Assembly: GCA_903843965.1 (NCBI GenBank)
Contig: CAIMRY010000007.1
Location: forward strand, 1 to 64,000
DNA from: an uncultured delta proteobacterium
Lineage (GTDB): Bacteria; Desulfobacterota; Desulfovibrionia; Desulfovibrionales; Desulfovibrionaceae
Length of the DNA: 64,000 nucleotides
Direction: 5' to 3'
In this document: positions 1 to 64,000 of the stretch, piece by piece
Layout of the letters: each line of letters begins with the position of its first letter
How positions within the stretch are numbered: position 1 is the stretch's first letter
Program-made: the position numbers and the translations under genes
The notes under the pieces: model-generated
Databases searched by the model: none
Told to the model about the DNA's origin: nothing
What the model saw: the letters and a program-made list of their open reading frames with translations, nothing else

Positions 1-876
1 ACGACCGACACCACAGAACGCAAGACCTTGGAAAACCGGGTGCTCCAGTCCCAGAAGCTGGAGGCCATCGGCCAGCTCGCAGCGGGCATCGCCCACGAGA
101 TCAACACCCCCGCACAGTATGTGGGGAACAATGTCCAGTTCATCAAAGAGGCTTTTGAACACATGATGTCCATGTGCGGCGAGTTCCGCCACCTGCTGGA
201 AGCGGCCAAGACAGGCCCTGTGCCCCAGGAGATGATCCAGGCCGTGGAGGCCGCCATCGTCAAGCATGACCTCGCCTATCTTGAGGAAGAGATGCCGAAC
301 GCCATCGCCCAAACCCTCGAAGGCGTGGAACGCATCAGCGTGATCGTGCGCTCGGTGAAGCAGTTCGCGCATCCTGGTTCCACAGGCATGGTGGCGGCGG
401 ATCTGAACGAGGCCATACGCAGCACGGCCGTAGTGAGCCGCAATGAATGGAAATACGTGTCCGACCTGAAGACCGACCTCGACCCCAGCCTGCCGTTGGT
501 GGAATGCATGATCAGCGAGATCAACCAGGTGGTCCTGAACCTCATCATCAACGCCGTTCACGCCATCACCGACGCGATTGAAATCGACCCACAGGGCGAG
601 TGGCTCATCACCTTGAGCACGCGGGAAAATGGTCCCTGGGCCGAGATTCGCGTCACCGACACCGGGACAGGCATCCCCCCAGACGTACAGCCTAAGATAT
701 TCGATCCGTTCTTCACCACCAAGGAGGTGGGCAAGGGCACCGGCCAGGGACTGGCCATCTCGCGCAGCATCATTGTGGAAAAGCACAAGGGGCAGATATT
801 TTTCGAGACGGAACCCGGCAAGGGCACGACCTTTATCGTCCGCTTGCCCATCGAGCAAAAACGCGATGCGCAATGA
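1..876 (+). CDS. Sensor histidine kinase, C-terminal part (cut by window start)
   Basis: The reading frame is open from base 1, and the first residues read like the linker that follows a PAS domain, so the N-terminus lies outside the window. A TTG at 28 is an in-frame leucine, not a convincing start. The DHp helix carries the phospho-accepting histidine in IAHEINTPAQY (codon at 94). The HATPase_c domain follows, with an N box around 541 (NLIINAVHAI), a G1 box DTGTGIP near 658, an F box FDPFFTT and a G2 box GKGTGQGLAIS near 730. This is the HisKA/HATPase core of a NtrB-like kinase that would autophosphorylate and pass phosphate to a response regulator. No partner regulator lies downstream. The input domain and signal cannot be seen. 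Confidence 0.9.
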   Translation, partial: TTDTTERKTLENRVLQSQKLEAIGQLAAGIAHEINTPAQYVGNNVQFIKEAFEHMMSMCGEFRHLLEAAKTGPVPQEMIQAVEAAIVKHDLAYLEEEMPNAIAQTLEGVERISVIVRSVKQFAHPGSTGMVAADLNEAIRSTAVVSRNEWKYVSDLKTDLDPSLPLVECMISEINQVVLNLIINAVHAITDAIEIDPQGEWLITLSTRENGPWAEIRVTDTGTGIPPDVQPKIFDPFFTTKEVGKGTGQGLAISRSIIVEKHKGQIFFETEPGKGTTFIVRLPIEQKRDAQ

Positions 877-1273
877 GGTGACGCACGGTTCGTCGCTGAC
901 GAACGCGGCGAAGAAGGCGACGGGCGGGCTTTCGCCAGCAAGCTCCAACTTTGCTTCACCAGACTCACCAAATGGAACAAGAAAGGGCCGGTCTCCAGCC
1001 TGTGCACCATTGGGAGAGTGAGCTCCACATGTGAATGAGATATTCACAGCGGAACGTCTTTCATTCCAGTGGCATTTTGTACTACCACGTACAATCGTTG
1101 CCCTCCCATTCCTTCCTCTCGCATCAGGTATCCCGAGAACCTCTCCTCGGAGTGGCGTATTTTATGCTAGAGGTGCAGCCAGCAGCTGAAAGAGGCTCAA
1201 CATACAACGTCAAGTCACGGGCAGCAGCTCCATGCATAGAGGCTGCGCAGCCCGGCAGTGCGAGGAATTCCGG
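877..1273. other. Intergenic stretch, no gene seen
   Basis: About 400 bases lie between the kinase stop and the lipoprotein start. Short open frames exist here, but none has a ribosome binding site with a plausible protein. I see no strong terminator hairpin with a T run. The promoter of the downstream lipoprotein gene should lie here, but no clear -35/-10 pair stands out. Confidence 0.5.
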
Positions 1274-4102
1274 ATGACACGGCGATATGTTTTGCTTCTA
1301 TTGTGCGGGGCGGCGCTTGCGCTTGCCCTTTTGTCGTGCGCAACATTGCAGCCAGGCGGTGCGCAGGATTTGCACTTCGCCAGCAGCAACTCCAGTGCTT
1401 TCGGCCCTTGGTCTGTGCAGGTCGTGGCCTCGCCCGGCAGGCTGGCACCCGGCGCTGATCTTGAAATCCACGCCCTGCTGCGCGTCCCGGAAAGCCTCGT
1501 CGCGGGCCTGATGGGCAACAACGCACGCCCGGACTCCATGCTCATGCTGGTTACGGCGGAGCGCTCCTTTGACGCCGACGGCGTGCTGAGACTTCCCAGC
1601 GACGAGCGCATGTCCACCCTTGTGACGCCAACCGGGCTGGCCATCGAAGGCGGCGCGCAGGGCGCTGTGACGCAGCGCTTCGGCGACGCTTTCCGCACCC
1701 CTGTGGACGAGCTGGTCACGGTCCCGCTGAGCGTGGCCTCGCTTCATAAAGAACAACACCTCGTGAGTTTCCACATCAAGACGAAGCTGCCCCAGAACCT
1801 TCCGCCGGGCATCTACCGCCTGCGCCTCGACTTCGGGGCGGCGCTCAAGAAACGGCTGGTGAGCCTGAACGGCACGGCCTTTGCCCGGCGCGGATTTGTA
1901 AAAGAACCCAACGCCTCGGAGTGCTACTCCCCGCCGCTGCCTGCCAGCGGCACCCGTCTGGACGGCCGCCCGGTGGATGCAACCGCCATCAAGCCGCGCG
2001 TGCCCTGGGTGCTGCTGGAGCAGTACAACTCCAACGGCTACCGCGGCGTGGTGGCCGAGGAGGACAAGCGGCGCTTCGCCCTGTCCGGCCGCAACCTCAT
2101 CCAAGACGAGGTCGTGCTGCCGCTCTATTCCGAGAACAGCACGCCCGCCGTGCTGCCCTATAACCTGGAGCCGCGCTTCCCCACGGACACCATCACCGAC
2201 ACCCAGAACATCCCCTGGGACTTTGCCAAGGGCTCCCTGTCGCTCAAGGTCACCGGGCCGGACGGCCGGACAGAGGAGCTCGGCACTGCGCCCTTTATCG
2301 GTCGCGACGGGCGCTGGCCCACCACACGCAACCCGGCCTTCACGCGCTGGCGGCCCTGGATGTATGGCCGCTACACCGTGCGGGCCTCCGGCTGGACCCA
2401 GGACGTCTGGGGCAACCGCTATGAGGGCGGGGGCACATACGGTTTCTGGATCGCCAAGCGCATAACGCTGGCCACCGCCACATTCCAGGGCCAGGCCTAT
2501 GCCGTTGGCAGCCGCTACGGCCGCGATATGGGGTTTTCCCCGGCGGTTCCGGCGGACGTGGAGGTCAAGGCCCAGCTCTTTGTCAACTCGGACCCCCGGA
2601 ACGTGCGCACCGCCATCAGCTCCGGCAGGGCCACGACCGGGGGCGTGTTCGGGCCTTCCCAGGGCCTGAAGCCCCTGCCTCTGGATGCTCCGGGCGAATA
2701 CCTGGCCACGGTGCTCGCGAAGTACACCGACCCCGACGGGCACTTGTGGGTCTCTACCATGCATCATGCCGGCGTGGTCTTTTCGCCGGATTCGCCCATC
2801 GTGGCACATGGCAAACGAATCAAGGTCGGCAAGACCTTCGAGGAGCGCGGGGAGAGCCACTTCGAGGGCTATTCCGAGGAGGGGGGCGACAACCGCCACC
2901 TCGACCACATCAACTTCCCCTACCGCGACGGCGACGCCCTGCTCATCGCCAGCGACGGCGACGGAGCCAACAAGATCGTCCCGGTCCTGACCTGGGAGCG
3001 CAAGGGGGAGCAGAAGCCGCTTGAGCCCAGGCTCCAGAACATCGGCCTGACCAACGTGGGGCTGCAGACCTCCAACGGCTATTCCCCGCACCTGTTTCCG
3101 GAGTACATCACGGATTGGGACTACTACTACGCGGGCGCGCCCAGGCCGGGCCTGATGGGGCGCTTCCTCGTGGCCGAAAACGGCGTGCGCGCGCCCTACT
3201 GGTCCACCAGCCGCCAGAACTTCGGGGGACAGATCGGCGGCGGCCACGGCGGAGACAATCCCGGCGACATTTACCGCCTACTGGGCGGCGTGGTGCTCCG
3301 CCAGAAGAATCAGCCGCCGCTCTATGCGGGCTACATGGCCAGCGCCTTCATCCTGCCTAAGGGCTCCAACAACAACCGCGTGGTGGCTCCGGGAGCCGAG
3401 GATATCCTGGGGCCTTTCCACCAGAAGGCGCGCTTTTTCCTAGCGACCAATGCCCGGCCCGGCATGGTCTACGAGGCCGGGACCGCCTTCATGCCTGCGG
3501 TGCAGATCGACCCCTTCGGCCCGGTGAACGTGACCTTTGCCCTGACCTGGCCGGACGGCACCCGCAGGGTGGCGCAGGGGTCTGGCGACGGGAACGGTTC
3601 CTTCGTAGGCCGGGAGCGGTGGACCCTCGACCAGCCTGGCGTCTACCGCTACACCCTGGAGGGGGACTGGCAGGGCCATGCGGCCGTGGTGCCGGGCCTG
3701 CCCAAAAGCGGTGGCGAGTTCTACGTCGTGGAGAATCAGCGCCCGGCGGCGCTCTCGCCCCTGCGGCTCAACCTGCCGCCCGTGTCGAAGATCGACCCGG
3801 CCAAGGGGCTGCGGATCACCGGCGCCACCACGGCCCGGAGCGTCCATTACGCCATGATCATGCCCGGCGCGGTGCTGGCCCAAGGCGAGCTGCCCGTGAC
3901 CGGCGGGGTATTTGCCTTCAGCTTCGACCCCGCAGTGGTCGGCGCAGCCACGCAGACCTATTCCCCCCCTGGCCAAAACGGCCGGACAGAGCTTGGCCCT
4001 GTGGTGCACCTGACCTTCTTTTCCGAGGAGACAGCGCCCGTGTCTGGCCACAGCTTCGTGCGCCTGATCATCCGGGGGAACATGGCCTACTACACGAAAT
4101 GA
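1274..4102 (+). CDS. Very large predicted lipoprotein, function unknown (942 aa)
   Basis: I chose the ATG at 1274 because it places a classic lipoprotein signal at the N-terminus: a short Arg pair, a run of Leu/Ala, then the lipobox LLSC with Cys22. An in-frame start 42 bases upstream would bury this signal. The mature protein is rich in Gly, Pro, Asn and aromatic residues and in beta-type segments, with no obvious catalytic motif and no second membrane segment. It looks like an extracytoplasmic multi-beta-sandwich protein anchored to a membrane by its lipid. I recognise no family. It stands alone, after a gap of about 400 bases from the kinase and before the tRNA-fragment repeat region. Role unassigned. 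Confidence 0.8.
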   Translation: MTRRYVLLLLCGAALALALLSCATLQPGGAQDLHFASSNSSAFGPWSVQVVASPGRLAPGADLEIHALLRVPESLVAGLMGNNARPDSMLMLVTAERSFDADGVLRLPSDERMSTLVTPTGLAIEGGAQGAVTQRFGDAFRTPVDELVTVPLSVASLHKEQHLVSFHIKTKLPQNLPPGIYRLRLDFGAALKKRLVSLNGTAFARRGFVKEPNASECYSPPLPASGTRLDGRPVDATAIKPRVPWVLLEQYNSNGYRGVVAEEDKRRFALSGRNLIQDEVVLPLYSENSTPAVLPYNLEPRFPTDTITDTQNIPWDFAKGSLSLKVTGPDGRTEELGTAPFIGRDGRWPTTRNPAFTRWRPWMYGRYTVRASGWTQDVWGNRYEGGGTYGFWIAKRITLATATFQGQAYAVGSRYGRDMGFSPAVPADVEVKAQLFVNSDPRNVRTAISSGRATTGGVFGPSQGLKPLPLDAPGEYLATVLAKYTDPDGHLWVSTMHHAGVVFSPDSPIVAHGKRIKVGKTFEERGESHFEGYSEEGGDNRHLDHINFPYRDGDALLIASDGDGANKIVPVLTWERKGEQKPLEPRLQNIGLTNVGLQTSNGYSPHLFPEYITDWDYYYAGAPRPGLMGRFLVAENGVRAPYWSTSRQNFGGQIGGGHGGDNPGDIYRLLGGVVLRQKNQPPLYAGYMASAFILPKGSNNNRVVAPGAEDILGPFHQKARFFLATNARPGMVYEAGTAFMPAVQIDPFGPVNVTFALTWPDGTRRVAQGSGDGNGSFVGRERWTLDQPGVYRYTLEGDWQGHAAVVPGLPKSGGEFYVVENQRPAALSPLRLNLPPVSKIDPAKGLRITGATTARSVHYAMIMPGAVLAQGELPVTGGVFAFSFDPAVVGAATQTYSPPGQNGRTELGPVVHLTFFSEETAPVSGHSFVRLIIRGNMAYYTK

Positions 4103-4384
4103 ACCAACTTACATGTCTTCACATTGGCTGGCGTTGCGCCCCACTGCCGCAGCCTCCATACAAGATGCTGCGGTTCACGGATATGCCTCCCTAATCCATT
4201 CCAGAATTTGTTAGAGTTCTGACCAAGAAAGACGGGTAGGGGCAAGTCATCTTGCTCCAATTTTGCTCCACTGCGAGTGCAAACCAGTGAACATTCGTGC
4301 GTGCTCAGGTGTACGCACTCAGCAGAGATTATTCGCTGGCGCCTAACAGCATACTGTAATAGTTAACACAAAGTAGAGACTTAA

Positions 4385-4434
4385 TGCCCCTCAACCTTCG
4401 GGTTATGTCGGTTCGATTCCGACCCTGGGCACCA
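4385..4434 (+). pseudogene. 3' fragment of a tRNA-Leu-like gene
   Basis: The sequence ends in CCTGGGCACCA and contains an intact T arm (GTCGG, loop TTCGATT, CCGAC) preceded by a hairpin AACC-TTCG-GGTT, which fits the long variable arm of a class II tRNA. With an acceptor 3' strand CCTGGGC this fits a tRNA-Leu. No matching 5' half (acceptor GCCCAGG, D arm, anticodon arm) is present upstream, so this is a remnant or an att core, not a functional gene. Confidence 0.75.
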
Positions 4435-4441
4435 AAGAAAG

Positions 4442-4487
4442 AAAATGCCCCGCTCGCGAATGCATGAATTCGCAAGCGGGGCATTTT
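4442..4487 (+). terminator. Rho-independent terminator after tRNA fragment
   Basis: A 13-bp perfect inverted repeat (AAAATGCCCCGCT at 4442-4454, AGCGGGGCATTTT at 4475-4487) ends in four Ts. It sits 7 bases after the CCA end, as a tRNA terminator should. It can work in both directions. Confidence 0.75.
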
Positions 4488-4642
4488 CCGTTACAGATCG
4501 AACTTCATACAACCCCTGCGCAACTTCTGCATCCAACTACCCTCAACAATGGACCGGGCCGCGTTCATCTTGAGCACCTGCCGCTGGCACCTTCGCGCAA
4601 GCGGTTGCCTGCGCTACCCCAGCCACCGTAACGCCTCGGGCA

Positions 4643-7270
4643 TCAGATCCACTGCCTGCGCAACATGAACGTCTTCACCCCCTGGGTCAGGAGCACGTAG
4701 CACAGAGACATGCCCGCCAAGAGCGGCCAGTAGAGCGGCGGCAGCGCCACCATGCCCAGGGGCCCGGCCAGGGGTGAAAAGGGCAGCCACATGCCAAGGG
4801 CCATGATGACCGTAGTGGTCAGGATCAGGGGCCAGCTGGCCCGGCTCTGCACAAAAGGCAGCCCGTTGGTGCGGATGACGTGGATGATCAGCGTCTGCGT
4901 CAGGATGGACTCCACGAACCAGCCGGTCTGGAACAGGGACGCCTTGCCCGGCGCCAGGCAGCCGAATACGTAGATCATGACGCCAAAGGTCGCGTAGTCG
5001 AAAAGCGAGCTACACGGCCCGATAAGCAGGATGAAGCGGGTGATGCGGTCCAGCGCCCAGGGCTTGGGTTTGGCCAGCAGATCGGCATCGACCTCGTCCG
5101 TTGGGATGGGCACCTGGGAGAAGTCATAGAGCAGGTTGTTCACCAGCACCTGGATGGGCAGCATGGGCACAAAAGGCAGAAAGATGCTGGCCCCGAGCAC
5201 GCTGAACATGTTGCCGAAGTTCGAACTGGCGCCCATGCGCACGTATTTGAGAATGTTGGCAAAGACCTTGCGGCCTTCGAGCACGCCCTGCTCCAGCACC
5301 ATAAGGCTCTTCTCCAGGAGCACCACGTCCGCAGCCTCCTTGGCGATGTCCACGGCCGTGTCCACGGACACGCCAACATCCGCCGCGCGCAGGGCCGGGG
5401 CGTCGTTGATGCCGTCGCCCATGAACCCGACCACGTGCCCCCGCGAACGCAGGGCCTGTATGATGCGTTGCTTGTGCGCCGGCGAGAGCCGGGCGAAGAG
5501 CGTCACCTCCTCCACCCTGACGGCCAGCCCGGCCTCGTCCAGGGCCTCGATCTCCGTGCCGATGAGCACGTGCTCCGTGGGCACGCCCACGTCGTGGCAG
5601 ACCTTGCGGCTGACCATCTCGTTGTCGCCGGTGAGCACCTTGAGGGCCACGCCCAGAGCCTCCAGAGCCTTGATGGCCGGGGCAGTGGTCTCCTTGGGTG
5701 GGTCCAAGAAGGCCACGAAGCCACGCAGGGTCAGGCCGACCTCGTCCTCCTTGGTGTACACGCCCTTGCGCTCCAGGTCGTGGTAGGCCAGGGCCAACAC
5801 CCGGAAGCCGTCGCCGGAGAGCTTCTCGTAGGCCGCGTGCACCGTGGCCAGCAGGACTGGGTCAAAGGGCAAGGTGGCCCCACCCAGTTCGCAGAAGGCG
5901 CAGCGCTGGAAGATCTCCTCGCAGGCTCCTTTGGCGATGAGCCGCACCACGTGCTCTGGGGTCTCCACCACCACGGACATGATCTTGCGCTGGAAGTCGA
6001 AGGGTATCTCGTCAAGCTTCTGGAAGTCCGGAATGCGCAGCTCCGCGTGCAGCTCGTGGTGGGACAAGACGGCCTTGTCCAGGACGTTCTTAAGCCCGGT
6101 CTGAAAATGGCTGTTGGTGTAGGCCAGCACCAGCACCCCGTCGTCGTCGTCCAGGCGCACGTCCAGGTGCAGCTTGAGCACCACTTTGTCCATGGTCAGG
6201 GTTCCGGTCTTGTCCGTGCACAGAATGTCCATGGCCCCAAGGTTCTGGATGGAATTTAAGCGCTTGACGATGACCCGCTTGCGCGACATGGCCAACGCCC
6301 CCTTGGACAGGCACACAGTCACGATCATGGGCAGCATTTCCGGGGTGAGGCCCACGGCCACAGCCATGGCGAAGAAAAAGGCCTGGCGCCAATCATGCTT
6401 GGTCAGCCCGTTGATGATGAATACCAGCGGCACCATGACCGCGATGAATCGGATCATGAGCCACGTGAACCGGGAGACGCCCTGATCGAAGCTGGTGGGC
6501 GGGCTGGCCACGCCCATGGCGCTGGCCATGCTCCCCAGATAAGTGGCCGCTCCGGTGGCCACCACCACGGCCGTGGCCGCGCCGCTGCCCACGCTGGTGC
6601 CCAGAAAGCAGACATTGCGCAACTCGAGGGCCGTGGTCCCTGTGCCGTCCTCGACATGGTCGAACTTCTCAGCGGGCAACGATTCGCCCGTGAGACTGGC
6701 CTGGATGACAAAGAGATCCTTACAGGTAATCAGCCTTACGTCGGCTGGGGTCATGTCGCCAGCTGCGAGCTGCACCACGTCGCCGGGCACAATTTGCGTC
6801 AAGGGAATCTGGCGGGGTTCACCATCGCGCATCACAGTGGCCGTCACCGAGATCATGGCCCGCAACTTGGCCGCTGCGGTATCTGCCCGAGCCTCCTGAA
6901 CGAAACGCAGCCCTACGCCGAGAATCACCATGAGCCCCATGACCACGGCGGCCCTCAAATCGCCCGTGAACGCCGAGAGTCCGGCCAGGACCGTCAGCAG
7001 AATCACCAGGGGGTTGAGCAGGGCCGCACCCAGCATACGCAGGCGGGTGTGGCCCCGTTCGGCACCCACGGCATTGGCGCCGTGGAGCAGGAGCCGACGT
7101 GCGGCCTCGGCCTGGGTGAGCCCCTGCGGAGCTGTCTTCAACGTGACCAGGAGCGCCGGAATTTCTGCGGCCGAGGCCGTCACCAGTTCCGGGGACACCT
7201 GGATGGTCCCGGCGGCTTTACGCAAGTGAGCGATGTTTCTGGGGATGATGGAGGCATGGGTTCTCGGCAT
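4643..7270 (-). CDS. mgtA: Magnesium-translocating P-type ATPase (MgtA/MgtB type)
   Basis: Type IIIB P-type ATPase, 875 aa, importing Mg2+ across the inner membrane at the cost of ATP. Motifs in order: N-terminal actuator region with TGES, membrane helices, phosphorylation loop DKTGTLT (Asp near residue 352), the nucleotide domain, TGDN, GDGINDAPAL near residue 617, and a C-terminal block of hydrophobic helices. Length matches MgtA (about 890-900 aa). I place the start at 7270 because AGGGAG lies just upstream; an ATG four codons earlier has no such site. The gene is alone and lies between two tRNA-fragment direct repeats, which suggests it arrived or was duplicated as a cassette. No Mg2+-sensing leader is evident in the short upstream region. 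Confidence 0.92.
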   Translation of the reverse strand: MPRTHASIIPRNIAHLRKAAGTIQVSPELVTASAAEIPALLVTLKTAPQGLTQAEAARRLLLHGANAVGAERGHTRLRMLGAALLNPLVILLTVLAGLSAFTGDLRAAVVMGLMVILGVGLRFVQEARADTAAAKLRAMISVTATVMRDGEPRQIPLTQIVPGDVVQLAAGDMTPADVRLITCKDLFVIQASLTGESLPAEKFDHVEDGTGTTALELRNVCFLGTSVGSGAATAVVVATGAATYLGSMASAMGVASPPTSFDQGVSRFTWLMIRFIAVMVPLVFIINGLTKHDWRQAFFFAMAVAVGLTPEMLPMIVTVCLSKGALAMSRKRVIVKRLNSIQNLGAMDILCTDKTGTLTMDKVVLKLHLDVRLDDDDGVLVLAYTNSHFQTGLKNVLDKAVLSHHELHAELRIPDFQKLDEIPFDFQRKIMSVVVETPEHVVRLIAKGACEEIFQRCAFCELGGATLPFDPVLLATVHAAYEKLSGDGFRVLALAYHDLERKGVYTKEDEVGLTLRGFVAFLDPPKETTAPAIKALEALGVALKVLTGDNEMVSRKVCHDVGVPTEHVLIGTEIEALDEAGLAVRVEEVTLFARLSPAHKQRIIQALRSRGHVVGFMGDGINDAPALRAADVGVSVDTAVDIAKEAADVVLLEKSLMVLEQGVLEGRKVFANILKYVRMGASSNFGNMFSVLGASIFLPFVPMLPIQVLVNNLLYDFSQVPIPTDEVDADLLAKPKPWALDRITRFILLIGPCSSLFDYATFGVMIYVFGCLAPGKASLFQTGWFVESILTQTLIIHVIRTNGLPFVQSRASWPLILTTTVIMALGMWLPFSPLAGPLGMVALPPLYWPLLAGMSLCYVLLTQGVKTFMLRRQWI

Positions 7271-7606
7271 GTGCTCCCTCATGGTGGCTGCGTGGGAGGG
7301 AAAACCCCTACGCCATATTTGTACTGCATGTTTCTATTTCCGTCGACTTAAATAGCTTACGGCCTGCTCCCTAAAAACCGGACCGGTTCGGGGCGCAGGT
7401 CAGTCCAGATTGAGCCACCGCCAAAACCATCTGAGAACTGCCCGAGAATGAGGCCGATTACGCTAAATAGTTTGCTCCAATTTTGCTCCACTGCGAGTGC
7501 AAACTGGTGATCATTCGTGAATGCGCATGCGTACGCAACCACCAGAGATTATCCGCAGTGACCGCGCAACACGCTGTAATAATTAATACAAAATAGAGAC
7601 TTAAAA

Positions 7607-7654
7607 TCCCTCAACCTTCGGGTTATGCCGGTTCGATTCCGACCCTGGGCACCA
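7607..7654 (+). pseudogene. 3' fragment of a tRNA-Leu-like gene, second copy
   Basis: Same variable arm hairpin, T arm and CCTGGGCACCA end as at 4385-4434. The T stem here reads GCCGG against CCGAC, leaving a C-A mismatch, so this copy is slightly decayed. No 5' tRNA half is present. Confidence 0.72.
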
Positions 7655-7664
7655 AGGAAAGAGT

Positions 7665-7706
7665 AAGCCCCGCTGGCGAATGAGAGATTTCGCTGCGGGG
7701 CTTTTT
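7665..7706 (+). terminator. Rho-independent terminator after second tRNA fragment
   Basis: AAGCCCCGC (7665-7673) pairs with GCGGGGCTT (7695-7703), followed by a run of Ts to 7706. It also lies just past the end of the minus-strand kdp operon, but has no good T run in that direction. Confidence 0.75.
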
Positions 7707-7740
7707 GCGCCGCTTCCAGCGCTCTGGGTCAAGGCCGTCC

Positions 7741-8634
7741 TTACCGCGTGGCCTTCACCCCCAGCCCGCCCAGGTGCTCCTTCAGGGCGTCCAGGGCCTG
7801 GGTGCACACGGCCAGCACCTTGACCTTGCGGCCCAGCGACAGGTCAAGCGAACGCACATTGGTGTTCAGGCGCGAGAGCCGCACGATCTCCGCCGTGGCC
7901 GTCTGGAACCTCTCGTAGGCCACCAGCGCCGGGCCACCGGCAGCGCCAAGCCCGCCGAGATCCGCGCGGACCTCATTATCGGCAGCGGCCATGTGCTGTT
8001 CCAACTCGTCCATGCGCGCGTCGGTTTTCTCCGTGATGTGCGGGGCGTGCAGGGCCTGGATGCGCCAGGCCCCGGTAAGCGCCCGCGAGGCCGACAGGGC
8101 CGCCGCTGCGGCCTTGCCGCCCTTGGCGCCTGCATCAATGATGGGCCTGAGCGCCTGCTCCATCTTCACCAATGCCTCCGAGGCCGGGCCAAAGGACAGG
8201 GCAAAGGCCTTGAGGTTGGAGTTCTGCACGGCCAGGGCCAGCACCTCCTCGTCAACCTTGCAGTACTCGGCAAAGGCCTCCTCGAAACGGCGCAACAGGT
8301 CGGTCTCCTCGGTGTTGCCCGCAGGCATCGCCTTGAACTCCTTCAGCGCCGCAGCGACCTGGTCCGCAGCGGCCTGGGCGCGCTTGGCGTTGTCCTGCGA
8401 CGCTTCGTCGGTCTCGGCCATGACGGCGCTCTTCTCGGCCTCGGCGGCGGCATAGAGGTCCGCGCGCATGCGCGACACCAGCTGGGCCTTCTGGCTGCCG
8501 CGCACAAAGGCGCTCTCCAGGTGTTCGCCGCGCCCCAGGTACCACAGCGCCAGCCCGGAAAGGGCGATCATGAAGGCGGCCAGGGCCAGGGTCAGGCCGG
8601 GGGAAAAGCGGATCTTCAGGTCCGGAAGGTTCAT
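7741..8634 (-). CDS. Membrane-anchored four-helix-bundle sensor-like protein without output domain
   Basis: 297 aa. A single hydrophobic segment near residues 13-33 is followed by about 260 residues of Ala/Glu/Lys-rich helix, with the look of the ligand-binding four-helix bundle found at the N-terminus of chemoreceptors and kinases. No HAMP, kinase, methyl-accepting or cyclase domain follows. The gene starts 52 bases after the kdpE stop and is the last gene of the kdp run, so it is probably co-transcribed with kdpDE. I infer an accessory role in sensing, perhaps touching KdpD in the membrane, but the sequence shows only position and architecture. Confidence 0.7.
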   Translation of the reverse strand: MNLPDLKIRFSPGLTLALAAFMIALSGLALWYLGRGEHLESAFVRGSQKAQLVSRMRADLYAAAEAEKSAVMAETDEASQDNAKRAQAAADQVAAALKEFKAMPAGNTEETDLLRRFEEAFAEYCKVDEEVLALAVQNSNLKAFALSFGPASEALVKMEQALRPIIDAGAKGGKAAAAALSASRALTGAWRIQALHAPHITEKTDARMDELEQHMAAADNEVRADLGGLGAAGGPALVAYERFQTATAEIVRLSRLNTNVRSLDLSLGRKVKVLAVCTQALDALKEHLGGLGVKATR

Positions 8635-8686
8635 GGGATCTCCCTGTGTTGCGGCCTGAACCGTTCGCTCAAGCCGCGTTCATGTT

Positions 8687-9409
8687 TCAACTGTTCACGT
8701 CCTCAGGTCCGTCCGCCTCTTCCAGCCGGTAGCCGATGCCGGTCTCGGTGCGCAAAAAGCGCGGCCGGGCCGGGTCGGGCTCGATCTTGTGCCGCAGTTG
8801 GTGCACGTAGAGACGCGGGTAGTGGGCCTGGTCGTCGCGCACGCTGCCCCAGACCTCCTTCAAGAGCTGGCGGTGGGTGACCACCTTGCCCGCGTGGCGC
8901 ACCAGGAAGGCCAAGAGCTTGAACTCGATGGGCGTCAGGTGCACCTCGGCCCCGGTCAGGCGCACCCGCCGGGCTGCCAGATCGACGCTGAGGGCTCCGA
9001 CGCGGAACACGGGCTCGGGCCTGTCCTGCCCGCCGGAAGACGCATGGCGCAGGGCCACGCGCATGCGCGCCGCCAGTTCCCCCACGCTGAAGGGCTTGAT
9101 GAGGTAGTCGTCGGCCCCGGCGTCCAGGGCCTCGATCTTGTCCTGCTCCTTGCCGCGCGCGGAGATGACCAGGATGGGCGTGGCCGTCCACTGCCGGATG
9201 CGCCGGATGACGTCGAGGCCGTCCATGCCCGGCAGCCCCAGGTCCAGCAGGATGACATCGGGCTGGTGCGAGGCGGCCATGCCAAGCCCCTCCTCGCCGG
9301 ACTCCGCCTCCAGGAAACGGAAGCCCTGGCTCTCCAGGAAGGCGCGCAGAAAACAGCGGATGGGGGCCTCGTCTTCGATGACCAGCACCAGCGCCTTGTC
9401 TGTGGTCAC
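8687..9409 (-). CDS. kdpE: KdpE response regulator
   Basis: OmpR/PhoB-type regulator of 240 aa. The receiver domain (about residues 1-125) has the acidic pair in IEDEAP, the phospho-acceptor Asp in LLDLGLPG and the conserved Lys in LIKPF. A winged-helix DNA-binding domain follows. It is known to activate the kdpFABC promoter when phosphorylated by KdpD under K+ limitation. The GTG start at 9409 overlaps the kdpD stop (GTGA) and is preceded by GGAGGAGGG, so the two are translationally coupled. Confidence 0.93.
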   Translation of the reverse strand: MTTDKALVLVIEDEAPIRCFLRAFLESQGFRFLEAESGEEGLGMAASHQPDVILLDLGLPGMDGLDVIRRIRQWTATPILVISARGKEQDKIEALDAGADDYLIKPFSVGELAARMRVALRHASSGGQDRPEPVFRVGALSVDLAARRVRLTGAEVHLTPIEFKLLAFLVRHAGKVVTHRQLLKEVWGSVRDDQAHYPRLYVHQLRHKIEPDPARPRFLRTETGIGYRLEEADGPEDVNS

Positions 9410-12186
9410 AGGCCCTCCTCCTTGGTCTCGGCGTCGTGCCGGTCCGCGTCCGCCGTGGCCCGGATGGCCGCATTCCTGCGGGCGTCGGGCACGGGCAGGG
9501 TGACGTGGAACGCCGCCCCGCCGCCTGCGCGGCTCTCGGCCCAGATGCGCCCGCCGTGGACCTGGGCGATGGCCCGGCAGATGGCCAGGCCGATGCCGTA
9601 GCCCTTGCGCCCGCCTGTCCGGTCCGCCGCGGTTTGCCCCTGGTAGAACAGGTCGAAGACCTTTTCCTGATCTTCCGCCGAGAGCCCAGGGCCCCGGTCG
9701 GCCACGGAAAATTCCACCTCCCGTCCCGCGAGGTGGGCCTCGATACGTATGGGCGTGGCCTCCGGGGAGTACTTCACGGCGTTCTCCAGAAGGTTCAGGA
9801 ACAGCTGCTCCATGAGCACGCCGTCCAGGTCGAGCATGGGCAGGTCGTCCGGCATGTCCATCTCCACGCTCCGGCCCGACAGGTGCTTTTCGAGCAGGTT
9901 CAGGGCCGCGCCAAGGGGCTCCTCCAGGGACTGCAGCTCCAGGTCGGGCTTGAGCGTGCCGGATTCGAGCTTGGTCATGCGCAAAAGGTTGCCGATGAGC
10001 CGGGACAGGCGCTCGGCCTCGTTAAAGATGTTGGCGGCCAGCGAGCGGCGCAGGCCCGCCTCCAGACGGTCGCCCACTTGCACCAGACTGTCGGCCGAGC
10101 CCATGATGGCCGCCAGCGGGGTCTGCAGGTCGTGCGTCACGGAGGACAGAAGCGAGGTTTTGAGACGCTCGGTCTCGGCCTCCATCTGGGCGTGCAGGCT
10201 CTCGCCCTCCAGCCGCTCCACCTCCAGGGCCAGGGCCACCTGCCGGGCCAGGGTCTCGATCATCCGGGTCTGCTCCGGCGAGAACAGCGCGCCCTGGGTC
10301 TCGGGCCGCAGGCCCAGCACGCCCACGGTGTCCTTGAGGCCCTTCAGCGGCACGTAGAGCGCCCCGCTGGTGGGCAGGGTGCTGGTGCCCAGCCCGGCGG
10401 CCTTGCCGTTGGCGAAGACCCACTGGGCCACGCCCTCGCCCTTGTGGCTGATGTTGAAGGCCTCCCGGTCGCCGACGAAGCCCTTGAGGCGCCCGTCGTC
10501 GTCGGGCAAAAGCGCCAGGGCCGTGCAGACAAAGAGCTCGGACACGTGCTCGATGGCGATGCGCAGGAGCTTCTCCGTGCCGCGCGTGCCCGCAAGCTCG
10601 CGGCTCAAGGCCAGCATCACCTGGGTGCGCGCCTCGCGCCTGCGCGCGGCCTCGGCCTGCTGGCGGATGTGCGCGGTGAGACGGCTGATGACCACGGCCA
10701 CAACGAACATGATGGCGAAGGTCAGCAGGTACTGGGTGTCGCTGACAGCCAGGCTGAAGCGCGGCGGCACGAAGAGCACGTCGAAGCAGAGCACCCCCAG
10801 GGCCGATGACAGGATGGCCGGGCCCTGGCCGCAGCGGCTGGCGATGAACATGGTGCCCAGGAGATAGACCATGATCAGGTTGGCCAGCTCGAAGTAGTGG
10901 TACATGGCGAAGCACAACGCCGAGCAGGCGGCCACGGCGAGCACGCTCTGGCCATAGCCTTGCCAATCCACCGGCGCGGACCGGGCAGGAGCGGCCTGGG
11001 GCTTGCCCTCGCTCCCCTCGCTGCGGTCGTCGCCCCGGATGACCTGCACGTCGATCTCGCCGCTCTTGCGGATGAGCTCATCCACCGGGCTGCCGAGCAG
11101 CGTGTCCAGCAGCTTGGGCCGCACGGGCTTGCCGATGACGATGCTGGAGACGTTGCGGCTGCGCGCCAGGGTGATGATCTCCTCGCTCACGTTGCGGCCG
11201 GACAGGGTCACCACCTCCGCGCCCAGCTGCTCGGCCAGGCGCAGGTTCTGCACTACCTGGTTGTGCCTGGGGTCGCTCTGGGCCAGGGGCTGGGTCTCCA
11301 CATAGGCGGCGATCCAGTGGGCGTGCTGGCTGGCGGCCATGCGCTTGACCGCGCGCACAAGCCGGGCCGAGGTCGGGCTCGGGCCCACGCACACCAAGAG
11401 CCGCCCGGTGGTGGGCCAGGTGACCTCAATGGCCTGGCCCTGGCGGTAGACCAGCACCTCGGTGTTCACCCGGTCGGCCACCACGCGCAGGGCCAGCTCG
11501 CGCAGGGCGAAGAGGTTGCCGGAGCGGAAGAAGTTCCGCGCGGCCCATTCGGCCTGCTGCGGCACGTAGACCTTGCCCTCGCGCAGGCGCTTGAGCAGGT
11601 CGTCCGGGGTCAGGTCCACCAGCACCAGCTCGTGGGCCTCCTCCAGCACGGAGTCGGGCACGGTCTCGCGCACGGCGATGCCGGTGATCTGCGCCACCAC
11701 GTCGGACAGGCTCTCCACATGCTGCACGTTCAGGGTGGTGTAGACATCGATGTTCTGGTCGAGCAGCTCCAGCACGTCCTGCCAGCGTTTGTCGTGGCGC
11801 GAGCCCGGGGCGTTGGTGTGGGCCAGCTCGTCCATAAGGATGAGCGCTGGCCGCCGGGCCAGGGCCGCGTCCAGGTCGAATTCGTGCAGCTGGTGGCCCT
11901 TGTACTCCACCGTGGCCCTGGGCAGCACGTCCATTCCCGCCAGAAGCGCCTCGGTCTCGCCCCGGCCATGGGTTTCCACCACCCCGGCCAGCACGTCGCG
12001 GCCCTCGGCCTGCTGGGTATAGCCCTCGGTGAGCATGGAATACGTCTTGCCCACGCCTGGGGCGGCCCCGAGGAAGACGCGCAACCGTCCTCGGGCGCGC
12101 CGTCTGTCCTCCTTGCAGGCCAGGGTCAAGAGCGCGTCCGGGTCGGGCCTTTTTTCAGAGGGTCGCTTGTCATCACATGAAGCCAT
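9406..12186 (-). CDS. kdpD: KdpD sensor histidine kinase
   Basis: 926 aa, the usual KdpD length. Domain order: N-terminal KdpD domain with a Walker A (GAAPGVGKT near residue 42), a universal-stress-like domain, four closely spaced membrane helices (about residues 405-505), a GAF-like region, HisKA with the histidine in VTHDLQTPL, and HATPase_c with DRGPGL and GYGIGLAIC. It senses K+ limitation or ionic stress at the inner membrane and controls KdpE. ATG at 12186 has AAGGAA upstream. It follows kdpC after 178 bases that contain a large palindrome. Confidence 0.94.
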   Translation of the reverse strand: MASCDDKRPSEKRPDPDALLTLACKEDRRRARGRLRVFLGAAPGVGKTYSMLTEGYTQQAEGRDVLAGVVETHGRGETEALLAGMDVLPRATVEYKGHQLHEFDLDAALARRPALILMDELAHTNAPGSRHDKRWQDVLELLDQNIDVYTTLNVQHVESLSDVVAQITGIAVRETVPDSVLEEAHELVLVDLTPDDLLKRLREGKVYVPQQAEWAARNFFRSGNLFALRELALRVVADRVNTEVLVYRQGQAIEVTWPTTGRLLVCVGPSPTSARLVRAVKRMAASQHAHWIAAYVETQPLAQSDPRHNQVVQNLRLAEQLGAEVVTLSGRNVSEEIITLARSRNVSSIVIGKPVRPKLLDTLLGSPVDELIRKSGEIDVQVIRGDDRSEGSEGKPQAAPARSAPVDWQGYGQSVLAVAACSALCFAMYHYFELANLIMVYLLGTMFIASRCGQGPAILSSALGVLCFDVLFVPPRFSLAVSDTQYLLTFAIMFVVAVVISRLTAHIRQQAEAARRREARTQVMLALSRELAGTRGTEKLLRIAIEHVSELFVCTALALLPDDDGRLKGFVGDREAFNISHKGEGVAQWVFANGKAAGLGTSTLPTSGALYVPLKGLKDTVGVLGLRPETQGALFSPEQTRMIETLARQVALALEVERLEGESLHAQMEAETERLKTSLLSSVTHDLQTPLAAIMGSADSLVQVGDRLEAGLRRSLAANIFNEAERLSRLIGNLLRMTKLESGTLKPDLELQSLEEPLGAALNLLEKHLSGRSVEMDMPDDLPMLDLDGVLMEQLFLNLLENAVKYSPEATPIRIEAHLAGREVEFSVADRGPGLSAEDQEKVFDLFYQGQTAADRTGGRKGYGIGLAICRAIAQVHGGRIWAESRAGGGAAFHVTLPVPDARRNAAIRATADADRHDAETKEEGL

Positions 12187-12271
12187 GGCGGTTCCTTTCG
12201 CTGGGCCTAAGGTCTGTCCCTAAAAGCGCCTTTTGCCCCCTGGACATTGTCCGGGCATTAGCACACGCCGA

Positions 12272-12317
12272 TTTGGGGCCAGGGCTGTACCGCATGAGTA
12301 CACTCCCTGGCCCCAAA
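12272..12317. promoter_or_regulatory. Large palindrome between kdpC and kdpD
   Basis: TTTGGGGCCAGGG (12272-12284) and CCCTGGCCCCAAA (12305-12317) form a perfect 13-bp inverted repeat, with a GTAC...GTAC pair inside the loop. There is no T run on the minus strand, so it is not a standard terminator. It may set the ratio of pump to sensor by attenuation or mRNA stability, or be an operator. Confidence 0.55.
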
Positions 12318-12364
12318 CGAGATGCTCTCCCGCCAGGGGGGAATACATCTTTCGGAAACAGGCC

Positions 12365-12991
12365 CTATGGCTTTCCCTTTGCACTATCTGCGTTTGCGGC
12401 CAGAGAATCAAGGGCCCTGTTGAGCATGAGCACATTGACCCGCGGCTCGCCCAGGAAGCCCAACTGGCGACCTTCCTTGTGGCGGGCCACCAGCGCACTC
12501 AACGCCGCCTCATCCAGGCCGCGCGCCTTGGCCACGCGGGAGACCTGGAACGCGGCCGCCTCCGGGCTGATGTGCGGGTCCAGGCCCGAGCCCGAGGCCG
12601 TCAGCAGGTCCGCTGGGATGGGCGCCGCATTTCCGGGATCAGCCGCGCGCAGGGCCTCCACACGTTCCTTGACGGCCTTGAGCTGGGCCTCGCCCGCCGG
12701 GGTCAGGTTGGAGCCGCCGCTGGCCTGGGCGTTGTATGGCTGCGGCGAGGTGGCCGAGGGCCGACCCCAGAAATGGCCGGGGGCGCTGGTCTGCTGGCCG
12801 ATGAGCTCAGAGCCGACGACCGTGCCCTTGGACTCGATGAGGCTGCCATCAGCCTGGTGCGGGAACAGCGCCCTGGCCGCCAGGGTGATGGCCGAAGGAT
12901 AGATAAGCCCGGTGAGGACCGACAAAACGATGAGCATGGAGATCGCCGGACGCAGCTGGCGCCCCAGGATAGTCAGCATGTCTTTGAGCAT
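12365..12991 (-). CDS. kdpC: KdpC, potassium-transporting ATPase subunit C
   Basis: 208 aa. One N-terminal membrane helix (about residues 12-34, ending in GLIYP) is followed by a periplasmic domain with the family motif GSELIGQ and a GRPSAT stretch. KdpC is a small subunit that aids ATP-driven K+ uptake. I set the start at the ATG at 12991, preceded by AAGGGAGG; longer frames upstream overlap kdpB and add a non-homologous tail. It follows kdpB after 13 bases. Confidence 0.93.
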   Translation of the reverse strand: MLKDMLTILGRQLRPAISMLIVLSVLTGLIYPSAITLAARALFPHQADGSLIESKGTVVGSELIGQQTSAPGHFWGRPSATSPQPYNAQASGGSNLTPAGEAQLKAVKERVEALRAADPGNAAPIPADLLTASGSGLDPHISPEAAAFQVSRVAKARGLDEAALSALVARHKEGRQLGFLGEPRVNVLMLNRALDSLAANADSAKGKP

Positions 12992-13004
12992 TGTGATGCC
13001 TCCC

Positions 13005-15110
13005 TTACGCCAGATGCAGGGCAACGAGGGCCATGTCGATGAGCTTGATGCCGACAAAGGGCACGAGGAGCCCGCCGCCGCCATAGATGACGAGGTTGTC
13101 GCGCAGGATTTTGGCCGCGCCTGCGGGCCGATAGGCCACGCCGCGCAAGGCCAGCGGGATGAGCCCCACGATGATCAGCGCGTTGAAGATGACCGCCGAG
13201 AGGATGGCGCTCTGGGGGGTGGCCAAGCCCATGACGTTCAGCACGCCAAGCGCCGGGTACATGCCCACAAAGGCCGCGGGCACGATGGCGAAGTACTTGG
13301 CGATGTCGTTGGAGATGCTGAAGGTGGTCAGCGAACCACGCGTCATGAGCAATTGTTTGCCGATGCAGACGATCTCCATGAGCTTGGTCGGACTGGAGTC
13401 CAGGTCCACCATGTTCCCGGCCTCCTTGGCGGCCTGGGTGCCGGTGTTCATGGCCACGCCCACGTCGGCCTGGGCCAGGGCCGGGGCGTCGTTGGTGCCG
13501 TCGCCGGTCATGGCCACCAGGCGGCCCTCGGCCTGGATCTGGCGGATGAGCGCCAGCTTCTGCTCGGGCTTGGCCTCGGCCAAAAAGTCGTCCACCCCGG
13601 CCTCGGCGGCGATGGCCGCAGCGGTGAGCGGATTGTCGCCCGTGACCATGATCGTCTTGATGCCCATGCGCCGGAGCTCGGCGAACTTCTCGCGGATGCC
13701 GCCCTTGACGATGTCCTTGAGCCAGATGGCCCCGAGCACCCGCGCGCCATCGGCGGTCTTCTCGGCAACCAGGAGCGGCGTGCCGCCCTCCCGGGCGATG
13801 TCCTGCACGTGGTTCGTCACTGCCTGGGGGAAGACGCTTCCCGATTCGGTGACCAGGCGTTCGATGGCGTCGGGCGCGCCCTTGAGGATGGTTTTTCCAC
13901 CAGACCCTCCGGGGCCGCCGGGCAGGTTGACGCCGCTGATGCGCGTCTGGGCCGTGAAGGGGATGAAGGTGGCCCCGAGCTGGCTCACGTCGCGCTGACG
14001 GATGCCGAACTTCTCCTTGGCCAGGACCACGATGCTGCGGCCCTCCGGGGTCTCGTCCACGAGCGAGGAGAGCTGCGCGGCGTCGGCCAGCTCGGCCTCG
14101 GTAACGCCCGGCGCGGGCAGGAACAGCGTGGCCTGGCGGTTGCCCAGGGTGATGGTGCCGGTCTTGTCCAGCAAGAGCACGTCCACGTCGCCTGCGGCCT
14201 CCACAGCCCGGCCGCTCATGGCGATGACATTGGCCTGTATGAGCCGGTCCATGCCCGCGATGCCGATGGCCGACAAAAGCCCGCCGATGGTGGTGGGCGC
14301 AAGGCAGACGAAGAGGGCGGTGAGCACGGTGACGCTGATCACCGTCCCCTTGCCGGCCTGCTCCACGCCGAACATGGAGAAGGGCAGCAATGTGGCGCAG
14401 ACGAGCAGGAAAATGATGGTCAGCGCGGCCAGCAGGATATTCAGCGCGATCTCGTTGGGCGTCTTGCGGCGCTTGGCGCCTTCGACCATGGAGATCATAC
14501 GGTCCAGGAAGGTCTCGCCCGGGTCCGCGCTGATGCGGATCAGGATGGAGTCGGACAGGACGCGCGTGCCGCCGGTGACGGCGCTGCGGTCGCCGCCGGA
14601 CTCGCGGATGACGGGCGCGCTCTCGCCGGTGATGGCGCTCTCGTCCACCGAGGCTACGCCGTCGATGACCTCGCCGTCGCAGGGGATGGACTCGCCGGCC
14701 ACGACGATGACGAAGTCGCCCTTGCGCAGGGCCGTGGAGGACACCATCTCGCTGGCCGCGTCGCGCCGGGCCTCACTGAGCTTGCGGGCGGGCGTCTCGG
14801 CCCTGGCCTGGCGAAGCGTCGCCGCCTGGGCCTTGCCCCGGCCTTCGGCCATGGCCTCGGCAAAGTTGGCGAAGAGCACCGTGAACCACAGCCAGAGCGA
14901 CACGGCCAGGATGAAGCCCGCCGGGGCCTCGCCGTGACCAAGCAGGGCCTGGACAAACAGCACCGTGGTGAGCATGCTGCCGATGTATACCGTGAACATG
15001 ACAGGATTTTTTACCTGCACACGAGGGGAGAGCTTGCGGAAGGAATCGAGCGCCGCGCTCTTGACGATCTCGGGATCGAACAAGGGGCGGGACAGGGATT
15101 TACCGGACAT
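13005..15110 (-). CDS. kdpB: KdpB, potassium-transporting P-type ATPase catalytic subunit
   Basis: 701 aa. Motifs: TGES in the actuator domain, phosphorylation site DKTGTIT (Asp near residue 314), [14 protein letters not shown], and paired membrane helices before and after. KdpB hydrolyses ATP and drives K+ moved through KdpA. ATG at 15110 starts a typical KdpB N-terminus. It is 28 bases after kdpA. Confidence 0.95.
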
Positions 15111-15138
15111 GGGAGGTTCTCCTTGCCTGACGTTCGGG

Positions 15139-16929
15139 CTAGTGGCCGAGCATCATCAGATGTTCCACAATGGGGCCAAGGGCCAGGGCCGGGATGAAGG
15201 TCAACGCGCCGACCACCAGCACCACCGCGATGAGCAGGCCGCAGAACAGCGGCGTGTGCGTGGGCAGGGTTCCGGCGCTCACGGGCACGCTTTTCTTGGC
15301 CGCCAGGCTGCCGGCCAGGGCCAGCACCGGAATGGCCGTCCAGAAACGCCCGGTGAGCATGACGATGCCGCCCAGCAGGTTGTACAGCGGGGTGTTGGCC
15401 GAGAGTCCGGCAAAGGCGCTGCCGTTGTTGTTGGCCATGGAGGAGAAGGCGTAGAGGATTTCGCTGAAGCCGTGCGCGCCGGGGTTGGCGATGGCCGCTT
15501 TGCCCGAGGCGGTCATGACCGCCCAGGCCGTGCCGAGGAGCACGCCGAACAGCGGGACCATGATCACGATCGAGGCCATCTTGGTGTCGAAGGCCTCAAT
15601 CTTCTTGCCCAGGTACTCCGGCGTGCGGCCGACCATGAGCCCGCCGATGAAGACCACGATGATGGCGAAGACCAGCATGCCGTAGAGCCCGCAGCCCACG
15701 CCGCCGTAGACCACTTCGCCCAACTGCATGAGCACCATGGGCACCAGGCCGCCGAGCGGCGTGAAGGAGTCGTGCATGGCGTTCACCGAGCCGTTTGACG
15801 CCGCCGTGGTGGCCGTGGCCCACAGGGCCGAGGCCGTCACGCCGAAGCGCAGCTCCTTGCCTTCCCAATTGCCGGGCAGGGGGTTGCCTGCGCCATGGCC
15901 GCCCGTGAGCGCTGCCATCTGCGGCACGCCCGTGTGCTCGGCCCAGAGGCAGACGGAGAGGAAGACCACGAAGATGACCGTCATGGCCGCCAGCAGCACC
16001 CAGCCCTGGCGGGCGTCGCCCACCATGTGGCCGAAGGTGTGGCAGAGCCCCGCCGAGATGACCAGGATTGCCAGTGTTTCCAGGAAGTTGGTCAGCGGCG
16101 TGGGGTTCTCGAAGGGGTGCGCGGAGTTGGCGTTGAAGAAGCCGCCGCCGTTGGTGCCGAGCATCTTGATGGCCTCCTGGGAGGCAACCGGCCCGCGCGT
16201 GATGGCCTGCTCCGTCGCGGTCGCGGGCTTGGGCTTGAGGCTCGGGTCGGCCTTCAGGTCGTCGGCCGAGGGTGTGATCTCGTAGGCCACGGGTTCGCTC
16301 AGGCTGGCCTTGGCCGCGCCGCCAAGGGTCTGTGGCACGCCCTGCCAGGCCAGCGCCAGGGCGAACATCACGGACAGCGGCAGCAGGATGTACAGCGTGC
16401 TGCGCGTCAGGTCCACCCAGAAGTTGCCCAGCAGGCGCGTCTCCCGCCGGACGAGCCCGCGGATGAGCGCGGCCAGAATGGCGATGCCCGTGGCCGCAGA
16501 CACGAAGTTGTGCACGGTGAGCCCCAGCATCTGGGTCAGATAGCTCATGGTGCTCTCTCCGCTGTAGGCCTGCCAGTTGGTGTTGGTGACGAAGCTCATG
16601 GCCGTGTTGAAGGCCAGGCCCGGCTCCACCGCAGCCATGGCGTCGGGATTGAGCGGCAACTGGCCCTGCAGGCGCAGCAGCGCGTAAAGGACCACGAAGC
16701 CGAGCATGTTGAACAGGAACATGGCCAGGGCATAGCCCTTCCAGTCCATCTCCTCCTGCGGTTTCACGCCGCAGACCCGGTAGAGCAAACGCTCCACAGG
16801 CCCCAGCACACGGTCCAAACCGCAGGGCTTGCCCTCCAGCACCTTGGCCATGTATTGGCCGAGCGGCCAGGCCAAGCCGAGGAGCAGGACCATATACAGA
16901 ACGATGGTGAGAATGTTTGCGAACTGCAT
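15139..16929 (-). CDS. kdpA: KdpA, potassium-transporting ATPase subunit A
   Basis: 596 aa polytopic membrane protein of the K+ transporter superfamily. Pore-loop signatures are visible ([30 protein letters not shown]). It binds and passes K+ in the Kdp complex. The start codon overlaps the kdpF stop by one base (TAATG). Confidence 0.95.
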
Positions 16930-17021
16930 TACTCGAACGCCTCCGGTTTGAGCAGGGCCACCACGAGGTAGACGAACAGGCCCAGCACCACGATGCCGGT
17001 CAGAACATACAGCAGGTTCAT
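16929..17021 (-). CDS. kdpF: KdpF, small subunit of the Kdp pump
   Basis: 30 aa: one hydrophobic helix followed by LLKPEAFE. KdpF-type peptides sit in the membrane and stabilise the KdpABC complex. The ATG at 17021 has AAGGAG eight to nine bases upstream. It overlaps the preceding 39-codon gene by four bases (ATGA) and kdpA by one base. Confidence 0.88.
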
Positions 17022-17137
17022 GAGCGCAACTCCTTCAAGCTTTCGGCCAGACGGACCAGCCCCAGGCTGGCCAACACGGCCAGCAGGCACAAGAGACCGA
17101 TGAGGCCATCCGAGGGAGTCATGAGCATTTCCAACAT
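17018..17137 (-). CDS. 39-aa membrane peptide upstream of kdpF
   Basis: A small gene with a strong site AGGAGG before ATG 17137 encodes 39 aa: a short polar start ([10 protein letters not shown]), one hydrophobic helix of about 20 residues ([18 protein letters not shown]), and a charged tail ending ESLKELRS. Its stop overlaps the kdpF start as ATGA, so the two are translationally coupled. It is the first gene of the operon. I do not recognise it; position and topology suggest a second small helper of the Kdp pump. It could also be a leader peptide that opens the kdpF start. Confidence 0.72.
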
Positions 17138-17184
17138 GGTGTTTTCCTCCTCCCGGCATGGGTTCGCCGGGTTTCTTGAATGGA

Positions 17185-17249
17185 ACTATAGCACCAGAGG
17201 AATAAAGAGGGTGTAGGGAAATTGAGGCGGCGTGTAAGGATTGTGTCAA
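17185..17249 (-). promoter_or_regulatory. Candidate kdp promoter and KdpE operator
   Basis: Read on the minus strand, TTGACA (17249-17244) is followed by two near-identical boxes, CCTTACAC (17239-17232) and CCCTACAC (17218-17211), exactly 21 bases apart (two helical turns). Next comes a T-rich stretch and then TATAGT (17190-17185), a good -10. The boxes resemble the TTTACACCCC part of the known E. coli KdpE site. The operon starts 48 bases downstream of the -10. Confidence 0.55.
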
Positions 17250-17459
17250 GAAATGAGGGACGGACGGTTCAAAGCCATCCAAGTGTGCGCAGGGCAAAGA
17301 CGCTGAGCGCCCTGCCAAACTCAGCTACAGGCTCTGAGGCATTCATCCTAGTGCAAAACATTGGGGCAAGCCAAGTGCAGACAATGGAAGCCTGGTGAGG
17401 TGTCCTGCCGTTCATGTTGCGGCCCTGATGGGTGCGTTCATTTTTGCAAGTCTGTGGTA

Positions 17460-18090
17460 TCACTCCAGATCCTTTGGCCTTTCCGCCACAGATTCACACC
17501 ACTTCTCCCGGCCCTTGATGCGGAAGTGCTCGTCCAGCAGCGTCCGGCGCAGGCGCTCCACAAAGCCGTTGCTCTGCGGCCTGCGGACCCTGGTCGTGCG
17601 GCGGTCGATGCACTCCAACTGCAGGAACAGCCCGTAGGGATGCCGGTCCGGCCTGGGCAGAACTCCCGGCCATTGTCCGCGAGGATGCTGCTGATGCTTA
17701 CGTCAGCGGCCTCAAAATGCGGCAAGACATCCTGGTTCAGCACATGCACCACCGTCACCGGCAGCTTGCCGGTGCACAGCCGCCCCCGGGAGTCGCGGCT
17801 GTGGCGTTCAGGCACCGAGTGCAGGTACACGCGGCCCACGCTTTTGAGAACGCCCACGAAAGAGGTGTCTACGGCCACAAGATTGCCCCTGTGCCTGGTC
17901 TTGATGCGCCGTTCCCGGAACTCCGGGCTGATGCGGTCCAGCCTCCGCACCTGCTTGTCTGAAAGGTCCAGGCTCTGCTCGCGCGCCGAGCGCTTAAGGC
18001 GCAAAAGCCGCAAAGGGCGGAGAAGCAGGCCGTGCCAGCCCCAGACGCCGCGCACGCGGCACCGGCTGAGCCTGTAATTCACAGCTTTCA
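17460..18090 (-). pseudogene. Broken transposase with integrase (DDE) core
   Basis: The minus strand encodes a recognisable rve-type core: the first acidic motif VAVDTSFVGVLK, then LADNGREFC. Just after NGREFC (about 17655) the frame shifts by one base, and homology continues in another frame (RPDRHPYG, then RRPQSNGFVERL and DEHFRIKG) to a stop at 17460-17462, where the protein ends early. The N-terminal half reads like the family linker (SPEFRERRIKTRH) but its start is ragged. It resembles IS481-like elements. No terminal inverted repeats were identified. It lies between the kdp promoter and the malate synthase gene. Confidence 0.7.
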
Positions 18091-18386
18091 AAAGCCCGCA
18101 CACTTGATTCGGACCAGGCAGGCTGACCACGCCGTGCTCCGGGGCCGCCCGGTCAGTCCGGCCCGCCACAGCGCAATCCCGTCCGTTGCAGTCCAGTAAT
18201 TTCCAAAAGTATTTCAGCGTGCCGCCACTGCGCCCAGCATTGTGGCGCTCCCTCCAGGGCCTGCGCCGCTTGCCACAGGCACGGCGAAAAGGATACATCA
18301 AGGCTGGGACAACCCCTGCGGACGGGCGAACGACCTGCGAGGACCGCCGCACCATCTTTCGCCACCCCTGATGAGGAGCACCCCCC

Positions 18387-20603
18387 ATGAACGCACGCAT
18401 CCAGACCGGCACACTGTCCGTGGCCATGGCCCTGCATGATTTCATCGAGGACGAGGCCGCGCCCGGAACGGGCCTGGCCGCCGGGGCCTTCTGGTCCGCC
18501 CTGGAGTCCATCCTGGCCGAGTTCGGCCCGAAAAACGCGGCCCTGCTGGCCCGGCGAGACGAGCTCCAGGCCGCCATCGACGCCTGGTGGCTCAAACGCG
18601 CAGGCCAGCCGCAAGACCCCGCCGTTGCCCGCGAGTTCCTGGGCGGCATCGGCTATCTCGTGCCCGAGGGGCCGGACTTCGCCATCAGCACGGAGAATGT
18701 GGACCCGGAGATCGCGCTGGTGGCCGGGCCGCAGTTGGTGGTTCCCCTGACCAACGCCCGCTACGCCCTGAACGCGGCCAACGCCCGCTGGGGCAGCCTG
18801 TACGATGCGCTCTACGGCAGCGACGTGCTGCCCGAGACCGGCGGGGCCGCCCGCAGCCAGGGCTACAACCCGGTGCGCGGGGCCAAGGTGGTGGAGTACG
18901 CCGCGAAGTTCCTGGACCAGGCCGCGCCGCTGGCCGCCGGGAGCCACGCCCAGGCCCGGCGCTATTTCCTGAAGGACCGGTCCGGAGGCAGGGATGTGTC
19001 CGCCGACTTGGCCGCCGAATTGGCCGTGAAGTTGGCTGATGGCAGCGTCACCGGCCTGAAAACCCCTGCGCAGTTCGTGGGCTTCCAGGGCGGGGCCGAG
19101 CTGACCGCAGTGCTCCTGCGCAACCACGGCCTGCACCTGGAGATCACCATTGATCGCAACCACCCCATCGGCAGGGAGCACGCGGCCGGGGTCAAGGACC
19201 TGATCCTGGAGACGGCGCTGACCACCATCCAGGACTGCGAGGATTCCGTCGCCACCGTCGACGCCGAGGACAAGGCCCAGGCCTACCGCAACTGGCTGGG
19301 GCTGATGAAGGGCGACCTGACCGAGACCTTTGCCAAGGGCGGCAGGCAGCTCACCCGCCGTCTGGCCGGGGACCGCGCCTACACCGCCCCGGACGGCCGG
19401 GCCCTCGTCCTGCCGGGCCGCAGCCTGCTGTTCATCCGCAACGTGGGCCTGCTCATGACCACCGACGCCGTGCTCGACGCCGCAGGCCGGGAAATCCCGG
19501 AGGGCCTGCTCGACGCCCTGGCCACGGGCTTTATCGGGTTACACGACGTCGGGTTACATGGCGTGAAGGGCGCAGCCAGGGGCAGGAACAGTCGAGCGGG
19601 CAGCATCTACATCGTCAAGCCCAAGATGCACGGGCCCGAGGAGATCGCCCTGACCTGCGCGGTCTTCGGGCGCATCGAGGAGGCCTTTGGCCTGGCCAAA
19701 AACACCATCAAAATCGGCATCATGGACGAGGAGCGCCGGACCACGGTGAACCTCAAGGAATGCATCCGCGCGGCCAGCGAGCGCGTGGTGTTCATCAACA
19801 CCGGCTTTCTGGACCGCACCGGCGACGAGATCCACACCAACATGGAGGCCGGACCCATGGTGCGCAAGAACGCCATGAAGGCCGCGCCCTGGATCGCGGC
19901 CTACGAGGACTGGAACGTGGAGGTGGGCCTGGCCTGCGGACTGTCCGGCAAGGCGCAGATCGGCAAGGGCATGTGGGCCAAGCCCGATTGCCTGGCCGAG
20001 ATGGTGGACACCAAGGGCGGCCACCCCATGGCCGGGGCCAACTGCGCCTGGGTGCCCTCGCCCACGGCGGCCACGCTGCACGCCATGCACTACCACCAGG
20101 TGGACGTGTTCGCCCGGCAGCGGGAGCTTTCCGGCCCGCGCAAGGCCAGGCTGGAAGATCTGCTGACCGTGGGCCTGCTGAAGGCGCGGCCAAGCGACGC
20201 GGACATCCAGCAGGAGCTGGACAACAACATCCAGAGCATCCTGGGCTATGTGGTGCGCTGGGTGGACGCGGGCATCGGCTGCTCCAAGGTGCCGGACATC
20301 ACCGACGTGGGCCTTATGGAGGACCGGGCCACCCTGCGCATCTCCAGCCAGCACATCGCCAACTGGCTGCACCATGGGCTGGTCGGCCCGGAGCAGGTGC
20401 TGGAGACGCTGCAGCGCATGGCCGCCGTGGTGGACCGCCAGAACGCGGGCGATGCGGGCTACCGGCCCATGGCCCCGGCCTTCGGGGAAAGCCTGGCCTT
20501 TGCCGCGGCCCGCGACCTCATCTTCCTGGGCCGGGAGCAGCCCAGCGGCTACACCGAGCCCATCCTGCACGCCTACCGGCGCAGGGCCAAGGCCAGGGGC
20601 TGA
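18387..20603 (+). CDS. glcB: Malate synthase G
   Basis: 738 aa. Condenses glyoxylate and acetyl-CoA to malate in the cytoplasm. Signature stretches: [15 protein letters not shown], the [20 protein letters not shown] block, [15 protein letters not shown], the long [14 protein letters not shown] region, and [13 protein letters not shown] holding the catalytic Asp of the family. Length is slightly above E. coli GlcB (723 aa). At codons 384-393 a 15-bp imperfect tandem duplication (19536-19565) adds five residues (GLHDV then GLHGV) just before the conserved RNSRAGS block. GAGGAG precedes the ATG. No isocitrate lyase or glycolate genes are nearby, so the glyoxylate source is unclear. Confidence 0.94.
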
Positions 20604-20650
20604 GCAACCCCGGCAGCGCGGCCCGCAGCAGGCGCGGGCAACGCATGTCC

Positions 20651-20746
20651 GGGTCGACGCACGCTCGGGTCGACGCACGCTCGGGTCGACGCACGCTCGG
20701 ATCGACGCACGCTCGGATCGACCCATGTTCGGGTCGAGGCACGCAT
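20651..20746 (+). repeat. 16-bp tandem repeat, six units
   Basis: The unit GGGTCGACGCACGCTC occurs three times exactly (20651, 20667, 20683), then as variants at 20699, 20715 and 20731. There is no spacer diversity, so it is a minisatellite and not a CRISPR array. It lies 47 bases after the malate synthase stop. Confidence 0.9.
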
Positions 20747-20777
20747 TCAGCCAACGCAAGCCTTCGGAGCTACACCT

Positions 20778-20809
20778 TCCCGGCCTCCAGATGGGGGCCG
20801 GGATTTTTT
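20778..20809 (+). terminator. Rho-independent terminator after glcB
   Basis: TCCCGGCC (20778-20785) pairs with GGCCGGGA (20796-20803), followed by six Ts. It fits as the terminator of the malate synthase transcript, which would then include the tandem repeat. Confidence 0.8.
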
Positions 20810-20980
20810 GCGCGGGCGCGGCCCAGCCCTGCAGCCAGACCGCTTCAGCCCACGCTTTCGGGCTGGCGTTTCTGCTCGCCCTTTCGGACTGAGTTTCGGC
20901 CTTCCACCCAACCCTTTCGGCCTGGCATTTCGGCCCGGCCCTGGCGGCGCTCCTCCCGACGAAAAGCGAGGACGCGGCAG

Positions 20981-21769
20981 CTAGACCGGCTTGCCGCCCA
21001 CAGCGGCGTTCGCCCGCGCCAGCAGCGGCCCCACGAGGTCCATGGGCAGGGGGAACACCACCGTGGTGTTCTTGTCCGCGCCGATGACCGTGAGCGTCTC
21101 CAGATAGCGCAGCAGGATGGCCTGCGGCTCCTGGGCCAGCACCTTGGCCGCCTGGTACAGCTTCTCCGAGGCCTGCAGCTCGCCCTCGGCGTGGATGATC
21201 TTGGCCCGGCGCTCGCGCTCGGCCTCGGCCTGGCGGGCGATGGCCCGGATCATGGACTCCGTCAGGTCGACCTGCTTGATCTCGACATTGGCGACCTTGA
21301 TGCCCCAGGAATCGGTCTGCTCATCCAGGGCATGCTGGATGTCATGGTTGAGCTTCTCGCGCTCGGCCAGCATGTCGTCCAGCTGGTGCTTGCCCAGCAC
21401 GGAGCGCAGCATGGTCTGGGCCAGCTGGCTGGTGGCGTTGAGATAGTCCATGACCTGGATGATGGCCTTTTCCGGGTCGATGACCCGCAGGTAGACCACC
21501 GCGCTGACGCTCACGGAGACGTTGTCGCGCGAGATCACGTCCTGGGTCGGAACCTCCAGGACGATGGTCCGCAGGTCCACCCGCACCGCTTTCTGTATGC
21601 CGGGTATGAGGATCACGAGCCCAGGGCCTTTGACCTTTGAGAAGCGCCCCAGGGTGAAGACGACGCCCCGTTCGTATTCGCGGAAGATGCGGATGGCCGA
21701 GGAAGAAAAAAAGGCCGCCACTGCGAGAAGCACCAAAAAACCAACCCCTGAAATGTCCAAGAACATCAT
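20981..21769 (-). CDS. Slipin (stomatin/prohibitin-family membrane protein)
   Basis: 262 aa. N-terminal membrane helix (about residues 8-25), then the SPFH/Band 7 domain with [23 protein letters not shown] and VDLRT, then a charged coiled-coil ([17 protein letters not shown]) and a hydrophobic end. Slipins form oligomers on the membrane and are thought to organise lipid domains or regulate proteolysis. I chose ATG 21769, preceded by AAGGAG. The usual NfeD partner is not next to it. Confidence 0.9.
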
Positions 21770-22331
21770 GCCGCTCCTTTTGACTGTCCGGTGTGCGGAC
21801 CGCTTTGTGCGTTGGTTCGGTATCTGCGGGTATTTCCAGCCTTGTGATAGGCCTTTTGAAAATTGTTGTCCATTCGCGCAGGAAAGTTTTCGTATTGCGG
21901 GCCGACCAGGGCCAGTGCTCCGGGCCGGGAGCCCTTCGACAGACAAGGAAACCGGTCGGCGGACAGGGGGTCCGGAATTTTTGTGGAAACCTCTGCCCCA
22001 GCCCGGCCCGGCTGCGTGGGTGATTTGCCAGCGGCCAACGTGCGGGCGCACGCAACCAGCAGACAGCGGCCACCACCCCGGCTCTGGCGAAAACATAGCG
22101 CACGCGCTCGCCCTGCCACCTTTGGATATGCCGCAGCGCCTGCGCCCCGGTCCTGGGCATGAGCGGCTGGCCGCCCTGTGGCTCCACGCCCGCCTGGCCG
22201 ACGCCAAAAGGCCCCTTCCGCGCCGCAGCAAGGAAGGGGCCTTTCAATCATATTGGTGTCGCGGGGGGTCGCCGCCTCAGCGCGGCCTGCGTCAAGCCCC
22301 ACCGGCCGCCGCGTGTCCGTCGTTCCTGCTT
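21770..22331. other. Intergenic stretch, no gene seen
   Basis: About 560 bases hold no convincing protein gene. The stretch carries the slipin upstream region and, at 22207-22244, a strong terminator hairpin for the minus-strand oxidoreductase gene. Confidence 0.5.
22207..22244 (-). terminator. Terminator after molybdopterin oxidoreductase gene
   Basis: AAAGGCCCCTTCC (22207-22219) and GGAAGGGGCCTTT (22232-22244) form a perfect 13-bp stem with a 12-base loop. On the minus strand the stem is followed by TTTT. Confidence 0.8.
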
Positions 22332-24422
22332 CTAGCCCTCGCAGCGGCGCACGCTGACGAAATGCTCCTGCATGCACACGCCGCCGCCGGCCTTGTCCCA
22401 GTTGCCTATGCCGCCGGGCATGAGGTCGTTGTCCGAAACGCCCCGGCCCTTGGCCCGGCTCTCCACCGGCAGGGTGTGGCCAAAGCCGTGGACCATGAAC
22501 ACCGCCTCGGGGTGGATGAACTCCGTGACAAAGGCGCGCAGGCTGCCGCCCTGGCCCCGGCTGGAGGTGACCTCCACCAGGTCCATGTGCTCGATGCCGA
22601 GGGCCTTGGCCTTGGCCTTGTTCAGCCAGAGCACGTTTTCAGGCATGAGGGCGAACAGCAGCGGGTTGTTGACCGTGTGGCCCTGGGTGTGCAGACCGCA
22701 GCGGCCAAAGGTGATGCGGAACTGGTCCTTGGGCGGGCTGGCCGGAGAGACGTAGGGCGGCAGGGACGGCACTCCGGCCTTGTCGAGCTTCTCGGAGAAC
22801 AGCTCGATCTTGCCCGAGGGGGTCTTGAAGGCCAACGGCTTGTACGTCGGCTTGGCCGCCAGCTCCACAAAGCCCTTGGCCGCGAAGTCCTCCACGCTGA
22901 CCCCGGTGCCTTCCAGCTGTTTGGTCCACAGCTCCTCCGGCCTGTCCACAGCAAGGGGCTCCATGCCCAGGCGCTTGGCCAGGCCGGCGAAGATCTCCCA
23001 GTCGGCCCTGGTGTCGAAGCGCGGCTGCATGGCCCGCTGGCGCAGGAAGAACTGGGGCTTCAGGCCCCCCTTGCTGGCCACGAGGCTTTCGCGCTCCAGG
23101 TAGGTGCTCATGGGCAGCACCACGTCGGCAAACCAGGCCGTGTCGGACCAGGTGAAGGTGATGGCCACCATGAGCTCCAGCTTGGCCCAGAGCTTCTTCA
23201 CGGCCTCGGGATCGGGGAAGGCCATGAGCGGGTCGTGGCGGTGGGCGATGTACGCCCGGATGGGGTACGGCTTTTCCGAGGCGATGGCCTCGAAGGCCAG
23301 GTTCACCAGGCCCGGCCCGGCGTCGAAGTGCGTGCGGCCCTCGGCCCAGCCAGCGCCGTCCACGCGCTTGGCCTCCGGCTTGGGGAACAACTCCACCAGC
23401 TGCTTCAGTCCCTTGCGGCCCACGTCCCCGGCCTTGCAGGACAGCGGCAGGCCGCCCTTGGCCCCGATGGCGCCCATGAGCGCATTGATGATGTACGCCG
23501 TGCGGCAGACGTAGAAGCTGTCGCCGTAGCGCGAGACCATCCAACCCGGATGCCAGATGACCGAGGGCGCGGCCTTGGCGAACTGGCGCACAAAGGCGCG
23601 CAGGGCCTCGGCGCTGACCCCGGTCTCCTTTTCTGCGAATTCCGGGGTGTAGGACGCGATGAATTCCTTGAGCTGGTCGAAGTCCTTGACCCACTGCTTG
23701 ACGAACTTGCGGTTGTAGAGCTTCTCCTTCACGATGACGTTGATCACCGCGAGGTTGAAGGCATAGTCCGTGCCCGGGCGGACGAGGAAGAAATTGTCGG
23801 CCTTGGCTCCGGGAATGTTGGCCCGGATGTCGATGACCGTGAGCTTGCATCCGGCGTCGCGCGCGTCGAGCAGGTCGTTGACCTCCTTGACGTTGATGCC
23901 TTCCAGGATGTTGCGGGTCTGGAGCACCACGTGCCGGGCGTTCTTCAGGTCGTAGACCAGCTCCTTGCGGCCGCAGCCGAAGATGGACAGGCAGGCGTGC
24001 TGCACGTTGCGGGCGCAGGCCGTGTCGTGGTTGCAGTAGTTGGGCGAGCCGAAGCCGCGCACAAAGGCCTTGGACAGGTCCATGTACGGGCCGCCCCGGT
24101 CGGAAAACAGCAGCGCCTCCGGGCCGTGTTTGGCCTTGATGGCCTTGAGCTTGTCGGCCACGTAGTCCAGGGCCTCGTCCCAGCTGGCCGCGCGCCACTT
24201 GCCCTCGCCGCGCTCGCCCACACGGATGAGCGGGGTCTGGGGACGCTCGTCGTCGTAGAGCAGGGCCGGTCCGGCAGCGCCGCGCGCGCACAGCGAGCCC
24301 TTGAGCCCGGCTGCGTGGGGGTTGCCGAAAACGCTGGTCACGTTTCCGTCTTCAACGTCGACGGCGACGGGGCACCGGACGCTGCACATGCCGCACACGC
24401 TGAAGACCTGTTTCCTGTCCAT
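22332..24422 (-). CDS. Molybdopterin oxidoreductase, catalytic subunit (PsrA/PhsA-like, cytoplasmic)
   Basis: 696 aa of the DMSO reductase family. The N-terminus binds a [4Fe-4S] cluster (CGMCSVRC, then Cys in SLCARG). A Cys in NHDTACARN, after FGSPN, is the likely Mo/W ligand. Further family blocks include WSDTAWFADVVLP and HGFGHTLP. ATG 24422 is preceded by AAGGGAGG, and this start leaves no Tat or Sec signal, so the enzyme should be cytoplasmic, unlike classic polysulfide or thiosulfate reductases. It is divergent from a four-cluster ferredoxin subunit (24721) that is the natural electron-transfer partner. The substrate cannot be read from sequence; a sulfur oxyanion, polysulfide or aldehyde would each fit. 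Confidence 0.82.
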   Translation of the reverse strand: MDRKQVFSVCGMCSVRCPVAVDVEDGNVTSVFGNPHAAGLKGSLCARGAAGPALLYDDERPQTPLIRVGERGEGKWRAASWDEALDYVADKLKAIKAKHGPEALLFSDRGGPYMDLSKAFVRGFGSPNYCNHDTACARNVQHACLSIFGCGRKELVYDLKNARHVVLQTRNILEGINVKEVNDLLDARDAGCKLTVIDIRANIPGAKADNFFLVRPGTDYAFNLAVINVIVKEKLYNRKFVKQWVKDFDQLKEFIASYTPEFAEKETGVSAEALRAFVRQFAKAAPSVIWHPGWMVSRYGDSFYVCRTAYIINALMGAIGAKGGLPLSCKAGDVGRKGLKQLVELFPKPEAKRVDGAGWAEGRTHFDAGPGLVNLAFEAIASEKPYPIRAYIAHRHDPLMAFPDPEAVKKLWAKLELMVAITFTWSDTAWFADVVLPMSTYLERESLVASKGGLKPQFFLRQRAMQPRFDTRADWEIFAGLAKRLGMEPLAVDRPEELWTKQLEGTGVSVEDFAAKGFVELAAKPTYKPLAFKTPSGKIELFSEKLDKAGVPSLPPYVSPASPPKDQFRITFGRCGLHTQGHTVNNPLLFALMPENVLWLNKAKAKALGIEHMDLVEVTSSRGQGGSLRAFVTEFIHPEAVFMVHGFGHTLPVESRAKGRGVSDNDLMPGGIGNWDKAGGGVCMQEHFVSVRRCEG

Positions 24423-24461
24423 GGGGACCTCCCTTAAGCGAATCGTGATACGCTTCGTACT

Positions 24462-24489
24462 CGTATACCCCCTCTGCCACAAGTCACAA
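24462..24489 (-). promoter_or_regulatory. Candidate promoter of the oxidoreductase gene
   Basis: On the minus strand TTGTGA (24489-24484) and TATACG (24467-24462) are spaced by 16 bases, about 40 bases before the ATG. Confidence 0.35.
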
Positions 24490-24611
24490 AAAAAGGCTAG
24501 TGGTCTGGCCGCAAACTCTGTGTTGGCGGGGAATTCACGAATCTTGCCCATCCCGAAGGCGCAACCCACCAGGGCCCCACCTTGGGAAAAAAAGAACTAT
24601 TCCCCAGTGGG

Positions 24612-24650
24612 TATTGACAATGGGCCTGGCTTTGTGGATTGTCATATAAA
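24612..24650 (+). promoter_or_regulatory. Inverted repeat upstream of ferredoxin-subunit gene
   Basis: TGACAAT and ATTGTCA face each other within TATTGACAAT...ATTGTCATATA, spaced by about 14 bases. The left arm contains TTGACA and the right arm merges into CATATAAA. It looks like a regulator site in the divergent control region, but matches no family I can name. Confidence 0.45.
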
Positions 24651-24720
24651 CATTTGGTACCACTCAGGGGTATGCTGCGGCCGGGCAAACCCGTGCCAGA
24701 TGGAAAGCCAGGAGACGAGC

Positions 24721-25176
24721 ATGAGCCTGTACCGCATTGTGCTGAACCCGAACCGCTGCATCGGCTGCAAGTCCTGCCTGGTGCATTGCAACGTCAAAAA
24801 CAAACTGCCGCCGGGCATCTCCCTGAACCGCATCAAGGCGCTGGGGCCCTTCAGCGGGCCCGACGGAAGCCCGCGCATGGAGTTTGTCTACCAGAACTGC
24901 CTGCAGTGCGACGAGCCCTTCTGCGTCAAGGTGTGCCCCTCTGGCGCGCTGGCCAAGCGCCCCGAAGACGGCCTGATCACCCTGGACATGGAGACCTGCA
25001 TCGGCTGCCACCGCTGCGAAAACGCCTGCCCGTGGGATGTGCCCGTCTTTCTGGAGAGCGTGGGCAAGACGACGAAATGCGACCTCTGCCTGGACCGCCT
25101 GGAACGGGGCCTGGACCCGGCCTGCGTCACCGGCTGCACGTCCAAGGCCCTGACTCTCGTGCGGCCCTCAAAGTAG
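24721..25176 (+). CDS. Four-cluster ferredoxin-type electron-transfer subunit
   Basis: 151 aa. Sixteen cysteines fall in four groups (CIGCKSCLVHC; CLQCDEPFCVKVCP; CIGCHRCENACP; CDLC...CVTGC), the pattern of DmsB/PsrB/PhsB subunits that hold four [4Fe-4S] clusters. It should pass electrons to or from the divergent molybdopterin subunit. The ATG at 24721 is chosen for CAGGAG just upstream. The TauE/SafE gene begins 70 bases later and is likely co-transcribed. Confidence 0.9.
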   Translation: MSLYRIVLNPNRCIGCKSCLVHCNVKNKLPPGISLNRIKALGPFSGPDGSPRMEFVYQNCLQCDEPFCVKVCPSGALAKRPEDGLITLDMETCIGCHRCENACPWDVPVFLESVGKTTKCDLCLDRLERGLDPACVTGCTSKALTLVRPSK

Positions 25177-25246
25177 AACAGCACCCGGCGTGGCCAACGC
25201 CGGGCACACAATATGTAACAAACTTACATCAGGAGGACCACAGCAC

Positions 25247-26521
25247 ATGAACAGACGTTCCCTCTTCGCTTGCGTCATCGCCACGTTGTCGCTCTGCCTG
25301 TGGCTCGGTGTCGCCGCGGCCCAGCAGGCTCCCGCCACCCCGGCGGCCGACGCGGCCAAAGCCACCGCCGCTGTGGTCGGCGACGCGGCCAAAACAGTCG
25401 ACGCAGCTGCGGCTGACGCGGCCAAGGCCGTTGACGGCGCGCCCAAGAGCAAGCTGGCTGCGGCCATCGCCAAGGCTCCGCGCGGCACCGAAAAGGGCAT
25501 GATCGACGAGTCCAAGCCCGTCGGCTTCCTGGGCATTCCCGGCGCGCCCACGGTCAACCCGATTCTGGCCTTCTGCTGGGCCGTGTGGGTGGGCTGGATT
25601 TTCTCCACCGTGGGCGCCTTCGGCGGCGTCATGGCTGGCGTGGGCCACATGAGCGTGTTCGGCTTCGGCTCATACGCAGGCTCACTCAAGAAGACCGCCC
25701 CGGACCTGGGCAAGGTCATCACCGACTCCATCAAGGCCTCCAACCAGTTCCTGGTGGGCACCTCGGCCGCCATCAGCTCCTTCAACTACCTCAAGATGGG
25801 CCGCCTGGTCCTGCCGCTGGCCATCAGCCTGGGCCTGGGCTCGCTCATCGGCGCCTGGGGCGCGCAGGAACTCTCCGCCGGCAAGCTCCATTTTGAGTCC
25901 TACCAGGGCTACTTCGGCCTCTTCGTTCTGGTCCTGGGCTGCTGGCTCTTGTACGAGACCACCCCTGGCGCGCAGAACAAAAAGAAGACCGCCAAGGAGG
26001 CCGCCAGGGCCTTTGAAGAAGTCGTGCGCAAGCAGAAGTGCGGCGAAAGCACGGAAGACTGCCACATCGGCCTGTCCATCCAGAAGTTCACCTTCGCCAC
26101 CTGCGAGTTCAACTTCTACGGCGTGCCCTTCAAGTTCAACCCGCTCCTGCCCTTCCTGGGCGGCATCGTCATCTCCGCCGCAGCGGCCTTCCTGGGCGTT
26201 GGCGGCGGTTTCCTGCTGGTGCCCTTCCTGACCAGCGTGACCCAGCTGCCCATGTACCTGGCTGCGGGCACCAGCGCGCTGGCCGTGCTCGTGGGCATGG
26301 TCACCAGCATCATCACCCTGATGACCAAGGGCACCCCCATCGAGTGGACCCTCATCGGCACCGAGCTGGTGGGCATCACCGTAGGCTCCATCGTCGGCCC
26401 CATGACCTCCAAGTACCTCTCCGACAAGCTGATGAAGCGCATCTTCATCGTGCTTTCGTTCTACATCGGCGTCGGCTATCTGCTGGCCGGCTTCTACGGC
26501 ATCAAGATCCCCGGCGTCTAG
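25247..26521 (+). CDS. TauE/SafE-family permease with long N-terminal extension
   Basis: 424 aa. A cleavable signal (about residues 1-25, ending AAAQQ) is followed by an Ala/Lys/Asp-rich low-complexity stretch to about residue 80, then a polytopic domain in two halves with the glycine motif GVGGGF and repeated SSFNYLKMGR/ITLMTKGTPIEW elements typical of TauE/SafE permeases. A Cys-containing hydrophilic loop (CGESTEDCHIG) separates the halves. Members export sulfite, sulfoacetate or related anions. AGGAGG precedes the ATG. Context with the oxidoreductase pair points to sulfur-compound metabolism. Confidence 0.85.
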   Translation: MNRRSLFACVIATLSLCLWLGVAAAQQAPATPAADAAKATAAVVGDAAKTVDAAAADAAKAVDGAPKSKLAAAIAKAPRGTEKGMIDESKPVGFLGIPGAPTVNPILAFCWAVWVGWIFSTVGAFGGVMAGVGHMSVFGFGSYAGSLKKTAPDLGKVITDSIKASNQFLVGTSAAISSFNYLKMGRLVLPLAISLGLGSLIGAWGAQELSAGKLHFESYQGYFGLFVLVLGCWLLYETTPGAQNKKKTAKEAARAFEEVVRKQKCGESTEDCHIGLSIQKFTFATCEFNFYGVPFKFNPLLPFLGGIVISAAAAFLGVGGGFLLVPFLTSVTQLPMYLAAGTSALAVLVGMVTSIITLMTKGTPIEWTLIGTELVGITVGSIVGPMTSKYLSDKLMKRIFIVLSFYIGVGYLLAGFYGIKIPGV

Positions 26522-26536
26522 ACGCCAGCACATCCT

Positions 26537-26564
26537 GGCCGGGCTCCCGCACGGGGGCCCGGCC
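26537..26564 (+). terminator. Hairpin after TauE/SafE gene
   Basis: GGCCGGGC (26537-26544) pairs with GCCCGGCC (26557-26564), but only TTCCCC follows, so termination may be partial and the next gene could be read through. Confidence 0.45.
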
Positions 26565-26598
26565 TTCCCCACAACCAGGCGCACGCCCCTATGCTCGT

Positions 26599-27090
26599 AT
26601 GACCCTCTTCCAAGCCGTCGACACCGTCCTGATCGCCCCCTTCCGGGTGCTGCCCAATCCCGAGGCCGCGTTCTACTTTGGCATCGTGATGCTGGCCCTT
26701 GGCAGCGCCGGTCTGGGCCAGGCCTGCAAGGCCCTGGTGGCCTTTGCGAACCGCACGCGCCGCAAGCAGGAGGACGGCGAGGCCCAGCGCCGCAGCGAAC
26801 TCTCGTTCCAGGCCTTGCAGATGCAAAACAAGGAGGCCTACCTGGCCCAGAACCACTTGGCCCAGGAGCACTACGGCAATTCCCTGGCCCTTGCCGCCGG
26901 ACGCGGGGCCGCCCTGCTCTGGCCGGGCATCATCGCCCTGGCCTGGCTGACCATCCGCTTCGAGGGCGTGCCCGCGCCCTTTCTCTGGGCCAGCGCCGGG
27001 CCGGTCACCGTTTTTTTCCCGCCGTACATCATCGCCCTGTGGGCCTTCTCGCGCATCAACCCCAGCCCAAGCAACCCCTACGCAGCCTGA
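26599..27090 (+). CDS. Small three-helix membrane protein, unknown function
   Basis: 163 aa. A hydrophobic helix near residues 24-47 is followed by a charged, Gln/Glu/Arg-rich helical segment (about 50-95), then two hydrophobic helices (about 103-120 and 130-152). The ATG at 26599 opens the frame but has no clear ribosome binding site, so coupling to the upstream TauE gene is possible. I do not recognise the family. The order helix, charged coil, two helices is shared by minimal YidC/DUF106-like proteins, but I see no sequence motif to support that. Confidence 0.6.
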   Translation: MTLFQAVDTVLIAPFRVLPNPEAAFYFGIVMLALGSAGLGQACKALVAFANRTRRKQEDGEAQRRSELSFQALQMQNKEAYLAQNHLAQEHYGNSLALAAGRGAALLWPGIIALAWLTIRFEGVPAPFLWASAGPVTVFFPPYIIALWAFSRINPSPSNPYAA

Positions 27091-27127
27091 CGCCCCCCTT
27101 TTCATCCGCCCTGCCCTGCCGTAGTGC

Positions 27128-28318
27128 ATGGGCATGGACCAACGCCCGGACATGCCCGTCGAGCGCTTCATCGCGCACATCGACATGGACGCCTTCTTCG
27201 CCTCGGTGGAGCAGCTGGACCACCCGGAGTGGCGCGGCAGGCCCCTGGCCGTGGGCGATGGCCCGCGCTCGGTGGTCAGCGCCGCCAGCTACAAGATCAG
27301 GACGTTCGGGGTGCGCTCGGCCATGCCCGTGGCCCAGGCCAAAAAGCTGTGCCCGCACGGGCTGTTCGTGCCGGTGCGCATGTGGCGCTACAAGGAGCTG
27401 TCCAGGCGGGTCATGGCCGTGCTGCAGCTCTTTTCGCCCCTTGTGGAGCAGGCGAGCGTGGACGAGGCCTATCTCGACGCCACGGGCCTGGAGCGGCTCT
27501 TCGGCCCACCGGAGGAGCTGGCCGCCGCCATCCGGGCCGAGGTGCTGCGGGACACGGGGCTGACCTGCTCCGTGGGCATTGCGCCGGTGCGCTTTCTGGC
27601 CAAGATCGCCTCGGACTTCCACAAGCCCGACGGCCAGACCATCATCCGAAGCCACGAGGTGCGCGCCTTTTTGGACCAGCTGCCGGTGCAGAAGATTCCC
27701 GGCGTGGGCGGGCGCACCCTGGAGATCTTAAGCGGTCTGGGCGTGCGCCTGGCCGGGGACATGCTGAAGCGCCCGGCCGAGTTCTGGCGGCAGAAGCTGG
27801 GCGAGCGCGGCCAATGGCTGTTTGAGCTGGCCCAGGGGCGCGACGACCGGCCCGTGACGCCCTTCACCCCGGCCAAGTCCTCCAGCGCGGAAAACACCTT
27901 TGCGCGCGACACCCGCGACCCGGCCCTGCTGCGGCGCTGGCTGCTGCTGCAAAGCGAACGCGTGGGCGCGGACCTGCGCGCCATGCGCGTGCGTGGCCGC
28001 ACCGTGACCCTCAAGGCCACCTTCGCCGACTTCCGCAAGCTCACCCGCTCGCGCACGCTGGCCGAGCCGGTGAACGACACCCAAAGCATCTTCGAGACCG
28101 CGCTCATCCTGCTGGGGGAGCTGAACCCTTGCCAGAACCTGCGGCTCATCGGGGTGGGCGTGTCGCAGTTCGGGGAGCGGCCCAGGCAGCTCTCGCTGCT
28201 GGAGTCGGCAACGCCGAAAAGGCCCAAGGCCGCGCTGGACCAGGCGCTCGACGCCGTGCGCGGGCGCTTCGGCAAGGGGGCCATCGTGCGCGGGGATCTG
28301 CTGGACTTCGACGAGTAG
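27128..28318 (+). CDS. dinB: DNA polymerase IV (Y-family)
   Basis: 396 aa. Palm motifs HIDMDAFFASVEQ near residue 17 and SVDEAYLD near residue 115 carry the metal-binding acidic residues. A helix-hairpin-helix KIPGVGG follows, then the little-finger domain. RQLSLL near the C-terminus fits the beta-clamp binding motif. It is an error-prone translesion polymerase. An ATG two codons later (27134) is an equal start candidate. The gene follows the membrane protein by 37 bases. Confidence 0.93.
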   Translation: MGMDQRPDMPVERFIAHIDMDAFFASVEQLDHPEWRGRPLAVGDGPRSVVSAASYKIRTFGVRSAMPVAQAKKLCPHGLFVPVRMWRYKELSRRVMAVLQLFSPLVEQASVDEAYLDATGLERLFGPPEELAAAIRAEVLRDTGLTCSVGIAPVRFLAKIASDFHKPDGQTIIRSHEVRAFLDQLPVQKIPGVGGRTLEILSGLGVRLAGDMLKRPAEFWRQKLGERGQWLFELAQGRDDRPVTPFTPAKSSSAENTFARDTRDPALLRRWLLLQSERVGADLRAMRVRGRTVTLKATFADFRKLTRSRTLAEPVNDTQSIFETALILLGELNPCQNLRLIGVGVSQFGERPRQLSLLESATPKRPKAALDQALDAVRGRFGKGAIVRGDLLDFDE

Positions 28319-28593
28319 GCTGGGGACTGTTCCCAAACCACGGCTCTTGCCCCACTGGCGGGAGGAAATCCTCGTGACCGCCGGGAGAGCGCCCCTGCGG
28401 CGCGGCCCTGGACCGGAGCCAGCCTGCGGCGGCGCACTGAGGGCAAAGGCCGCTGTGCGCGGCAGGCCGGTGAATCCGCCATGCAGCGGCAAGAATCAGC
28501 CGCCCGCCAGGCCAAGACGTCAAGGCACGCACCCGACCGCCCCCCACCCGTCCGCACCCGACAGCACTTGGCAGGCCCGTGTGCGGCCCGCGC

Positions 28594-29640
28594 TCACAAC
28601 TTCATTTTGTACTGGGCCAGCTTGTGCCGCAGGGTGCGCGGGCTGATGCCGAGCAGGTCCGCCGTGCGCTGCTTGCTGCCGCCCGCAGCCTTGAAGGCGC
28701 GCTGGATGGCCCGGTTTTCGGCCTCGCGCACCACGGTGTCCAGGTTCAGGCCCTCCACGCTGTCGTCGCCCTGGGGGCCCACGGTGTCCATGCCGATGCC
28801 CAGGCGCATCTCCAGGGGCAGGTCGTCGGGCTTGACCAGGCCCTCGCCCTTGTGCAGCAGCACGGCGCGCTCGATGAGGTTCTTGAGCTCGCGCACGTTG
28901 CCCGGCCAGGAGTGGCGCAGGAGCAGGGCCATGGTCTCCGGCGCCAGGGACAGGCTGGGCCGGTGGTACTGCCCGCCGAAGAGCCACAGGAAGTACTCGG
29001 CCAGGGGCGCGATGTCCTCCGGCCGCTCGCGCAACGAGGGCAGGGAGATGGGGATGACGTTCAGCCGGTAGAACAGATCGGCGCGGAAGCGCGCGGCGCG
29101 GACCATTTCCGGCAGCAGGCGGTTGGTGGCGGCCACGATGCGCGCGCGGAAGCCCTGGTCCTTTTCCCCGCCCAGTCGCTTGAAGGTGCGCTCCTCCAGC
29201 ACGCGCAGGAAATCCACCTGGTTGGACAGGGGGATGTCGCCCACCTCGTCCAGAAACAGGGTGCCGTCCTGGGCCAGCTCGAAACTGCCCTTCTGCAGCC
29301 GGAGCGCGCCGGTAAAGGCCCCTGGCTCGTGGCCGAAGAACTTGTCGGCAAAGAGCTCGCCGGTGAGCACGCCGCAGTTCACGGGCACAAAGGGCCGCCC
29401 GCTGCGGTTGCTCAGGGTGTGCAAAAGCCGGGCGAAGAGCTCCTTGCCCGTGCCGGACTCGCCTGTGAGCAGCACCGGGGCGTCGGACCCGGCCACCTGG
29501 ATGGCCACGTGGTACAGCGCGCGCATGGCCTCGGAGCGGAAGAGCAGCCCGGCCTCGTGCATGGCCGAGCGCGCCTCGGGATCGCTCTCCACGCCCGGCG
29601 GCAAAAACTTGCCGCCATAGGTTCTGGGGTCCACACCCAT
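28594..29640 (-). CDS. Sigma-54-dependent transcription activator without receiver domain
   Basis: 348 aa. About 35 residues with no known sensor domain precede a complete AAA+ domain: Walker A GESGTGKE, GAFTGA loop, Walker B LFLDEVGD, arginine region RADLFYRLN and sensor II WPGNVREL. A Fis-type helix-turn-helix closes the protein (GGSKQRTADLLGISPRTLRHKL). Such PspF-like activators bind upstream palindromes and open sigma-54 promoters; they are often controlled by a partner protein and not by phosphorylation. ATG 29640 has GAGGAG upstream. It is divergent from a TauE/SafE permease gene, and three matching palindromes lie between them. Confidence 0.9.
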   Translation of the reverse strand: MGVDPRTYGGKFLPPGVESDPEARSAMHEAGLLFRSEAMRALYHVAIQVAGSDAPVLLTGESGTGKELFARLLHTLSNRSGRPFVPVNCGVLTGELFADKFFGHEPGAFTGALRLQKGSFELAQDGTLFLDEVGDIPLSNQVDFLRVLEERTFKRLGGEKDQGFRARIVAATNRLLPEMVRAARFRADLFYRLNVIPISLPSLRERPEDIAPLAEYFLWLFGGQYHRPSLSLAPETMALLLRHSWPGNVRELKNLIERAVLLHKGEGLVKPDDLPLEMRLGIGMDTVGPQGDDSVEGLNLDTVVREAENRAIQRAFKAAGGSKQRTADLLGISPRTLRHKLAQYKMKL

Positions 29641-29735
29641 CGCTTCTCCTCATACCTGCCAGTGGCGTTTTGGCCTTGGACAGGGACTGAGGACGGGGTT
29701 TTCCCCTTGTCCGCAGCACCGCCCCCAGCAGTAAA

Positions 29736-29822
29736 GGGCAATGTTTTGCCCGTCAAGGTCCTTGAGGTGATTTTGTGCCGCCACCGGCAAGTTGTTGCCG
29801 ATTTAGCGGCAAGACCTTGCCG
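29736..29822. promoter_or_regulatory. Three GGCAA-N4-TTGCC palindromes (activator sites)
   Basis: Three 16-bp palindromes: GGGCAATGTTTTGCCC (29736-29751), CGGCAAGTTGTTGCCG (29785-29800) and CGGCAAGACCTTGCCG (29807-29822). The last two are 22 bases apart (two helical turns), the first 49 bases further up. They fit binding sites of the divergent sigma-54 activator, upstream of the permease promoter. Confidence 0.75.
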
Positions 29823-29875
29823 CATGACCCACGCGACGATTTTCACAAGCTGCATGATTACAGCAGATTACTCAT

Positions 29876-29892
29876 CGGCACGGATATTGGAT
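29876..29892 (+). promoter_or_regulatory. Candidate sigma-54 promoter (-24/-12) of the permease operon
   Basis: CGGCACGGATATTGGAT matches TGGCACG-N4-TTGCA closely, with GGCACG and TTG correctly spaced. The -12 dinucleotide reads GG in place of GC, so strength is uncertain. It is 54 bases past the nearest palindrome and 83 bases before the permease ATG. Confidence 0.5.
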
Positions 29893-29974
29893 AAGAGGGG
29901 GCAACCCTGCGCCGGGCCGGTTCCGGGGCGTGCAAGGGCGCAGTGCAAATCCAACGACGATCAAGGGAGCGGGA

Positions 29975-30982
29975 ATGACGATGAATCGGAAACATGTGCT
30001 GGCGGGCTCCGCCTGTATTGTCCTGATGGGTGTGCTGCTGTTCGCGGCCGTTGCCTGGGCCTCCAACGCGGGTACGGACGCCGTAGCCCACGTCGGCTCT
30101 GAAATGGTCAAGGCGGGCGCGGTGCTCGGCGCAGAAACCGGTGTGGCCTGGTGGGTGTGGCCCCTGGTGCTGTTGTTCTTCTGCTTTGTGCTCGGCATCA
30201 TCGCCGTGCTGGCTGGCGTGGGCGGCGGCGTGCTCTACGTGCCCCTGGTCAGCGGCTTTTTCCCCTTCCACCTGGACTTTGTGCGCGGCGCGGGCCTCAT
30301 GGTGGCGCTGGCGGGCGCGCTGGCGGCCGGTCCCGGCCTGCTCAAGCGCAACTTCGCCTCCCTGCGCCTGGCCCTGCCCGTGGCGCTCATCGCCTCCAGC
30401 TGCGCCATCCTGGGCGCGTTTCTGGGCATGGCCCTGCCCACCCGCATCGTGCAGCTTTTCCTCGGCATCACCATCATGGGCATCGCCATCCTGATCCTGT
30501 GCTCCAAGAACTCCGCCCGCCCGGTGGTGACCAAGCAGGACGCCCTGGGCCTGGCTCTCGGCATGAACGGCTCCTACGTCGAGCCCTCCACCGGCGAGCT
30601 GGTGGAATGGAAGACCCACCGCACCCTGCCGGGCCTTTTGATGTTCATCATCATCGGCATCATGGCCGGCATGTTCGGCCTGGGCGCGGGCTGGGCCAAC
30701 GTGCCCGTGCTGAACCTGATGATGGGCGCACCGCTCAAGGTGGCCGTGGGCACCAGCAAGTTCCTCCTGTCCATCACCGACACCTCCGCCGCCTGGGTCT
30801 ACCTGAACAAGGGCTGCGTCATCCCGCTCATGGCCATTCCGAGCATCATCGGGCTCATGCTGGGCTCCTTTGTCGGCGTGCGCCTGTTGGCCAAGGCCAA
30901 GCCCACGTTCATCCGCTACATGGTCATCGGCGTGCTGCTCTTCGCCGGCGGCAAGGCCCTGCTCAAGGGCCTGGGAGTCTAG
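29975..30982 (+). CDS. TauE/SafE-family permease
   Basis: 335 aa polytopic membrane protein. An N-terminal hydrophobic segment ending in VAWASN may be a signal peptide or first helix. The TauE/SafE signatures follow: the glycine loop AGVGGGVLYVPL in the first half and GLGAGWANVPVLNL in the second. Members move organic or inorganic sulfur anions outward. ATG 29975 has AAGGGAG five bases upstream. The gene opens a plus-strand run that continues with a small membrane protein and regulators, under a likely sigma-54 promoter. Confidence 0.87.
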   Translation: MTMNRKHVLAGSACIVLMGVLLFAAVAWASNAGTDAVAHVGSEMVKAGAVLGAETGVAWWVWPLVLLFFCFVLGIIAVLAGVGGGVLYVPLVSGFFPFHLDFVRGAGLMVALAGALAAGPGLLKRNFASLRLALPVALIASSCAILGAFLGMALPTRIVQLFLGITIMGIAILILCSKNSARPVVTKQDALGLALGMNGSYVEPSTGELVEWKTHRTLPGLLMFIIIGIMAGMFGLGAGWANVPVLNLMMGAPLKVAVGTSKFLLSITDTSAAWVYLNKGCVIPLMAIPSIIGLMLGSFVGVRLLAKAKPTFIRYMVIGVLLFAGGKALLKGLGV

Positions 30983-31041
30983 CCCGAAGCGGCCAGTCAC
31001 GAATCAAACGCGCACGCGCATATTCCTTAAGGAGAAACGCC

Positions 31042-31470
31042 ATGAGCGATCAGATCAAGGCCACCGGAAAGGCCTCCCCCGAGCAGATCACGTACGCCAA
31101 CATGCTGTTTTACGGTTCCTGGAGCGGTCTGGCCCTCATGGCCGTGACCTACCTTTTGTACGTCTTCGGCATCATCACCCCGCACATTCCCCTGGAAAAG
31201 GTGCCCCTCTTGTGGTCGCAGCCGGTGCACACCTACCTGGAGCTGGGTCAGGTGCCCACGGGCTGGGGCTGGGCCGTGCTCCTGGGCAAGGGCGACTTCC
31301 TCAATTTCCTGGGCATCGTGCTCCTGGCGGCCATGACCATTGTCTGCTACATTCCGCTCATCCCGGCGTTCCTGAAGCGCAAGGAGTTCACCTTCGCCGT
31401 CCTGGCCCTGGCCGAGATCCTTGTGCTCATGTTCGCCGCTTCCGGCATCGTGGGCGGGGGCGGGCACTAG
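31042..31470 (+). CDS. Small membrane protein next to permease (possibly DUF1634-like)
   Basis: 142 aa with three hydrophobic helices (about residues 22-46, 87-108, 115-137) and a Gly-rich end. AAGGAG precedes the ATG. Size, topology and position beside a TauE/SafE gene fit the DUF1634 family, which often pairs with such permeases; I could not confirm the family. Likely a partner subunit of the permease at 29975. Confidence 0.65.
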   Translation: MSDQIKATGKASPEQITYANMLFYGSWSGLALMAVTYLLYVFGIITPHIPLEKVPLLWSQPVHTYLELGQVPTGWGWAVLLGKGDFLNFLGIVLLAAMTIVCYIPLIPAFLKRKEFTFAVLALAEILVLMFAASGIVGGGGH

Positions 31471-31528
31471 CATCCCTCCACCAACGGGGCGGCCAGACGC
31501 AGGCCAACGGCCGCCCCAGGGAGAACGC

Positions 31529-32800
31529 GTGGTGGAACAAAGCACACTGGCAAACGTGAGCGGACTGGACAGGGCCGACCTGCCCCGCATCCTGAGCGAG
31601 CTGCCCTTCGGGGTGGCCGTTCTGGACGGGCAGCGCCGCACCCTGTTTCTGAACCGCGCCCTGGAAAGCCTCACCGGGTTTTCCACTGCGGACGTGGCGG
31701 GCGTTTTCTGCCGCCACGTGCTGCGCGGCAGCTTCTGCCTGCACGGCTGTCCCTGCCTGCCGCAGGGCGGGGCCTGCGCCCCCGGCGCCTGCACCGAGTC
31801 CCGCGAGGGCACCCTCATCAACCGCCACCGCCGCAAGATCCCCGTGCGCCTGACCAGCCTGCCCGTCCTGGACCGCGCGGGCGCGTTCCTGTGCACGCTG
31901 GACGTGCTGGAGGACCTCTCGGCCCTCAAGGACATGGAGACGCGTTTGTCCGTCTCGGCCAGCCCGGGGCAGATGGTGGGCCGCTGCGCGGTCATGGAGC
32001 ACCTGCTGCGCATCCTGCCCGCCGTGGCCCAAAGCGACTCCCCGGTGCTGCTCACAGGCGAGTCCGGCACGGGCAAGGACCTGTTGGCCGAGGCCCTGCA
32101 CCGCGCAAGCCCCAGGGCGCGGGAGAGCTTTGTCCGCGTGAACGCCACGCCCATGCCCGAGGCCCTGCTCGACGCCGAACTTTTCGGCCAGGCCGAGGGT
32201 CCGGACGGCGTGCCCAGGCCGGGCAAGTTCCAGCTGGCCCAGAACGGCACGCTCTACCTCTCCGAAATTGCCGACATGCCCCTGGCCCAGCAGGGCCGCC
32301 TGCTGCGCCTGCTGGACGAAAAGGCCGTGCTGCCCGCCGGGGGCGACCGGCCCATGCACCTGAACGTGCGCGTGGTGGCTGCCTCCGGCCGCGACCCCGA
32401 GGACTTGGTCAAAGCCGGGATCTTGCGCGAGGACCTCTTCCACCGCCTGAACGCCGTGCGCCTGCACCTGCCGCCCCTGCGCGAGCGCGGGGAGGACGTG
32501 GGCTTCCTTTTGGCGCACTACCTCAAGATCTTTGCGGCCAAGTTCCGCAAGCAGGTCCTCGGCTTCTCCGACGAGGCCCAGGCCCTGCTCTCGTCCTACG
32601 ACTACCCCGGCAACGTGCGCGAGCTGCGCAACATGGTCGAGTACGCGGTCATGGTCTGCGCCGGAGAGGTGATCCTGCCAGAGCACCTGCCCCTGCCCCT
32701 GCGCTTCCCCCAGGCCCGCGCCGCCAGGGAAGCGGCCCCGGCCCCCGCAGACCAGGGCAGACCCGCCGGGGCGCACAAGCCCGCCCGGAAAAAGGCGTAG
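31529..32800 (+). CDS. PAS plus degenerate sigma-54-activator-like AAA+ protein, no DNA-binding domain
   Basis: 423 aa from GTG 31529 (GTG 31532 also possible; CAGGGAG lies upstream). A PAS domain (about residues 15-130) carries a Cys cluster CLHGCPCLPQGGACAPGAC. The AAA+ domain keeps Walker A (GESGTGKD), the Arg finger region REDLFHRLN and sensor II YPGNVREL. It lacks the GAFTGA loop, where the stretch between ELFG and PGKF is shortened, and its Walker B reads LYLSEIADM with Ser in place of Asp. The C-terminus is Pro/Ala/Lys-rich with no Fis helix-turn-helix. It is unlikely to act on sigma-54 directly. It may sense redox or a metal through the Cys cluster and modulate another activator. Confidence 0.8.
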   Translation: MVEQSTLANVSGLDRADLPRILSELPFGVAVLDGQRRTLFLNRALESLTGFSTADVAGVFCRHVLRGSFCLHGCPCLPQGGACAPGACTESREGTLINRHRRKIPVRLTSLPVLDRAGAFLCTLDVLEDLSALKDMETRLSVSASPGQMVGRCAVMEHLLRILPAVAQSDSPVLLTGESGTGKDLLAEALHRASPRARESFVRVNATPMPEALLDAELFGQAEGPDGVPRPGKFQLAQNGTLYLSEIADMPLAQQGRLLRLLDEKAVLPAGGDRPMHLNVRVVAASGRDPEDLVKAGILREDLFHRLNAVRLHLPPLRERGEDVGFLLAHYLKIFAAKFRKQVLGFSDEAQALLSSYDYPGNVRELRNMVEYAVMVCAGEVILPEHLPLPLRFPQARAAREAAPAPADQGRPAGAHKPARKKA

Positions 32801-32809
32801 GGGGCGGCC

Positions 32810-33157
32810 ATGGGCAAAAAGATCCTGGTCACGCTGTACCGCGACGAGGTGGCCCCGCGCTTCGACCTCTGCTCCGAGGTGCTGCTGGTCACGGTGGACG
32901 CCACGGCCCGGGAGGTGCGCAGGCAGGACCTGGTGCTGGCCCATTCCAGCGCCGACGACCTCTGCGACCTGATCCTGGACCGCGAGGTGGCCGCCGTCAT
33001 CACCGGCGGCATCGAGGAGGAGCACTACCACTACCTGCGCTGGAAACGCGTCGAGGTCATCGACGGCGTGGCCGGCCTGGCCGAAGAAGCCCTGGCCCTG
33101 TACCTGCGCGGGGAGCTCGAACCCGGCGCCATCCTTTTTCCGAGGATTGCCACATGA
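32810..33157 (+). CDS. NifX/NafY-fold protein (dinitrogenase cofactor-binding family)
   Basis: 115 aa. VAPRFDLCSEVLLV near the start, AVITGGI in the middle and VIDGVAGLAEEALALYLRG near the end match the small Nitro_FeMo-Co family. Family members bind metal-sulfur clusters or cofactors; many occur outside nitrogen fixation. Here a Cys follows the RFD motif. It is nine bases after the degenerate activator gene and overlaps the kinase gene by four bases, so it belongs to this signalling operon and may serve as a cluster-sensing adaptor (inference). Confidence 0.8.
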   Translation: MGKKILVTLYRDEVAPRFDLCSEVLLVTVDATAREVRRQDLVLAHSSADDLCDLILDREVAAVITGGIEEEHYHYLRWKRVEVIDGVAGLAEEALALYLRGELEPGAILFPRIAT

Positions 33158-34878
33158 TGAAGCTCACCGAGATCATCAAGAAGCCGTTTCGCGGGCTGCA
33201 AAGCGACGTGGACGAAGCCGAGTCGCCGGTGCGCTACACCGTGCTGCGGCGCAAGATCTTCGCGCTCATGGCCGCAGCCACCCTGATTCCGCTCTTGGCC
33301 ATGGCCGTGCTCAACTACTACGAGCACATGACCACCATGTCGCGCGAGATCCAAAACCCCCTGCGCGTGCTGGTGAACAAGACCAAGAACTCCTTTGAGC
33401 TGTTTTTGACCGAACGCTCGTCCACCGTGAGCCTCATCGCCTCGGCCTACACCTACCCGGAGCTGGCCGACGAGAACAAGCTTTCGCGCATCTTCAGCGT
33501 CATGAAGAAGGAGTTCAAGGGCTTTGTCGACCTGGGGCTCATTGACGAGCACGGCACCCAGGTGAACTACGTGGGCCCCTACGCCCTCAAAGGCAAGAAC
33601 TACGCCGAGCAGCGCTGGTTCCAGGAAGTGCGGATCAAGGGCAAGTACGTCAGCGACGTGTTCATGGGCTTCCGCAAGTTCCCCCACGTCATCGTGGCCG
33701 TGCAGCACATGACCGAGGACGGGCGCACCTGGATCTTGCGCGCCACGCTGGACACCCACCAGTTCGAGCGCATCATCGCCTCCATGAGCCTGGAGCCCGA
33801 CGCCGACGCCTTTCTGGTCAACACCCAGGGGATCATGCAGACCAGCTCCAACAACTACGGCAAGGTGCTGGAGAAGCTGTCCTTCGCCCTGCCGCCCCAG
33901 ACCTACGAACCGGCGGTCTTAAGCATGGTCGACCCGCTGGGGCGCGACGTGTACCTGTCCTACGCCTACTTTCCCGAGGCCGACTTCGTGCTCATGGCCG
34001 TAAAGCCGCGCGGCTCGCTGCTCAAGAGCTGGTACACCGTGCGCGGCGACCTTTTGTTCATCTTCGCCCTGGGCGTGGTGGCCGTGTTCGTGGCCGCCTA
34101 CCGCGTCACCGACGTGCTCATCGGCCGCATGAAGGAGTCCGAGGAGCGCCGCGAAATGGCCCTGCGCCAGGTGGAGCACTCCCAGAAGCTCTCCAGCATC
34201 GGGCGGCTGGCCGCGGGCGTGGCCCACGAGATCAACAACCCCCTGGCCATCATCAACGAGAAGGCCGGGCTCATGAAGGACATCATGGTCCGGGGGGGCG
34301 AGTTCACGGCCAAGGCCAAGCTCGACGTCCAGGTGGAGAGCATCCTGCGCGCCGTGGAGCGCTGCCGGGGCATCACCCACCGCATGCTCGGCTTCGCCCG
34401 GCGCATGGACGTGAGCATCGAGGACCTGGACGTGGGCGAGATCATCAAGGAGACCGCAGGCTTTCTCTCCAATGAGGCCATGCACCGCAAGGTCGACGTG
34501 CGCCTGGAGATCGATCCGGACCTGCCGCGCATCAACTCCGACCGCAGCCAGCTCCAGCAGGTGTTCCTGAACCTGTTCAACAACGCCCTGGCCGCTGTGG
34601 CCGACGGCGGACGCATCGTGGCCATGGCCCGCGAGGTCGGGGACAACGTGGATATCACCGTGCGCGACAACGGCTGCGGCATGTCCGACGAGACCCTGAA
34701 GCACATCTTCGAGCCCTTTTTCACCACCAAGAAGGGCAAGGGCACCGGGCTTGGCCTGTCCATCACCTACGGCATCATCAAGCGCCTCGGCGGCGACATC
34801 GCCGTCGAGAGCGAGCAAGGCGTGGGCACCACGCTCACCATCACCCTGCCCAAGGGGCAGCGGGAGGCAATGGCATGA
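33154..34878 (+). CDS. Cache-domain sensor histidine kinase
   Basis: 574 aa. Two membrane helices (about 33-52 and 298-318) enclose a large periplasmic region typical of Cache sensors. The DHp helix has GVAHEINNP with His near residue 358. HATPase_c shows [24 protein letters not shown] and [10 protein letters not shown]. The start overlaps the NifX-like gene (ATGA), and the stop region overlaps the next regulator gene, so translation is coupled. The likely partner is the receiver protein at 34875. Confidence 0.92.
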
Positions 34879-35288
34879 ACGCGAAAGACTGGAAGATCCT
34901 GCTCGTGGACGATGAGCGCGAGTTCATCACGACCCTGGCCGAGCGCCTGGACCTGCGGGGCATCCCCTCCCGCGTGGCCTTTGACGGCGAGAGCGCGCTG
35001 GAGGCCATCGCCGCCGAGGAGCCCTACGTGGTGGTGCTCGACGTGCTCATGCCCGGCATCAAGGGCCTGGAGGTGCTGGAACGCGTCAAGCGCACCAATC
35101 CGCTGGTGCAGGTGCTGCTTTTGACCGGCCACGGCAGCACCCGCGACGGCATCGAGGGCATGCGCCTGGGCGCGTACGACTACATGATGAAGCCGCTGAA
35201 CATCGACACGCTCATCGAGAAGATGGAGTCGGCCACGGACTACGCCATGAAGGCCGCCGCCCAGTCCGGCAAGAACGAGGGGCAGTAG
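34875..35288 (+). CDS. Single-domain response regulator
   Basis: 137 aa, receiver domain only: LLVDDE acidic pair, phospho-acceptor Asp in VVLDVLMPG, Thr in LLLTGHGS, Lys in MMKPL. No output domain, so it likely relays phosphate or binds a partner protein. The ATG overlaps the kinase stop by four bases. Confidence 0.93.
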
Positions 35289-35294
35289 GAGGCC

Positions 35295-35927
35295 ATGGCC
35301 ATGCGCGACGCGTTGTTCATGGGCCGGATGACGGCCTCGGCCACCCATGAGTTGCAGAACATCCTGGCCACCATCCGCGAGTCCTCCGGGCTCATGGAGG
35401 ACCTCTTGGCCATGAGCAGCGAGGGCTTCGCCCATGCCGAGCGCTTCAAGAAGGGCCTCACCGTGCTGGCCGAGCAGGTGGAGCGCGGCATGATCCTGAC
35501 CGAGCAGCTGAACTACTGCGCGCATGCGCCGGAAGGCTGCTCCGCCGGGGCCGATGTCAACGAGTCCGTGCGCGCCCTGGTGGGCCTGTGGCGCCGGAAC
35601 GCCGCCCGGCGCAAGACCACCCTGGTGCTGGCCCCCGGCCGCACCGGCCTGCGCACCGGCCTGCGCGCCGTGGAGGTCATGGACGCCGTGGCCGCAGCCC
35701 TGGAGGCGGCGATTGAGACGCTGCCCATGGGCACGCAGCTCATGGTCTCGGTTGAGGAGCAGGGCGGGCTCGGCGTGGTGCGCCTGGACTCCCCAGGTTA
35801 TGAGGCGCTGCGTTGCGCCCCGGCCTGGGCCGAGCTGGCCGCCCTGGCCAAGACCCTGGGCATCGGCCTTTCCGGCGGCCCGGGCGGCCAGGGCGTGGTT
35901 CTGGCCCTGCCCAAACCCGTGGCCTAG
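35295..35927 (+). CDS. Stand-alone histidine-kinase-like protein without ATP-binding motifs
   Basis: 210 aa. ASATHELQNILATI near residues 15-28 resembles the H box of a DHp domain, and a long helical pair follows. The C-terminal half has the length and ending (GLSGGPGGQGVVLALP) of a HATPase domain but lacks N, G1 and F boxes. This is the layout of ChpT-like histidine phosphotransferases, which dimerise through a DHp domain and keep a dead ATPase domain. It starts six bases after the receiver gene, so it may take or give phosphate to that receiver. No homology search was possible. Confidence 0.7.
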   Translation: MAMRDALFMGRMTASATHELQNILATIRESSGLMEDLLAMSSEGFAHAERFKKGLTVLAEQVERGMILTEQLNYCAHAPEGCSAGADVNESVRALVGLWRRNAARRKTTLVLAPGRTGLRTGLRAVEVMDAVAAALEAAIETLPMGTQLMVSVEEQGGLGVVRLDSPGYEALRCAPAWAELAALAKTLGIGLSGGPGGQGVVLALPKPVA

Positions 35928-36038
35928 GGTCAAGGGGATTGATTTTTAGGGAGAGATGTGTAGCATTCTGGGCAGCAGCTTGATTCACCATGTTATGCAG
36001 GCGGAGTGCACGCCCCTGCGGACACCAAGGAGGACACT

Positions 36039-36326
36039 ATGCTCGGAATGCTCAAAACGCTTGAGGACACCTTCGCGGCTATGGCCTTTGCCGATGCCGG
36101 GGAGCGGCAGGAAGCCATGCAGATGGCTGGGGTGAAGGAGATGTCGGTGTCCGTTTCGGACGTGTTCGCCGCCGTGGCCTTTGCCGAAGCCGGCTGCGAG
36201 GCCGAGGCCCGCGAGCTCATGGGGATGCGCCCCGTGCGGCTCGTGCCCACGCCCAAGGTCTGCGGATTCCTTGAATCCGTCGGGCTTACGGGAGTGCGCG
36301 TGGCCTACGGACTGGCCGAAGCCTAA
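36039..36326 (+). CDS. 95-aa protein with two AFAxAG helical repeats
   Basis: AAGGAGG precedes ATG 36039. The protein holds two related units 31 residues apart: TFAAMAFADAGERQEAMQ (from residue 11) and VFAAVAFAEAGCEAEARE (from residue 42), then a short tail. A third copy of the same motif ends the response regulator encoded next. I do not know the family. The units look like short helical hairpins, perhaps a protein-protein contact. It lies between signalling genes and is likely part of the same transcript. Confidence 0.65.
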   Translation: MLGMLKTLEDTFAAMAFADAGERQEAMQMAGVKEMSVSVSDVFAAVAFAEAGCEAEARELMGMRPVRLVPTPKVCGFLESVGLTGVRVAYGLAEA

Positions 36327-36341
36327 CTGTAGAGCCAAACA

Positions 36342-36385
36342 CCGGGGGCCGGGCACGTCGCCATGACGCCCGTCCCGGCCCCCGG
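36342..36385. promoter_or_regulatory. 12-bp-stem hairpin between small gene and regulator gene
   Basis: CCGGGGGCCGGG (36342-36353) and CCCGGCCCCCGG (36374-36385) pair perfectly around a 20-base loop. No T run follows, so it is more likely an mRNA stability or processing element than a full terminator. Confidence 0.5.
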
Positions 36386-36419
36386 AACCGCGCGTATGCG
36401 CGGAAACAAGGAGAGCGCC

Positions 36420-36878
36420 GTGAGCAAGAAGATCAAGCTGCTGCTGGTCGACGACGAGGAAAATTTCATCAACACCCTGGCCGAGCGCATGAAGATGCGC
36501 GACATGGGCCCCAACGTGGCCCACGACGGCGAAACCGCCCTGGAGATGGTCAAGGACGAGGTGCCCGACGTCATGGTGCTTGACCTGCGCATGCCCGGCA
36601 TCGACGGCGTCGAGGTCCTGCGCAAGGTCAAGAAGGCCCACCCCAACGTCCAGGTCATCATCCTGACCGGTCACGGGAGCGAGCAGGACCAGGAGCTGTG
36701 CATGCAGCTCGGCGCGTTCGAGTACCACAAGAAGCCCGTGGACATCGACCGCCTGGTCAAGAGCATCAAGGGCGCCTACCGCCAGAAGATGGAAGACATG
36801 ATGGTGGCCGCCACCTTTGCCCAGGCCGGCGACTTTGCAGACGCCGACCAGGTCATCCACGAGAGCGACGAAAAGTAG
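36420..36878 (+). CDS. Response regulator with helical C-terminal tail
   Basis: 152 aa. I chose the GTG at 36420, which follows AAGGAG; an upstream ATG would add a Pro/Arg-rich tail read through the hairpin. Receiver motifs: LLVDDEE, Asp in VLDLRMPG, Thr in ILTGHGS, Lys in HKKPV. The last 26 residues (from about 127) carry ATFAQAGDFADADQ, the same repeat as in the 95-aa protein upstream. No DNA-binding domain. Confidence 0.9.
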   Translation: MSKKIKLLLVDDEENFINTLAERMKMRDMGPNVAHDGETALEMVKDEVPDVMVLDLRMPGIDGVEVLRKVKKAHPNVQVIILTGHGSEQDQELCMQLGAFEYHKKPVDIDRLVKSIKGAYRQKMEDMMVAATFAQAGDFADADQVIHESDEK

Positions 36879-36891
36879 TCCGGGGGCAGCC

Positions 36892-38091
36892 ATGAACGCT
36901 GTCCTGCTCGTCGACGACGAGCGTGACTTCGCTGATCTTCTGGCCGAGCGGCTCCAGGCGCGGGGTTTTGTGGTCCGAACCGCCTATGACGGCGAGGAGG
37001 CCCTGCGCTTGGCCGCCGGGTTTGACATCGACGTGGCCGTGCTGGACGTGAACCTGCCCGGCATGGACGGGCTGGCCCTGCTGCGCAAGCTCAAGCTCGT
37101 GCGGCCCCAGGCCGAGGCCCTCATGCTCACCGGGCAGAACGACCTGGCAACTGCGGTGGCGGGCATGAAGCTCGGCGCCACGGACTATCTGGTCAAGCCT
37201 GTGCCCATCCAGCGGCTGGTGGAGGCCATCACCCGCGCCCAGGACCGCCGCCAGGAACGCCAGGAAGGCCTGCGCATGGCCGAGACGGCCAAAATGGCCG
37301 CCCTGGGCCAAATGGCCGAGGGCGTGGCCCACGAGATCAACAACCCGGTCAACGTCATGGTCTCCCTGGCCGGATGGATGGACGACCTGGTGGCCGACCT
37401 GGCCGATGATCTGGCCAATGATCCGGGAGCCAAACGGGAAACGGGGGCAGACAAGGTCACCGGCACGTTGACCGAGCTTGCGCAGAGCACGGCCAAGCTG
37501 CACGAGCACGGCCTGCGCGTGAAGCAGCTCACGGCCAAACTGCTGTGCCTGTGCCACACGCCCGGCACAAAGGGCGGCGTGCAGCCAAGCGAAGGCATCG
37601 CCGCCGAAGCCGACCTGGGCGAGCTGCTCAAGGGCCTGCTGGCCGCGCTCCAGCCGCGCATGGCCCAGGCGCACGTCGCGTGCCAGCCGGACCTCGCACG
37701 CGACCTGCCCGGCCTGAACGTGCCCCAGGTGGCCCTGCCCGGCGCAAACCTGGCCACCGCCCTGGGCAACATCCTGGACAACGCCCTGGACGCCATGACC
37801 TTTGGCGGCAGGCTCAGCGTCTCCACCCGGGCCGAGGCGGGCGAGCTGGTCATCGAGATCGAGGACACCGGACGCGGCATCAGCCCGGCGCACCTGCCAC
37901 GCATCTTCGAGCCCTTCTTCTCGACCAAGGACGTGGGCCAGGGCTCTGGCCTCGGCCTGTCCGTCAGCTACGGCATCATCAAGGGCCTGGGCGGCGACAT
38001 CCTGGTGGACAGCGTGCTGGGCCAGGGCACCAGGGTCGTGGTGCGCCTGCCCGTGGCCCAGGCCGTGGGCATCGCCCCGCAGCCGCGCTGA
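36892..38091 (+). CDS. Receiver-histidine kinase hybrid
   Basis: 399 aa, cytoplasmic. A receiver domain (about 1-120; VDDE, Asp in VLDVNLPG, Lys in LVKPV) is followed by a DHp helix with GVAHEINNP and a HATPase_c with ILDNALDAM, DTGRGIS, FEPFFSTKD and GQGSGLGLSV. The input is thus another phospho-signal instead of a ligand. It starts 13 bases after the small regulator gene and ends the plus-strand signalling run. Confidence 0.92.
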   Translation: MNAVLLVDDERDFADLLAERLQARGFVVRTAYDGEEALRLAAGFDIDVAVLDVNLPGMDGLALLRKLKLVRPQAEALMLTGQNDLATAVAGMKLGATDYLVKPVPIQRLVEAITRAQDRRQERQEGLRMAETAKMAALGQMAEGVAHEINNPVNVMVSLAGWMDDLVADLADDLANDPGAKRETGADKVTGTLTELAQSTAKLHEHGLRVKQLTAKLLCLCHTPGTKGGVQPSEGIAAEADLGELLKGLLAALQPRMAQAHVACQPDLARDLPGLNVPQVALPGANLATALGNILDNALDAMTFGGRLSVSTRAEAGELVIEIEDTGRGISPAHLPRIFEPFFSTKDVGQGSGLGLSVSYGIIKGLGGDILVDSVLGQGTRVVVRLPVAQAVGIAPQPR

Positions 38092-38232
38092 CCCCCCTTA
38101 TCCCCGCGCGCCCTGAAATCACCGGAATCGCCCAGTCCGTCCAGTCCGTCCGTCCGTTCCGCCCGATCCGCACATTCCGTCCGCTCAGGTCGCCCGCCAC
38201 GGCGACCCCGCGCCCGAGGCGTTGCCAAGGTT

Positions 38233-41200
38233 CTATGCGTCTTGGCCCTGGCCTGCGTCTTTGGCGGGCCCTGTTTCGCGGCCAAGAATGCGCGCGAGCA
38301 TGCGCGTGAGGTCGCCAAAGGTGAAGGGCTTGGGCAGGTAGTCGTCCATGCCTGCGGCCAGGAAGCGCTCGCGGTCGCCGAACATGGCGAAGGCCGTGAG
38401 GGCGATGATGGGAATGTCCGCGCAGTGCCGGAACTCGGGCTGGGTGCGGATGGCCCGGGCAACCTCCACGCCGCTCATGCCGGGCATCTGGATGTCCAGG
38501 AGGATGCACTGATACAGCCCCGCGCGCAGCAGGGCCAGCGCGTCCTCCCCGCTGTCGGCGCAGGTCACCTGCAAGCCCTGCCGCTCCAGGCCGGTGCGCA
38601 GGGCCAGGAGGTTGATCTCCTCGTCCTCCACGAGCAGCACGCGCAGGCCCGCAAGGGAGGGCGTCCCGGCCTGGCCGCCCGGCTGAGCTTCTGACTGGCC
38701 GCCGTGCCGGGCCTCAGCCTGGCTGATGGCTTCAAGGGCTTGCCGTGTCGGCAAGCCAAAGGGCAGGACAAAGGAGAAGGTGGTGCCCACGCCCACCTCC
38801 GAGGACACATCGACGGCCGGGCCGCCAAGCAGCGCCACCAGATGCCGGACAATGGCCAGCCCAAGGCCCGCACCCTGGTGGCTGCGGTTGAGGGAACCCT
38901 CCACCTGGGTGAAGATCTCGAAGCTCTGGACCAGGAGCTCGGGCGGAATGCCCACGCCCGTGTCCGCTACAGTGAACAGCACCCGGCACTGCTCCGGTGA
39001 CGGCGGGCCCAGGCGCTCCACCTCCACCAGGATGCTTCCGGCCTGCGTGAACTTCACGGCATTGCCCACGAGGTTGAAGAGCACCTGGCGCAGCCTGTGT
39101 TCATCACCCAAAAGCCAGCGCGGCAGGTCCGCATCCAGGCGCAGGGTCAATTCTATTCCCTTCTGCCTGGCCGGGAGCCGGTACAGGGTCTCCACCGCGT
39201 CCAGGATGTCGGCCAGGACAAAGGACTTGCGCTCCAGCACGAGCTTGCGGGCCTCGATGCGCGAGAGGTCCAGGATGTCGCCCAGCAGGCTGGTCAGCCG
39301 CTGGCTGGACTGGAAGGCGGCCTGGGCGTAGCGCTTCTGCTCCTGGTCCAGGGGCGAGTCGACCAAGAGCTGGATCATGCCCACGATGCCGTTTAAGGGC
39401 GTGCGTATCTCGTGGCTCATGTTGGCCAAAAACTCGCTCTTGGCCCGGTTGGCCGCGTCGGCCGCGTCCCTGGCCTGGGTCAGGGCCTCCTCGACCCGCT
39501 TGCGCTCGGAGATGTCGCGGAAGATGCCCTCCACGCCCAGGATGTTGCCAGCCTTGTCGCGGTAGAAGGTACTGGTGGTGGCGACAAGGATCTGGGAGCC
39601 GTCCTTGCGCAGGAGGGTCACCTCGTAGTCGTTCAACACGCCCTCGGCCCGCAATCTCTCCAGGTACAACTGGCGCTCCGCAGGGACAGCATAGAAGTCT
39701 TCGGTCGGACGCCCCAGGATCTCGTCCATGGAATCGTAGCCCAACAGCTTCAGCACCGAGGGGCTGAGCATGACCAACAGGCCCTCTGCATCGGTGCGGT
39801 AGTAGATGTCCAACATGTTCTGGATTACGGAGCGGTAGCGCTCCTCGCTCTCGCGCAGGGACTCTTCAGCCCGTTTCTTCTCGGTCACGTCGGTGAGCAC
39901 CGCCAGGGAACGCGCAATGGCCCCGTCCGCATCGCGTTCGGCCTTCGCGGAGAGCAGGATGTCCAGGATCTGGCCGTCCTTGGTCACAAACCGGTACGGT
40001 ATGTCCTCGACAAAGCCGGTGGCATAGAACCGCGGCCAGGACAATTCCAGCGCTGTGACAATGCTGTCCTTGGTGAGGAAATCCAGGATGCTGCGACCGA
40101 GCACTTCCTCCCTTGTGTAGCCCAGCTTCTCGCACCAGGTGTCACTGACATAGGCCACGCGTCCCTCACGGTTCATGGAATGCAGCATGGCCGGGGTGTT
40201 CTGGTACAAGACCCGGTAGCGCTCCTCGCTCTCGCGCAGGTCGCGCAGGAAGAGCAGGCTGTTCAGGGCGTCCTGGATGCGCCCGCCCAAGGCCATGAAC
40301 AGGGCCTTGTCGCGCTCGGTCCAGTGGCGCACGCGCCCGCACTGGTGCGCACCCAGGACCCACGGCCTGTCAAACTTGGGGTGGATGGCCAAAAGAAGCT
40401 GGGATTTGACCGCAAACGGCCTGTTTGTCTCCTCCGGCATCGGCAAATCGCCGCCAGGGCCATAGCTCAATGGATTGGCCGTGCCAAGGAGCGGTCTGAT
40501 TGCCTCCTGAACCTCGACGGTCATGGGCATGTCTGTGCCCTGGGCCAGCGCTCCGGGATAGCCCGGTCGCGTGCGCTCCATGGGGACGCGCCAGACCGGG
40601 GCGCTGAGGTCGAGTGGATACAGCAGCCAGGTCCGATCAAGGTCCAGAACGTCAAGAATGACGTCCAGGGCGTCCCGCATCATCTGATCCAGGTCAGAGG
40701 CCTTGCGGATGGCCTGATCGAGGCGGTCCAGGCAGTTCAGGAATGCGACATTCTCATTGAGCGTCTCCTCGGCGGTCTTGCGCTCGGTGATGTCCACGAT
40801 GACGCCAATGAGCCCGCCGGAGGTTCCGTCCGCCAGGCGGAAACCGGTAACGGAGTAGATCGTCTGGTGCAGCACGCCATCGGCGAAGGGGATGGGCATC
40901 TCCTTGAACACGCGGCCCACGCTGGCGATGGTGGCCTCGTCCTCGGCCTGGTAGGCCAGACGGTCCTCGGCGGGGAGGTATTCCAGATCCAGCACGCGCT
41001 TGCCGATGAGGTCCTCGCGCCGGACGCCGAAGACTTCCTCATAGGCCTTATTGAAGCCGATAAAACGCGTGTCGGCTCCCTTGTAGAACACCGGGTAGGG
41101 GATCGTGTCCAGGAGCGCCTCCTGGAAGGTCAGCTGGTCGGCCAGGCGCAGTTCCAGGGACTTGCGCTCGGTGATGTCCGTATGGGTTCCGGCGAGCCTG

Positions 41201-43239
41201 GTGTGCGCGCCTGTGGCGTCGCGGTCCACCACGCGGCTGCGCGTGAGGATCCACTTCCACTCCCCGGACTTGGCGCGCATGCGGATTTCGAAGGCGTTGG
41301 TCTCCGAGTCGTGCAGGGAAGTCGTGACGGCTTGATTTATGACTGCGAGGTCGTCCGGGTGCAGCAGCCTGGAGAAGCTCTCGTAGTTGGCCGGGAACTC
41401 GCCGGGGGCATAGCCCAGCATGGTGTAGTAGCGCGGGCTGAAGTAGGCCTCGCCGGTGTCCAGCCGCCAGTCCCAGAGCCCGTCGTTGGCCGCGTCGAGC
41501 GCCAGTTGCAGCCGCTCCCGGCTGTCGTACAGGGCCTCCTCGGCCTTCTTGCGTTCGGTGATGTCGCGGGCCACCCAGAGCACCCTGTCTGCGGACAGGG
41601 GCGAGACATTGCCCGCGAACCAGTACTCCCTGTTCCCGATGACCAGATTGTAGTCCGTGGAGACCGTGATCCCGGCGGACAGGCACTGGCGGATGACCCC
41701 GAGGAAATACGCGGCCTTGTCCGGCGCAAAGATCTCGGTCACGGTCCGGCCCAGAAGTTCCGGCGGGGGCCGGTACAGGCGGTCCGTGTTCGTCGGGGCG
41801 ACCTCCAGATAGCGCCCGTCGGCGTCCAAAATCAGGATGATGTCCGTCATGGAGGCGAACAGGGAGCGCAGGGTGTTCTCCGAGGTCTTCAGGGCCTCCT
41901 CGGCCTTTTTGCGGTCGCTGATGTCGCGGCAGGACACGAGGATCTGCTCCCGTCCGAGCACCAACGCCCTGCGGATGGACACCTCCAGCCAGAACAGGCT
42001 GCCGTCCCGGCGCTTGGCCCGCCACTCGACCATCTGGGGCGCGCCCTCATAGGCCTTGCGCATCAGGTCCATGGCGTGGGCCTGGTCAAAGGGTGCGCCG
42101 CCCGCGCTGGTGGCCTCCACCGGAAGCGTCTGCATCTCCTCCCGCGTGTAGCCGAACACGTCGCAGGTGCGCTGGTTCACGTCCACAATGCGCCCGTCCG
42201 GCCAGGAATGGATGAAGATGAGGTCGCTGACGGAGTTGAAGATGGTGCGGAAGCGCTCCTCGCTTGTCCGCAGCCTGCCCAGCGTGTCCTGCAGCTCCGC
42301 TGTCTTGAGGCGCACCCGGCGGCGCAGGATGATGTTGAAGACGCCCAGGGCCAGGACCAGAACAACTACTCCTCCGGCGCAGTACAGCGCTAGGCGCAGG
42401 TGCTGCCTGTTGGTGATGGGCGTGCCCAGCCACTTTTCATCAATGTCCTGGCGCACGCCGAGCGGAATGGAGGCAAAGCCCTGCTCGACGAGCCGCAGCA
42501 GTCCGGCGTCGCCTTTTTTCACTGCCCGGTGGAAGGCCCCGGAATAGAGCACAAAGGCCTGCCGGAACTCGGACTCAAGGTCATACTTGTACAGGTAGTA
42601 CAGGGCGGGCGGGCCATCAATGGAGAACACGCGGATGTCGCCCGCGCGGGCCGCGTTGATGATGTCCTTGTAGCTCTCGTACTGCTTGAGGGAATGGATG
42701 CCGTAGCGCCCCAGCACATCGATGACCGCGTCCCCGGCCTTCACCCCCACGGTGAAGCCGCGCAGGGACTGGGCGTCGCTGATGCCGCCCAGGCTCTTGT
42801 GGAAGAACACCGGCACGTCGAGGCTGGCGTAGGGCTTGGTGAAGTCGTAGATCTTGGCCCGCGCATCGCTGTAGAAGATGGTGTCGATGACGTCGGCGCG
42901 GCCCGCCTGCATGTACTTTTGCGCGCTCTCCCAGTCCATGGCCACCAGGTTCACGCGGACGCCCGTGGCCTTTTCCCAGGCCTTCCACTGGTCCACCAGG
43001 ATGCCCTGAATCCGGCCCTCGTCGCTGCGGAAGATGTACGGCGGGTAGTTGTCGTCCAGAACCACGGTGATGGACGCGGGCCGCGAAACGTTGCCGCCGG
43101 TCTGCCCGGCCTGAAGATTCGCCGGAAGCAGAAGCAACAACGCCCAAAGAACGCTTGCGAAGACCGCCAGCCAAGGGCGGCAACGCACAAGTTTCTTCAC
43201 AGGGCGGCGGCGCACGCAGTCAGCCCGCCTGTATAGCAC
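38233..43239 (-). CDS. Giant hybrid sensor kinase: periplasmic binding domain, six PAS, GAF, kinase, receiver
   Basis: 1668 aa. Order by approximate residue: signal sequence; bacterial solute-binding type 3 domain (46-266); membrane helix (283-303); PAS domains from 326, 453, 570 and 700; GAF-like region from 826; PAS from 1001 and 1126; HisKA with MSHEIRTPL (His near 1275); HATPase_c (about 1375-1495, [15 protein letters not shown]); receiver (about 1525-1650, Asp in LLDIQMPGM). It resembles BvgS/EvgS-like kinases that sense solutes in the periplasm. The GTG at 43239 opens the frame, but GTG 43200 gives a normal signal peptide ([14 protein letters not shown]...); neither has a clear Shine-Dalgarno. 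It is convergent with the preceding signalling run. Confidence 0.9.
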
Positions 43240-43330
43240 GGCTTTTCATGCGAGAAGAGTAGCTTATCAATCAGGTCAGGGGCAAGAAGAATCGTCGGAG
43301 GACGCCACGTAGCCCAGCCGGGCCTGCGCA

Positions 43331-43364
43331 AAAGCCCCCGGCACGGCAGCGGCGCCGGGGGCTT
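43331..43364 (-). terminator. Terminator after livF
   Basis: AAAGCCCCCGGC (43331-43342) pairs with GCCGGGGGCTTT (43353-43364). On the minus strand it is followed by a short T run, fitting the end of the liv operon. Confidence 0.75.
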
Positions 43365-43398
43365 TGTCTGTTTGAACAAGGCTGTGGATTATGCCGGG

Positions 43399-44130
43399 TC
43401 ATTCGCCCAGGTAGGCCTTGCGGATGTCCGGGTTGGCCAAAAGCGCGCCAGCCTCGTCCTCCATGATGACGTTGCCGGTCTCCAGCACGTAGCCCCGGGT
43501 CGAGGCCTGCAGCGCCAGGTTGGCGTTCTGCTCCACCAGGACCACGGTCACGCCGTCGGTCTCGTTGATCTCGCGGATGATGCGGAAGATCTGCTGCACG
43601 ATGAGCGGGGCCAGGCCGAGGGAGGGCTCGTCGAGCAGGAGCAGGCGCGGGCGGCTCATGAGCGCGCGGCCCATGGCCAGCATCTGCTGCTCCCCGCCGG
43701 AAAGCGTCCCGCCCTGCTGCCTGCGGCGCTCCTGGAGGATGGGGAAGAGCTGGAACACGCGGTTCAGGTCGTGCAGGATGCCCGCCTTGTCCTTGCGGAA
43801 GAAGGCGCCCATGTCCAGGTTCTCCTCCACGGTCAGGCGCGGGAAGATGCGTCGGCCTTCCGGCACCTGGCACAGGCCCCGCGCGGGCAAAAGGTCCGCA
43901 GCCGTGCCGTCGATGCGCACGCCGTCGTAGCTGATCTCCCCGCCGGTGATGGGCAGAACCCCGCTGATGGCCATGAGCGTGGTGGACTTGCCCGCGCCGT
44001 TGGCCCCGATGATGCTGACCACCTCGCCGGGATACACCGTGAGCGAGATGCCCTTGATGGCCTTGATGCGGCCATAGGCGGCGGAGACGTTCTTGAGCTC
44101 CAGGATGGGTTCGAGGGTGGGTCCGCGCAT
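43399..44130 (-). CDS. livF: Branched-chain amino acid ABC transporter, ATP-binding protein LivF
   Basis: 243 aa ABC ATPase: Walker A GANGAGKST, signature LSGGEQQM, Walker B LLLLDEPSLGL, switch His replaced by Gln-Asn (VEQNANLAL) as usual in LivF. It powers uptake of Leu/Ile/Val-type amino acids with LivG. It starts three bases after the livM stop and is the last gene of the operon. Confidence 0.93.
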   Translation of the reverse strand: MRGPTLEPILELKNVSAAYGRIKAIKGISLTVYPGEVVSIIGANGAGKSTTLMAISGVLPITGGEISYDGVRIDGTAADLLPARGLCQVPEGRRIFPRLTVEENLDMGAFFRKDKAGILHDLNRVFQLFPILQERRRQQGGTLSGGEQQMLAMGRALMSRPRLLLLDEPSLGLAPLIVQQIFRIIREINETDGVTVVLVEQNANLALQASTRGYVLETGNVIMEDEAGALLANPDIRKAYLGE

Positions 44131-44133
44131 GGC

Positions 44134-45348
44134 CTAGTCCCTCTCCTCGCTGCGCACGCCCATGCGCTTGGCGGGCCACAGGCCCTTGGGCCTAAAAAGC
44201 ATCATCATGGCCATGACCCCGCCGAAGACGAACATGCGGTACAGCTCGAAGCCGCGGAAGATCTCGGGCAGGGCGATGAGCGCCAGCGCCCCCAGGATCA
44301 CGCCGGGGATGGAGCCCATGCCGCCCAGCACCACCATGGCCAGCACCATGGCCGACTCGATGAAGGTGAAGGACTCCGGGCTGACGAAACGCATGCGCGC
44401 GGCGAAAAACGCCCCGGCCAGGCCGCCGAAGATGGCCCCCAGGGAATAGGCCAGGAGCTTGATGCCCAGCGTGTTCACGCCCATGAGCTCGGCCGCTGTC
44501 TGGTCCTCGCGCACGGCCTCGAACGCGCGGCCGATGCGCGAGTGGTTGAGCCGGTGCACGGCCACGATGGTGCACACCGCCAGGCCCAGGATGACGTAGT
44601 AGAACTGCTCCAGGCTGCCCAGCCAGATGTGCTCGATGTGGCCGTCCTGCCACCAGTAGGCCCCCGGGGGCTTGATGCCCAGGATGCCGTTGGGGCCGTG
44701 GGTCAGGCTCATCCAGTTGTTCAGCACGATGCGCACGATCTCGCCGAAGCCCAGGGTGACGATGGCCAGGTAGTCGCCGCGCATGCGCAGGGTGGGATAG
44801 CCGATGATGCACCCGGCGCAGGCCGAAAAGGCCCCGGCGATGGGCAGGCAGAGCCAGAAGGACAGGCCGAAGTGCACGGACAGAAGCGCGTAGGTGTAGG
44901 CCCCCACGCCGTAGAAGGCGATGTAGCCGAGGTCCAAGAGGCCGGCCATGCCCACGACCACGTTCAGCCCCAGGCCCAGGCAGATGTACACCAGCACGCT
45001 GATGGCCACGTCGTGGGCGTAGCGCTCGGTGACCAGCGGGAAGACCACGGCCCCGGCAAAGACCAGCACCAGCCAGATCCACGTGGCCACGCGGCCCGTG
45101 GCCTTGCCCAGGGCCTGGGACAGGGCCTGGGCCGGGCGCGATGCGAAATCGAAGACCCCGCGCCCCTTGAGCTGCCACAGGGCCAGGAGGATGGCCGAGA
45201 CCACGGCCACCTTGGCCCAGATGGCGGTGCTGGCGGCGAACTCCAGCCCTTCGGGCTTGATGCCCAGAAGCGGCCACAGGAGCACATAGAGCCAGAGCAT
45301 GGCCACAGCAAAGCCGAGCCAGAGCTTTCTAGACGCGGGTATCGTCAA
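44134..45348 (-). CDS. livM: Branched-chain amino acid ABC transporter, permease LivM
   Basis: 404 aa integral membrane permease with the LivM block GLLDLGYIAFYGVGAY and GYPTLRMRGDYLAIVTLGFGEI. Two extra hydrophobic segments lie at the N-terminus. No ATG is available; I place the start at TTG 45348, with GGGAG upstream, giving a 20-base overlap with livH. Confidence 0.88.
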   Translation of the reverse strand: MTIPASRKLWLGFAVAMLWLYVLLWPLLGIKPEGLEFAASTAIWAKVAVVSAILLALWQLKGRGVFDFASRPAQALSQALGKATGRVATWIWLVLVFAGAVVFPLVTERYAHDVAISVLVYICLGLGLNVVVGMAGLLDLGYIAFYGVGAYTYALLSVHFGLSFWLCLPIAGAFSACAGCIIGYPTLRMRGDYLAIVTLGFGEIVRIVLNNWMSLTHGPNGILGIKPPGAYWWQDGHIEHIWLGSLEQFYYVILGLAVCTIVAVHRLNHSRIGRAFEAVREDQTAAELMGVNTLGIKLLAYSLGAIFGGLAGAFFAARMRFVSPESFTFIESAMVLAMVVLGGMGSIPGVILGALALIALPEIFRGFELYRMFVFGGVMAMMMLFRPKGLWPAKRMGVRSEERD

Positions 45349-46231
45349 CGTTCTCTCCCATGATGCCGGTGGGCATGAAATACAGCACCCCGATGAGGAT
45401 GATGAAGGCGAACACGTCCTTGTATTCGCTGGAGATGTAGCCTGCGGCAAAGACCTCGATCATGCCGATGATCAGCCCGCCGAGCATGGCCCCGGTGATG
45501 TTGCCGATGCCGCCGAGCACTGCGGCGGAAAAGGCCTTCACGCCGAGCACGAAGCCCATGTCGTAGCGCACGCTGCCGTAGTACATGCCGACCATGATGC
45601 CCGCCGCGCAGGCCAGGGCCGCGCCGATGGCGAAGGTCAGGCTGATGATCCGGCTGGCGTTGATGCCGACAAGCGCGCTCATGGTCTTGTCCTGGGCCGT
45701 GGCGCGCATGGCCTTGCCCACGCGGGTCTTGAAGACCAATGCGTTCAGCCCCACCAGCAGGGCCACGGTGATGCCCACGATGACCACCTGCATGTAGGAG
45801 ACCACGGCCCCGCCGATTTCGAACCCGCCCTGGACCATCTCGCCGGGGTAGGCGCGGTCGTACACGCCCTGGGTCAGCATGAGGCCGTTTTGCAGAAATA
45901 TGGACATGCCGAGCGCGGACAGCAGCACGGACAGTCGGGACGAGGAGCGCAGAGGCTTGTAGACCAGCTTCTCCACGGCCATGGCCAAAAGCGCGCAGTA
46001 GCCCATGGCCAGCACCAGGGCCACGCCCAGGCAGACAAAGGGCGGGTAGCCCTGGGCCACCATCCAGCTGATGAGGATGACCCCCATGTAGCCGCCGGCG
46101 GCGAAGATCTCGCCATGGGCGAAGTTGATGAGCTGGATGATGCCGTAGACCATGGTGTAGCCGAGGGCCACCAGGGCGTACACGCCGCCCAGGGTGATGC
46201 CGTTGACCAACTGCTGGAGAAAAACTTCCAC
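45329..46231 (-). CDS. livH: Branched-chain amino acid ABC transporter, permease LivH
   Basis: 300 aa permease with LVNGITLGGVYALVALGYTMVYG at the N-terminus, LINFAHGE, and the EAA-like loop GKAMRATAQDK. I chose GTG 46231, where the family sequence begins and AAGGCG lies upstream; a TTG 30 bases earlier would run through the intergenic hairpin. Confidence 0.9.
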   Translation of the reverse strand: MEVFLQQLVNGITLGGVYALVALGYTMVYGIIQLINFAHGEIFAAGGYMGVILISWMVAQGYPPFVCLGVALVLAMGYCALLAMAVEKLVYKPLRSSSRLSVLLSALGMSIFLQNGLMLTQGVYDRAYPGEMVQGGFEIGGAVVSYMQVVIVGITVALLVGLNALVFKTRVGKAMRATAQDKTMSALVGINASRIISLTFAIGAALACAAGIMVGMYYGSVRYDMGFVLGVKAFSAAVLGGIGNITGAMLGGLIIGMIEVFAAGYISSEYKDVFAFIILIGVLYFMPTGIMGENVDDTRV

Positions 46232-46249
46232 GTGCTGCGCCTTATGAAA

Positions 46250-46275
46250 GGCGGGGGCCAAAGCTGGCCCCCGCC
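46250..46275 (-). promoter_or_regulatory. Hairpin between livJ and livH
   Basis: GGCGGGGGCCA and TGGCCCCCGCC form an 11-bp stem with a four-base loop, followed on the minus strand by TTTC. It lies right after the binding-protein gene and probably dampens transcription into livH or protects the upstream mRNA end. Confidence 0.6.
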
Positions 46276-46302
46276 TGTGCTTTCATGCGTGCGGGACGGT
46301 TC

Positions 46303-47469
46303 TTACTTCTTGTAAAGCTGGCCGTTTTCGGGGTTCCAGAAGTTCTCGAACTTGCCGTCCTTGACCACCTGGATCACGTAGTTGGAGCCGGAATCGCCGT
46401 TCTCCTTGTACTTGATCTGCTTGGAGGCGCCGGCGAAGTCGAGCTTCATCAGCTCGGCCTTGACCTTGTCCGGGTCGGTGGAGCCAGCGGCCTTGACAGC
46501 CTTCAGGTAGGCCACGGCGGAGTCGTAGGCATAGGCGGAGTAGGCGCCGGGATCGCCGAACTTCTTGTAGGCCTCGGCAAACTTCTTGTAGGCCGGGGTC
46601 TCCTTGTCGGTGTAGCCGAAGGTCAAGTACACGCCCTCGGCGTCCTTCTTGGCCAGCTCCATCAGCTGCGGGTGGTACACGGCGTCCTGGGCCAGGATCT
46701 TGGACTTGATGCCCATGCGCGCCACCTGGATGAGCATGGGCGCGGCGGCGGCGGAGTTCTGCAGGCTGACTTAGAAGACGTCGGCCTTGGCGGCCTTGAC
46801 CTTGGTCAGCACGGCGGAGAAGTCCTTGTCGCCCTGGTTCACGTGCTCGTGGCCCAGCACCTTGAGGCCGGCGCCAGCGCACAGCTTCTCGACGTTGTCG
46901 GCCAGGCCCTGGGAATAGGTGGTCTTGTCGTCCACGATGTAGATCGTCTTGGCCTTCAGGTAGTCCTGCATGAACTTCACGGCGGCCTTGCTCTGGTCGT
47001 CGTCACGCCCGCAGGTGCGGTACATGTACTTGTGCCCGCTCTCGGTGACCTTCTCGTTGGTGGAGGCCGGGGTGATCATGAATATCTTGGCGGCCATCAG
47101 CGGCTCTGCGGCGGGGATGGTGGCGCTGGAGCAGTACGCGCCGATGACGGCGGTGACCTTCTCGTTGATCAGCTTGTTGGCGGCGGCCACGGCCTGGCGC
47201 GGGTCGCAGGCGTCGTCCTCCGGCTGCAGGGTCACGGGGCCCAGCGCGCCCATCTCGGGGTTCATGACTTCGACGGCGGCGAGCACGCCGTTCTTGATGT
47301 CGTTGCCGTCAGCGGCGTACTGGCCGGTCAGGGGGCTCAGGCTGCCGATCTTGACGCCCGTGGCCTTGGGAGCCTCGGCCTTCTTCTCTTCTTTCTTCTC
47401 GCCGCCGCAGCCAACGGCCACGAACGAAACGAGAAGCAGCAAGGACAGGAAATACAACGCGCGTTTCAT
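46303..47469 (-). pseudogene. livJ: Branched-chain amino acid binding protein (LivJ-like) with in-frame stop
   Basis: One reading frame of 388 codons encodes a full-length type 1 periplasmic binding protein: lipoprotein signal with VAVGCGG (Cys21), LSPLTGQYA, GAYCSSATIPA, and a normal C-terminal lobe to LYKK. It is interrupted at 46771-46773 by TAA (in ADVF-stop-VSLQNS), where the family has Tyr. The frame is the same on both sides, so this is a single-base nonsense change (TAC or TAT to TAA), not a frameshift. The C-terminal 144 codons could start at ATG 46737 only without a signal. Recent inactivation, sequencing error or readthrough are all possible. The rest of the operon is intact. Confidence 0.85.
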
Positions 47470-47496
47470 CTCATCTTCCCCCTGTTTGGTTATATC

Positions 47497-48252
47497 TCAG
47501 TGGCCCAGATACGCCTCGATCACCCGGGCGTCGCGCTGAATCTCCTCAGGCTTGCCCTCGGCGATCATAACACCGTGGTCTAATACAACGATATTGCGAC
47601 AGATGCCCATGACGACCTTCATGTCGTGCTCGACCATGAGGATGCTGATGCCGCGCGAGCTGATGCGCCCGATGGTGTGCATCAGCTCCTGGCTCTCGGC
47701 CGGGTTCAGGCCCGCAGCGGGCTCGTCCAGCAGCAGGGTCTGGGGCTGGCTGGCCAGGGCCCGGGCGATCTCCAGCCTGCGTTGCAGGCCGTAGGCCAGG
47801 TTCGAGGCCACCTCCCCGGCGAAGTCGGAAAGACCCATGAACGCCAGGGCCTCCATGGCCTTCTCGCGGATGCGCTCCTCCTCCCGCTTTTGCGCCGGGG
47901 TGCGCAGCATGGCCGCCAGAACGCCCTCGCGGGTGCGGCTGTGCTGCGCCACCATGACATTTTCCAAAGCTGTCATATTCTGGAACAGCCGGATGTTCTG
48001 GAAGGTGCGGGCCACGCCGAGGGCCAGGATCTTGTGCGGCCGCAGGGCCGCAAGCGGCCTGCCGTCGTAGCTCACCTGCCCGGAGGAGGTCTGGTACACG
48101 CCGGTGATGACGTTGAACACTGTTGTCTTGCCAGCGCCGTTTGGACCGATGAGCCCCACGATGTCCCCTTCGCTGACGCGGAAGGAGACATCGGTGAGCG
48201 CCTGCAATCCGCCGAAGCGCACGCTGATGTCGGAAAGTTCCAAAATTGCCAT
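47497..48252 (-). CDS. livG: Branched-chain amino acid ABC transporter, ATP-binding protein LivG
   Basis: 251 aa ABC ATPase: Walker A GPNGAGKTT, the LivG-type insertion with VARTFQNIRLF, signature region AYGLQRRLEIARAL, Walker B LLLDEPAAGL and VEHDMKVVMG. It is the first gene of the operon livG-livJ-livH-livM-livF. No Shine-Dalgarno precedes the ATG at 48252, and a good -10 lies only 11 bases upstream, so the transcript may be almost leaderless. Confidence 0.93.
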   Translation of the reverse strand: MAILELSDISVRFGGLQALTDVSFRVSEGDIVGLIGPNGAGKTTVFNVITGVYQTSSGQVSYDGRPLAALRPHKILALGVARTFQNIRLFQNMTALENVMVAQHSRTREGVLAAMLRTPAQKREEERIREKAMEALAFMGLSDFAGEVASNLAYGLQRRLEIARALASQPQTLLLDEPAAGLNPAESQELMHTIGRISSRGISILMVEHDMKVVMGICRNIVVLDHGVMIAEGKPEEIQRDARVIEAYLGH

Positions 48253-48263
48253 AAGTGCCGCAG

Positions 48264-48293
48264 AGTATACAGACCCCCGGCGAATAAAATCAA
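48264..48293 (-). promoter_or_regulatory. Candidate sigma-70 promoter of the liv operon
   Basis: On the minus strand TTGATT (48293-48288) and TATACT (48269-48264) are spaced by 18 bases. The transcription start would fall about five bases before the livG ATG. Confidence 0.6.
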
Positions 48294-48489
48294 GCTCGAA
48301 GTTGGCGCAAAAGCGTGGCGCATGGGCCTACGCTTTGCTGGACGTGACTTATCAGATGCGAAACGCTTCCTGACAGAATATTGTTCGGCGCTGGTGGACC
48401 CCGCCCGGAGCACGGGCGCAGACGCACTTGCCCGGCGGCATTTTTCCGGCTAAAGGATTTTTTTAACACCACACCAGAAAAGAGACTCC

Positions 48490-50133
48490 ATGACCGACAG
48501 CCCCAGCAAATTCGACCGCAATGCCGATTCAAAGCCCAAGCCTTCGCCCCTGGAAGACCTCATCGACCTGGACGCCAAGCTTTTGTCCATGGTCGCCCGC
48601 CGCTGCCGCATGGTCCAGCGCGCGGCCAGGGGTCGCCAGGTGCTCGACCGCGATCTGGAGAAGCAGCTGCGCCTGGGCTTTGACCAGGCCGCCAAGAACC
48701 TGGACCTGGACCCGCGCCTGGCGCGCCAGCTCTTCCCCGTGCTCAACGCCTTCGGCCTGGAGCCGCAGGAGACGCGGCGCTCCGCCGACAAGCCCTTTGC
48801 CCTGATCCCGCGCTCCGAACCGGCGGACATCGACATCCTGGGCCCGCGCTCCCTTGCGCGCACGCGCATGCTGGCCGTGCTGGCCGCCGCCGTCGGCGCG
48901 CCCATGCGCCTGTCCGGCGTGGTCCTAAACGACCCCCTGATCGAACTGGTCAAGGCCCTGAACCAGGCCGGGGCGCACCTGTCCTGGACAGCCGACGAGC
49001 TCACCAGCTCCGAAACCCAGGCCAAGGCCGAAGACTCCCCCCTGCGCTTCGAGGACGTGCTCGTCTTCGCCGGGGAGGAGCCCTTCACCCTCTATGTGCT
49101 GCTGGCGCTGGCCCTGCGCGAGGCCGGGCGCTCCAAGTTCGCGGGCGGTCCGAACCTCAAGTTCCTGGACCTGCGCCACCTGGACGCGATCCTGCCGCTT
49201 TTGGGCGCGCGCCTGGCGCCCATGAACCCGCGCAGCCGCGGCCTGCCCGCCCGGCTGGAGTCCGGCGGACGCATGGCCTCGCGCCTGGAGCTTACGCCCG
49301 AGACGCCGCCGCAGTTCGCCCAGGCCCTGGCCCTGGCCGCCTGGAGCTACCCCGAGGGCCTGCGCCTGACCCTCTGCGCCGAGCCCATCGCCGCCGCAGG
49401 CCAGGCCCTGGCCCTGAACGAGGTCCTGGAGGTCCTGAACCTCTGCCAGGTGCCCGCCCGCCGCCAGGGCAACGAGTATCTCATCCCGCCCGCCCAGGCC
49501 AAGGTTCCGGCCGCCCCGGCCCTGCCGCTGGACCCGGCGCTTTCGGCCTACCTGCTGGCCCTGCCCGCGCTGGCTGGCGGCATGGCGCGCCTGTCGGGCT
49601 CGCTTGCGCTGCCGCAAGCCGTGCGCGAGGACTTCGCCGCCCTGGGCCTGCCGCTCAGCGTCGACGCCGGAATCGCGGAGTCGCGCAGCGGCAGCCTGAA
49701 CCCTGGCGTGGACCTGTGCATGGGCAGGCAGGCCGAATACCTGCCCCTGGCCCTGGCCCTGGCCGTGAAGGCTGGCGGCGCGCGCGTGCTGCTGCCCCTG
49801 GACCCCGCAGCCAGCGCGCGCGGCGTGGACCTGCTGGAGCGCCTGGGCGTGGAGCATGTGCTCCAGGACGGCGCGTTGCTGGTGCCGCCCTGCGTGCTCA
49901 AGGGTTGGGAGGGCGTTTGGACCAGCCCGGACCCGCACACCACCCTAGCCCTGGCCCTGTTCTCGTTCCTGCGACCCGGCATCGCCATCGACAACCCCGG
50001 CGGACTGGCCTTCCTCTGGCCCAGGTTCTGGTCCGTCTACAACGCCCTGCCGGTGGTGCGGGAACACGCCCCCGCGCCGAAGGAACCCGAGAAACATGTC
50101 GCCACGTCCAGAAAACAGCGTGTCCGAGTCTGA
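48490..50133 (+). CDS. Chorismate-mutase-like / EPSP-synthase-like fusion protein
   Basis: 547 aa. Residues about 18-80 (LIDLDAKLLSMVARRCRMVQRA) have the helical look of an AroQ chorismate mutase domain. The rest has the repeated alpha/beta pattern of the EPSP synthase (AroA) fold, for example PPQFAQALALAAWSYPEG in place of the usual SSQ-SALL block and LGLPLSVDAG. The hallmark phosphate- and shikimate-binding motifs (PGSKS, GNAGT-like) are not visible, so the AroA part may be inactive or have another substrate. A role in shikimate/aromatic metabolism is possible but unproven. The next gene overlaps its 3' end. Confidence 0.65.
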   Translation: MTDSPSKFDRNADSKPKPSPLEDLIDLDAKLLSMVARRCRMVQRAARGRQVLDRDLEKQLRLGFDQAAKNLDLDPRLARQLFPVLNAFGLEPQETRRSADKPFALIPRSEPADIDILGPRSLARTRMLAVLAAAVGAPMRLSGVVLNDPLIELVKALNQAGAHLSWTADELTSSETQAKAEDSPLRFEDVLVFAGEEPFTLYVLLALALREAGRSKFAGGPNLKFLDLRHLDAILPLLGARLAPMNPRSRGLPARLESGGRMASRLELTPETPPQFAQALALAAWSYPEGLRLTLCAEPIAAAGQALALNEVLEVLNLCQVPARRQGNEYLIPPAQAKVPAAPALPLDPALSAYLLALPALAGGMARLSGSLALPQAVREDFAALGLPLSVDAGIAESRSGSLNPGVDLCMGRQAEYLPLALALAVKAGGARVLLPLDPAASARGVDLLERLGVEHVLQDGALLVPPCVLKGWEGVWTSPDPHTTLALALFSFLRPGIAIDNPGGLAFLWPRFWSVYNALPVVREHAPAPKEPEKHVATSRKQRVRV

Positions 50134-50389
50134 GGCCATCGCCCTGTGCGAGGCCGAGATCGCCGAGTTCACCGCCCAGCGCGACGCCTGCGTGCGCCGG
50201 GTGCGTGAGCTCATGGCGGCTGAGGACCTGGCCCAGGGCGTTTTTCATTCCGGGGAGATCTTCCTGAACCAGCGCGACAAGCTGCGCCTGGAGGTGGAGA
50301 TCCAGTTCCGCACGAACAAGATCAACCGCATCCGCAAGGGCTTTGCGGAGACCGACGGCCCGCCCGCAACCGGCGGCTTTCTGTTCTAG
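50096..50389 (+). CDS. Small coiled-coil protein, unknown function
   Basis: 97 aa, Glu/Arg/Ala-rich and mostly helical, with one long charged heptad-like stretch (residues 12-80) and a Gly/Phe end. AAGGAA lies before ATG 50096, which overlaps the preceding gene by 38 bases in another frame; GTG 50120 is an alternative start with less overlap. It precedes aconitase by 46 bases. No family recognised. Confidence 0.65.
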   Translation: MSPRPENSVSESEAIALCEAEIAEFTAQRDACVRRVRELMAAEDLAQGVFHSGEIFLNQRDKLRLEVEIQFRTNKINRIRKGFAETDGPPATGGFLF

Positions 50390-50435
50390 GCCCGGCGGAT
50401 CAAAGAATACAAGGAAGCACAAGGAGCACCGTCAC

Positions 50436-52364
50436 ATGGCCAAGGCCCGCAACATCACCCAGAAGATCATCGCCCAGCACCTCGTGTCCGGCAAGATGAC
50501 CCCAGGCGCAGAGATCGGCCTGAAGATCGACCAGACCCTGACCCAGGACGCCACGGGCACCATGGCCTGCCTGCAGTTCGAGGCCATCGGCATCCCGCGC
50601 GTCAAGACCGAGCTCTCGGTCAGCTACGTGGACCACAACACCCTGCAGACCGGCTTCCGCAACCCCGACGACCACCGCTATCTGCGCACCATCGCCGCCA
50701 AATACGGCATGGTCTTCTCGCCTGCTGGCACCGGCATCTGCCACCAGCTGCACCTGGAGAATTTCGCCAAGCCGGGCAAGACCCTCATCGGGTCGGACTC
50801 CCACACCCCCACGGCGGGCGGCGTGGGCAGCCTGGCCATCGGCGCGGGCGGCCTGTCCGTCGCGCTCGCCATGGCCGGAATGCCCTACACCCTGCCCATG
50901 CCCAAGGTGGTGCGCGTGCTCTTGACCGGCAAGCTGACCGGCTGGGCCAGCCCCAAGGACGTGATCCTGCACCTGCTGGGCCTCTTGACCGTCAAGGGCG
51001 GCGTGGGGAAAGTCATGGAGTTCGCCGGGCCGGGCGTGGCCACCTTGACCGTGCCGGAGCGCGCCACCATCACCAACATGGGCGCGGAGCTGGGCGCCAC
51101 CACCAGCATCTTCCCCAGCGACGCGCAGACCAAGAAGTTTTTGTCGCGCATGGGCCGCCCCGAGGACTTCCTCGCCCTGGCGGCCGATCCCAAGGCCACC
51201 TATGACGACGAGGTGGTCATTGACCTCGGCTCCATCGAGCCCCTGGCCGCCGCCCCGCACATGCCCGACCGCATGGTGCGCATCAAGGACCTGGCGGGCC
51301 TGCGCGTGGACCAGGCGGCCATCGGCTCCTGCACCAATTCCTCGTACACCGACCTCAAGGCCACGGCCGAACTGCTCAAGGGCAGGCGCATCAATCCCGC
51401 GACCGACCTCTTGATCGCGCCGGGCTCCAAGCAGGTGCTGAAGCTGCTTATGGCCGAGGGCCTGCTCGACCCGCTGCTCGACGCCGGGGCGCGCATCCTG
51501 GAATGCGCCTGCGGCCCGTGCATCGGCATCGGCGGCTCGCCGGTGTCCAAAGGCGTGTGCGCGCGCACCTTCAACCGCAACTTCGAGGGCCGCAGCGGCA
51601 CCCAGGACGCCCAGGTGTACCTGGTCAGCCCGCTCACCGCCGCCCAGGCCGCGCTGAACGGCCAGTTCACCGACCCGGCCACCTGGGGCACGCCGCCCAA
51701 GAAGGCCGAGCTGCCGAAAAAGGCCCCGAGCATCCGCCAGCTCTTCGTCACCCCGCCGGAAAGCGGCGAAGAGGTCGAGGTGCTGCGCGGGCCGAACATC
51801 AAGGCCCTGGAGCGCTTCACAGAGCTGCCGCAGACCATCGCGGGGCAGATCGCGCTCAAGGTCGGCGACGACATCACCACCGACCACATCATGCCCGCAG
51901 GCGCGGCCATCATGGCCCTGCGCTCGAACATCCCAGCCATCGCCGAGCACGTGTTCACCAAGGTCGACCCGGAGTTCGTGGGCCGCATCAAGGCGCTGGG
52001 CGGCGGGTTCATCCTGGGCGGAGAGAACTACGGCCAGGGCTCCAGCCGCGAGCACGCGGCGCTGGCCCCGCGCCACCTGGGGGTCAAGGCCGTCATCGTC
52101 AAGAGCCTGGCCCGCATCCACCGCGCCAACCTGGTCAACTTCGGCATCCTGCCGCTGCTTCTGGTGAACAAGGACGACTACGACACCCTGGCCCAGGGCG
52201 CGGAACTTTCCATCATCGCCGAAGACATCCAGCCGGGCAAGCCTGTTGCGGTTTCCGTGGGCGGCGCGGCCAAGATCATGGCGACAAATGATTTGACGGA
52301 CCATGAGCTGAAGATTATCCAATCAGGCGGACTGCTGAACACCGTGCGCGCGCCCAAGGGCTAA
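50436..52364 (+). CDS. Aconitate hydratase (single-chain, ~640 aa type)
   Basis: 642 aa. Cluster-binding cysteines appear as SCTNSS near residue 298 and CACGPC near residue 357. GSDSHTPTAGG and the swivel domain NYGQGSSREHAALAPRHLG are clear. The chain joins LeuC-like and LeuD-like parts, shorter than classic AcnA (about 890 aa) and like the aconitases of anaerobic deltaproteobacteria. It interconverts citrate and isocitrate. A 3-isopropylmalate or homoaconitate activity is less likely given the fusion. ATG 50436 follows AAGGAG. Confidence 0.88.
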   Translation: MAKARNITQKIIAQHLVSGKMTPGAEIGLKIDQTLTQDATGTMACLQFEAIGIPRVKTELSVSYVDHNTLQTGFRNPDDHRYLRTIAAKYGMVFSPAGTGICHQLHLENFAKPGKTLIGSDSHTPTAGGVGSLAIGAGGLSVALAMAGMPYTLPMPKVVRVLLTGKLTGWASPKDVILHLLGLLTVKGGVGKVMEFAGPGVATLTVPERATITNMGAELGATTSIFPSDAQTKKFLSRMGRPEDFLALAADPKATYDDEVVIDLGSIEPLAAAPHMPDRMVRIKDLAGLRVDQAAIGSCTNSSYTDLKATAELLKGRRINPATDLLIAPGSKQVLKLLMAEGLLDPLLDAGARILECACGPCIGIGGSPVSKGVCARTFNRNFEGRSGTQDAQVYLVSPLTAAQAALNGQFTDPATWGTPPKKAELPKKAPSIRQLFVTPPESGEEVEVLRGPNIKALERFTELPQTIAGQIALKVGDDITTDHIMPAGAAIMALRSNIPAIAEHVFTKVDPEFVGRIKALGGGFILGGENYGQGSSREHAALAPRHLGVKAVIVKSLARIHRANLVNFGILPLLLVNKDDYDTLAQGAELSIIAEDIQPGKPVAVSVGGAAKIMATNDLTDHELKIIQSGGLLNTVRAPKG

Positions 52365-52397
52365 CAGCCCGGCATATCAAGAACAATCGGAGAGAGC

Positions 52398-54308
52398 ATG
52401 CTCGAAACGTTACGCAGGAACGCCGGAGGCTGGGGCATCAAGATCGCCTTTGGCATCATCATCGTGGTCTTTGTCTTCGCCTTTGGCATGGGCAGCTTCA
52501 CGGACAAGAAAGAGCCCGTGGTGGCCTATGTGGGCGGCGAGGCCATCAGCGCCCGCGAGTTCCAGAAGGCCTTTGAGGACGCCATCACGGCCATGCGCCG
52601 CCAGAATCCCGGAGTCTCCGCCGAGGAGCTGAACACGCCGCAGTTCAAGCAAGCCATCCTGGGCCAGTTGGTGAACACCAGGCTCCTGCTCTCTGCCGCC
52701 GCCAAGATGGGCATCACCGTGTCCCAGGCGGAGCTGCGCGCCATCATCAGCAGCATCCCGGCCTTCCACAACGCCCAGAACACCTTTGACCCGGCCATCT
52801 ACAGGAACGCCCTGGCCCAGAACCACTCCACTCCGCTGGGTTTCGAGGCCGAGCTGAAGAACAACCAGATCATCCAGAAGCTCCAGGGCTTCACCACCAT
52901 CTCCGCGCTCTTGTCCGAGCCGGAGGCCAAGGGCCTGTACCAGTGGGCGCGAGAGACCGTGCGCATGGACTACATCCTCTTCCCGGCCAAGGACTTCGAG
53001 GCGCAGGTGAAGCCCACGGACAAGCAGGTGGCCGACATGTACGAGGCGACCAAGGAAAAGTACAAGGAGCCCGCGCGCATCCGGCTGGAATACCTGCCCA
53101 TCACCGTGTCGGACCTGTCCGCCACCGTGAAGGTCAGCGACGAGGACGCCAAGAAGAACTACGACGCCAACCTCGACAGCTTCAAGCACCCGGCCCAGCT
53201 GCAGGCCCAGCACATCCTGCTCCTGGTGCCCCCCTCCGCGCCCAAGGAGGTAGCTGACAAGGCCCTGGCCCAGATCAAGGACATTCAGGCCCAGCTGAAG
53301 AAGGGCGCCAGCTTCGAGTCCCTGGCCAAGAAGCACTCCCAGGACCCCGTGAGCGCGAGCAAGGGCGGCGAGCTGCCCTGGTTCTCCCAGGGCGCCATGG
53401 TCAAGCCCTTTGAGGAGGCGGCCATGGCCCTCAAGACCGGACAGGTCAGCGAGCCCGTGCGCACCCAGTTCGGCTGGCACCTGATCAAGCTCGTGGGCAA
53501 CCGCCCGGCGGGCACCGTGCCCTTCGAGCAGGTCAAGGACGAGCTCAAGAAGCGCCTGGCCGAGGAGAAGGCCTCTGAGAAAAGCAACGAGATTCTGGAC
53601 CAGAGCATGGACCAGATCGCGGCCGGGGTGAAGCTGGCCAAGATCGCCCAGGGCCTGGGGATCACCGTGCGCAAGAGCGAGCTCATGGATCAGGATGAAG
53701 TCCAGAAGCTTTTCGGCCTCAAGAAGGAGGCCGTGGACACCCTGTTCGCCCTGGCCCCTGGCAGCGGCGCCAAGACCCCCCTGTCCATGGAGCCCGCGCG
53801 CGGCTATCTGCTGGCCGAAAAGATCGAGGGCACGCCGGAATCCATCCTGCCCCTGGACAAGGTCCGCGACAAGGTCGTGGCCGAGGTGAAGAGCCAGGAG
53901 GCGCGCAGGCTGGCCATGAACAAGGCCCTGAAGGTGCTGGCCGACCTGCAGAACCCGGAGACCCAGGCCCAGACCCTGGCTTCAGTCAAGGCCGAGCTCA
54001 AGACCACCCCGCCCCTGGACCGCCAGGCTGCGGTGGCCCAGACCGGCGGCAACCCGCAGATGCTCATGGCCATCTTCGCCGCAGGCGACAAGAACTGGCT
54101 GAGGCAGCCCTATGAGATTCCGGCCGGCGTGGCCCTGGCCCGCCTGGCCGAGCGCATTTCCGCGCCCGAGGACGCCTGGGAGAAGGAGAAGCGCATGTGG
54201 ATCAGCCAGGGCGCCCAGGCCTTCAGCCAGGAGCTGTTCAACGCGCTGCTGGCCAACCTGCGCGAGACCATGAAGGTCGAGATCGTGCGTCAGGATCTCC
54301 TGAACTAG
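52398..54308 (+). CDS. ppiD: PpiD-type membrane-anchored peptidyl-prolyl isomerase/foldase
   Basis: 636 aa. N-terminal anchor helix (about residues 15-33), a SurA-N-like chaperone domain with VAYVGGEAISAREFQKAF, a parvulin (rotamase) domain around residues 265-365 (AQHILL, FESLAKKHSQDP, GGELPWF, FGWHLIKL), then a long C-terminal chaperone region. It acts in the periplasm on newly exported proteins, probably near the Sec translocon. It follows aconitase by 33 bases and may be co-transcribed. Confidence 0.9.
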   Translation: MLETLRRNAGGWGIKIAFGIIIVVFVFAFGMGSFTDKKEPVVAYVGGEAISAREFQKAFEDAITAMRRQNPGVSAEELNTPQFKQAILGQLVNTRLLLSAAAKMGITVSQAELRAIISSIPAFHNAQNTFDPAIYRNALAQNHSTPLGFEAELKNNQIIQKLQGFTTISALLSEPEAKGLYQWARETVRMDYILFPAKDFEAQVKPTDKQVADMYEATKEKYKEPARIRLEYLPITVSDLSATVKVSDEDAKKNYDANLDSFKHPAQLQAQHILLLVPPSAPKEVADKALAQIKDIQAQLKKGASFESLAKKHSQDPVSASKGGELPWFSQGAMVKPFEEAAMALKTGQVSEPVRTQFGWHLIKLVGNRPAGTVPFEQVKDELKKRLAEEKASEKSNEILDQSMDQIAAGVKLAKIAQGLGITVRKSELMDQDEVQKLFGLKKEAVDTLFALAPGSGAKTPLSMEPARGYLLAEKIEGTPESILPLDKVRDKVVAEVKSQEARRLAMNKALKVLADLQNPETQAQTLASVKAELKTTPPLDRQAAVAQTGGNPQMLMAIFAAGDKNWLRQPYEIPAGVALARLAERISAPEDAWEKEKRMWISQGAQAFSQELFNALLANLRETMKVEIVRQDLLN

Positions 54309-54344
54309 TCCTGCTGAACGAACCCGCTCCACCAGACACGACGC

Positions 54345-54378
54345 AAGGGGGGAAGCCGCAAGGCCTCCCCCCTTTTTT
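54345..54378 (+). terminator. Terminator after ppiD
   Basis: AAGGGGGG (54345-54352) pairs with CCCCCC plus TT (54367-54374), and the T run continues to 54378. Confidence 0.85.
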
Positions 54379-54916
54379 GCGCTTCGCGGCCGCCAAGGCG
54401 TGAGCGTGTGCGCTGGGGCCGACGCGTAGAGCGCGTTCAGCCCTGGCCGACGGGACTGCGCTTCCGCGTCGACTGTGCCGACCGGCTTGCCGCCCACGCG
54501 AAAACAAGGGGAAAGGGAAGGTTCCCTCCTTGGCTGGTTGCGAGGATGGCGGCAAGAGCGCGCCAAAGGCCCTGGCCCCTGGCCTGATGTGCAGAGGCGA
54601 GTGGATGGAAACGGAGCCAGGGAGAGGCAGCTCGCAGCGAAAGGGTTGGAGGCTGAGGCAAAAGCTGTGGTCAAGGCAGGCCGGGCCTGCACGCCGTCCG
54701 GCCCCAGCCTCGGCAGGCAGCCCGCAGTCCGCAATGGCGCGGCAGACGAAAACCAGACAGCCACTCCGGGGCAGTTCGACGCCTGCGTTGCCCACGGCAG
54801 GCCACGGAGTCAGCGGGCCGAGGGTACAGCGGCCAGAAAATTCAGCGGCCCAAAATTTCAGCGGGGCGAGGATTCCATACGCCAACGCGTCAGCGGTCCG
54901 CCCAACCCACGCGGCT
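54379..54916. other. Intergenic stretch between two terminators, no gene seen
   Basis: About 540 bases lie between convergent terminators. No frame has a plausible start and protein. Near 54810-54870 a loose repeat of CAGCGGCC-type words with AAAATT spacers is visible, of unknown meaning. Confidence 0.5.
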
Positions 54917-54953
54917 AAAAAAAGGAGGGCAGCCCGCAGGCAGCCCCCTCCTT
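54917..54953 (-). terminator. Terminator after chemoreceptor gene
   Basis: On the minus strand AAGGAGGG (54953-54946) pairs with CCCTCCTT (54929-54922), followed by a run of Ts. It lies 20 bases past the chemoreceptor stop. Confidence 0.85.
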
Positions 54954-54972
54954 GTGTGGATGCAAATGGGCG

Positions 54973-57000
54973 TCAGGACGCCTTGAGCTCCCCGATGATG
55001 CTGCGGAGCTGGGCGGCCATGTGCGCCACCTCGCTGATGGCGTTCACGGACTGGCCCATGCCCTCTGCGGTTTCCGCAGCCACGCGGTTGATCTCCTCAA
55101 TGGCCGAGCTGATCTTCTCGGACACGCCGGACTGCTCGTCGGCCGCGTCCGCGATGACCTGGACCATGTCGGCGTTGGTCTTGGAGATGATGACGATCTC
55201 GTCCAGGGCCCTGGCCGACTCGTCGGAATGGCTGGTGGCCTCGCCAATGGCCACGGCGGCCTTGTCCATGCTCTCGATGTTCTTGCGGCTGGACTCCTGG
55301 ATGGCGCGGATGTTCGCGCCCACTTCCTTGGTGGCGCCCATGGTCTTTTCCGCCAGCTTGCGCACCTCGTCGGCCACCACGGCGAAGCCGCGCCCGGCGT
55401 CGCCCGCGCGGGCGGCCTCAATGGCGGCGTTCAAGGCCAGCAGGTTGGTCTGGTCGGCGATGTCGTTGATGACGTTCATGACCTGACCGATGGCCTCGGC
55501 CTGCTTGCCCAGCTGCTGCATGTTCTCCTTGAGCAGCGTGGAGATGCTGTTCACGTTGCCGATGGCCACCTGGGAGCGGCGCACCACTTCCGCGCCGCCC
55601 ATGGCCTTGGTCTTGGCCGTGTCCGAACTCCCGGCGACCTCTCCGGCCTTGCGGGCCACGGCGATGACCGAGGCGTTCATCTGCTCCATGGCGGTGGCGG
55701 TTTCGCCCACGCGGTCGCGCTGCAGGTCCATGCCGCGGCTCATGACCTCCACCTGGGAGGAGAGCTCCTCGGAGGAGGAGGTGATGCGCTCCACGATCTC
55801 CTCCAGCTTGTCCGCAGCGTCGAGCATGCCCTCGCGCTTGGCCGACTCGGCCTGGATCTTGGCCTCCAGGGCCTCCTTGGTGGCCTGTTCGGCCTCCTGG
55901 GCCTTCAGGTCGGCCTCGGAGCAGCTGGCCTCAGCCTCCTGGATCTTGGCCTTGAGGGTCTTGGCCATGGCGCGCAGGGCCTCGGCCAGGGTGTGCGTCT
56001 CATCGTTTGAGGTCACGTTCAACTCGTCGTCCAGGTTGCCCTGGGCCACGTGGTTGGCGAAATCGATGGTTTGCAGGATGGGCCGAACCAGCGCCTTGGA
56101 GAAGAGATACCCGGCAAGCAGCATGAGCAGGCCCACCACAATGGTGGACGCCAGGGTGGTCAGGTTGGTCTCGGAGAGCACGCGATCGATGAATTCGCGC
56201 CGCTGGCCGATGAAGAACATGCCCGCGACCTGGTTGTGCGCATCGACGATGGGCCAATAGGCGGTGTTGTAGGCCGCGCCCAGGATGACATTATGGCCGA
56301 TGAAGCGCTGGCCCTTCTGGATCACATTCTCAAGCACCTTGGGGTTGTCCATCTTGGTGCCGATGGCGCGTTTGCCTTCCTTCATGATGGTGGTGGAGAT
56401 GCGCGTGTCGCCCTGGAAGATGGTGCACTCCAGGCCCAGGTTCTTCTTGATCTGGTCCACAAAACGTTCGCTGGACAGGGTAAAGCCGGGCGTGATGCAG
56501 CCGACGACCACGTCGCCCTTTTTCACGGGGTAGCCCACGCGCAGGGAGAACTTGACCACCGTGCCCTGCTCCACGCCCACGGAAACCTCGCCCTTGAGGG
56601 CCTTCTGGACGTTGACCTGCCCCAAAACGCTGTCGCCGACCTTTTCCGAGTGGCCGCGCGCGACGCACTTACCCGAGCCGTCGGAGATGGTGATGGACTC
56701 GATCCCAGTCTCGGCCATGACCTTCTTGGCATAGGCCTGCAGCCAGGGGGTGTCCCCGTCGGCGATCTTGCTGGCCACCTGGGGATTACTGGCCATGAGG
56801 AAGGCGCTGGCCAGCAGCGACTTCTTCTGGTCCTCAAACTCCGCAGCCACCAGGTCGGCGCGGATGCCAATCTCCTTGGTGTTCTGTTCGTCCAGCGTGT
56901 TGTTCAGAAAATATCTGCTGGAGAGGTAGTTGCCAGCCCCGACAAGCATCACGGAGACGAACACAAGACCGGTGATTTTCTTGAGCAAGGTAAGCTTCAT
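54973..57000 (-). CDS. Methyl-accepting chemotaxis protein
   Basis: 675 aa. Membrane helix 1 (about 9-28), a Cache-type periplasmic domain (about 35-275, with [14 protein letters not shown] and FFIGQRREF), membrane helix 2 (about 285-305), HAMP, a long coiled coil, and the signalling hairpin [20 protein letters not shown] near residue 520. It senses a small ligand and controls CheA. TGGAGGA precedes the ATG. No chemotaxis genes are adjacent, so it is an orphan receptor. Confidence 0.94.
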
Positions 57001-57253
57001 ACATTCCTCCAGGCAAGGGCGCGGGCAGTGTCTGAATCAAAGCTTACACGATTGCGCCCGGTAGTGCAAAAATTCACATTCTCAAAAAAATAGTCCTGCG
57101 GACGTGGGCTGCTTAGACATTCCAGTTAGTATCGGATTACTTACACGAAAACGTTAGAGAATGGAACAAAAATTACTTCGCCGAGCTTGACAGCAAAGCC
57201 TCCGGCAATCCATTGCAGATCAGGAAATCGCACTTGGGAGACCGGAGAACGCC

Positions 57254-58684
57254 ATGGAGACAGACCTCGTCCTGTTCATTCCCGCAGCCCAAACGGCCGC
57301 CCTGTATCCGCTTCTGGAGCAGGCCGCCCGGGGCCGCGCCCGGATCGTGCGGGACAAGCCACTGCCCTGCCTGGCCCTTGCGACCCTGCGCTGCCTGGAC
57401 ATCCGCATGCACGGCTCCGGCGAGCACGTGCGCTCGCCCCTGGTCTACCCCTTTGTGCGCACGGACAGGTTCAGCTTCGACCCGCCGGAGCGCGCCGCCC
57501 ACGAGCTTTCCGGTCCGGACTGGCTGGTTCTGGGCGGCAACGGGGAGGACCTGGGCAACTTCGTGGTCCAGGCCCTGGACGCCAGGATCAAGGACGGGCA
57601 GCGGCCGGTGCTGCGCGTGGCGCCCTACGCCGACCTGCAGGGCCCCCTGCCCCAGGAGCCCAGGGTCGGAGACACGCCCTTTGTCTTCCGCAAAAGCTCC
57701 AAGAACTTCAACCAGCCCACCTGGACCAAGTGCGTGGACCAGTTGCTGACCCTGCCGGAGGAGCGCTGGGGCGAGGTGGGCATCGCCAACACCTCGGACC
57801 TGGTGCACATCTTCGACGAAGCCCTCACGCGCTTGGCCCCGCCCGCGCCCCGGCTGATCCTGGACCTGGGCTGCGGCCTGGGGCAGGTGGCCCGGACCCT
57901 GGCCCAGCGCTATCCCGGGGCCACGGTGGTCGGCGTGGACGCAAGCGCCGAGGCCGTGGCCGTGGCCAGCCGGGCCTTCCAACTGCCCAACCTGCGCTAC
58001 GTGGCTGTGGATTTCGCCCGGCCCCTGGGCTTCGTCAAGGGCAGCGTGGACCTCATCGTCTCGACCAACGCCCTGCCCTACGCCCAGGACCAGCTGGCCG
58101 CAGCCCAGGAGCTCTTCGGCCTGCTCTCCCCGCAGGGCCTGCTGCTGAACCACTGCCGGGCCGAGGAATCCCACCTGTTCTGGGATTTCCCCATGAGCCT
58201 GGCGCTGCCCAGCAACACCCAGATCTTTTTGTCCGACTGGTTCGCCGCCGCGCGCAGGTCCGGCCGCAACACAGAGGTCTTGAGCGTGCCTGCGGACATG
58301 GCGGCCCTGTTCTTTATGCCCAACCAGGCCAAAGTCTTCGCCGACCCCCTGAACGCCTACGCCGACGCCCACCGCCAGGACGGGCCCGGACCCTACAGGC
58401 CCTGGCTGTCCCACGTGCTCCTGGCCCACAGCGCCCAGGCCCGCCCGGCAAACGAGGCCGCCCTGCCCCTGGCCCAGAACCACATGGCGCGCCTGGGCCC
58501 GGTGCTGAACGCCGTGGCCAGCGCCCCGCGCGAAATTCAGGAGGCGGCCATCATGGCCTGGATCTGCAACGCGAAGATGCTGGGCCTGGTGCCGGAGGCC
58601 CTGGACTACCTGAACGCAGTGCTGCCGGACAGCGCGCCGGTGCTCCAGCCCGTGCTCGGCGCCAGCCTCAAGGCGGCGGAATAG
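57254..58684 (+). CDS. SAM-dependent methyltransferase (class I), substrate unknown
   Basis: 476 aa. The central domain (about 190-320) has motif I LDLGCGLGQVA, an acidic end of strand 2 (VVGVDAS), DFARP and the post-I motif DLIVSTNALPY. About 190 N-terminal residues and 150 C-terminal residues flank it with no known domain. It may methylate a large or specialised substrate. It stands alone between the chemoreceptor and a convergent regulator gene. Confidence 0.8.
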   Translation: METDLVLFIPAAQTAALYPLLEQAARGRARIVRDKPLPCLALATLRCLDIRMHGSGEHVRSPLVYPFVRTDRFSFDPPERAAHELSGPDWLVLGGNGEDLGNFVVQALDARIKDGQRPVLRVAPYADLQGPLPQEPRVGDTPFVFRKSSKNFNQPTWTKCVDQLLTLPEERWGEVGIANTSDLVHIFDEALTRLAPPAPRLILDLGCGLGQVARTLAQRYPGATVVGVDASAEAVAVASRAFQLPNLRYVAVDFARPLGFVKGSVDLIVSTNALPYAQDQLAAAQELFGLLSPQGLLLNHCRAEESHLFWDFPMSLALPSNTQIFLSDWFAAARRSGRNTEVLSVPADMAALFFMPNQAKVFADPLNAYADAHRQDGPGPYRPWLSHVLLAHSAQARPANEAALPLAQNHMARLGPVLNAVASAPREIQEAAIMAWICNAKMLGLVPEALDYLNAVLPDSAPVLQPVLGASLKAAE

Positions 58685-58766
58685 GCGGGGGGATTCGGAC
58701 CGAAGGGCTCGGACAAGGCGGCCCGGACCGGCCAGCGGACAAAGCGGCCTGGGCCGACTGGCTGGG

Positions 58767-60275
58767 CTACTCGTCCTGGTCCTTGCCGGGTATCTGGATG
58801 TTGTACTTCTTGATCTTGTAGTGGATGGCCCGGCGGCTGATGCCGAGCAGGTCCGCTGCGGTCTTCTTGACCCAGGCCGTGCGCTCCAGGGCGCGGATGA
58901 TGGCCTGGTGCTCGTTGTCCTCCAGCGAAAGCGAATCCGCGCCGGCGGCGGCCGGGGAGGCCTGGACAGCCAGGGAGGCCAGGGAGGCCAGGGAGGAAGG
59001 AGCAGCCTCGGCCTGACTGGGCGCGGGCGCGGGTGCTGCCCCATGCAGGGTCTGGGCCTGGTCCAGCTGGATGTCGACCGGCTCCAGCACCTGGCCCCGG
59101 CAGAAGACCACCCCGCTCTCCAGGGCATGCTTCAGCTCGCGCACGTTGCCCGGCCAGGAGTGGGCCATGAGCACGCGCAGGGTCTCGGCCGAGGCCGTGA
59201 CCTTGGGCCGGTTCTGCGCCAGGCTGAAGGCCTCCAGGAAGCGCTCGGTCATGAGCGGGATGTCCTCCTTGCGCTCGCGCAGGGGCGGCACCTTGAGGGT
59301 CACCACCTTGAGGCGGAAATAGAGGTCCTCGCGGAACTCGCCCTTCTTGACCAGGGAGGGCAGGTCGGCGTTGGTGGCTGCGATTACCCGGCAGTTCACC
59401 GGGATGGCGCGGGTGTCGCCCACGCGGCGGATGGTGCGCTCCTGCAGAAAGCGCAGCAGGCGGGTCTGCATCTCCGGGCTGATGTTGCCGATCTCGTCGA
59501 GCACCAGGGTTCCGCCGTCGGCCTCCTCCATGAGCCCCTTCTTGTCGCGCACGGCGTGGGTGAAGGCGCCCTTGACGTGGCCGAAAAGCTCGCTCTCCAG
59601 CAGGGTCGGCTGGGTGGAGCCGCAGTCCACGATGACGAAGGGGCCCTTGGCGCGCGGGCCATGATCGTGCAAAATGCGCGCAATGAGCTCCTTGCCCGTG
59701 CCGGACTCGCCCAGGATGAGCACGGCCACGTCCGTGGGGGCCACGCGCTCCATGAGGGCGTAAAAGTCGCGCATGGCCGGGCTCTTGCCGCCCCAGAGCT
59801 GGTCGCTGATGCCCTTGCCCTTGGCGGGTCTGGGCGCGGGGGCGCTCTTGCGGCCCAGCAGGGCGGCGATCTTCTCCAGCAGTTGGTGCCCGTCAAAGGG
59901 CTTGGTCAGATAGTCCGCCGCGCCGGAGCGGATGGTGGAGACCGCGTCGGGGATGTTGCCATAGGCGGTGAGCAGGATCACCGGCACCTGGGGCCACTGG
60001 GCCAGCACCTCGCGCAGCAGGCCCACCCCGCCCATGCCGGGCATCTTCATGTCCGAGACCACCAGGTCCACGGGCTGGCGGGCCAGGACCTCGACGGCCT
60101 CCTCCGCGCTTCTGGCGGTGAGGGTCTTGTACTTGGCGAAGGCGAGCCGGGCCTCCAGCACCTGGAGGATGTTCTTGTCGTCGTCGACCACGAGGATGGT
60201 GGCGTTGTGGCCGTTGTGGCCGCTGGGGCCAGACTGGCCGGGCTGGGCAGGCTGCTTGGGGTGTTCCATGGTCAC
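58767..60275 (-). CDS. NtrC-family response regulator (QseF/GlrR-like)
   Basis: 502 aa. Receiver domain (about 25-140; VVDDDK, Asp in VVSDMKMPG, Lys in LTKPF), AAA+ domain with Walker A GESGTGKE, Walker B LVLDEIGN and WPGNVREL, and a Fis helix-turn-helix (KKTAADLLGISRRAIHYKI). The sigma-54 contact loop reads GAFTHA, not GAFTGA, an unusual change at the fifth position. A Ser/Ala/Leu-rich linker precedes the helix-turn-helix. GTG 60275 has GGAG ten bases upstream; ATG 60269 is also possible. It lies after a sensor kinase and lipoprotein gene, the same order as qseE-qseG-qseF. Confidence 0.9.
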   Translation of the reverse strand: MTMEHPKQPAQPGQSGPSGHNGHNATILVVDDDKNILQVLEARLAFAKYKTLTARSAEEAVEVLARQPVDLVVSDMKMPGMGGVGLLREVLAQWPQVPVILLTAYGNIPDAVSTIRSGAADYLTKPFDGHQLLEKIAALLGRKSAPAPRPAKGKGISDQLWGGKSPAMRDFYALMERVAPTDVAVLILGESGTGKELIARILHDHGPRAKGPFVIVDCGSTQPTLLESELFGHVKGAFTHAVRDKKGLMEEADGGTLVLDEIGNISPEMQTRLLRFLQERTIRRVGDTRAIPVNCRVIAATNADLPSLVKKGEFREDLYFRLKVVTLKVPPLRERKEDIPLMTERFLEAFSLAQNRPKVTASAETLRVLMAHSWPGNVRELKHALESGVVFCRGQVLEPVDIQLDQAQTLHGAAPAPAPSQAEAAPSSLASLASLAVQASPAAAGADSLSLEDNEHQAIIRALERTAWVKKTAADLLGISRRAIHYKIKKYNIQIPGKDQDE

Positions 60276-60282
60276 GGGCAGG

Positions 60283-60915
60283 CTACTCCAGCCCCTTCTT
60301 CTTGTGGTTGATGTCCTGGTACAGGCGCTCCAGGGCGTTGAGCTGGCTGCGCAGGGCCTCGGCCTCGGCCGTCTTGCGGCGCAGGAGGTCCTTGGTCTTG
60401 CCGCTTTCCTCCTGGCACCCGGCCAGGCGCTGCGAGCGCGACAGCTCCCGCCCGATCTCGGACGCGGAGAGCAGGGGCGGGCTGGACTGGCTGTTGGACG
60501 CGGCCAGGCGCGGCAAAAGCGGGGTGATGAGGCGCGGGTCCTCCGAGTTCATGCTCTCCGGGGTCATCTGCACCCAGGTGTTCCAGATGCTCAGGCCCGC
60601 GCGCAGCTCGTCCGGGGTCTTGGCCGTGGCCAGCCGGGCGCAGGCCAGGCCGAAATAGGCCTTGCGCGCCAGTTCCGGCTTGGCCACATCGCCGGAGAGG
60701 CGCTGGAAGATGCTGGCGGCCTTTTCATACTGCCCGGCCAGGTAGGAATCCACGGCCAGAAGGTAGTCCGCGTGGGCGTCCTGCGGGGGCTGGCCCTCGG
60801 GCCTGGGGCCAAAAAACGAGCAGCCGGCAAGGCCCAGAGCCAGAACCAAGGCGACGGCCAGCCCAGCGGGGCGCGGCAGTCGCCAGGACAGTGAGGGACG
60901 ATGCGTCATGAACAT
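60283..60915 (-). CDS. Lipoprotein of the sensor-regulator operon (QseG-like position)
   Basis: About 210 aa. A signal with lipobox LGLAGC is followed by helical repeats that look TPR-like (DYLLAVDSYLAGQYEKAASIFQRL) and a C-terminal coiled coil (LLRRKTAEAEALRSQLNALERLY). The ATG at 60915 lies four bases after the kinase stop; ATG 60909 is an alternative. By position it matches QseG, an outer-membrane lipoprotein that modulates its kinase partner. Confidence 0.75.
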   Translation of the reverse strand: MFMTHRPSLSWRLPRPAGLAVALVLALGLAGCSFFGPRPEGQPPQDAHADYLLAVDSYLAGQYEKAASIFQRLSGDVAKPELARKAYFGLACARLATAKTPDELRAGLSIWNTWVQMTPESMNSEDPRLITPLLPRLAASNSQSSPPLLSASEIGRELSRSQRLAGCQEESGKTKDLLRRKTAEAEALRSQLNALERLYQDINHKKKGLE

Positions 60916-60919
60916 CGTG

Positions 60920-62356
60920 CTATACCATCGCCTGCGGCTTGGGAAGTGAAAAGCAAAAGCTCGACCCGCAACCCGGTGCGCTGTTGAGCCACATGGCCCC
61001 TCCGTGGGCCTCGACAATGCCCTTGGCGATGGACAGGCCAAGCCCCAGGCCAGCCACGCTGCCGCGAACCGAGGGCTCGCGGTAGTACTTGAGGAAGATG
61101 CGCGCCTGCTCCTCGGTGGCGATGCCCGGCCCCTCGTCCACCACGCAGAAGATCACCGAATTGCCCGTGGGCTCCGGGGTCACGCTCAGGCGCACAACGG
61201 AGTCCGGGGGGGAAAACTTCACGGCATTGCCCAAGAGGTTGGCCAGCACCTGGGTCACGTGCTCCTGGTCGGCCTCCACAAACACGAACTGCTCCGGCAG
61301 CTCGGTCTTAAGCTGGATGTTCTTGGCCAGGGCTGTGGACTGCAGGCGGTCCACAGCGCCGCGCGCCAAGGCCGAGGCGTCGAGCGGAGCCGTGACCAGC
61401 CGCAGGCGCTGGGACTCCAGGCTGGAGACCTTCATCAGCCGCTCCAGAAGGCTCGTCAGGCGCAGGGCCTCCTGCCGGGAGATGTCCAGGAAATGGCGCT
61501 GTTTCTCGTTGACCTCGCCGAAGACCCCGTCGGCCACCAGGTCCACGGACTCGCGGATGCTGGTCAGCGGCGTGCGTATCTCGTGGGAGAGCATGGCGAT
61601 GAAGTCCTGGCGCATGCGCTCCTCCTCCTGCAGCCGCCCGGTCATGTTGTTGAAGGCCTGGGCCAGGTCGCCCAGCTCGTCCTTGGAGGTCACGTGGACC
61701 GGCCTGGCGGGCTCGCCCCGGCCCAGCTCGCGGATGCCCCGGCGTATCTCGGAGAGCGAGAGGTTCAGCCGGTAGGCGATGAGCACGCTGCCCAGCACGC
61801 CGATGGTGATGCTGGCCACCAGGCCGATGAAGCCCAGACGCTCCGCCGCCTGGCTCCTGGCCGCCAGCTCGTTCAGGCGGGCCTCCATCTCCTCCTGGTT
61901 GCTCTGGCGCGTCTCGGACAAAATCGTCAGCCAACGGGTGATGGTCTTGTCCGGCAGGGCGCTGGTCTCGGGGTTGCCGCTGCGCGAGAGCACGATGGTG
62001 TACTCCTGCGTCAGCTCCTTCCAGGGCTCGCGGTACTCCGGGTGGCGGCCCAGCACGCTGGTCAGGGTCTTGCCGAAGTCCTGCATGTCCGTCAGGAAGC
62101 TCTCCATGTACACGTCCTTTTGCAGGATCTCGAAGCGCTTGCGGTTCTCCTCCATGGACAACAGCAGCTGGATCATGCGCTGCGCGGACTTGTCGATGTC
62201 GTAGTTGATGTTGACGATGGCGCTGGAGACCTCGACCAGGCTCTGGATGCGCAGGAAGAGCACGCTGGTGGTGGCGTAGAAGATGGCCACCAGGGCCAGG
62301 CACCAGATGAGCAGCTTGCCGGTGATGCCGAGGCGGCGGGAAACGGGTCTGTCCAC
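60920..62356 (-). CDS. Sensor histidine kinase (QseE/GlrK-like)
   Basis: 478 aa. Membrane helix 1 (about 14-36), a helical periplasmic region, membrane helix 2 (about 175-197), HAMP, HisKA with [12 protein letters not shown], and HATPase_c with LLGNAVKFS, DEGPGIA and GLGLGLSIAKG. It would phosphorylate the sigma-54 regulator two genes downstream. The lipoprotein gene follows immediately. Confidence 0.92.
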   Translation of the reverse strand: MDRPVSRRLGITGKLLIWCLALVAIFYATTSVLFLRIQSLVEVSSAIVNINYDIDKSAQRMIQLLLSMEENRKRFEILQKDVYMESFLTDMQDFGKTLTSVLGRHPEYREPWKELTQEYTIVLSRSGNPETSALPDKTITRWLTILSETRQSNQEEMEARLNELAARSQAAERLGFIGLVASITIGVLGSVLIAYRLNLSLSEIRRGIRELGRGEPARPVHVTSKDELGDLAQAFNNMTGRLQEEERMRQDFIAMLSHEIRTPLTSIRESVDLVADGVFGEVNEKQRHFLDISRQEALRLTSLLERLMKVSSLESQRLRLVTAPLDASALARGAVDRLQSTALAKNIQLKTELPEQFVFVEADQEHVTQVLANLLGNAVKFSPPDSVVRLSVTPEPTGNSVIFCVVDEGPGIATEEQARIFLKYYREPSVRGSVAGLGLGLSIAKGIVEAHGGAMWLNSAPGCGSSFCFSLPKPQAMV

Positions 62357-62457
62357 AGGGGCTCCAGGTGCGAGGTTTCGCCGTTGGCCTGAATTCTATC
62401 CGAGAACGCGGCCAGGGTCCATGCCGGACCCCGCAAGCCGAGGCGACAGGGAAAAGG

Positions 62458-63591
62458 CTACGAAGCTTTTGCCGGGCCCGGCTCAAGGTCCAGCACCAGG
62501 ATGTCCGGCGGGGCCAAGACGCGCATGGGCGGCCCCCAGAAGCCCGCGCCCGCGCTGACGCCAAGGACCAGGCCGCCCTCCTCGTACCAGCCGCCCATGA
62601 ACTCGTTGAACAGCTTCACCACCAGATAGAACGGGAACATCTGGCCCCGGTGGGTGTGGCCCGAGAGCATGAGCTCGATGCCCAGGGGCTGCGCCGCCTC
62701 GCGCCAGGCCAGGGGCCGGTGGTTCATCAGGATGCGGAAGCTCGCGGCATCGGTGTCTGCGGCCACGGCGCGTATCTCCCGGGCGATCTCGGCCCCGACG
62801 TCCCCGGCCCGGCCCGGGTCGTCCACGCCGAGGAGCTGCAGCCCGGTCCCGGGCAGGTCCACGGCCCGGTTGCGCAAAAGCTCGGCCCCGGCCCAGCGGA
62901 AGACCTGGGCGCTCTTGGCGTCGCCCTCGTAGCGCTCGTGGTTGCCAAAAACCCCGTACATGCCCAGGCGCGGGCGCATGGTGCGCAGCATGGCGGCCTG
63001 GGGCCCCAGGGTCTCGGGGTGGTCATTGACGATGTCGCCCCCCAGGAGCACCAGGTCCGGCTTCTGGGCCTTGACCAGCCTGACCAGCGCCTCCACGCGG
63101 GAGTCCAGGGTCAGCGCGCCCAGGTGCAGGTCGCTGACCATGACCACCCGGACAGGCTGCAGCAGCTTGGGCGAGACCATGCGCCGCGAAAGCACGCGGA
63201 GATTGCCGCCCTCGAACACGCCCCAGGCCACGGTGGCCACGGCCATGGCGGCCATGGACAACATGGCCCGGCGCGAGCGCAGCGCCGGGGCCTGGCGCGG
63301 CAGCGCAACGCGCGCGCCCATCTCCGCGCAGAAGAGCATGACCTGGAACAAAAACAGGTAGGCCACCAGCCCAAAGGCGCCATAGCCCAGCCACCAGGCG
63401 GGCCGGGCCAGGTACATGGGCCAGCTCTCGGGCATGAGCCGGGTGCTGGCCAAAAACAGGCTCACGAAAAGCCCGCCCAGAAGGGTCAGGACATAGGCCC
63501 GCCGGGATTGCCGGGACTGGCGGTGGATCTGCACCAGCACGACGAGCAGCATGAACATGAAGATGAGCGTGAAGATGACATAGAAGCGCAT
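62458..63591 (-). CDS. Membrane-anchored metallophosphoesterase
   Basis: 377 aa. Several N-terminal membrane helices (residues 2-20, 34-55, 65-90, 108-125) precede a calcineurin-type domain with all family motifs: DLHLG, GGDIVND, GNHE, NHRP and GHTHRGQ. It resembles the YkuE/YaeI class, thought to act on lipid-linked phosphates. I chose ATG 63591, with GGAG nine bases upstream. Confidence 0.9.
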   Translation of the reverse strand: MRFYVIFTLIFMFMLLVVLVQIHRQSRQSRRAYVLTLLGGLFVSLFLASTRLMPESWPMYLARPAWWLGYGAFGLVAYLFLFQVMLFCAEMGARVALPRQAPALRSRRAMLSMAAMAVATVAWGVFEGGNLRVLSRRMVSPKLLQPVRVVMVSDLHLGALTLDSRVEALVRLVKAQKPDLVLLGGDIVNDHPETLGPQAAMLRTMRPRLGMYGVFGNHERYEGDAKSAQVFRWAGAELLRNRAVDLPGTGLQLLGVDDPGRAGDVGAEIAREIRAVAADTDAASFRILMNHRPLAWREAAQPLGIELMLSGHTHRGQMFPFYLVVKLFNEFMGGWYEEGGLVLGVSAGAGFWGPPMRVLAPPDILVLDLEPGPAKAS

Positions 63592-63753
63592 GGGGAGAAC
63601 TCCGGGGGGTTGGCGCCAAACGGCCTGCTGACGCGCAGCATCTGCGGCGCACACTAGAAGCGCCGGACCTCCCGCGTCAAGTGCCTGCGCGCAGGGCTTT
63701 ACGCGCGGGTGGGTTCTGGGGCATGGTGGCCGCTGAAGCACACCGGAGGCCCC

Positions 63754-63999
63754 ATGCGCATGCTCTATCTTGTCTACCGCGTCACCGCCGAGGGCGTACG
63801 CCACCCCGAAACCATCATGGCCATGGTCAAGGAGGACCTCCCGACCGCGGCCGAGGCCCTTGACCGCGTCATCCACGACGACAACCCCGAGGACTCCCTG
63901 CGCGAGGGCGAACGCTGGGAGTTCGTGCCCCAGGACCAGGCCCCCGTGGCCGACTGGGAGGAGATCGCCCCGCCGGGCTCGCGCTCCTTGCCGTACTAG
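63754..63999 (+). CDS. Small hypothetical protein (81 aa)
   Basis: GGAGG lies just before ATG 63754 (ATG 63760 possible). The protein is acidic with MLYLVYRVTAEGVRHPETI at the start and many Asp/Glu later, and no membrane segment. No family recognised. Good codon usage and ribosome site support it being real. Confidence 0.6.
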   Translation: MRMLYLVYRVTAEGVRHPETIMAMVKEDLPTAAEALDRVIHDDNPEDSLREGERWEFVPQDQAPVADWEEIAPPGSRSLPY

Positions 64000-64000
64000 C

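Follow-up and report, generated by a model that had tools for sequence, protein, structure and literature searches.

A PAS-domain AAA+ protein without a sigma-54 contact loop or DNA-binding domain is a candidate regulatory partner of a sensorless sigma-54 activator in Desulfovibrionales

Introduction

The closest described system is that of D. vulgaris Hildenborough, in which DVU2956, a GAFTGA activator with no N-terminal domain, is encoded divergently from an operon containing DVU2960, a protein with GAFPGA and a helix-turn-helix (HTH) (Kazakov et al. 2015, PMC4641369). In EMSA the operon promoter was bound by DVU2956 and not by DVU2960, and in several genomes one sigma-54 promoter is common to the DVU2956 and DVU2960 genes (PMC4641369). 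The same study assigned DVU2960 no regulon and left its function open; its authors proposed that sensorless activators may have a partner protein, with DVU2960 not named in that role. A review reports that D. vulgaris forms less biofilm through the action of DVU2956 (PMC8586430). The TSUP protein DVU2958 falls in a conserved clade for which sulfate transport has been considered (PMC5840216).

In Cereibacter (Rhodobacter) sphaeroides, FleQ controls the production of FleT, a protein with no DNA-binding domain that functions in complex with FleQ. Neither FleT nor FleQ carries an N-terminal regulatory domain (PMC9542535). HrpR/HrpS and VnfA1/VnfA3 are pairs of paralogous AAA+ activators for which mixed assemblies have been proposed or shown; they are described as joint activators, and joint loss of loop 1 and HTH is described for neither pair. 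The sensorless activator PspF is controlled in trans by a separate protein, PspA. PspA is not known to be an AAA+ protein. When PspF rings alternate wild-type and loop-defective T86A subunits there is no activation, since adjacent loops are needed, while a mixed ring tolerates ATPase-defective subunits (PMC4132715).

Here we describe a PAS-domain AAA+ protein (PAS-AAA) encoded in the window, the whole 64,000-nt stretch of DNA that was analysed. As in the DVU2960/DVU2956 pair, a sensorless GAFTGA activator lies divergent from a transport operon that encodes a PAS AAA+ protein whose loop 1 is damaged, and the operon position of PAS-AAA is that of the DVU2960 group. The two differ, when compared by description, in that DVU2960 is reported to have GAFPGA and an HTH whereas PAS-AAA has its loop deleted and no HTH. 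Like FleT, PAS-AAA is an activator-type protein without a DNA-binding domain, but it carries a PAS sensor, and loop 1 is missing as well; moreover, the hetero-oligomer has been demonstrated for FleQ/FleT, whereas for PAS-AAA and the activator it is a proposal. Our model shares mixed assembly with HrpR/HrpS and VnfA1/VnfA3, and trans control of a sensorless activator with PspA/PspF, although the proposed regulator is in this case a paralogue of the activator. A limited literature search found no known activator partner that lacks both the loop and the HTH.

Results

The locus has the gene order activator (minus strand) / TauE, membrane protein, PAS-AAA, NifX-like protein, kinase, receiver and further signalling genes, with the following features:

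28594..29640, minus strand: intact sigma-54 activator with GAFTGA and HTH_8, sensorless, DVU2956-type, the proposed partner (Pfam, alignment, orthologue search)
29599-29614: further predicted copy of the activator site, inside the activator gene (motif search)
29736..29822, no strand assigned: predicted activator sites, palindromes 29736-29751 (imperfect), 29785-29800 and 29807-29822 (motif search)
29877..29890, plus strand: sigma-54-like -24/-12 element GGCACGGATATTGG (alignment)
29975..30982, plus strand: TauE/SafE (TSUP) permease, the operon's first gene (Pfam)
31042..31470, plus strand: small membrane protein between TauE and PAS-AAA, conserved at most loci (locus comparison)
31529..32800, plus strand: PAS-AAA, 423 aa, without GAFTGA loop and without HTH (ORF call, Pfam, orthologue alignment, AlphaFold2)
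32810..33157, plus strand: NifX-like protein (PF02579), found 3' of PAS-AAA and of its intact relatives (Pfam, locus comparison)
33154..34878, plus strand: dCache histidine kinase (Pfam, locus comparison)
34875..38091, plus strand: receiver proteins and kinase-like genes, a conserved downstream signalling block (Pfam, locus comparison)

The activator has the Walker B residues DE and no sensor domain, and 59 residues precede its Walker A; at loci L022, L025-L027 and L043 the activator loop reads GAYTGA rather than GAFTGA. TauE, to which DVU2958 probably corresponds, is present in 104 of the 247 genomes sampled from the order. The permease is strongly conserved across the order (loci L056-L095, mostly at least 74% identity), and its regulators are swapped among loci: activator plus PAS-AAA, kinase/receiver only, or divergent kinase/receiver genes. 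Loci L030-L034, matched by the published description only, fit DVU2960 in motif (GAFPGA), HTH and position. Upstream, at window positions 22332-26521, lies a block with a molybdopterin-type oxidoreductase reading frame (minus strand), a 4Fe-4S ferredoxin-like protein and a second TauE/SafE permease; it recurs at L002 and L009.

The PAS-AAA gene starts with GTG at 31529 and stops at 32800. Pfam recognised PAS (PF00989/PF08448), Sigma54_activat (5e-47) and an AAA lid, and a Pfam search of the protein for HTH_8 gave none. Its parts are:

31577..31912, plus strand: PAS domain, about residues 17-128, with C61, C70 and C74 (Pfam, conservation)
32057..32080, plus strand: Walker A GESGTGKD, residues 177-184, its Lys invariant in 44/44 HTH-less members
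32189..32218, plus strand: loop 1 remnant QAEGPDGVPR, residues 221-230, replacing the GAFTGA loop (alignment, model)
32261..32266, plus strand: Walker B S245-E246, T-E in intact relatives (conservation)
32426..32446, plus strand: Arg fingers R300 and R306, at the PspF R162/R168 positions (conservation)
32618..32620, plus strand: sensor II R364, invariant in 44/44 HTH-less members

Where the consensus has FGHxxGAFTGAxxxxxGxF, PAS-AAA reads FGQAEGPDGVPRPGKF; the Walker B stretch is LYLSEI, and in the alignment the sensor I Asn is replaced by Gly. When the AlphaFold2 model (pLDDT 87.7) is overlaid on the NtrC1 ATPase in its active state (1ny6/3m0e), the TM-score by target length is 0.91-0.92, which indicates an intact AAA+ core. 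Set against what a working bEBP carries, PAS-AAA thus has an AAA+ domain with Walker A, Arg fingers and sensor II, and is without GAFTGA, HTH and the Walker B Asp-Glu. A first-pass annotation made from the sequence had already described this combination, that is, a missing GAFTGA loop and HTH in an AAA+ fold that keeps Walker A, the Arg fingers and sensor II, and Pfam, the alignment with intact activators and the model all agree with it. A short basic tail (KPARKKA) stands in place of the lost HTH (window 32740-32797); in the HTH-less family the mean net charge of the last 14 residues is +3.4, and one subgroup has no such tail.

An unbroken PAS-AAA reading frame is found in 14 genera belonging to two families of Desulfovibrionales, and the closest orthologues of the protein belong to Humidesulfovibrio or Desulfovibrionales. 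The same losses appear in every close orthologue, and comparison with the four closest relatives gives a dN/dS of 0.16-0.23 (near or slightly above that of neighbouring genes). A sequencing error and a pseudogene are thereby rejected, the pseudogene also on account of the invariant ATP motifs. PAS-AAA is under purifying selection.

Two other features had been read as marks of conversion from activator to regulator. The Walker B is indeed S-E rather than D-E, but the 18 of 18 intact relatives carrying GAFTGA and HTH have T-E, which makes the loss of the Asp ancestral and older than the losses of loop and HTH; it is therefore ruled out as a mark of conversion. Likewise, the PAS domain and its cysteines are present, but C61, C70 and C74 are found in 18/18, 17/18 and 18/18 intact relatives and are absent from several degenerate members, so that a Cys-rich PAS domain serving as a new metal site is not specific to the conversion.

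The PAS-AAA proteins of TauE loci form one clade separate from the intact relatives (support 100/99; SH-aLRT 98, two trees). GAFPGA and HTH_8 persist in genus g38, the first to branch off within it, and the remaining 44 sampled members are without HTH. (Automatic HTH labelling missed the domain in a few intact relatives; HTH_8 was confirmed by Pfam in L050 and L051.) Some HTH-less members retain a full-length loop (GAFPWA, GAAPWA or GGLPWV), and because these are scattered over separate branches the loop deletion probably arose more than once. In genus g26 (L054, L055, L079, L094) both Arg-finger residues are gone while Walker A and sensor II are kept, and L067 and L084 have lost the first finger residue; contacts in these proteins must therefore differ. 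Judging from its motifs, the g26 protein could receive fingers from a neighbouring subunit and not donate them.

We then considered how PAS-AAA is distributed relative to the activator. At a cut-off of E <= 1e-95 the activator orthologue was found in 52 of 247 genomes of the order, one per genome (51 from the genome table plus locus L129). In 52/52 of these genomes PAS-AAA lies within 6 kb of the activator and it is never lost alone; as the genomes share ancestry these are not 52 independent events, and inheritance of a stable operon from a common ancestor may account for part of the linkage inside one clade. In g40, g27 and g30 the TauE and kinase/receiver genes are kept and activator, PAS-AAA and NifX are jointly absent (with short contigs in g30), and a search of eight genomes of the g40/g27/g30 type (two of the eight incomplete) gave no activator orthologue at another place. 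Conversely, loci L098, L099, L106 (family f1), L111 and L116 (family f3) encode an intact PAS protein, with GAFTGA and HTH, ahead of NifX, kinase and receiver genes; there the sensorless activator is absent. The proposal that an activator was turned into a regulator of the neighbouring activator is well supported by this co-occurrence and joint absence, by the intact versions that stand without the activator, and by the negative EMSA of DVU2960 (PMC4641369).

Homologues with the same loss and no link to an activator, which would speak against that proposal, were sought. Setting aside contigs too short to tell, full loss of both loop and HTH was seen only next to the activator. A milder change does exist elsewhere: in genus g5 (L100, L101, L122, L124, L126) PAS activators with a NifX-like neighbour and no linked sensorless activator have a loop 1 like KNALPGA, NAFPGA or HSLPGA and keep the HTH. 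By sequence, this is an independent loss of the predicted sigma-54 contact with DNA binding retained, and a change of loop 1 by itself is thus no proof of a partner.

Allowing at most one mismatch within about 500 bp upstream of TauE, the palindrome CGGCAAN4TTGCCG was found at 48/48 loci with the activator and 0/29 without it, and a -24/-12-like element lies downstream of the palindromes at 43/48 and 0/29 loci, respectively. In the lineage of the window the -12 part of this sigma-54-like promoter is TTGG or TTGA, not TTGC; for this reason a strict TGGCACGN4TTGC search missed the promoter and it was found by alignment.

Finally, the evolutionary rate of the AAA domain of PAS-AAA covaries with that of the activator (r 0.44, 0/2000 permutations, corrected for TauE and kinase; 0.30-0.48 across subsets), and no such covariation was seen between the PAS domain and the activator. 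As a receiver control also goes up in one subset, this modest signal is only suggestive. NifX is the protein with which the AAA domain covaries most strongly in rate (r 0.56).

Discussion

By their sequences, PAS-AAA and the activator are complementary halves: a sensor without output and an output without sensor. It is quite likely that PAS-AAA regulates the 28594-29640 activator, and somewhat less so, yet still probable, that it does this by direct AAA-AAA contact. TyrR-like action without sigma-54 is ruled out for PAS-AAA, which has no HTH. We propose that the sensorless activator binds the predicted CGGCAAN4TTGCCG sites and turns on the TauE operon from the sigma-54 promoter, and that the operon in turn makes PAS-AAA, which by its motifs should no longer be able to contact sigma-54 or DNA. 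What PAS-AAA would retain is its ATP site, sensor II and Arg fingers acting on the adjoining subunit, and since these fingers act in trans they are relevant only within an oligomer. It would most likely join or cap the AAA+ ring of the activator, with its PAS domain in control and the NifX-like protein perhaps taking part. Mixed rings are plausible given the FleQ/FleT precedent, the conserved trans Arg fingers and the modest covariation of AAA rates.

Loop-less subunits should reduce activation, since intact L1 loops must lie next to each other in a working ring; the outcome would be a signal-gated negative feedback on the transporter operon. The inactivity of alternating wild-type/T86A PspF rings favours such an inhibitory, signal-gated ring subunit, and if the contact is real the analogy makes inhibition the better supposition as to sign. 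Taken as a whole, we favour with some confidence the reading in which PAS-AAA belongs to the activator's ring as a signal-gated, probably inhibitory regulatory subunit and would provide negative feedback on a putative sulfur-oxyanion transporter operon.

The main rival is that PAS-AAA acts positively, as FleT does with FleQ, supplying ATP binding and signal input to a mixed ring that would be the active or promoter-selective form. FleT, too, has no DNA-binding domain, is under FleQ control and acts in the complex, a component needed for activity would fit the fact that PAS-AAA is never lost alone in the 52 activator-bearing genomes, and the PspF ring tolerates ATPase-defective subunits. Loss of the L1 loop fits less easily with such a role, as alternating loop-defective subunits abolish PspF activity, and we regard co-activation as unlikely, if the most serious of the alternatives. 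Less probable again is that PAS-AAA is a self-contained, ATP-dependent signalling protein acting on the NifX-like protein or the kinase/receiver block and not on the activator. The covariation with NifX is the highest for the AAA domain, and NifX stands 3' of PAS-AAA and its intact relatives almost everywhere, other loci included; yet those intact relatives are activators, which makes the NifX link older than the loss, and g40, g27 and g30 keep kinase and receiver without PAS-AAA whereas the activator never occurs without it. That PAS-AAA is a slowly decaying relict of a former activator, kept only by operon position, we consider highly improbable: the stepwise series from GAFTGA through GAFPGA and GAFPWA/GAAPWA to deletion, the HTH loss and the missing Arg fingers of some members would suit it, but dN/dS is low and near or slightly above that of the neighbours, Walker A and sensor II are invariant in 44/44, and the frame is kept in 14 genera and two families.

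Returning to the inhibitory ring subunit, a more far-reaching version is conceivable, although we hold it only tentatively: evolution may have split a one-component sigma-54 regulator into a sensor and an effector AAA+ protein within one ring, with the number of loop-less subunits setting transcription.

PAS-AAA is a candidate for the missing partner of DVU2956, the sensorless activator for which the effect on D. vulgaris biofilm is reported (PMC8586430). If true, the model would explain why DVU2960 has no regulon and does not bind the promoter. Intact, half-decayed and fully decayed versions across related species would make this a natural mixed-ring system, a series suited to asking what number of functional loops is required in the ring of a sigma-54 activator. 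In many sulfate-reducing bacteria, then, a gene switch appears to be split, with a sensor ATPase probably controlling the sensorless activator ATPase encoded alongside it.
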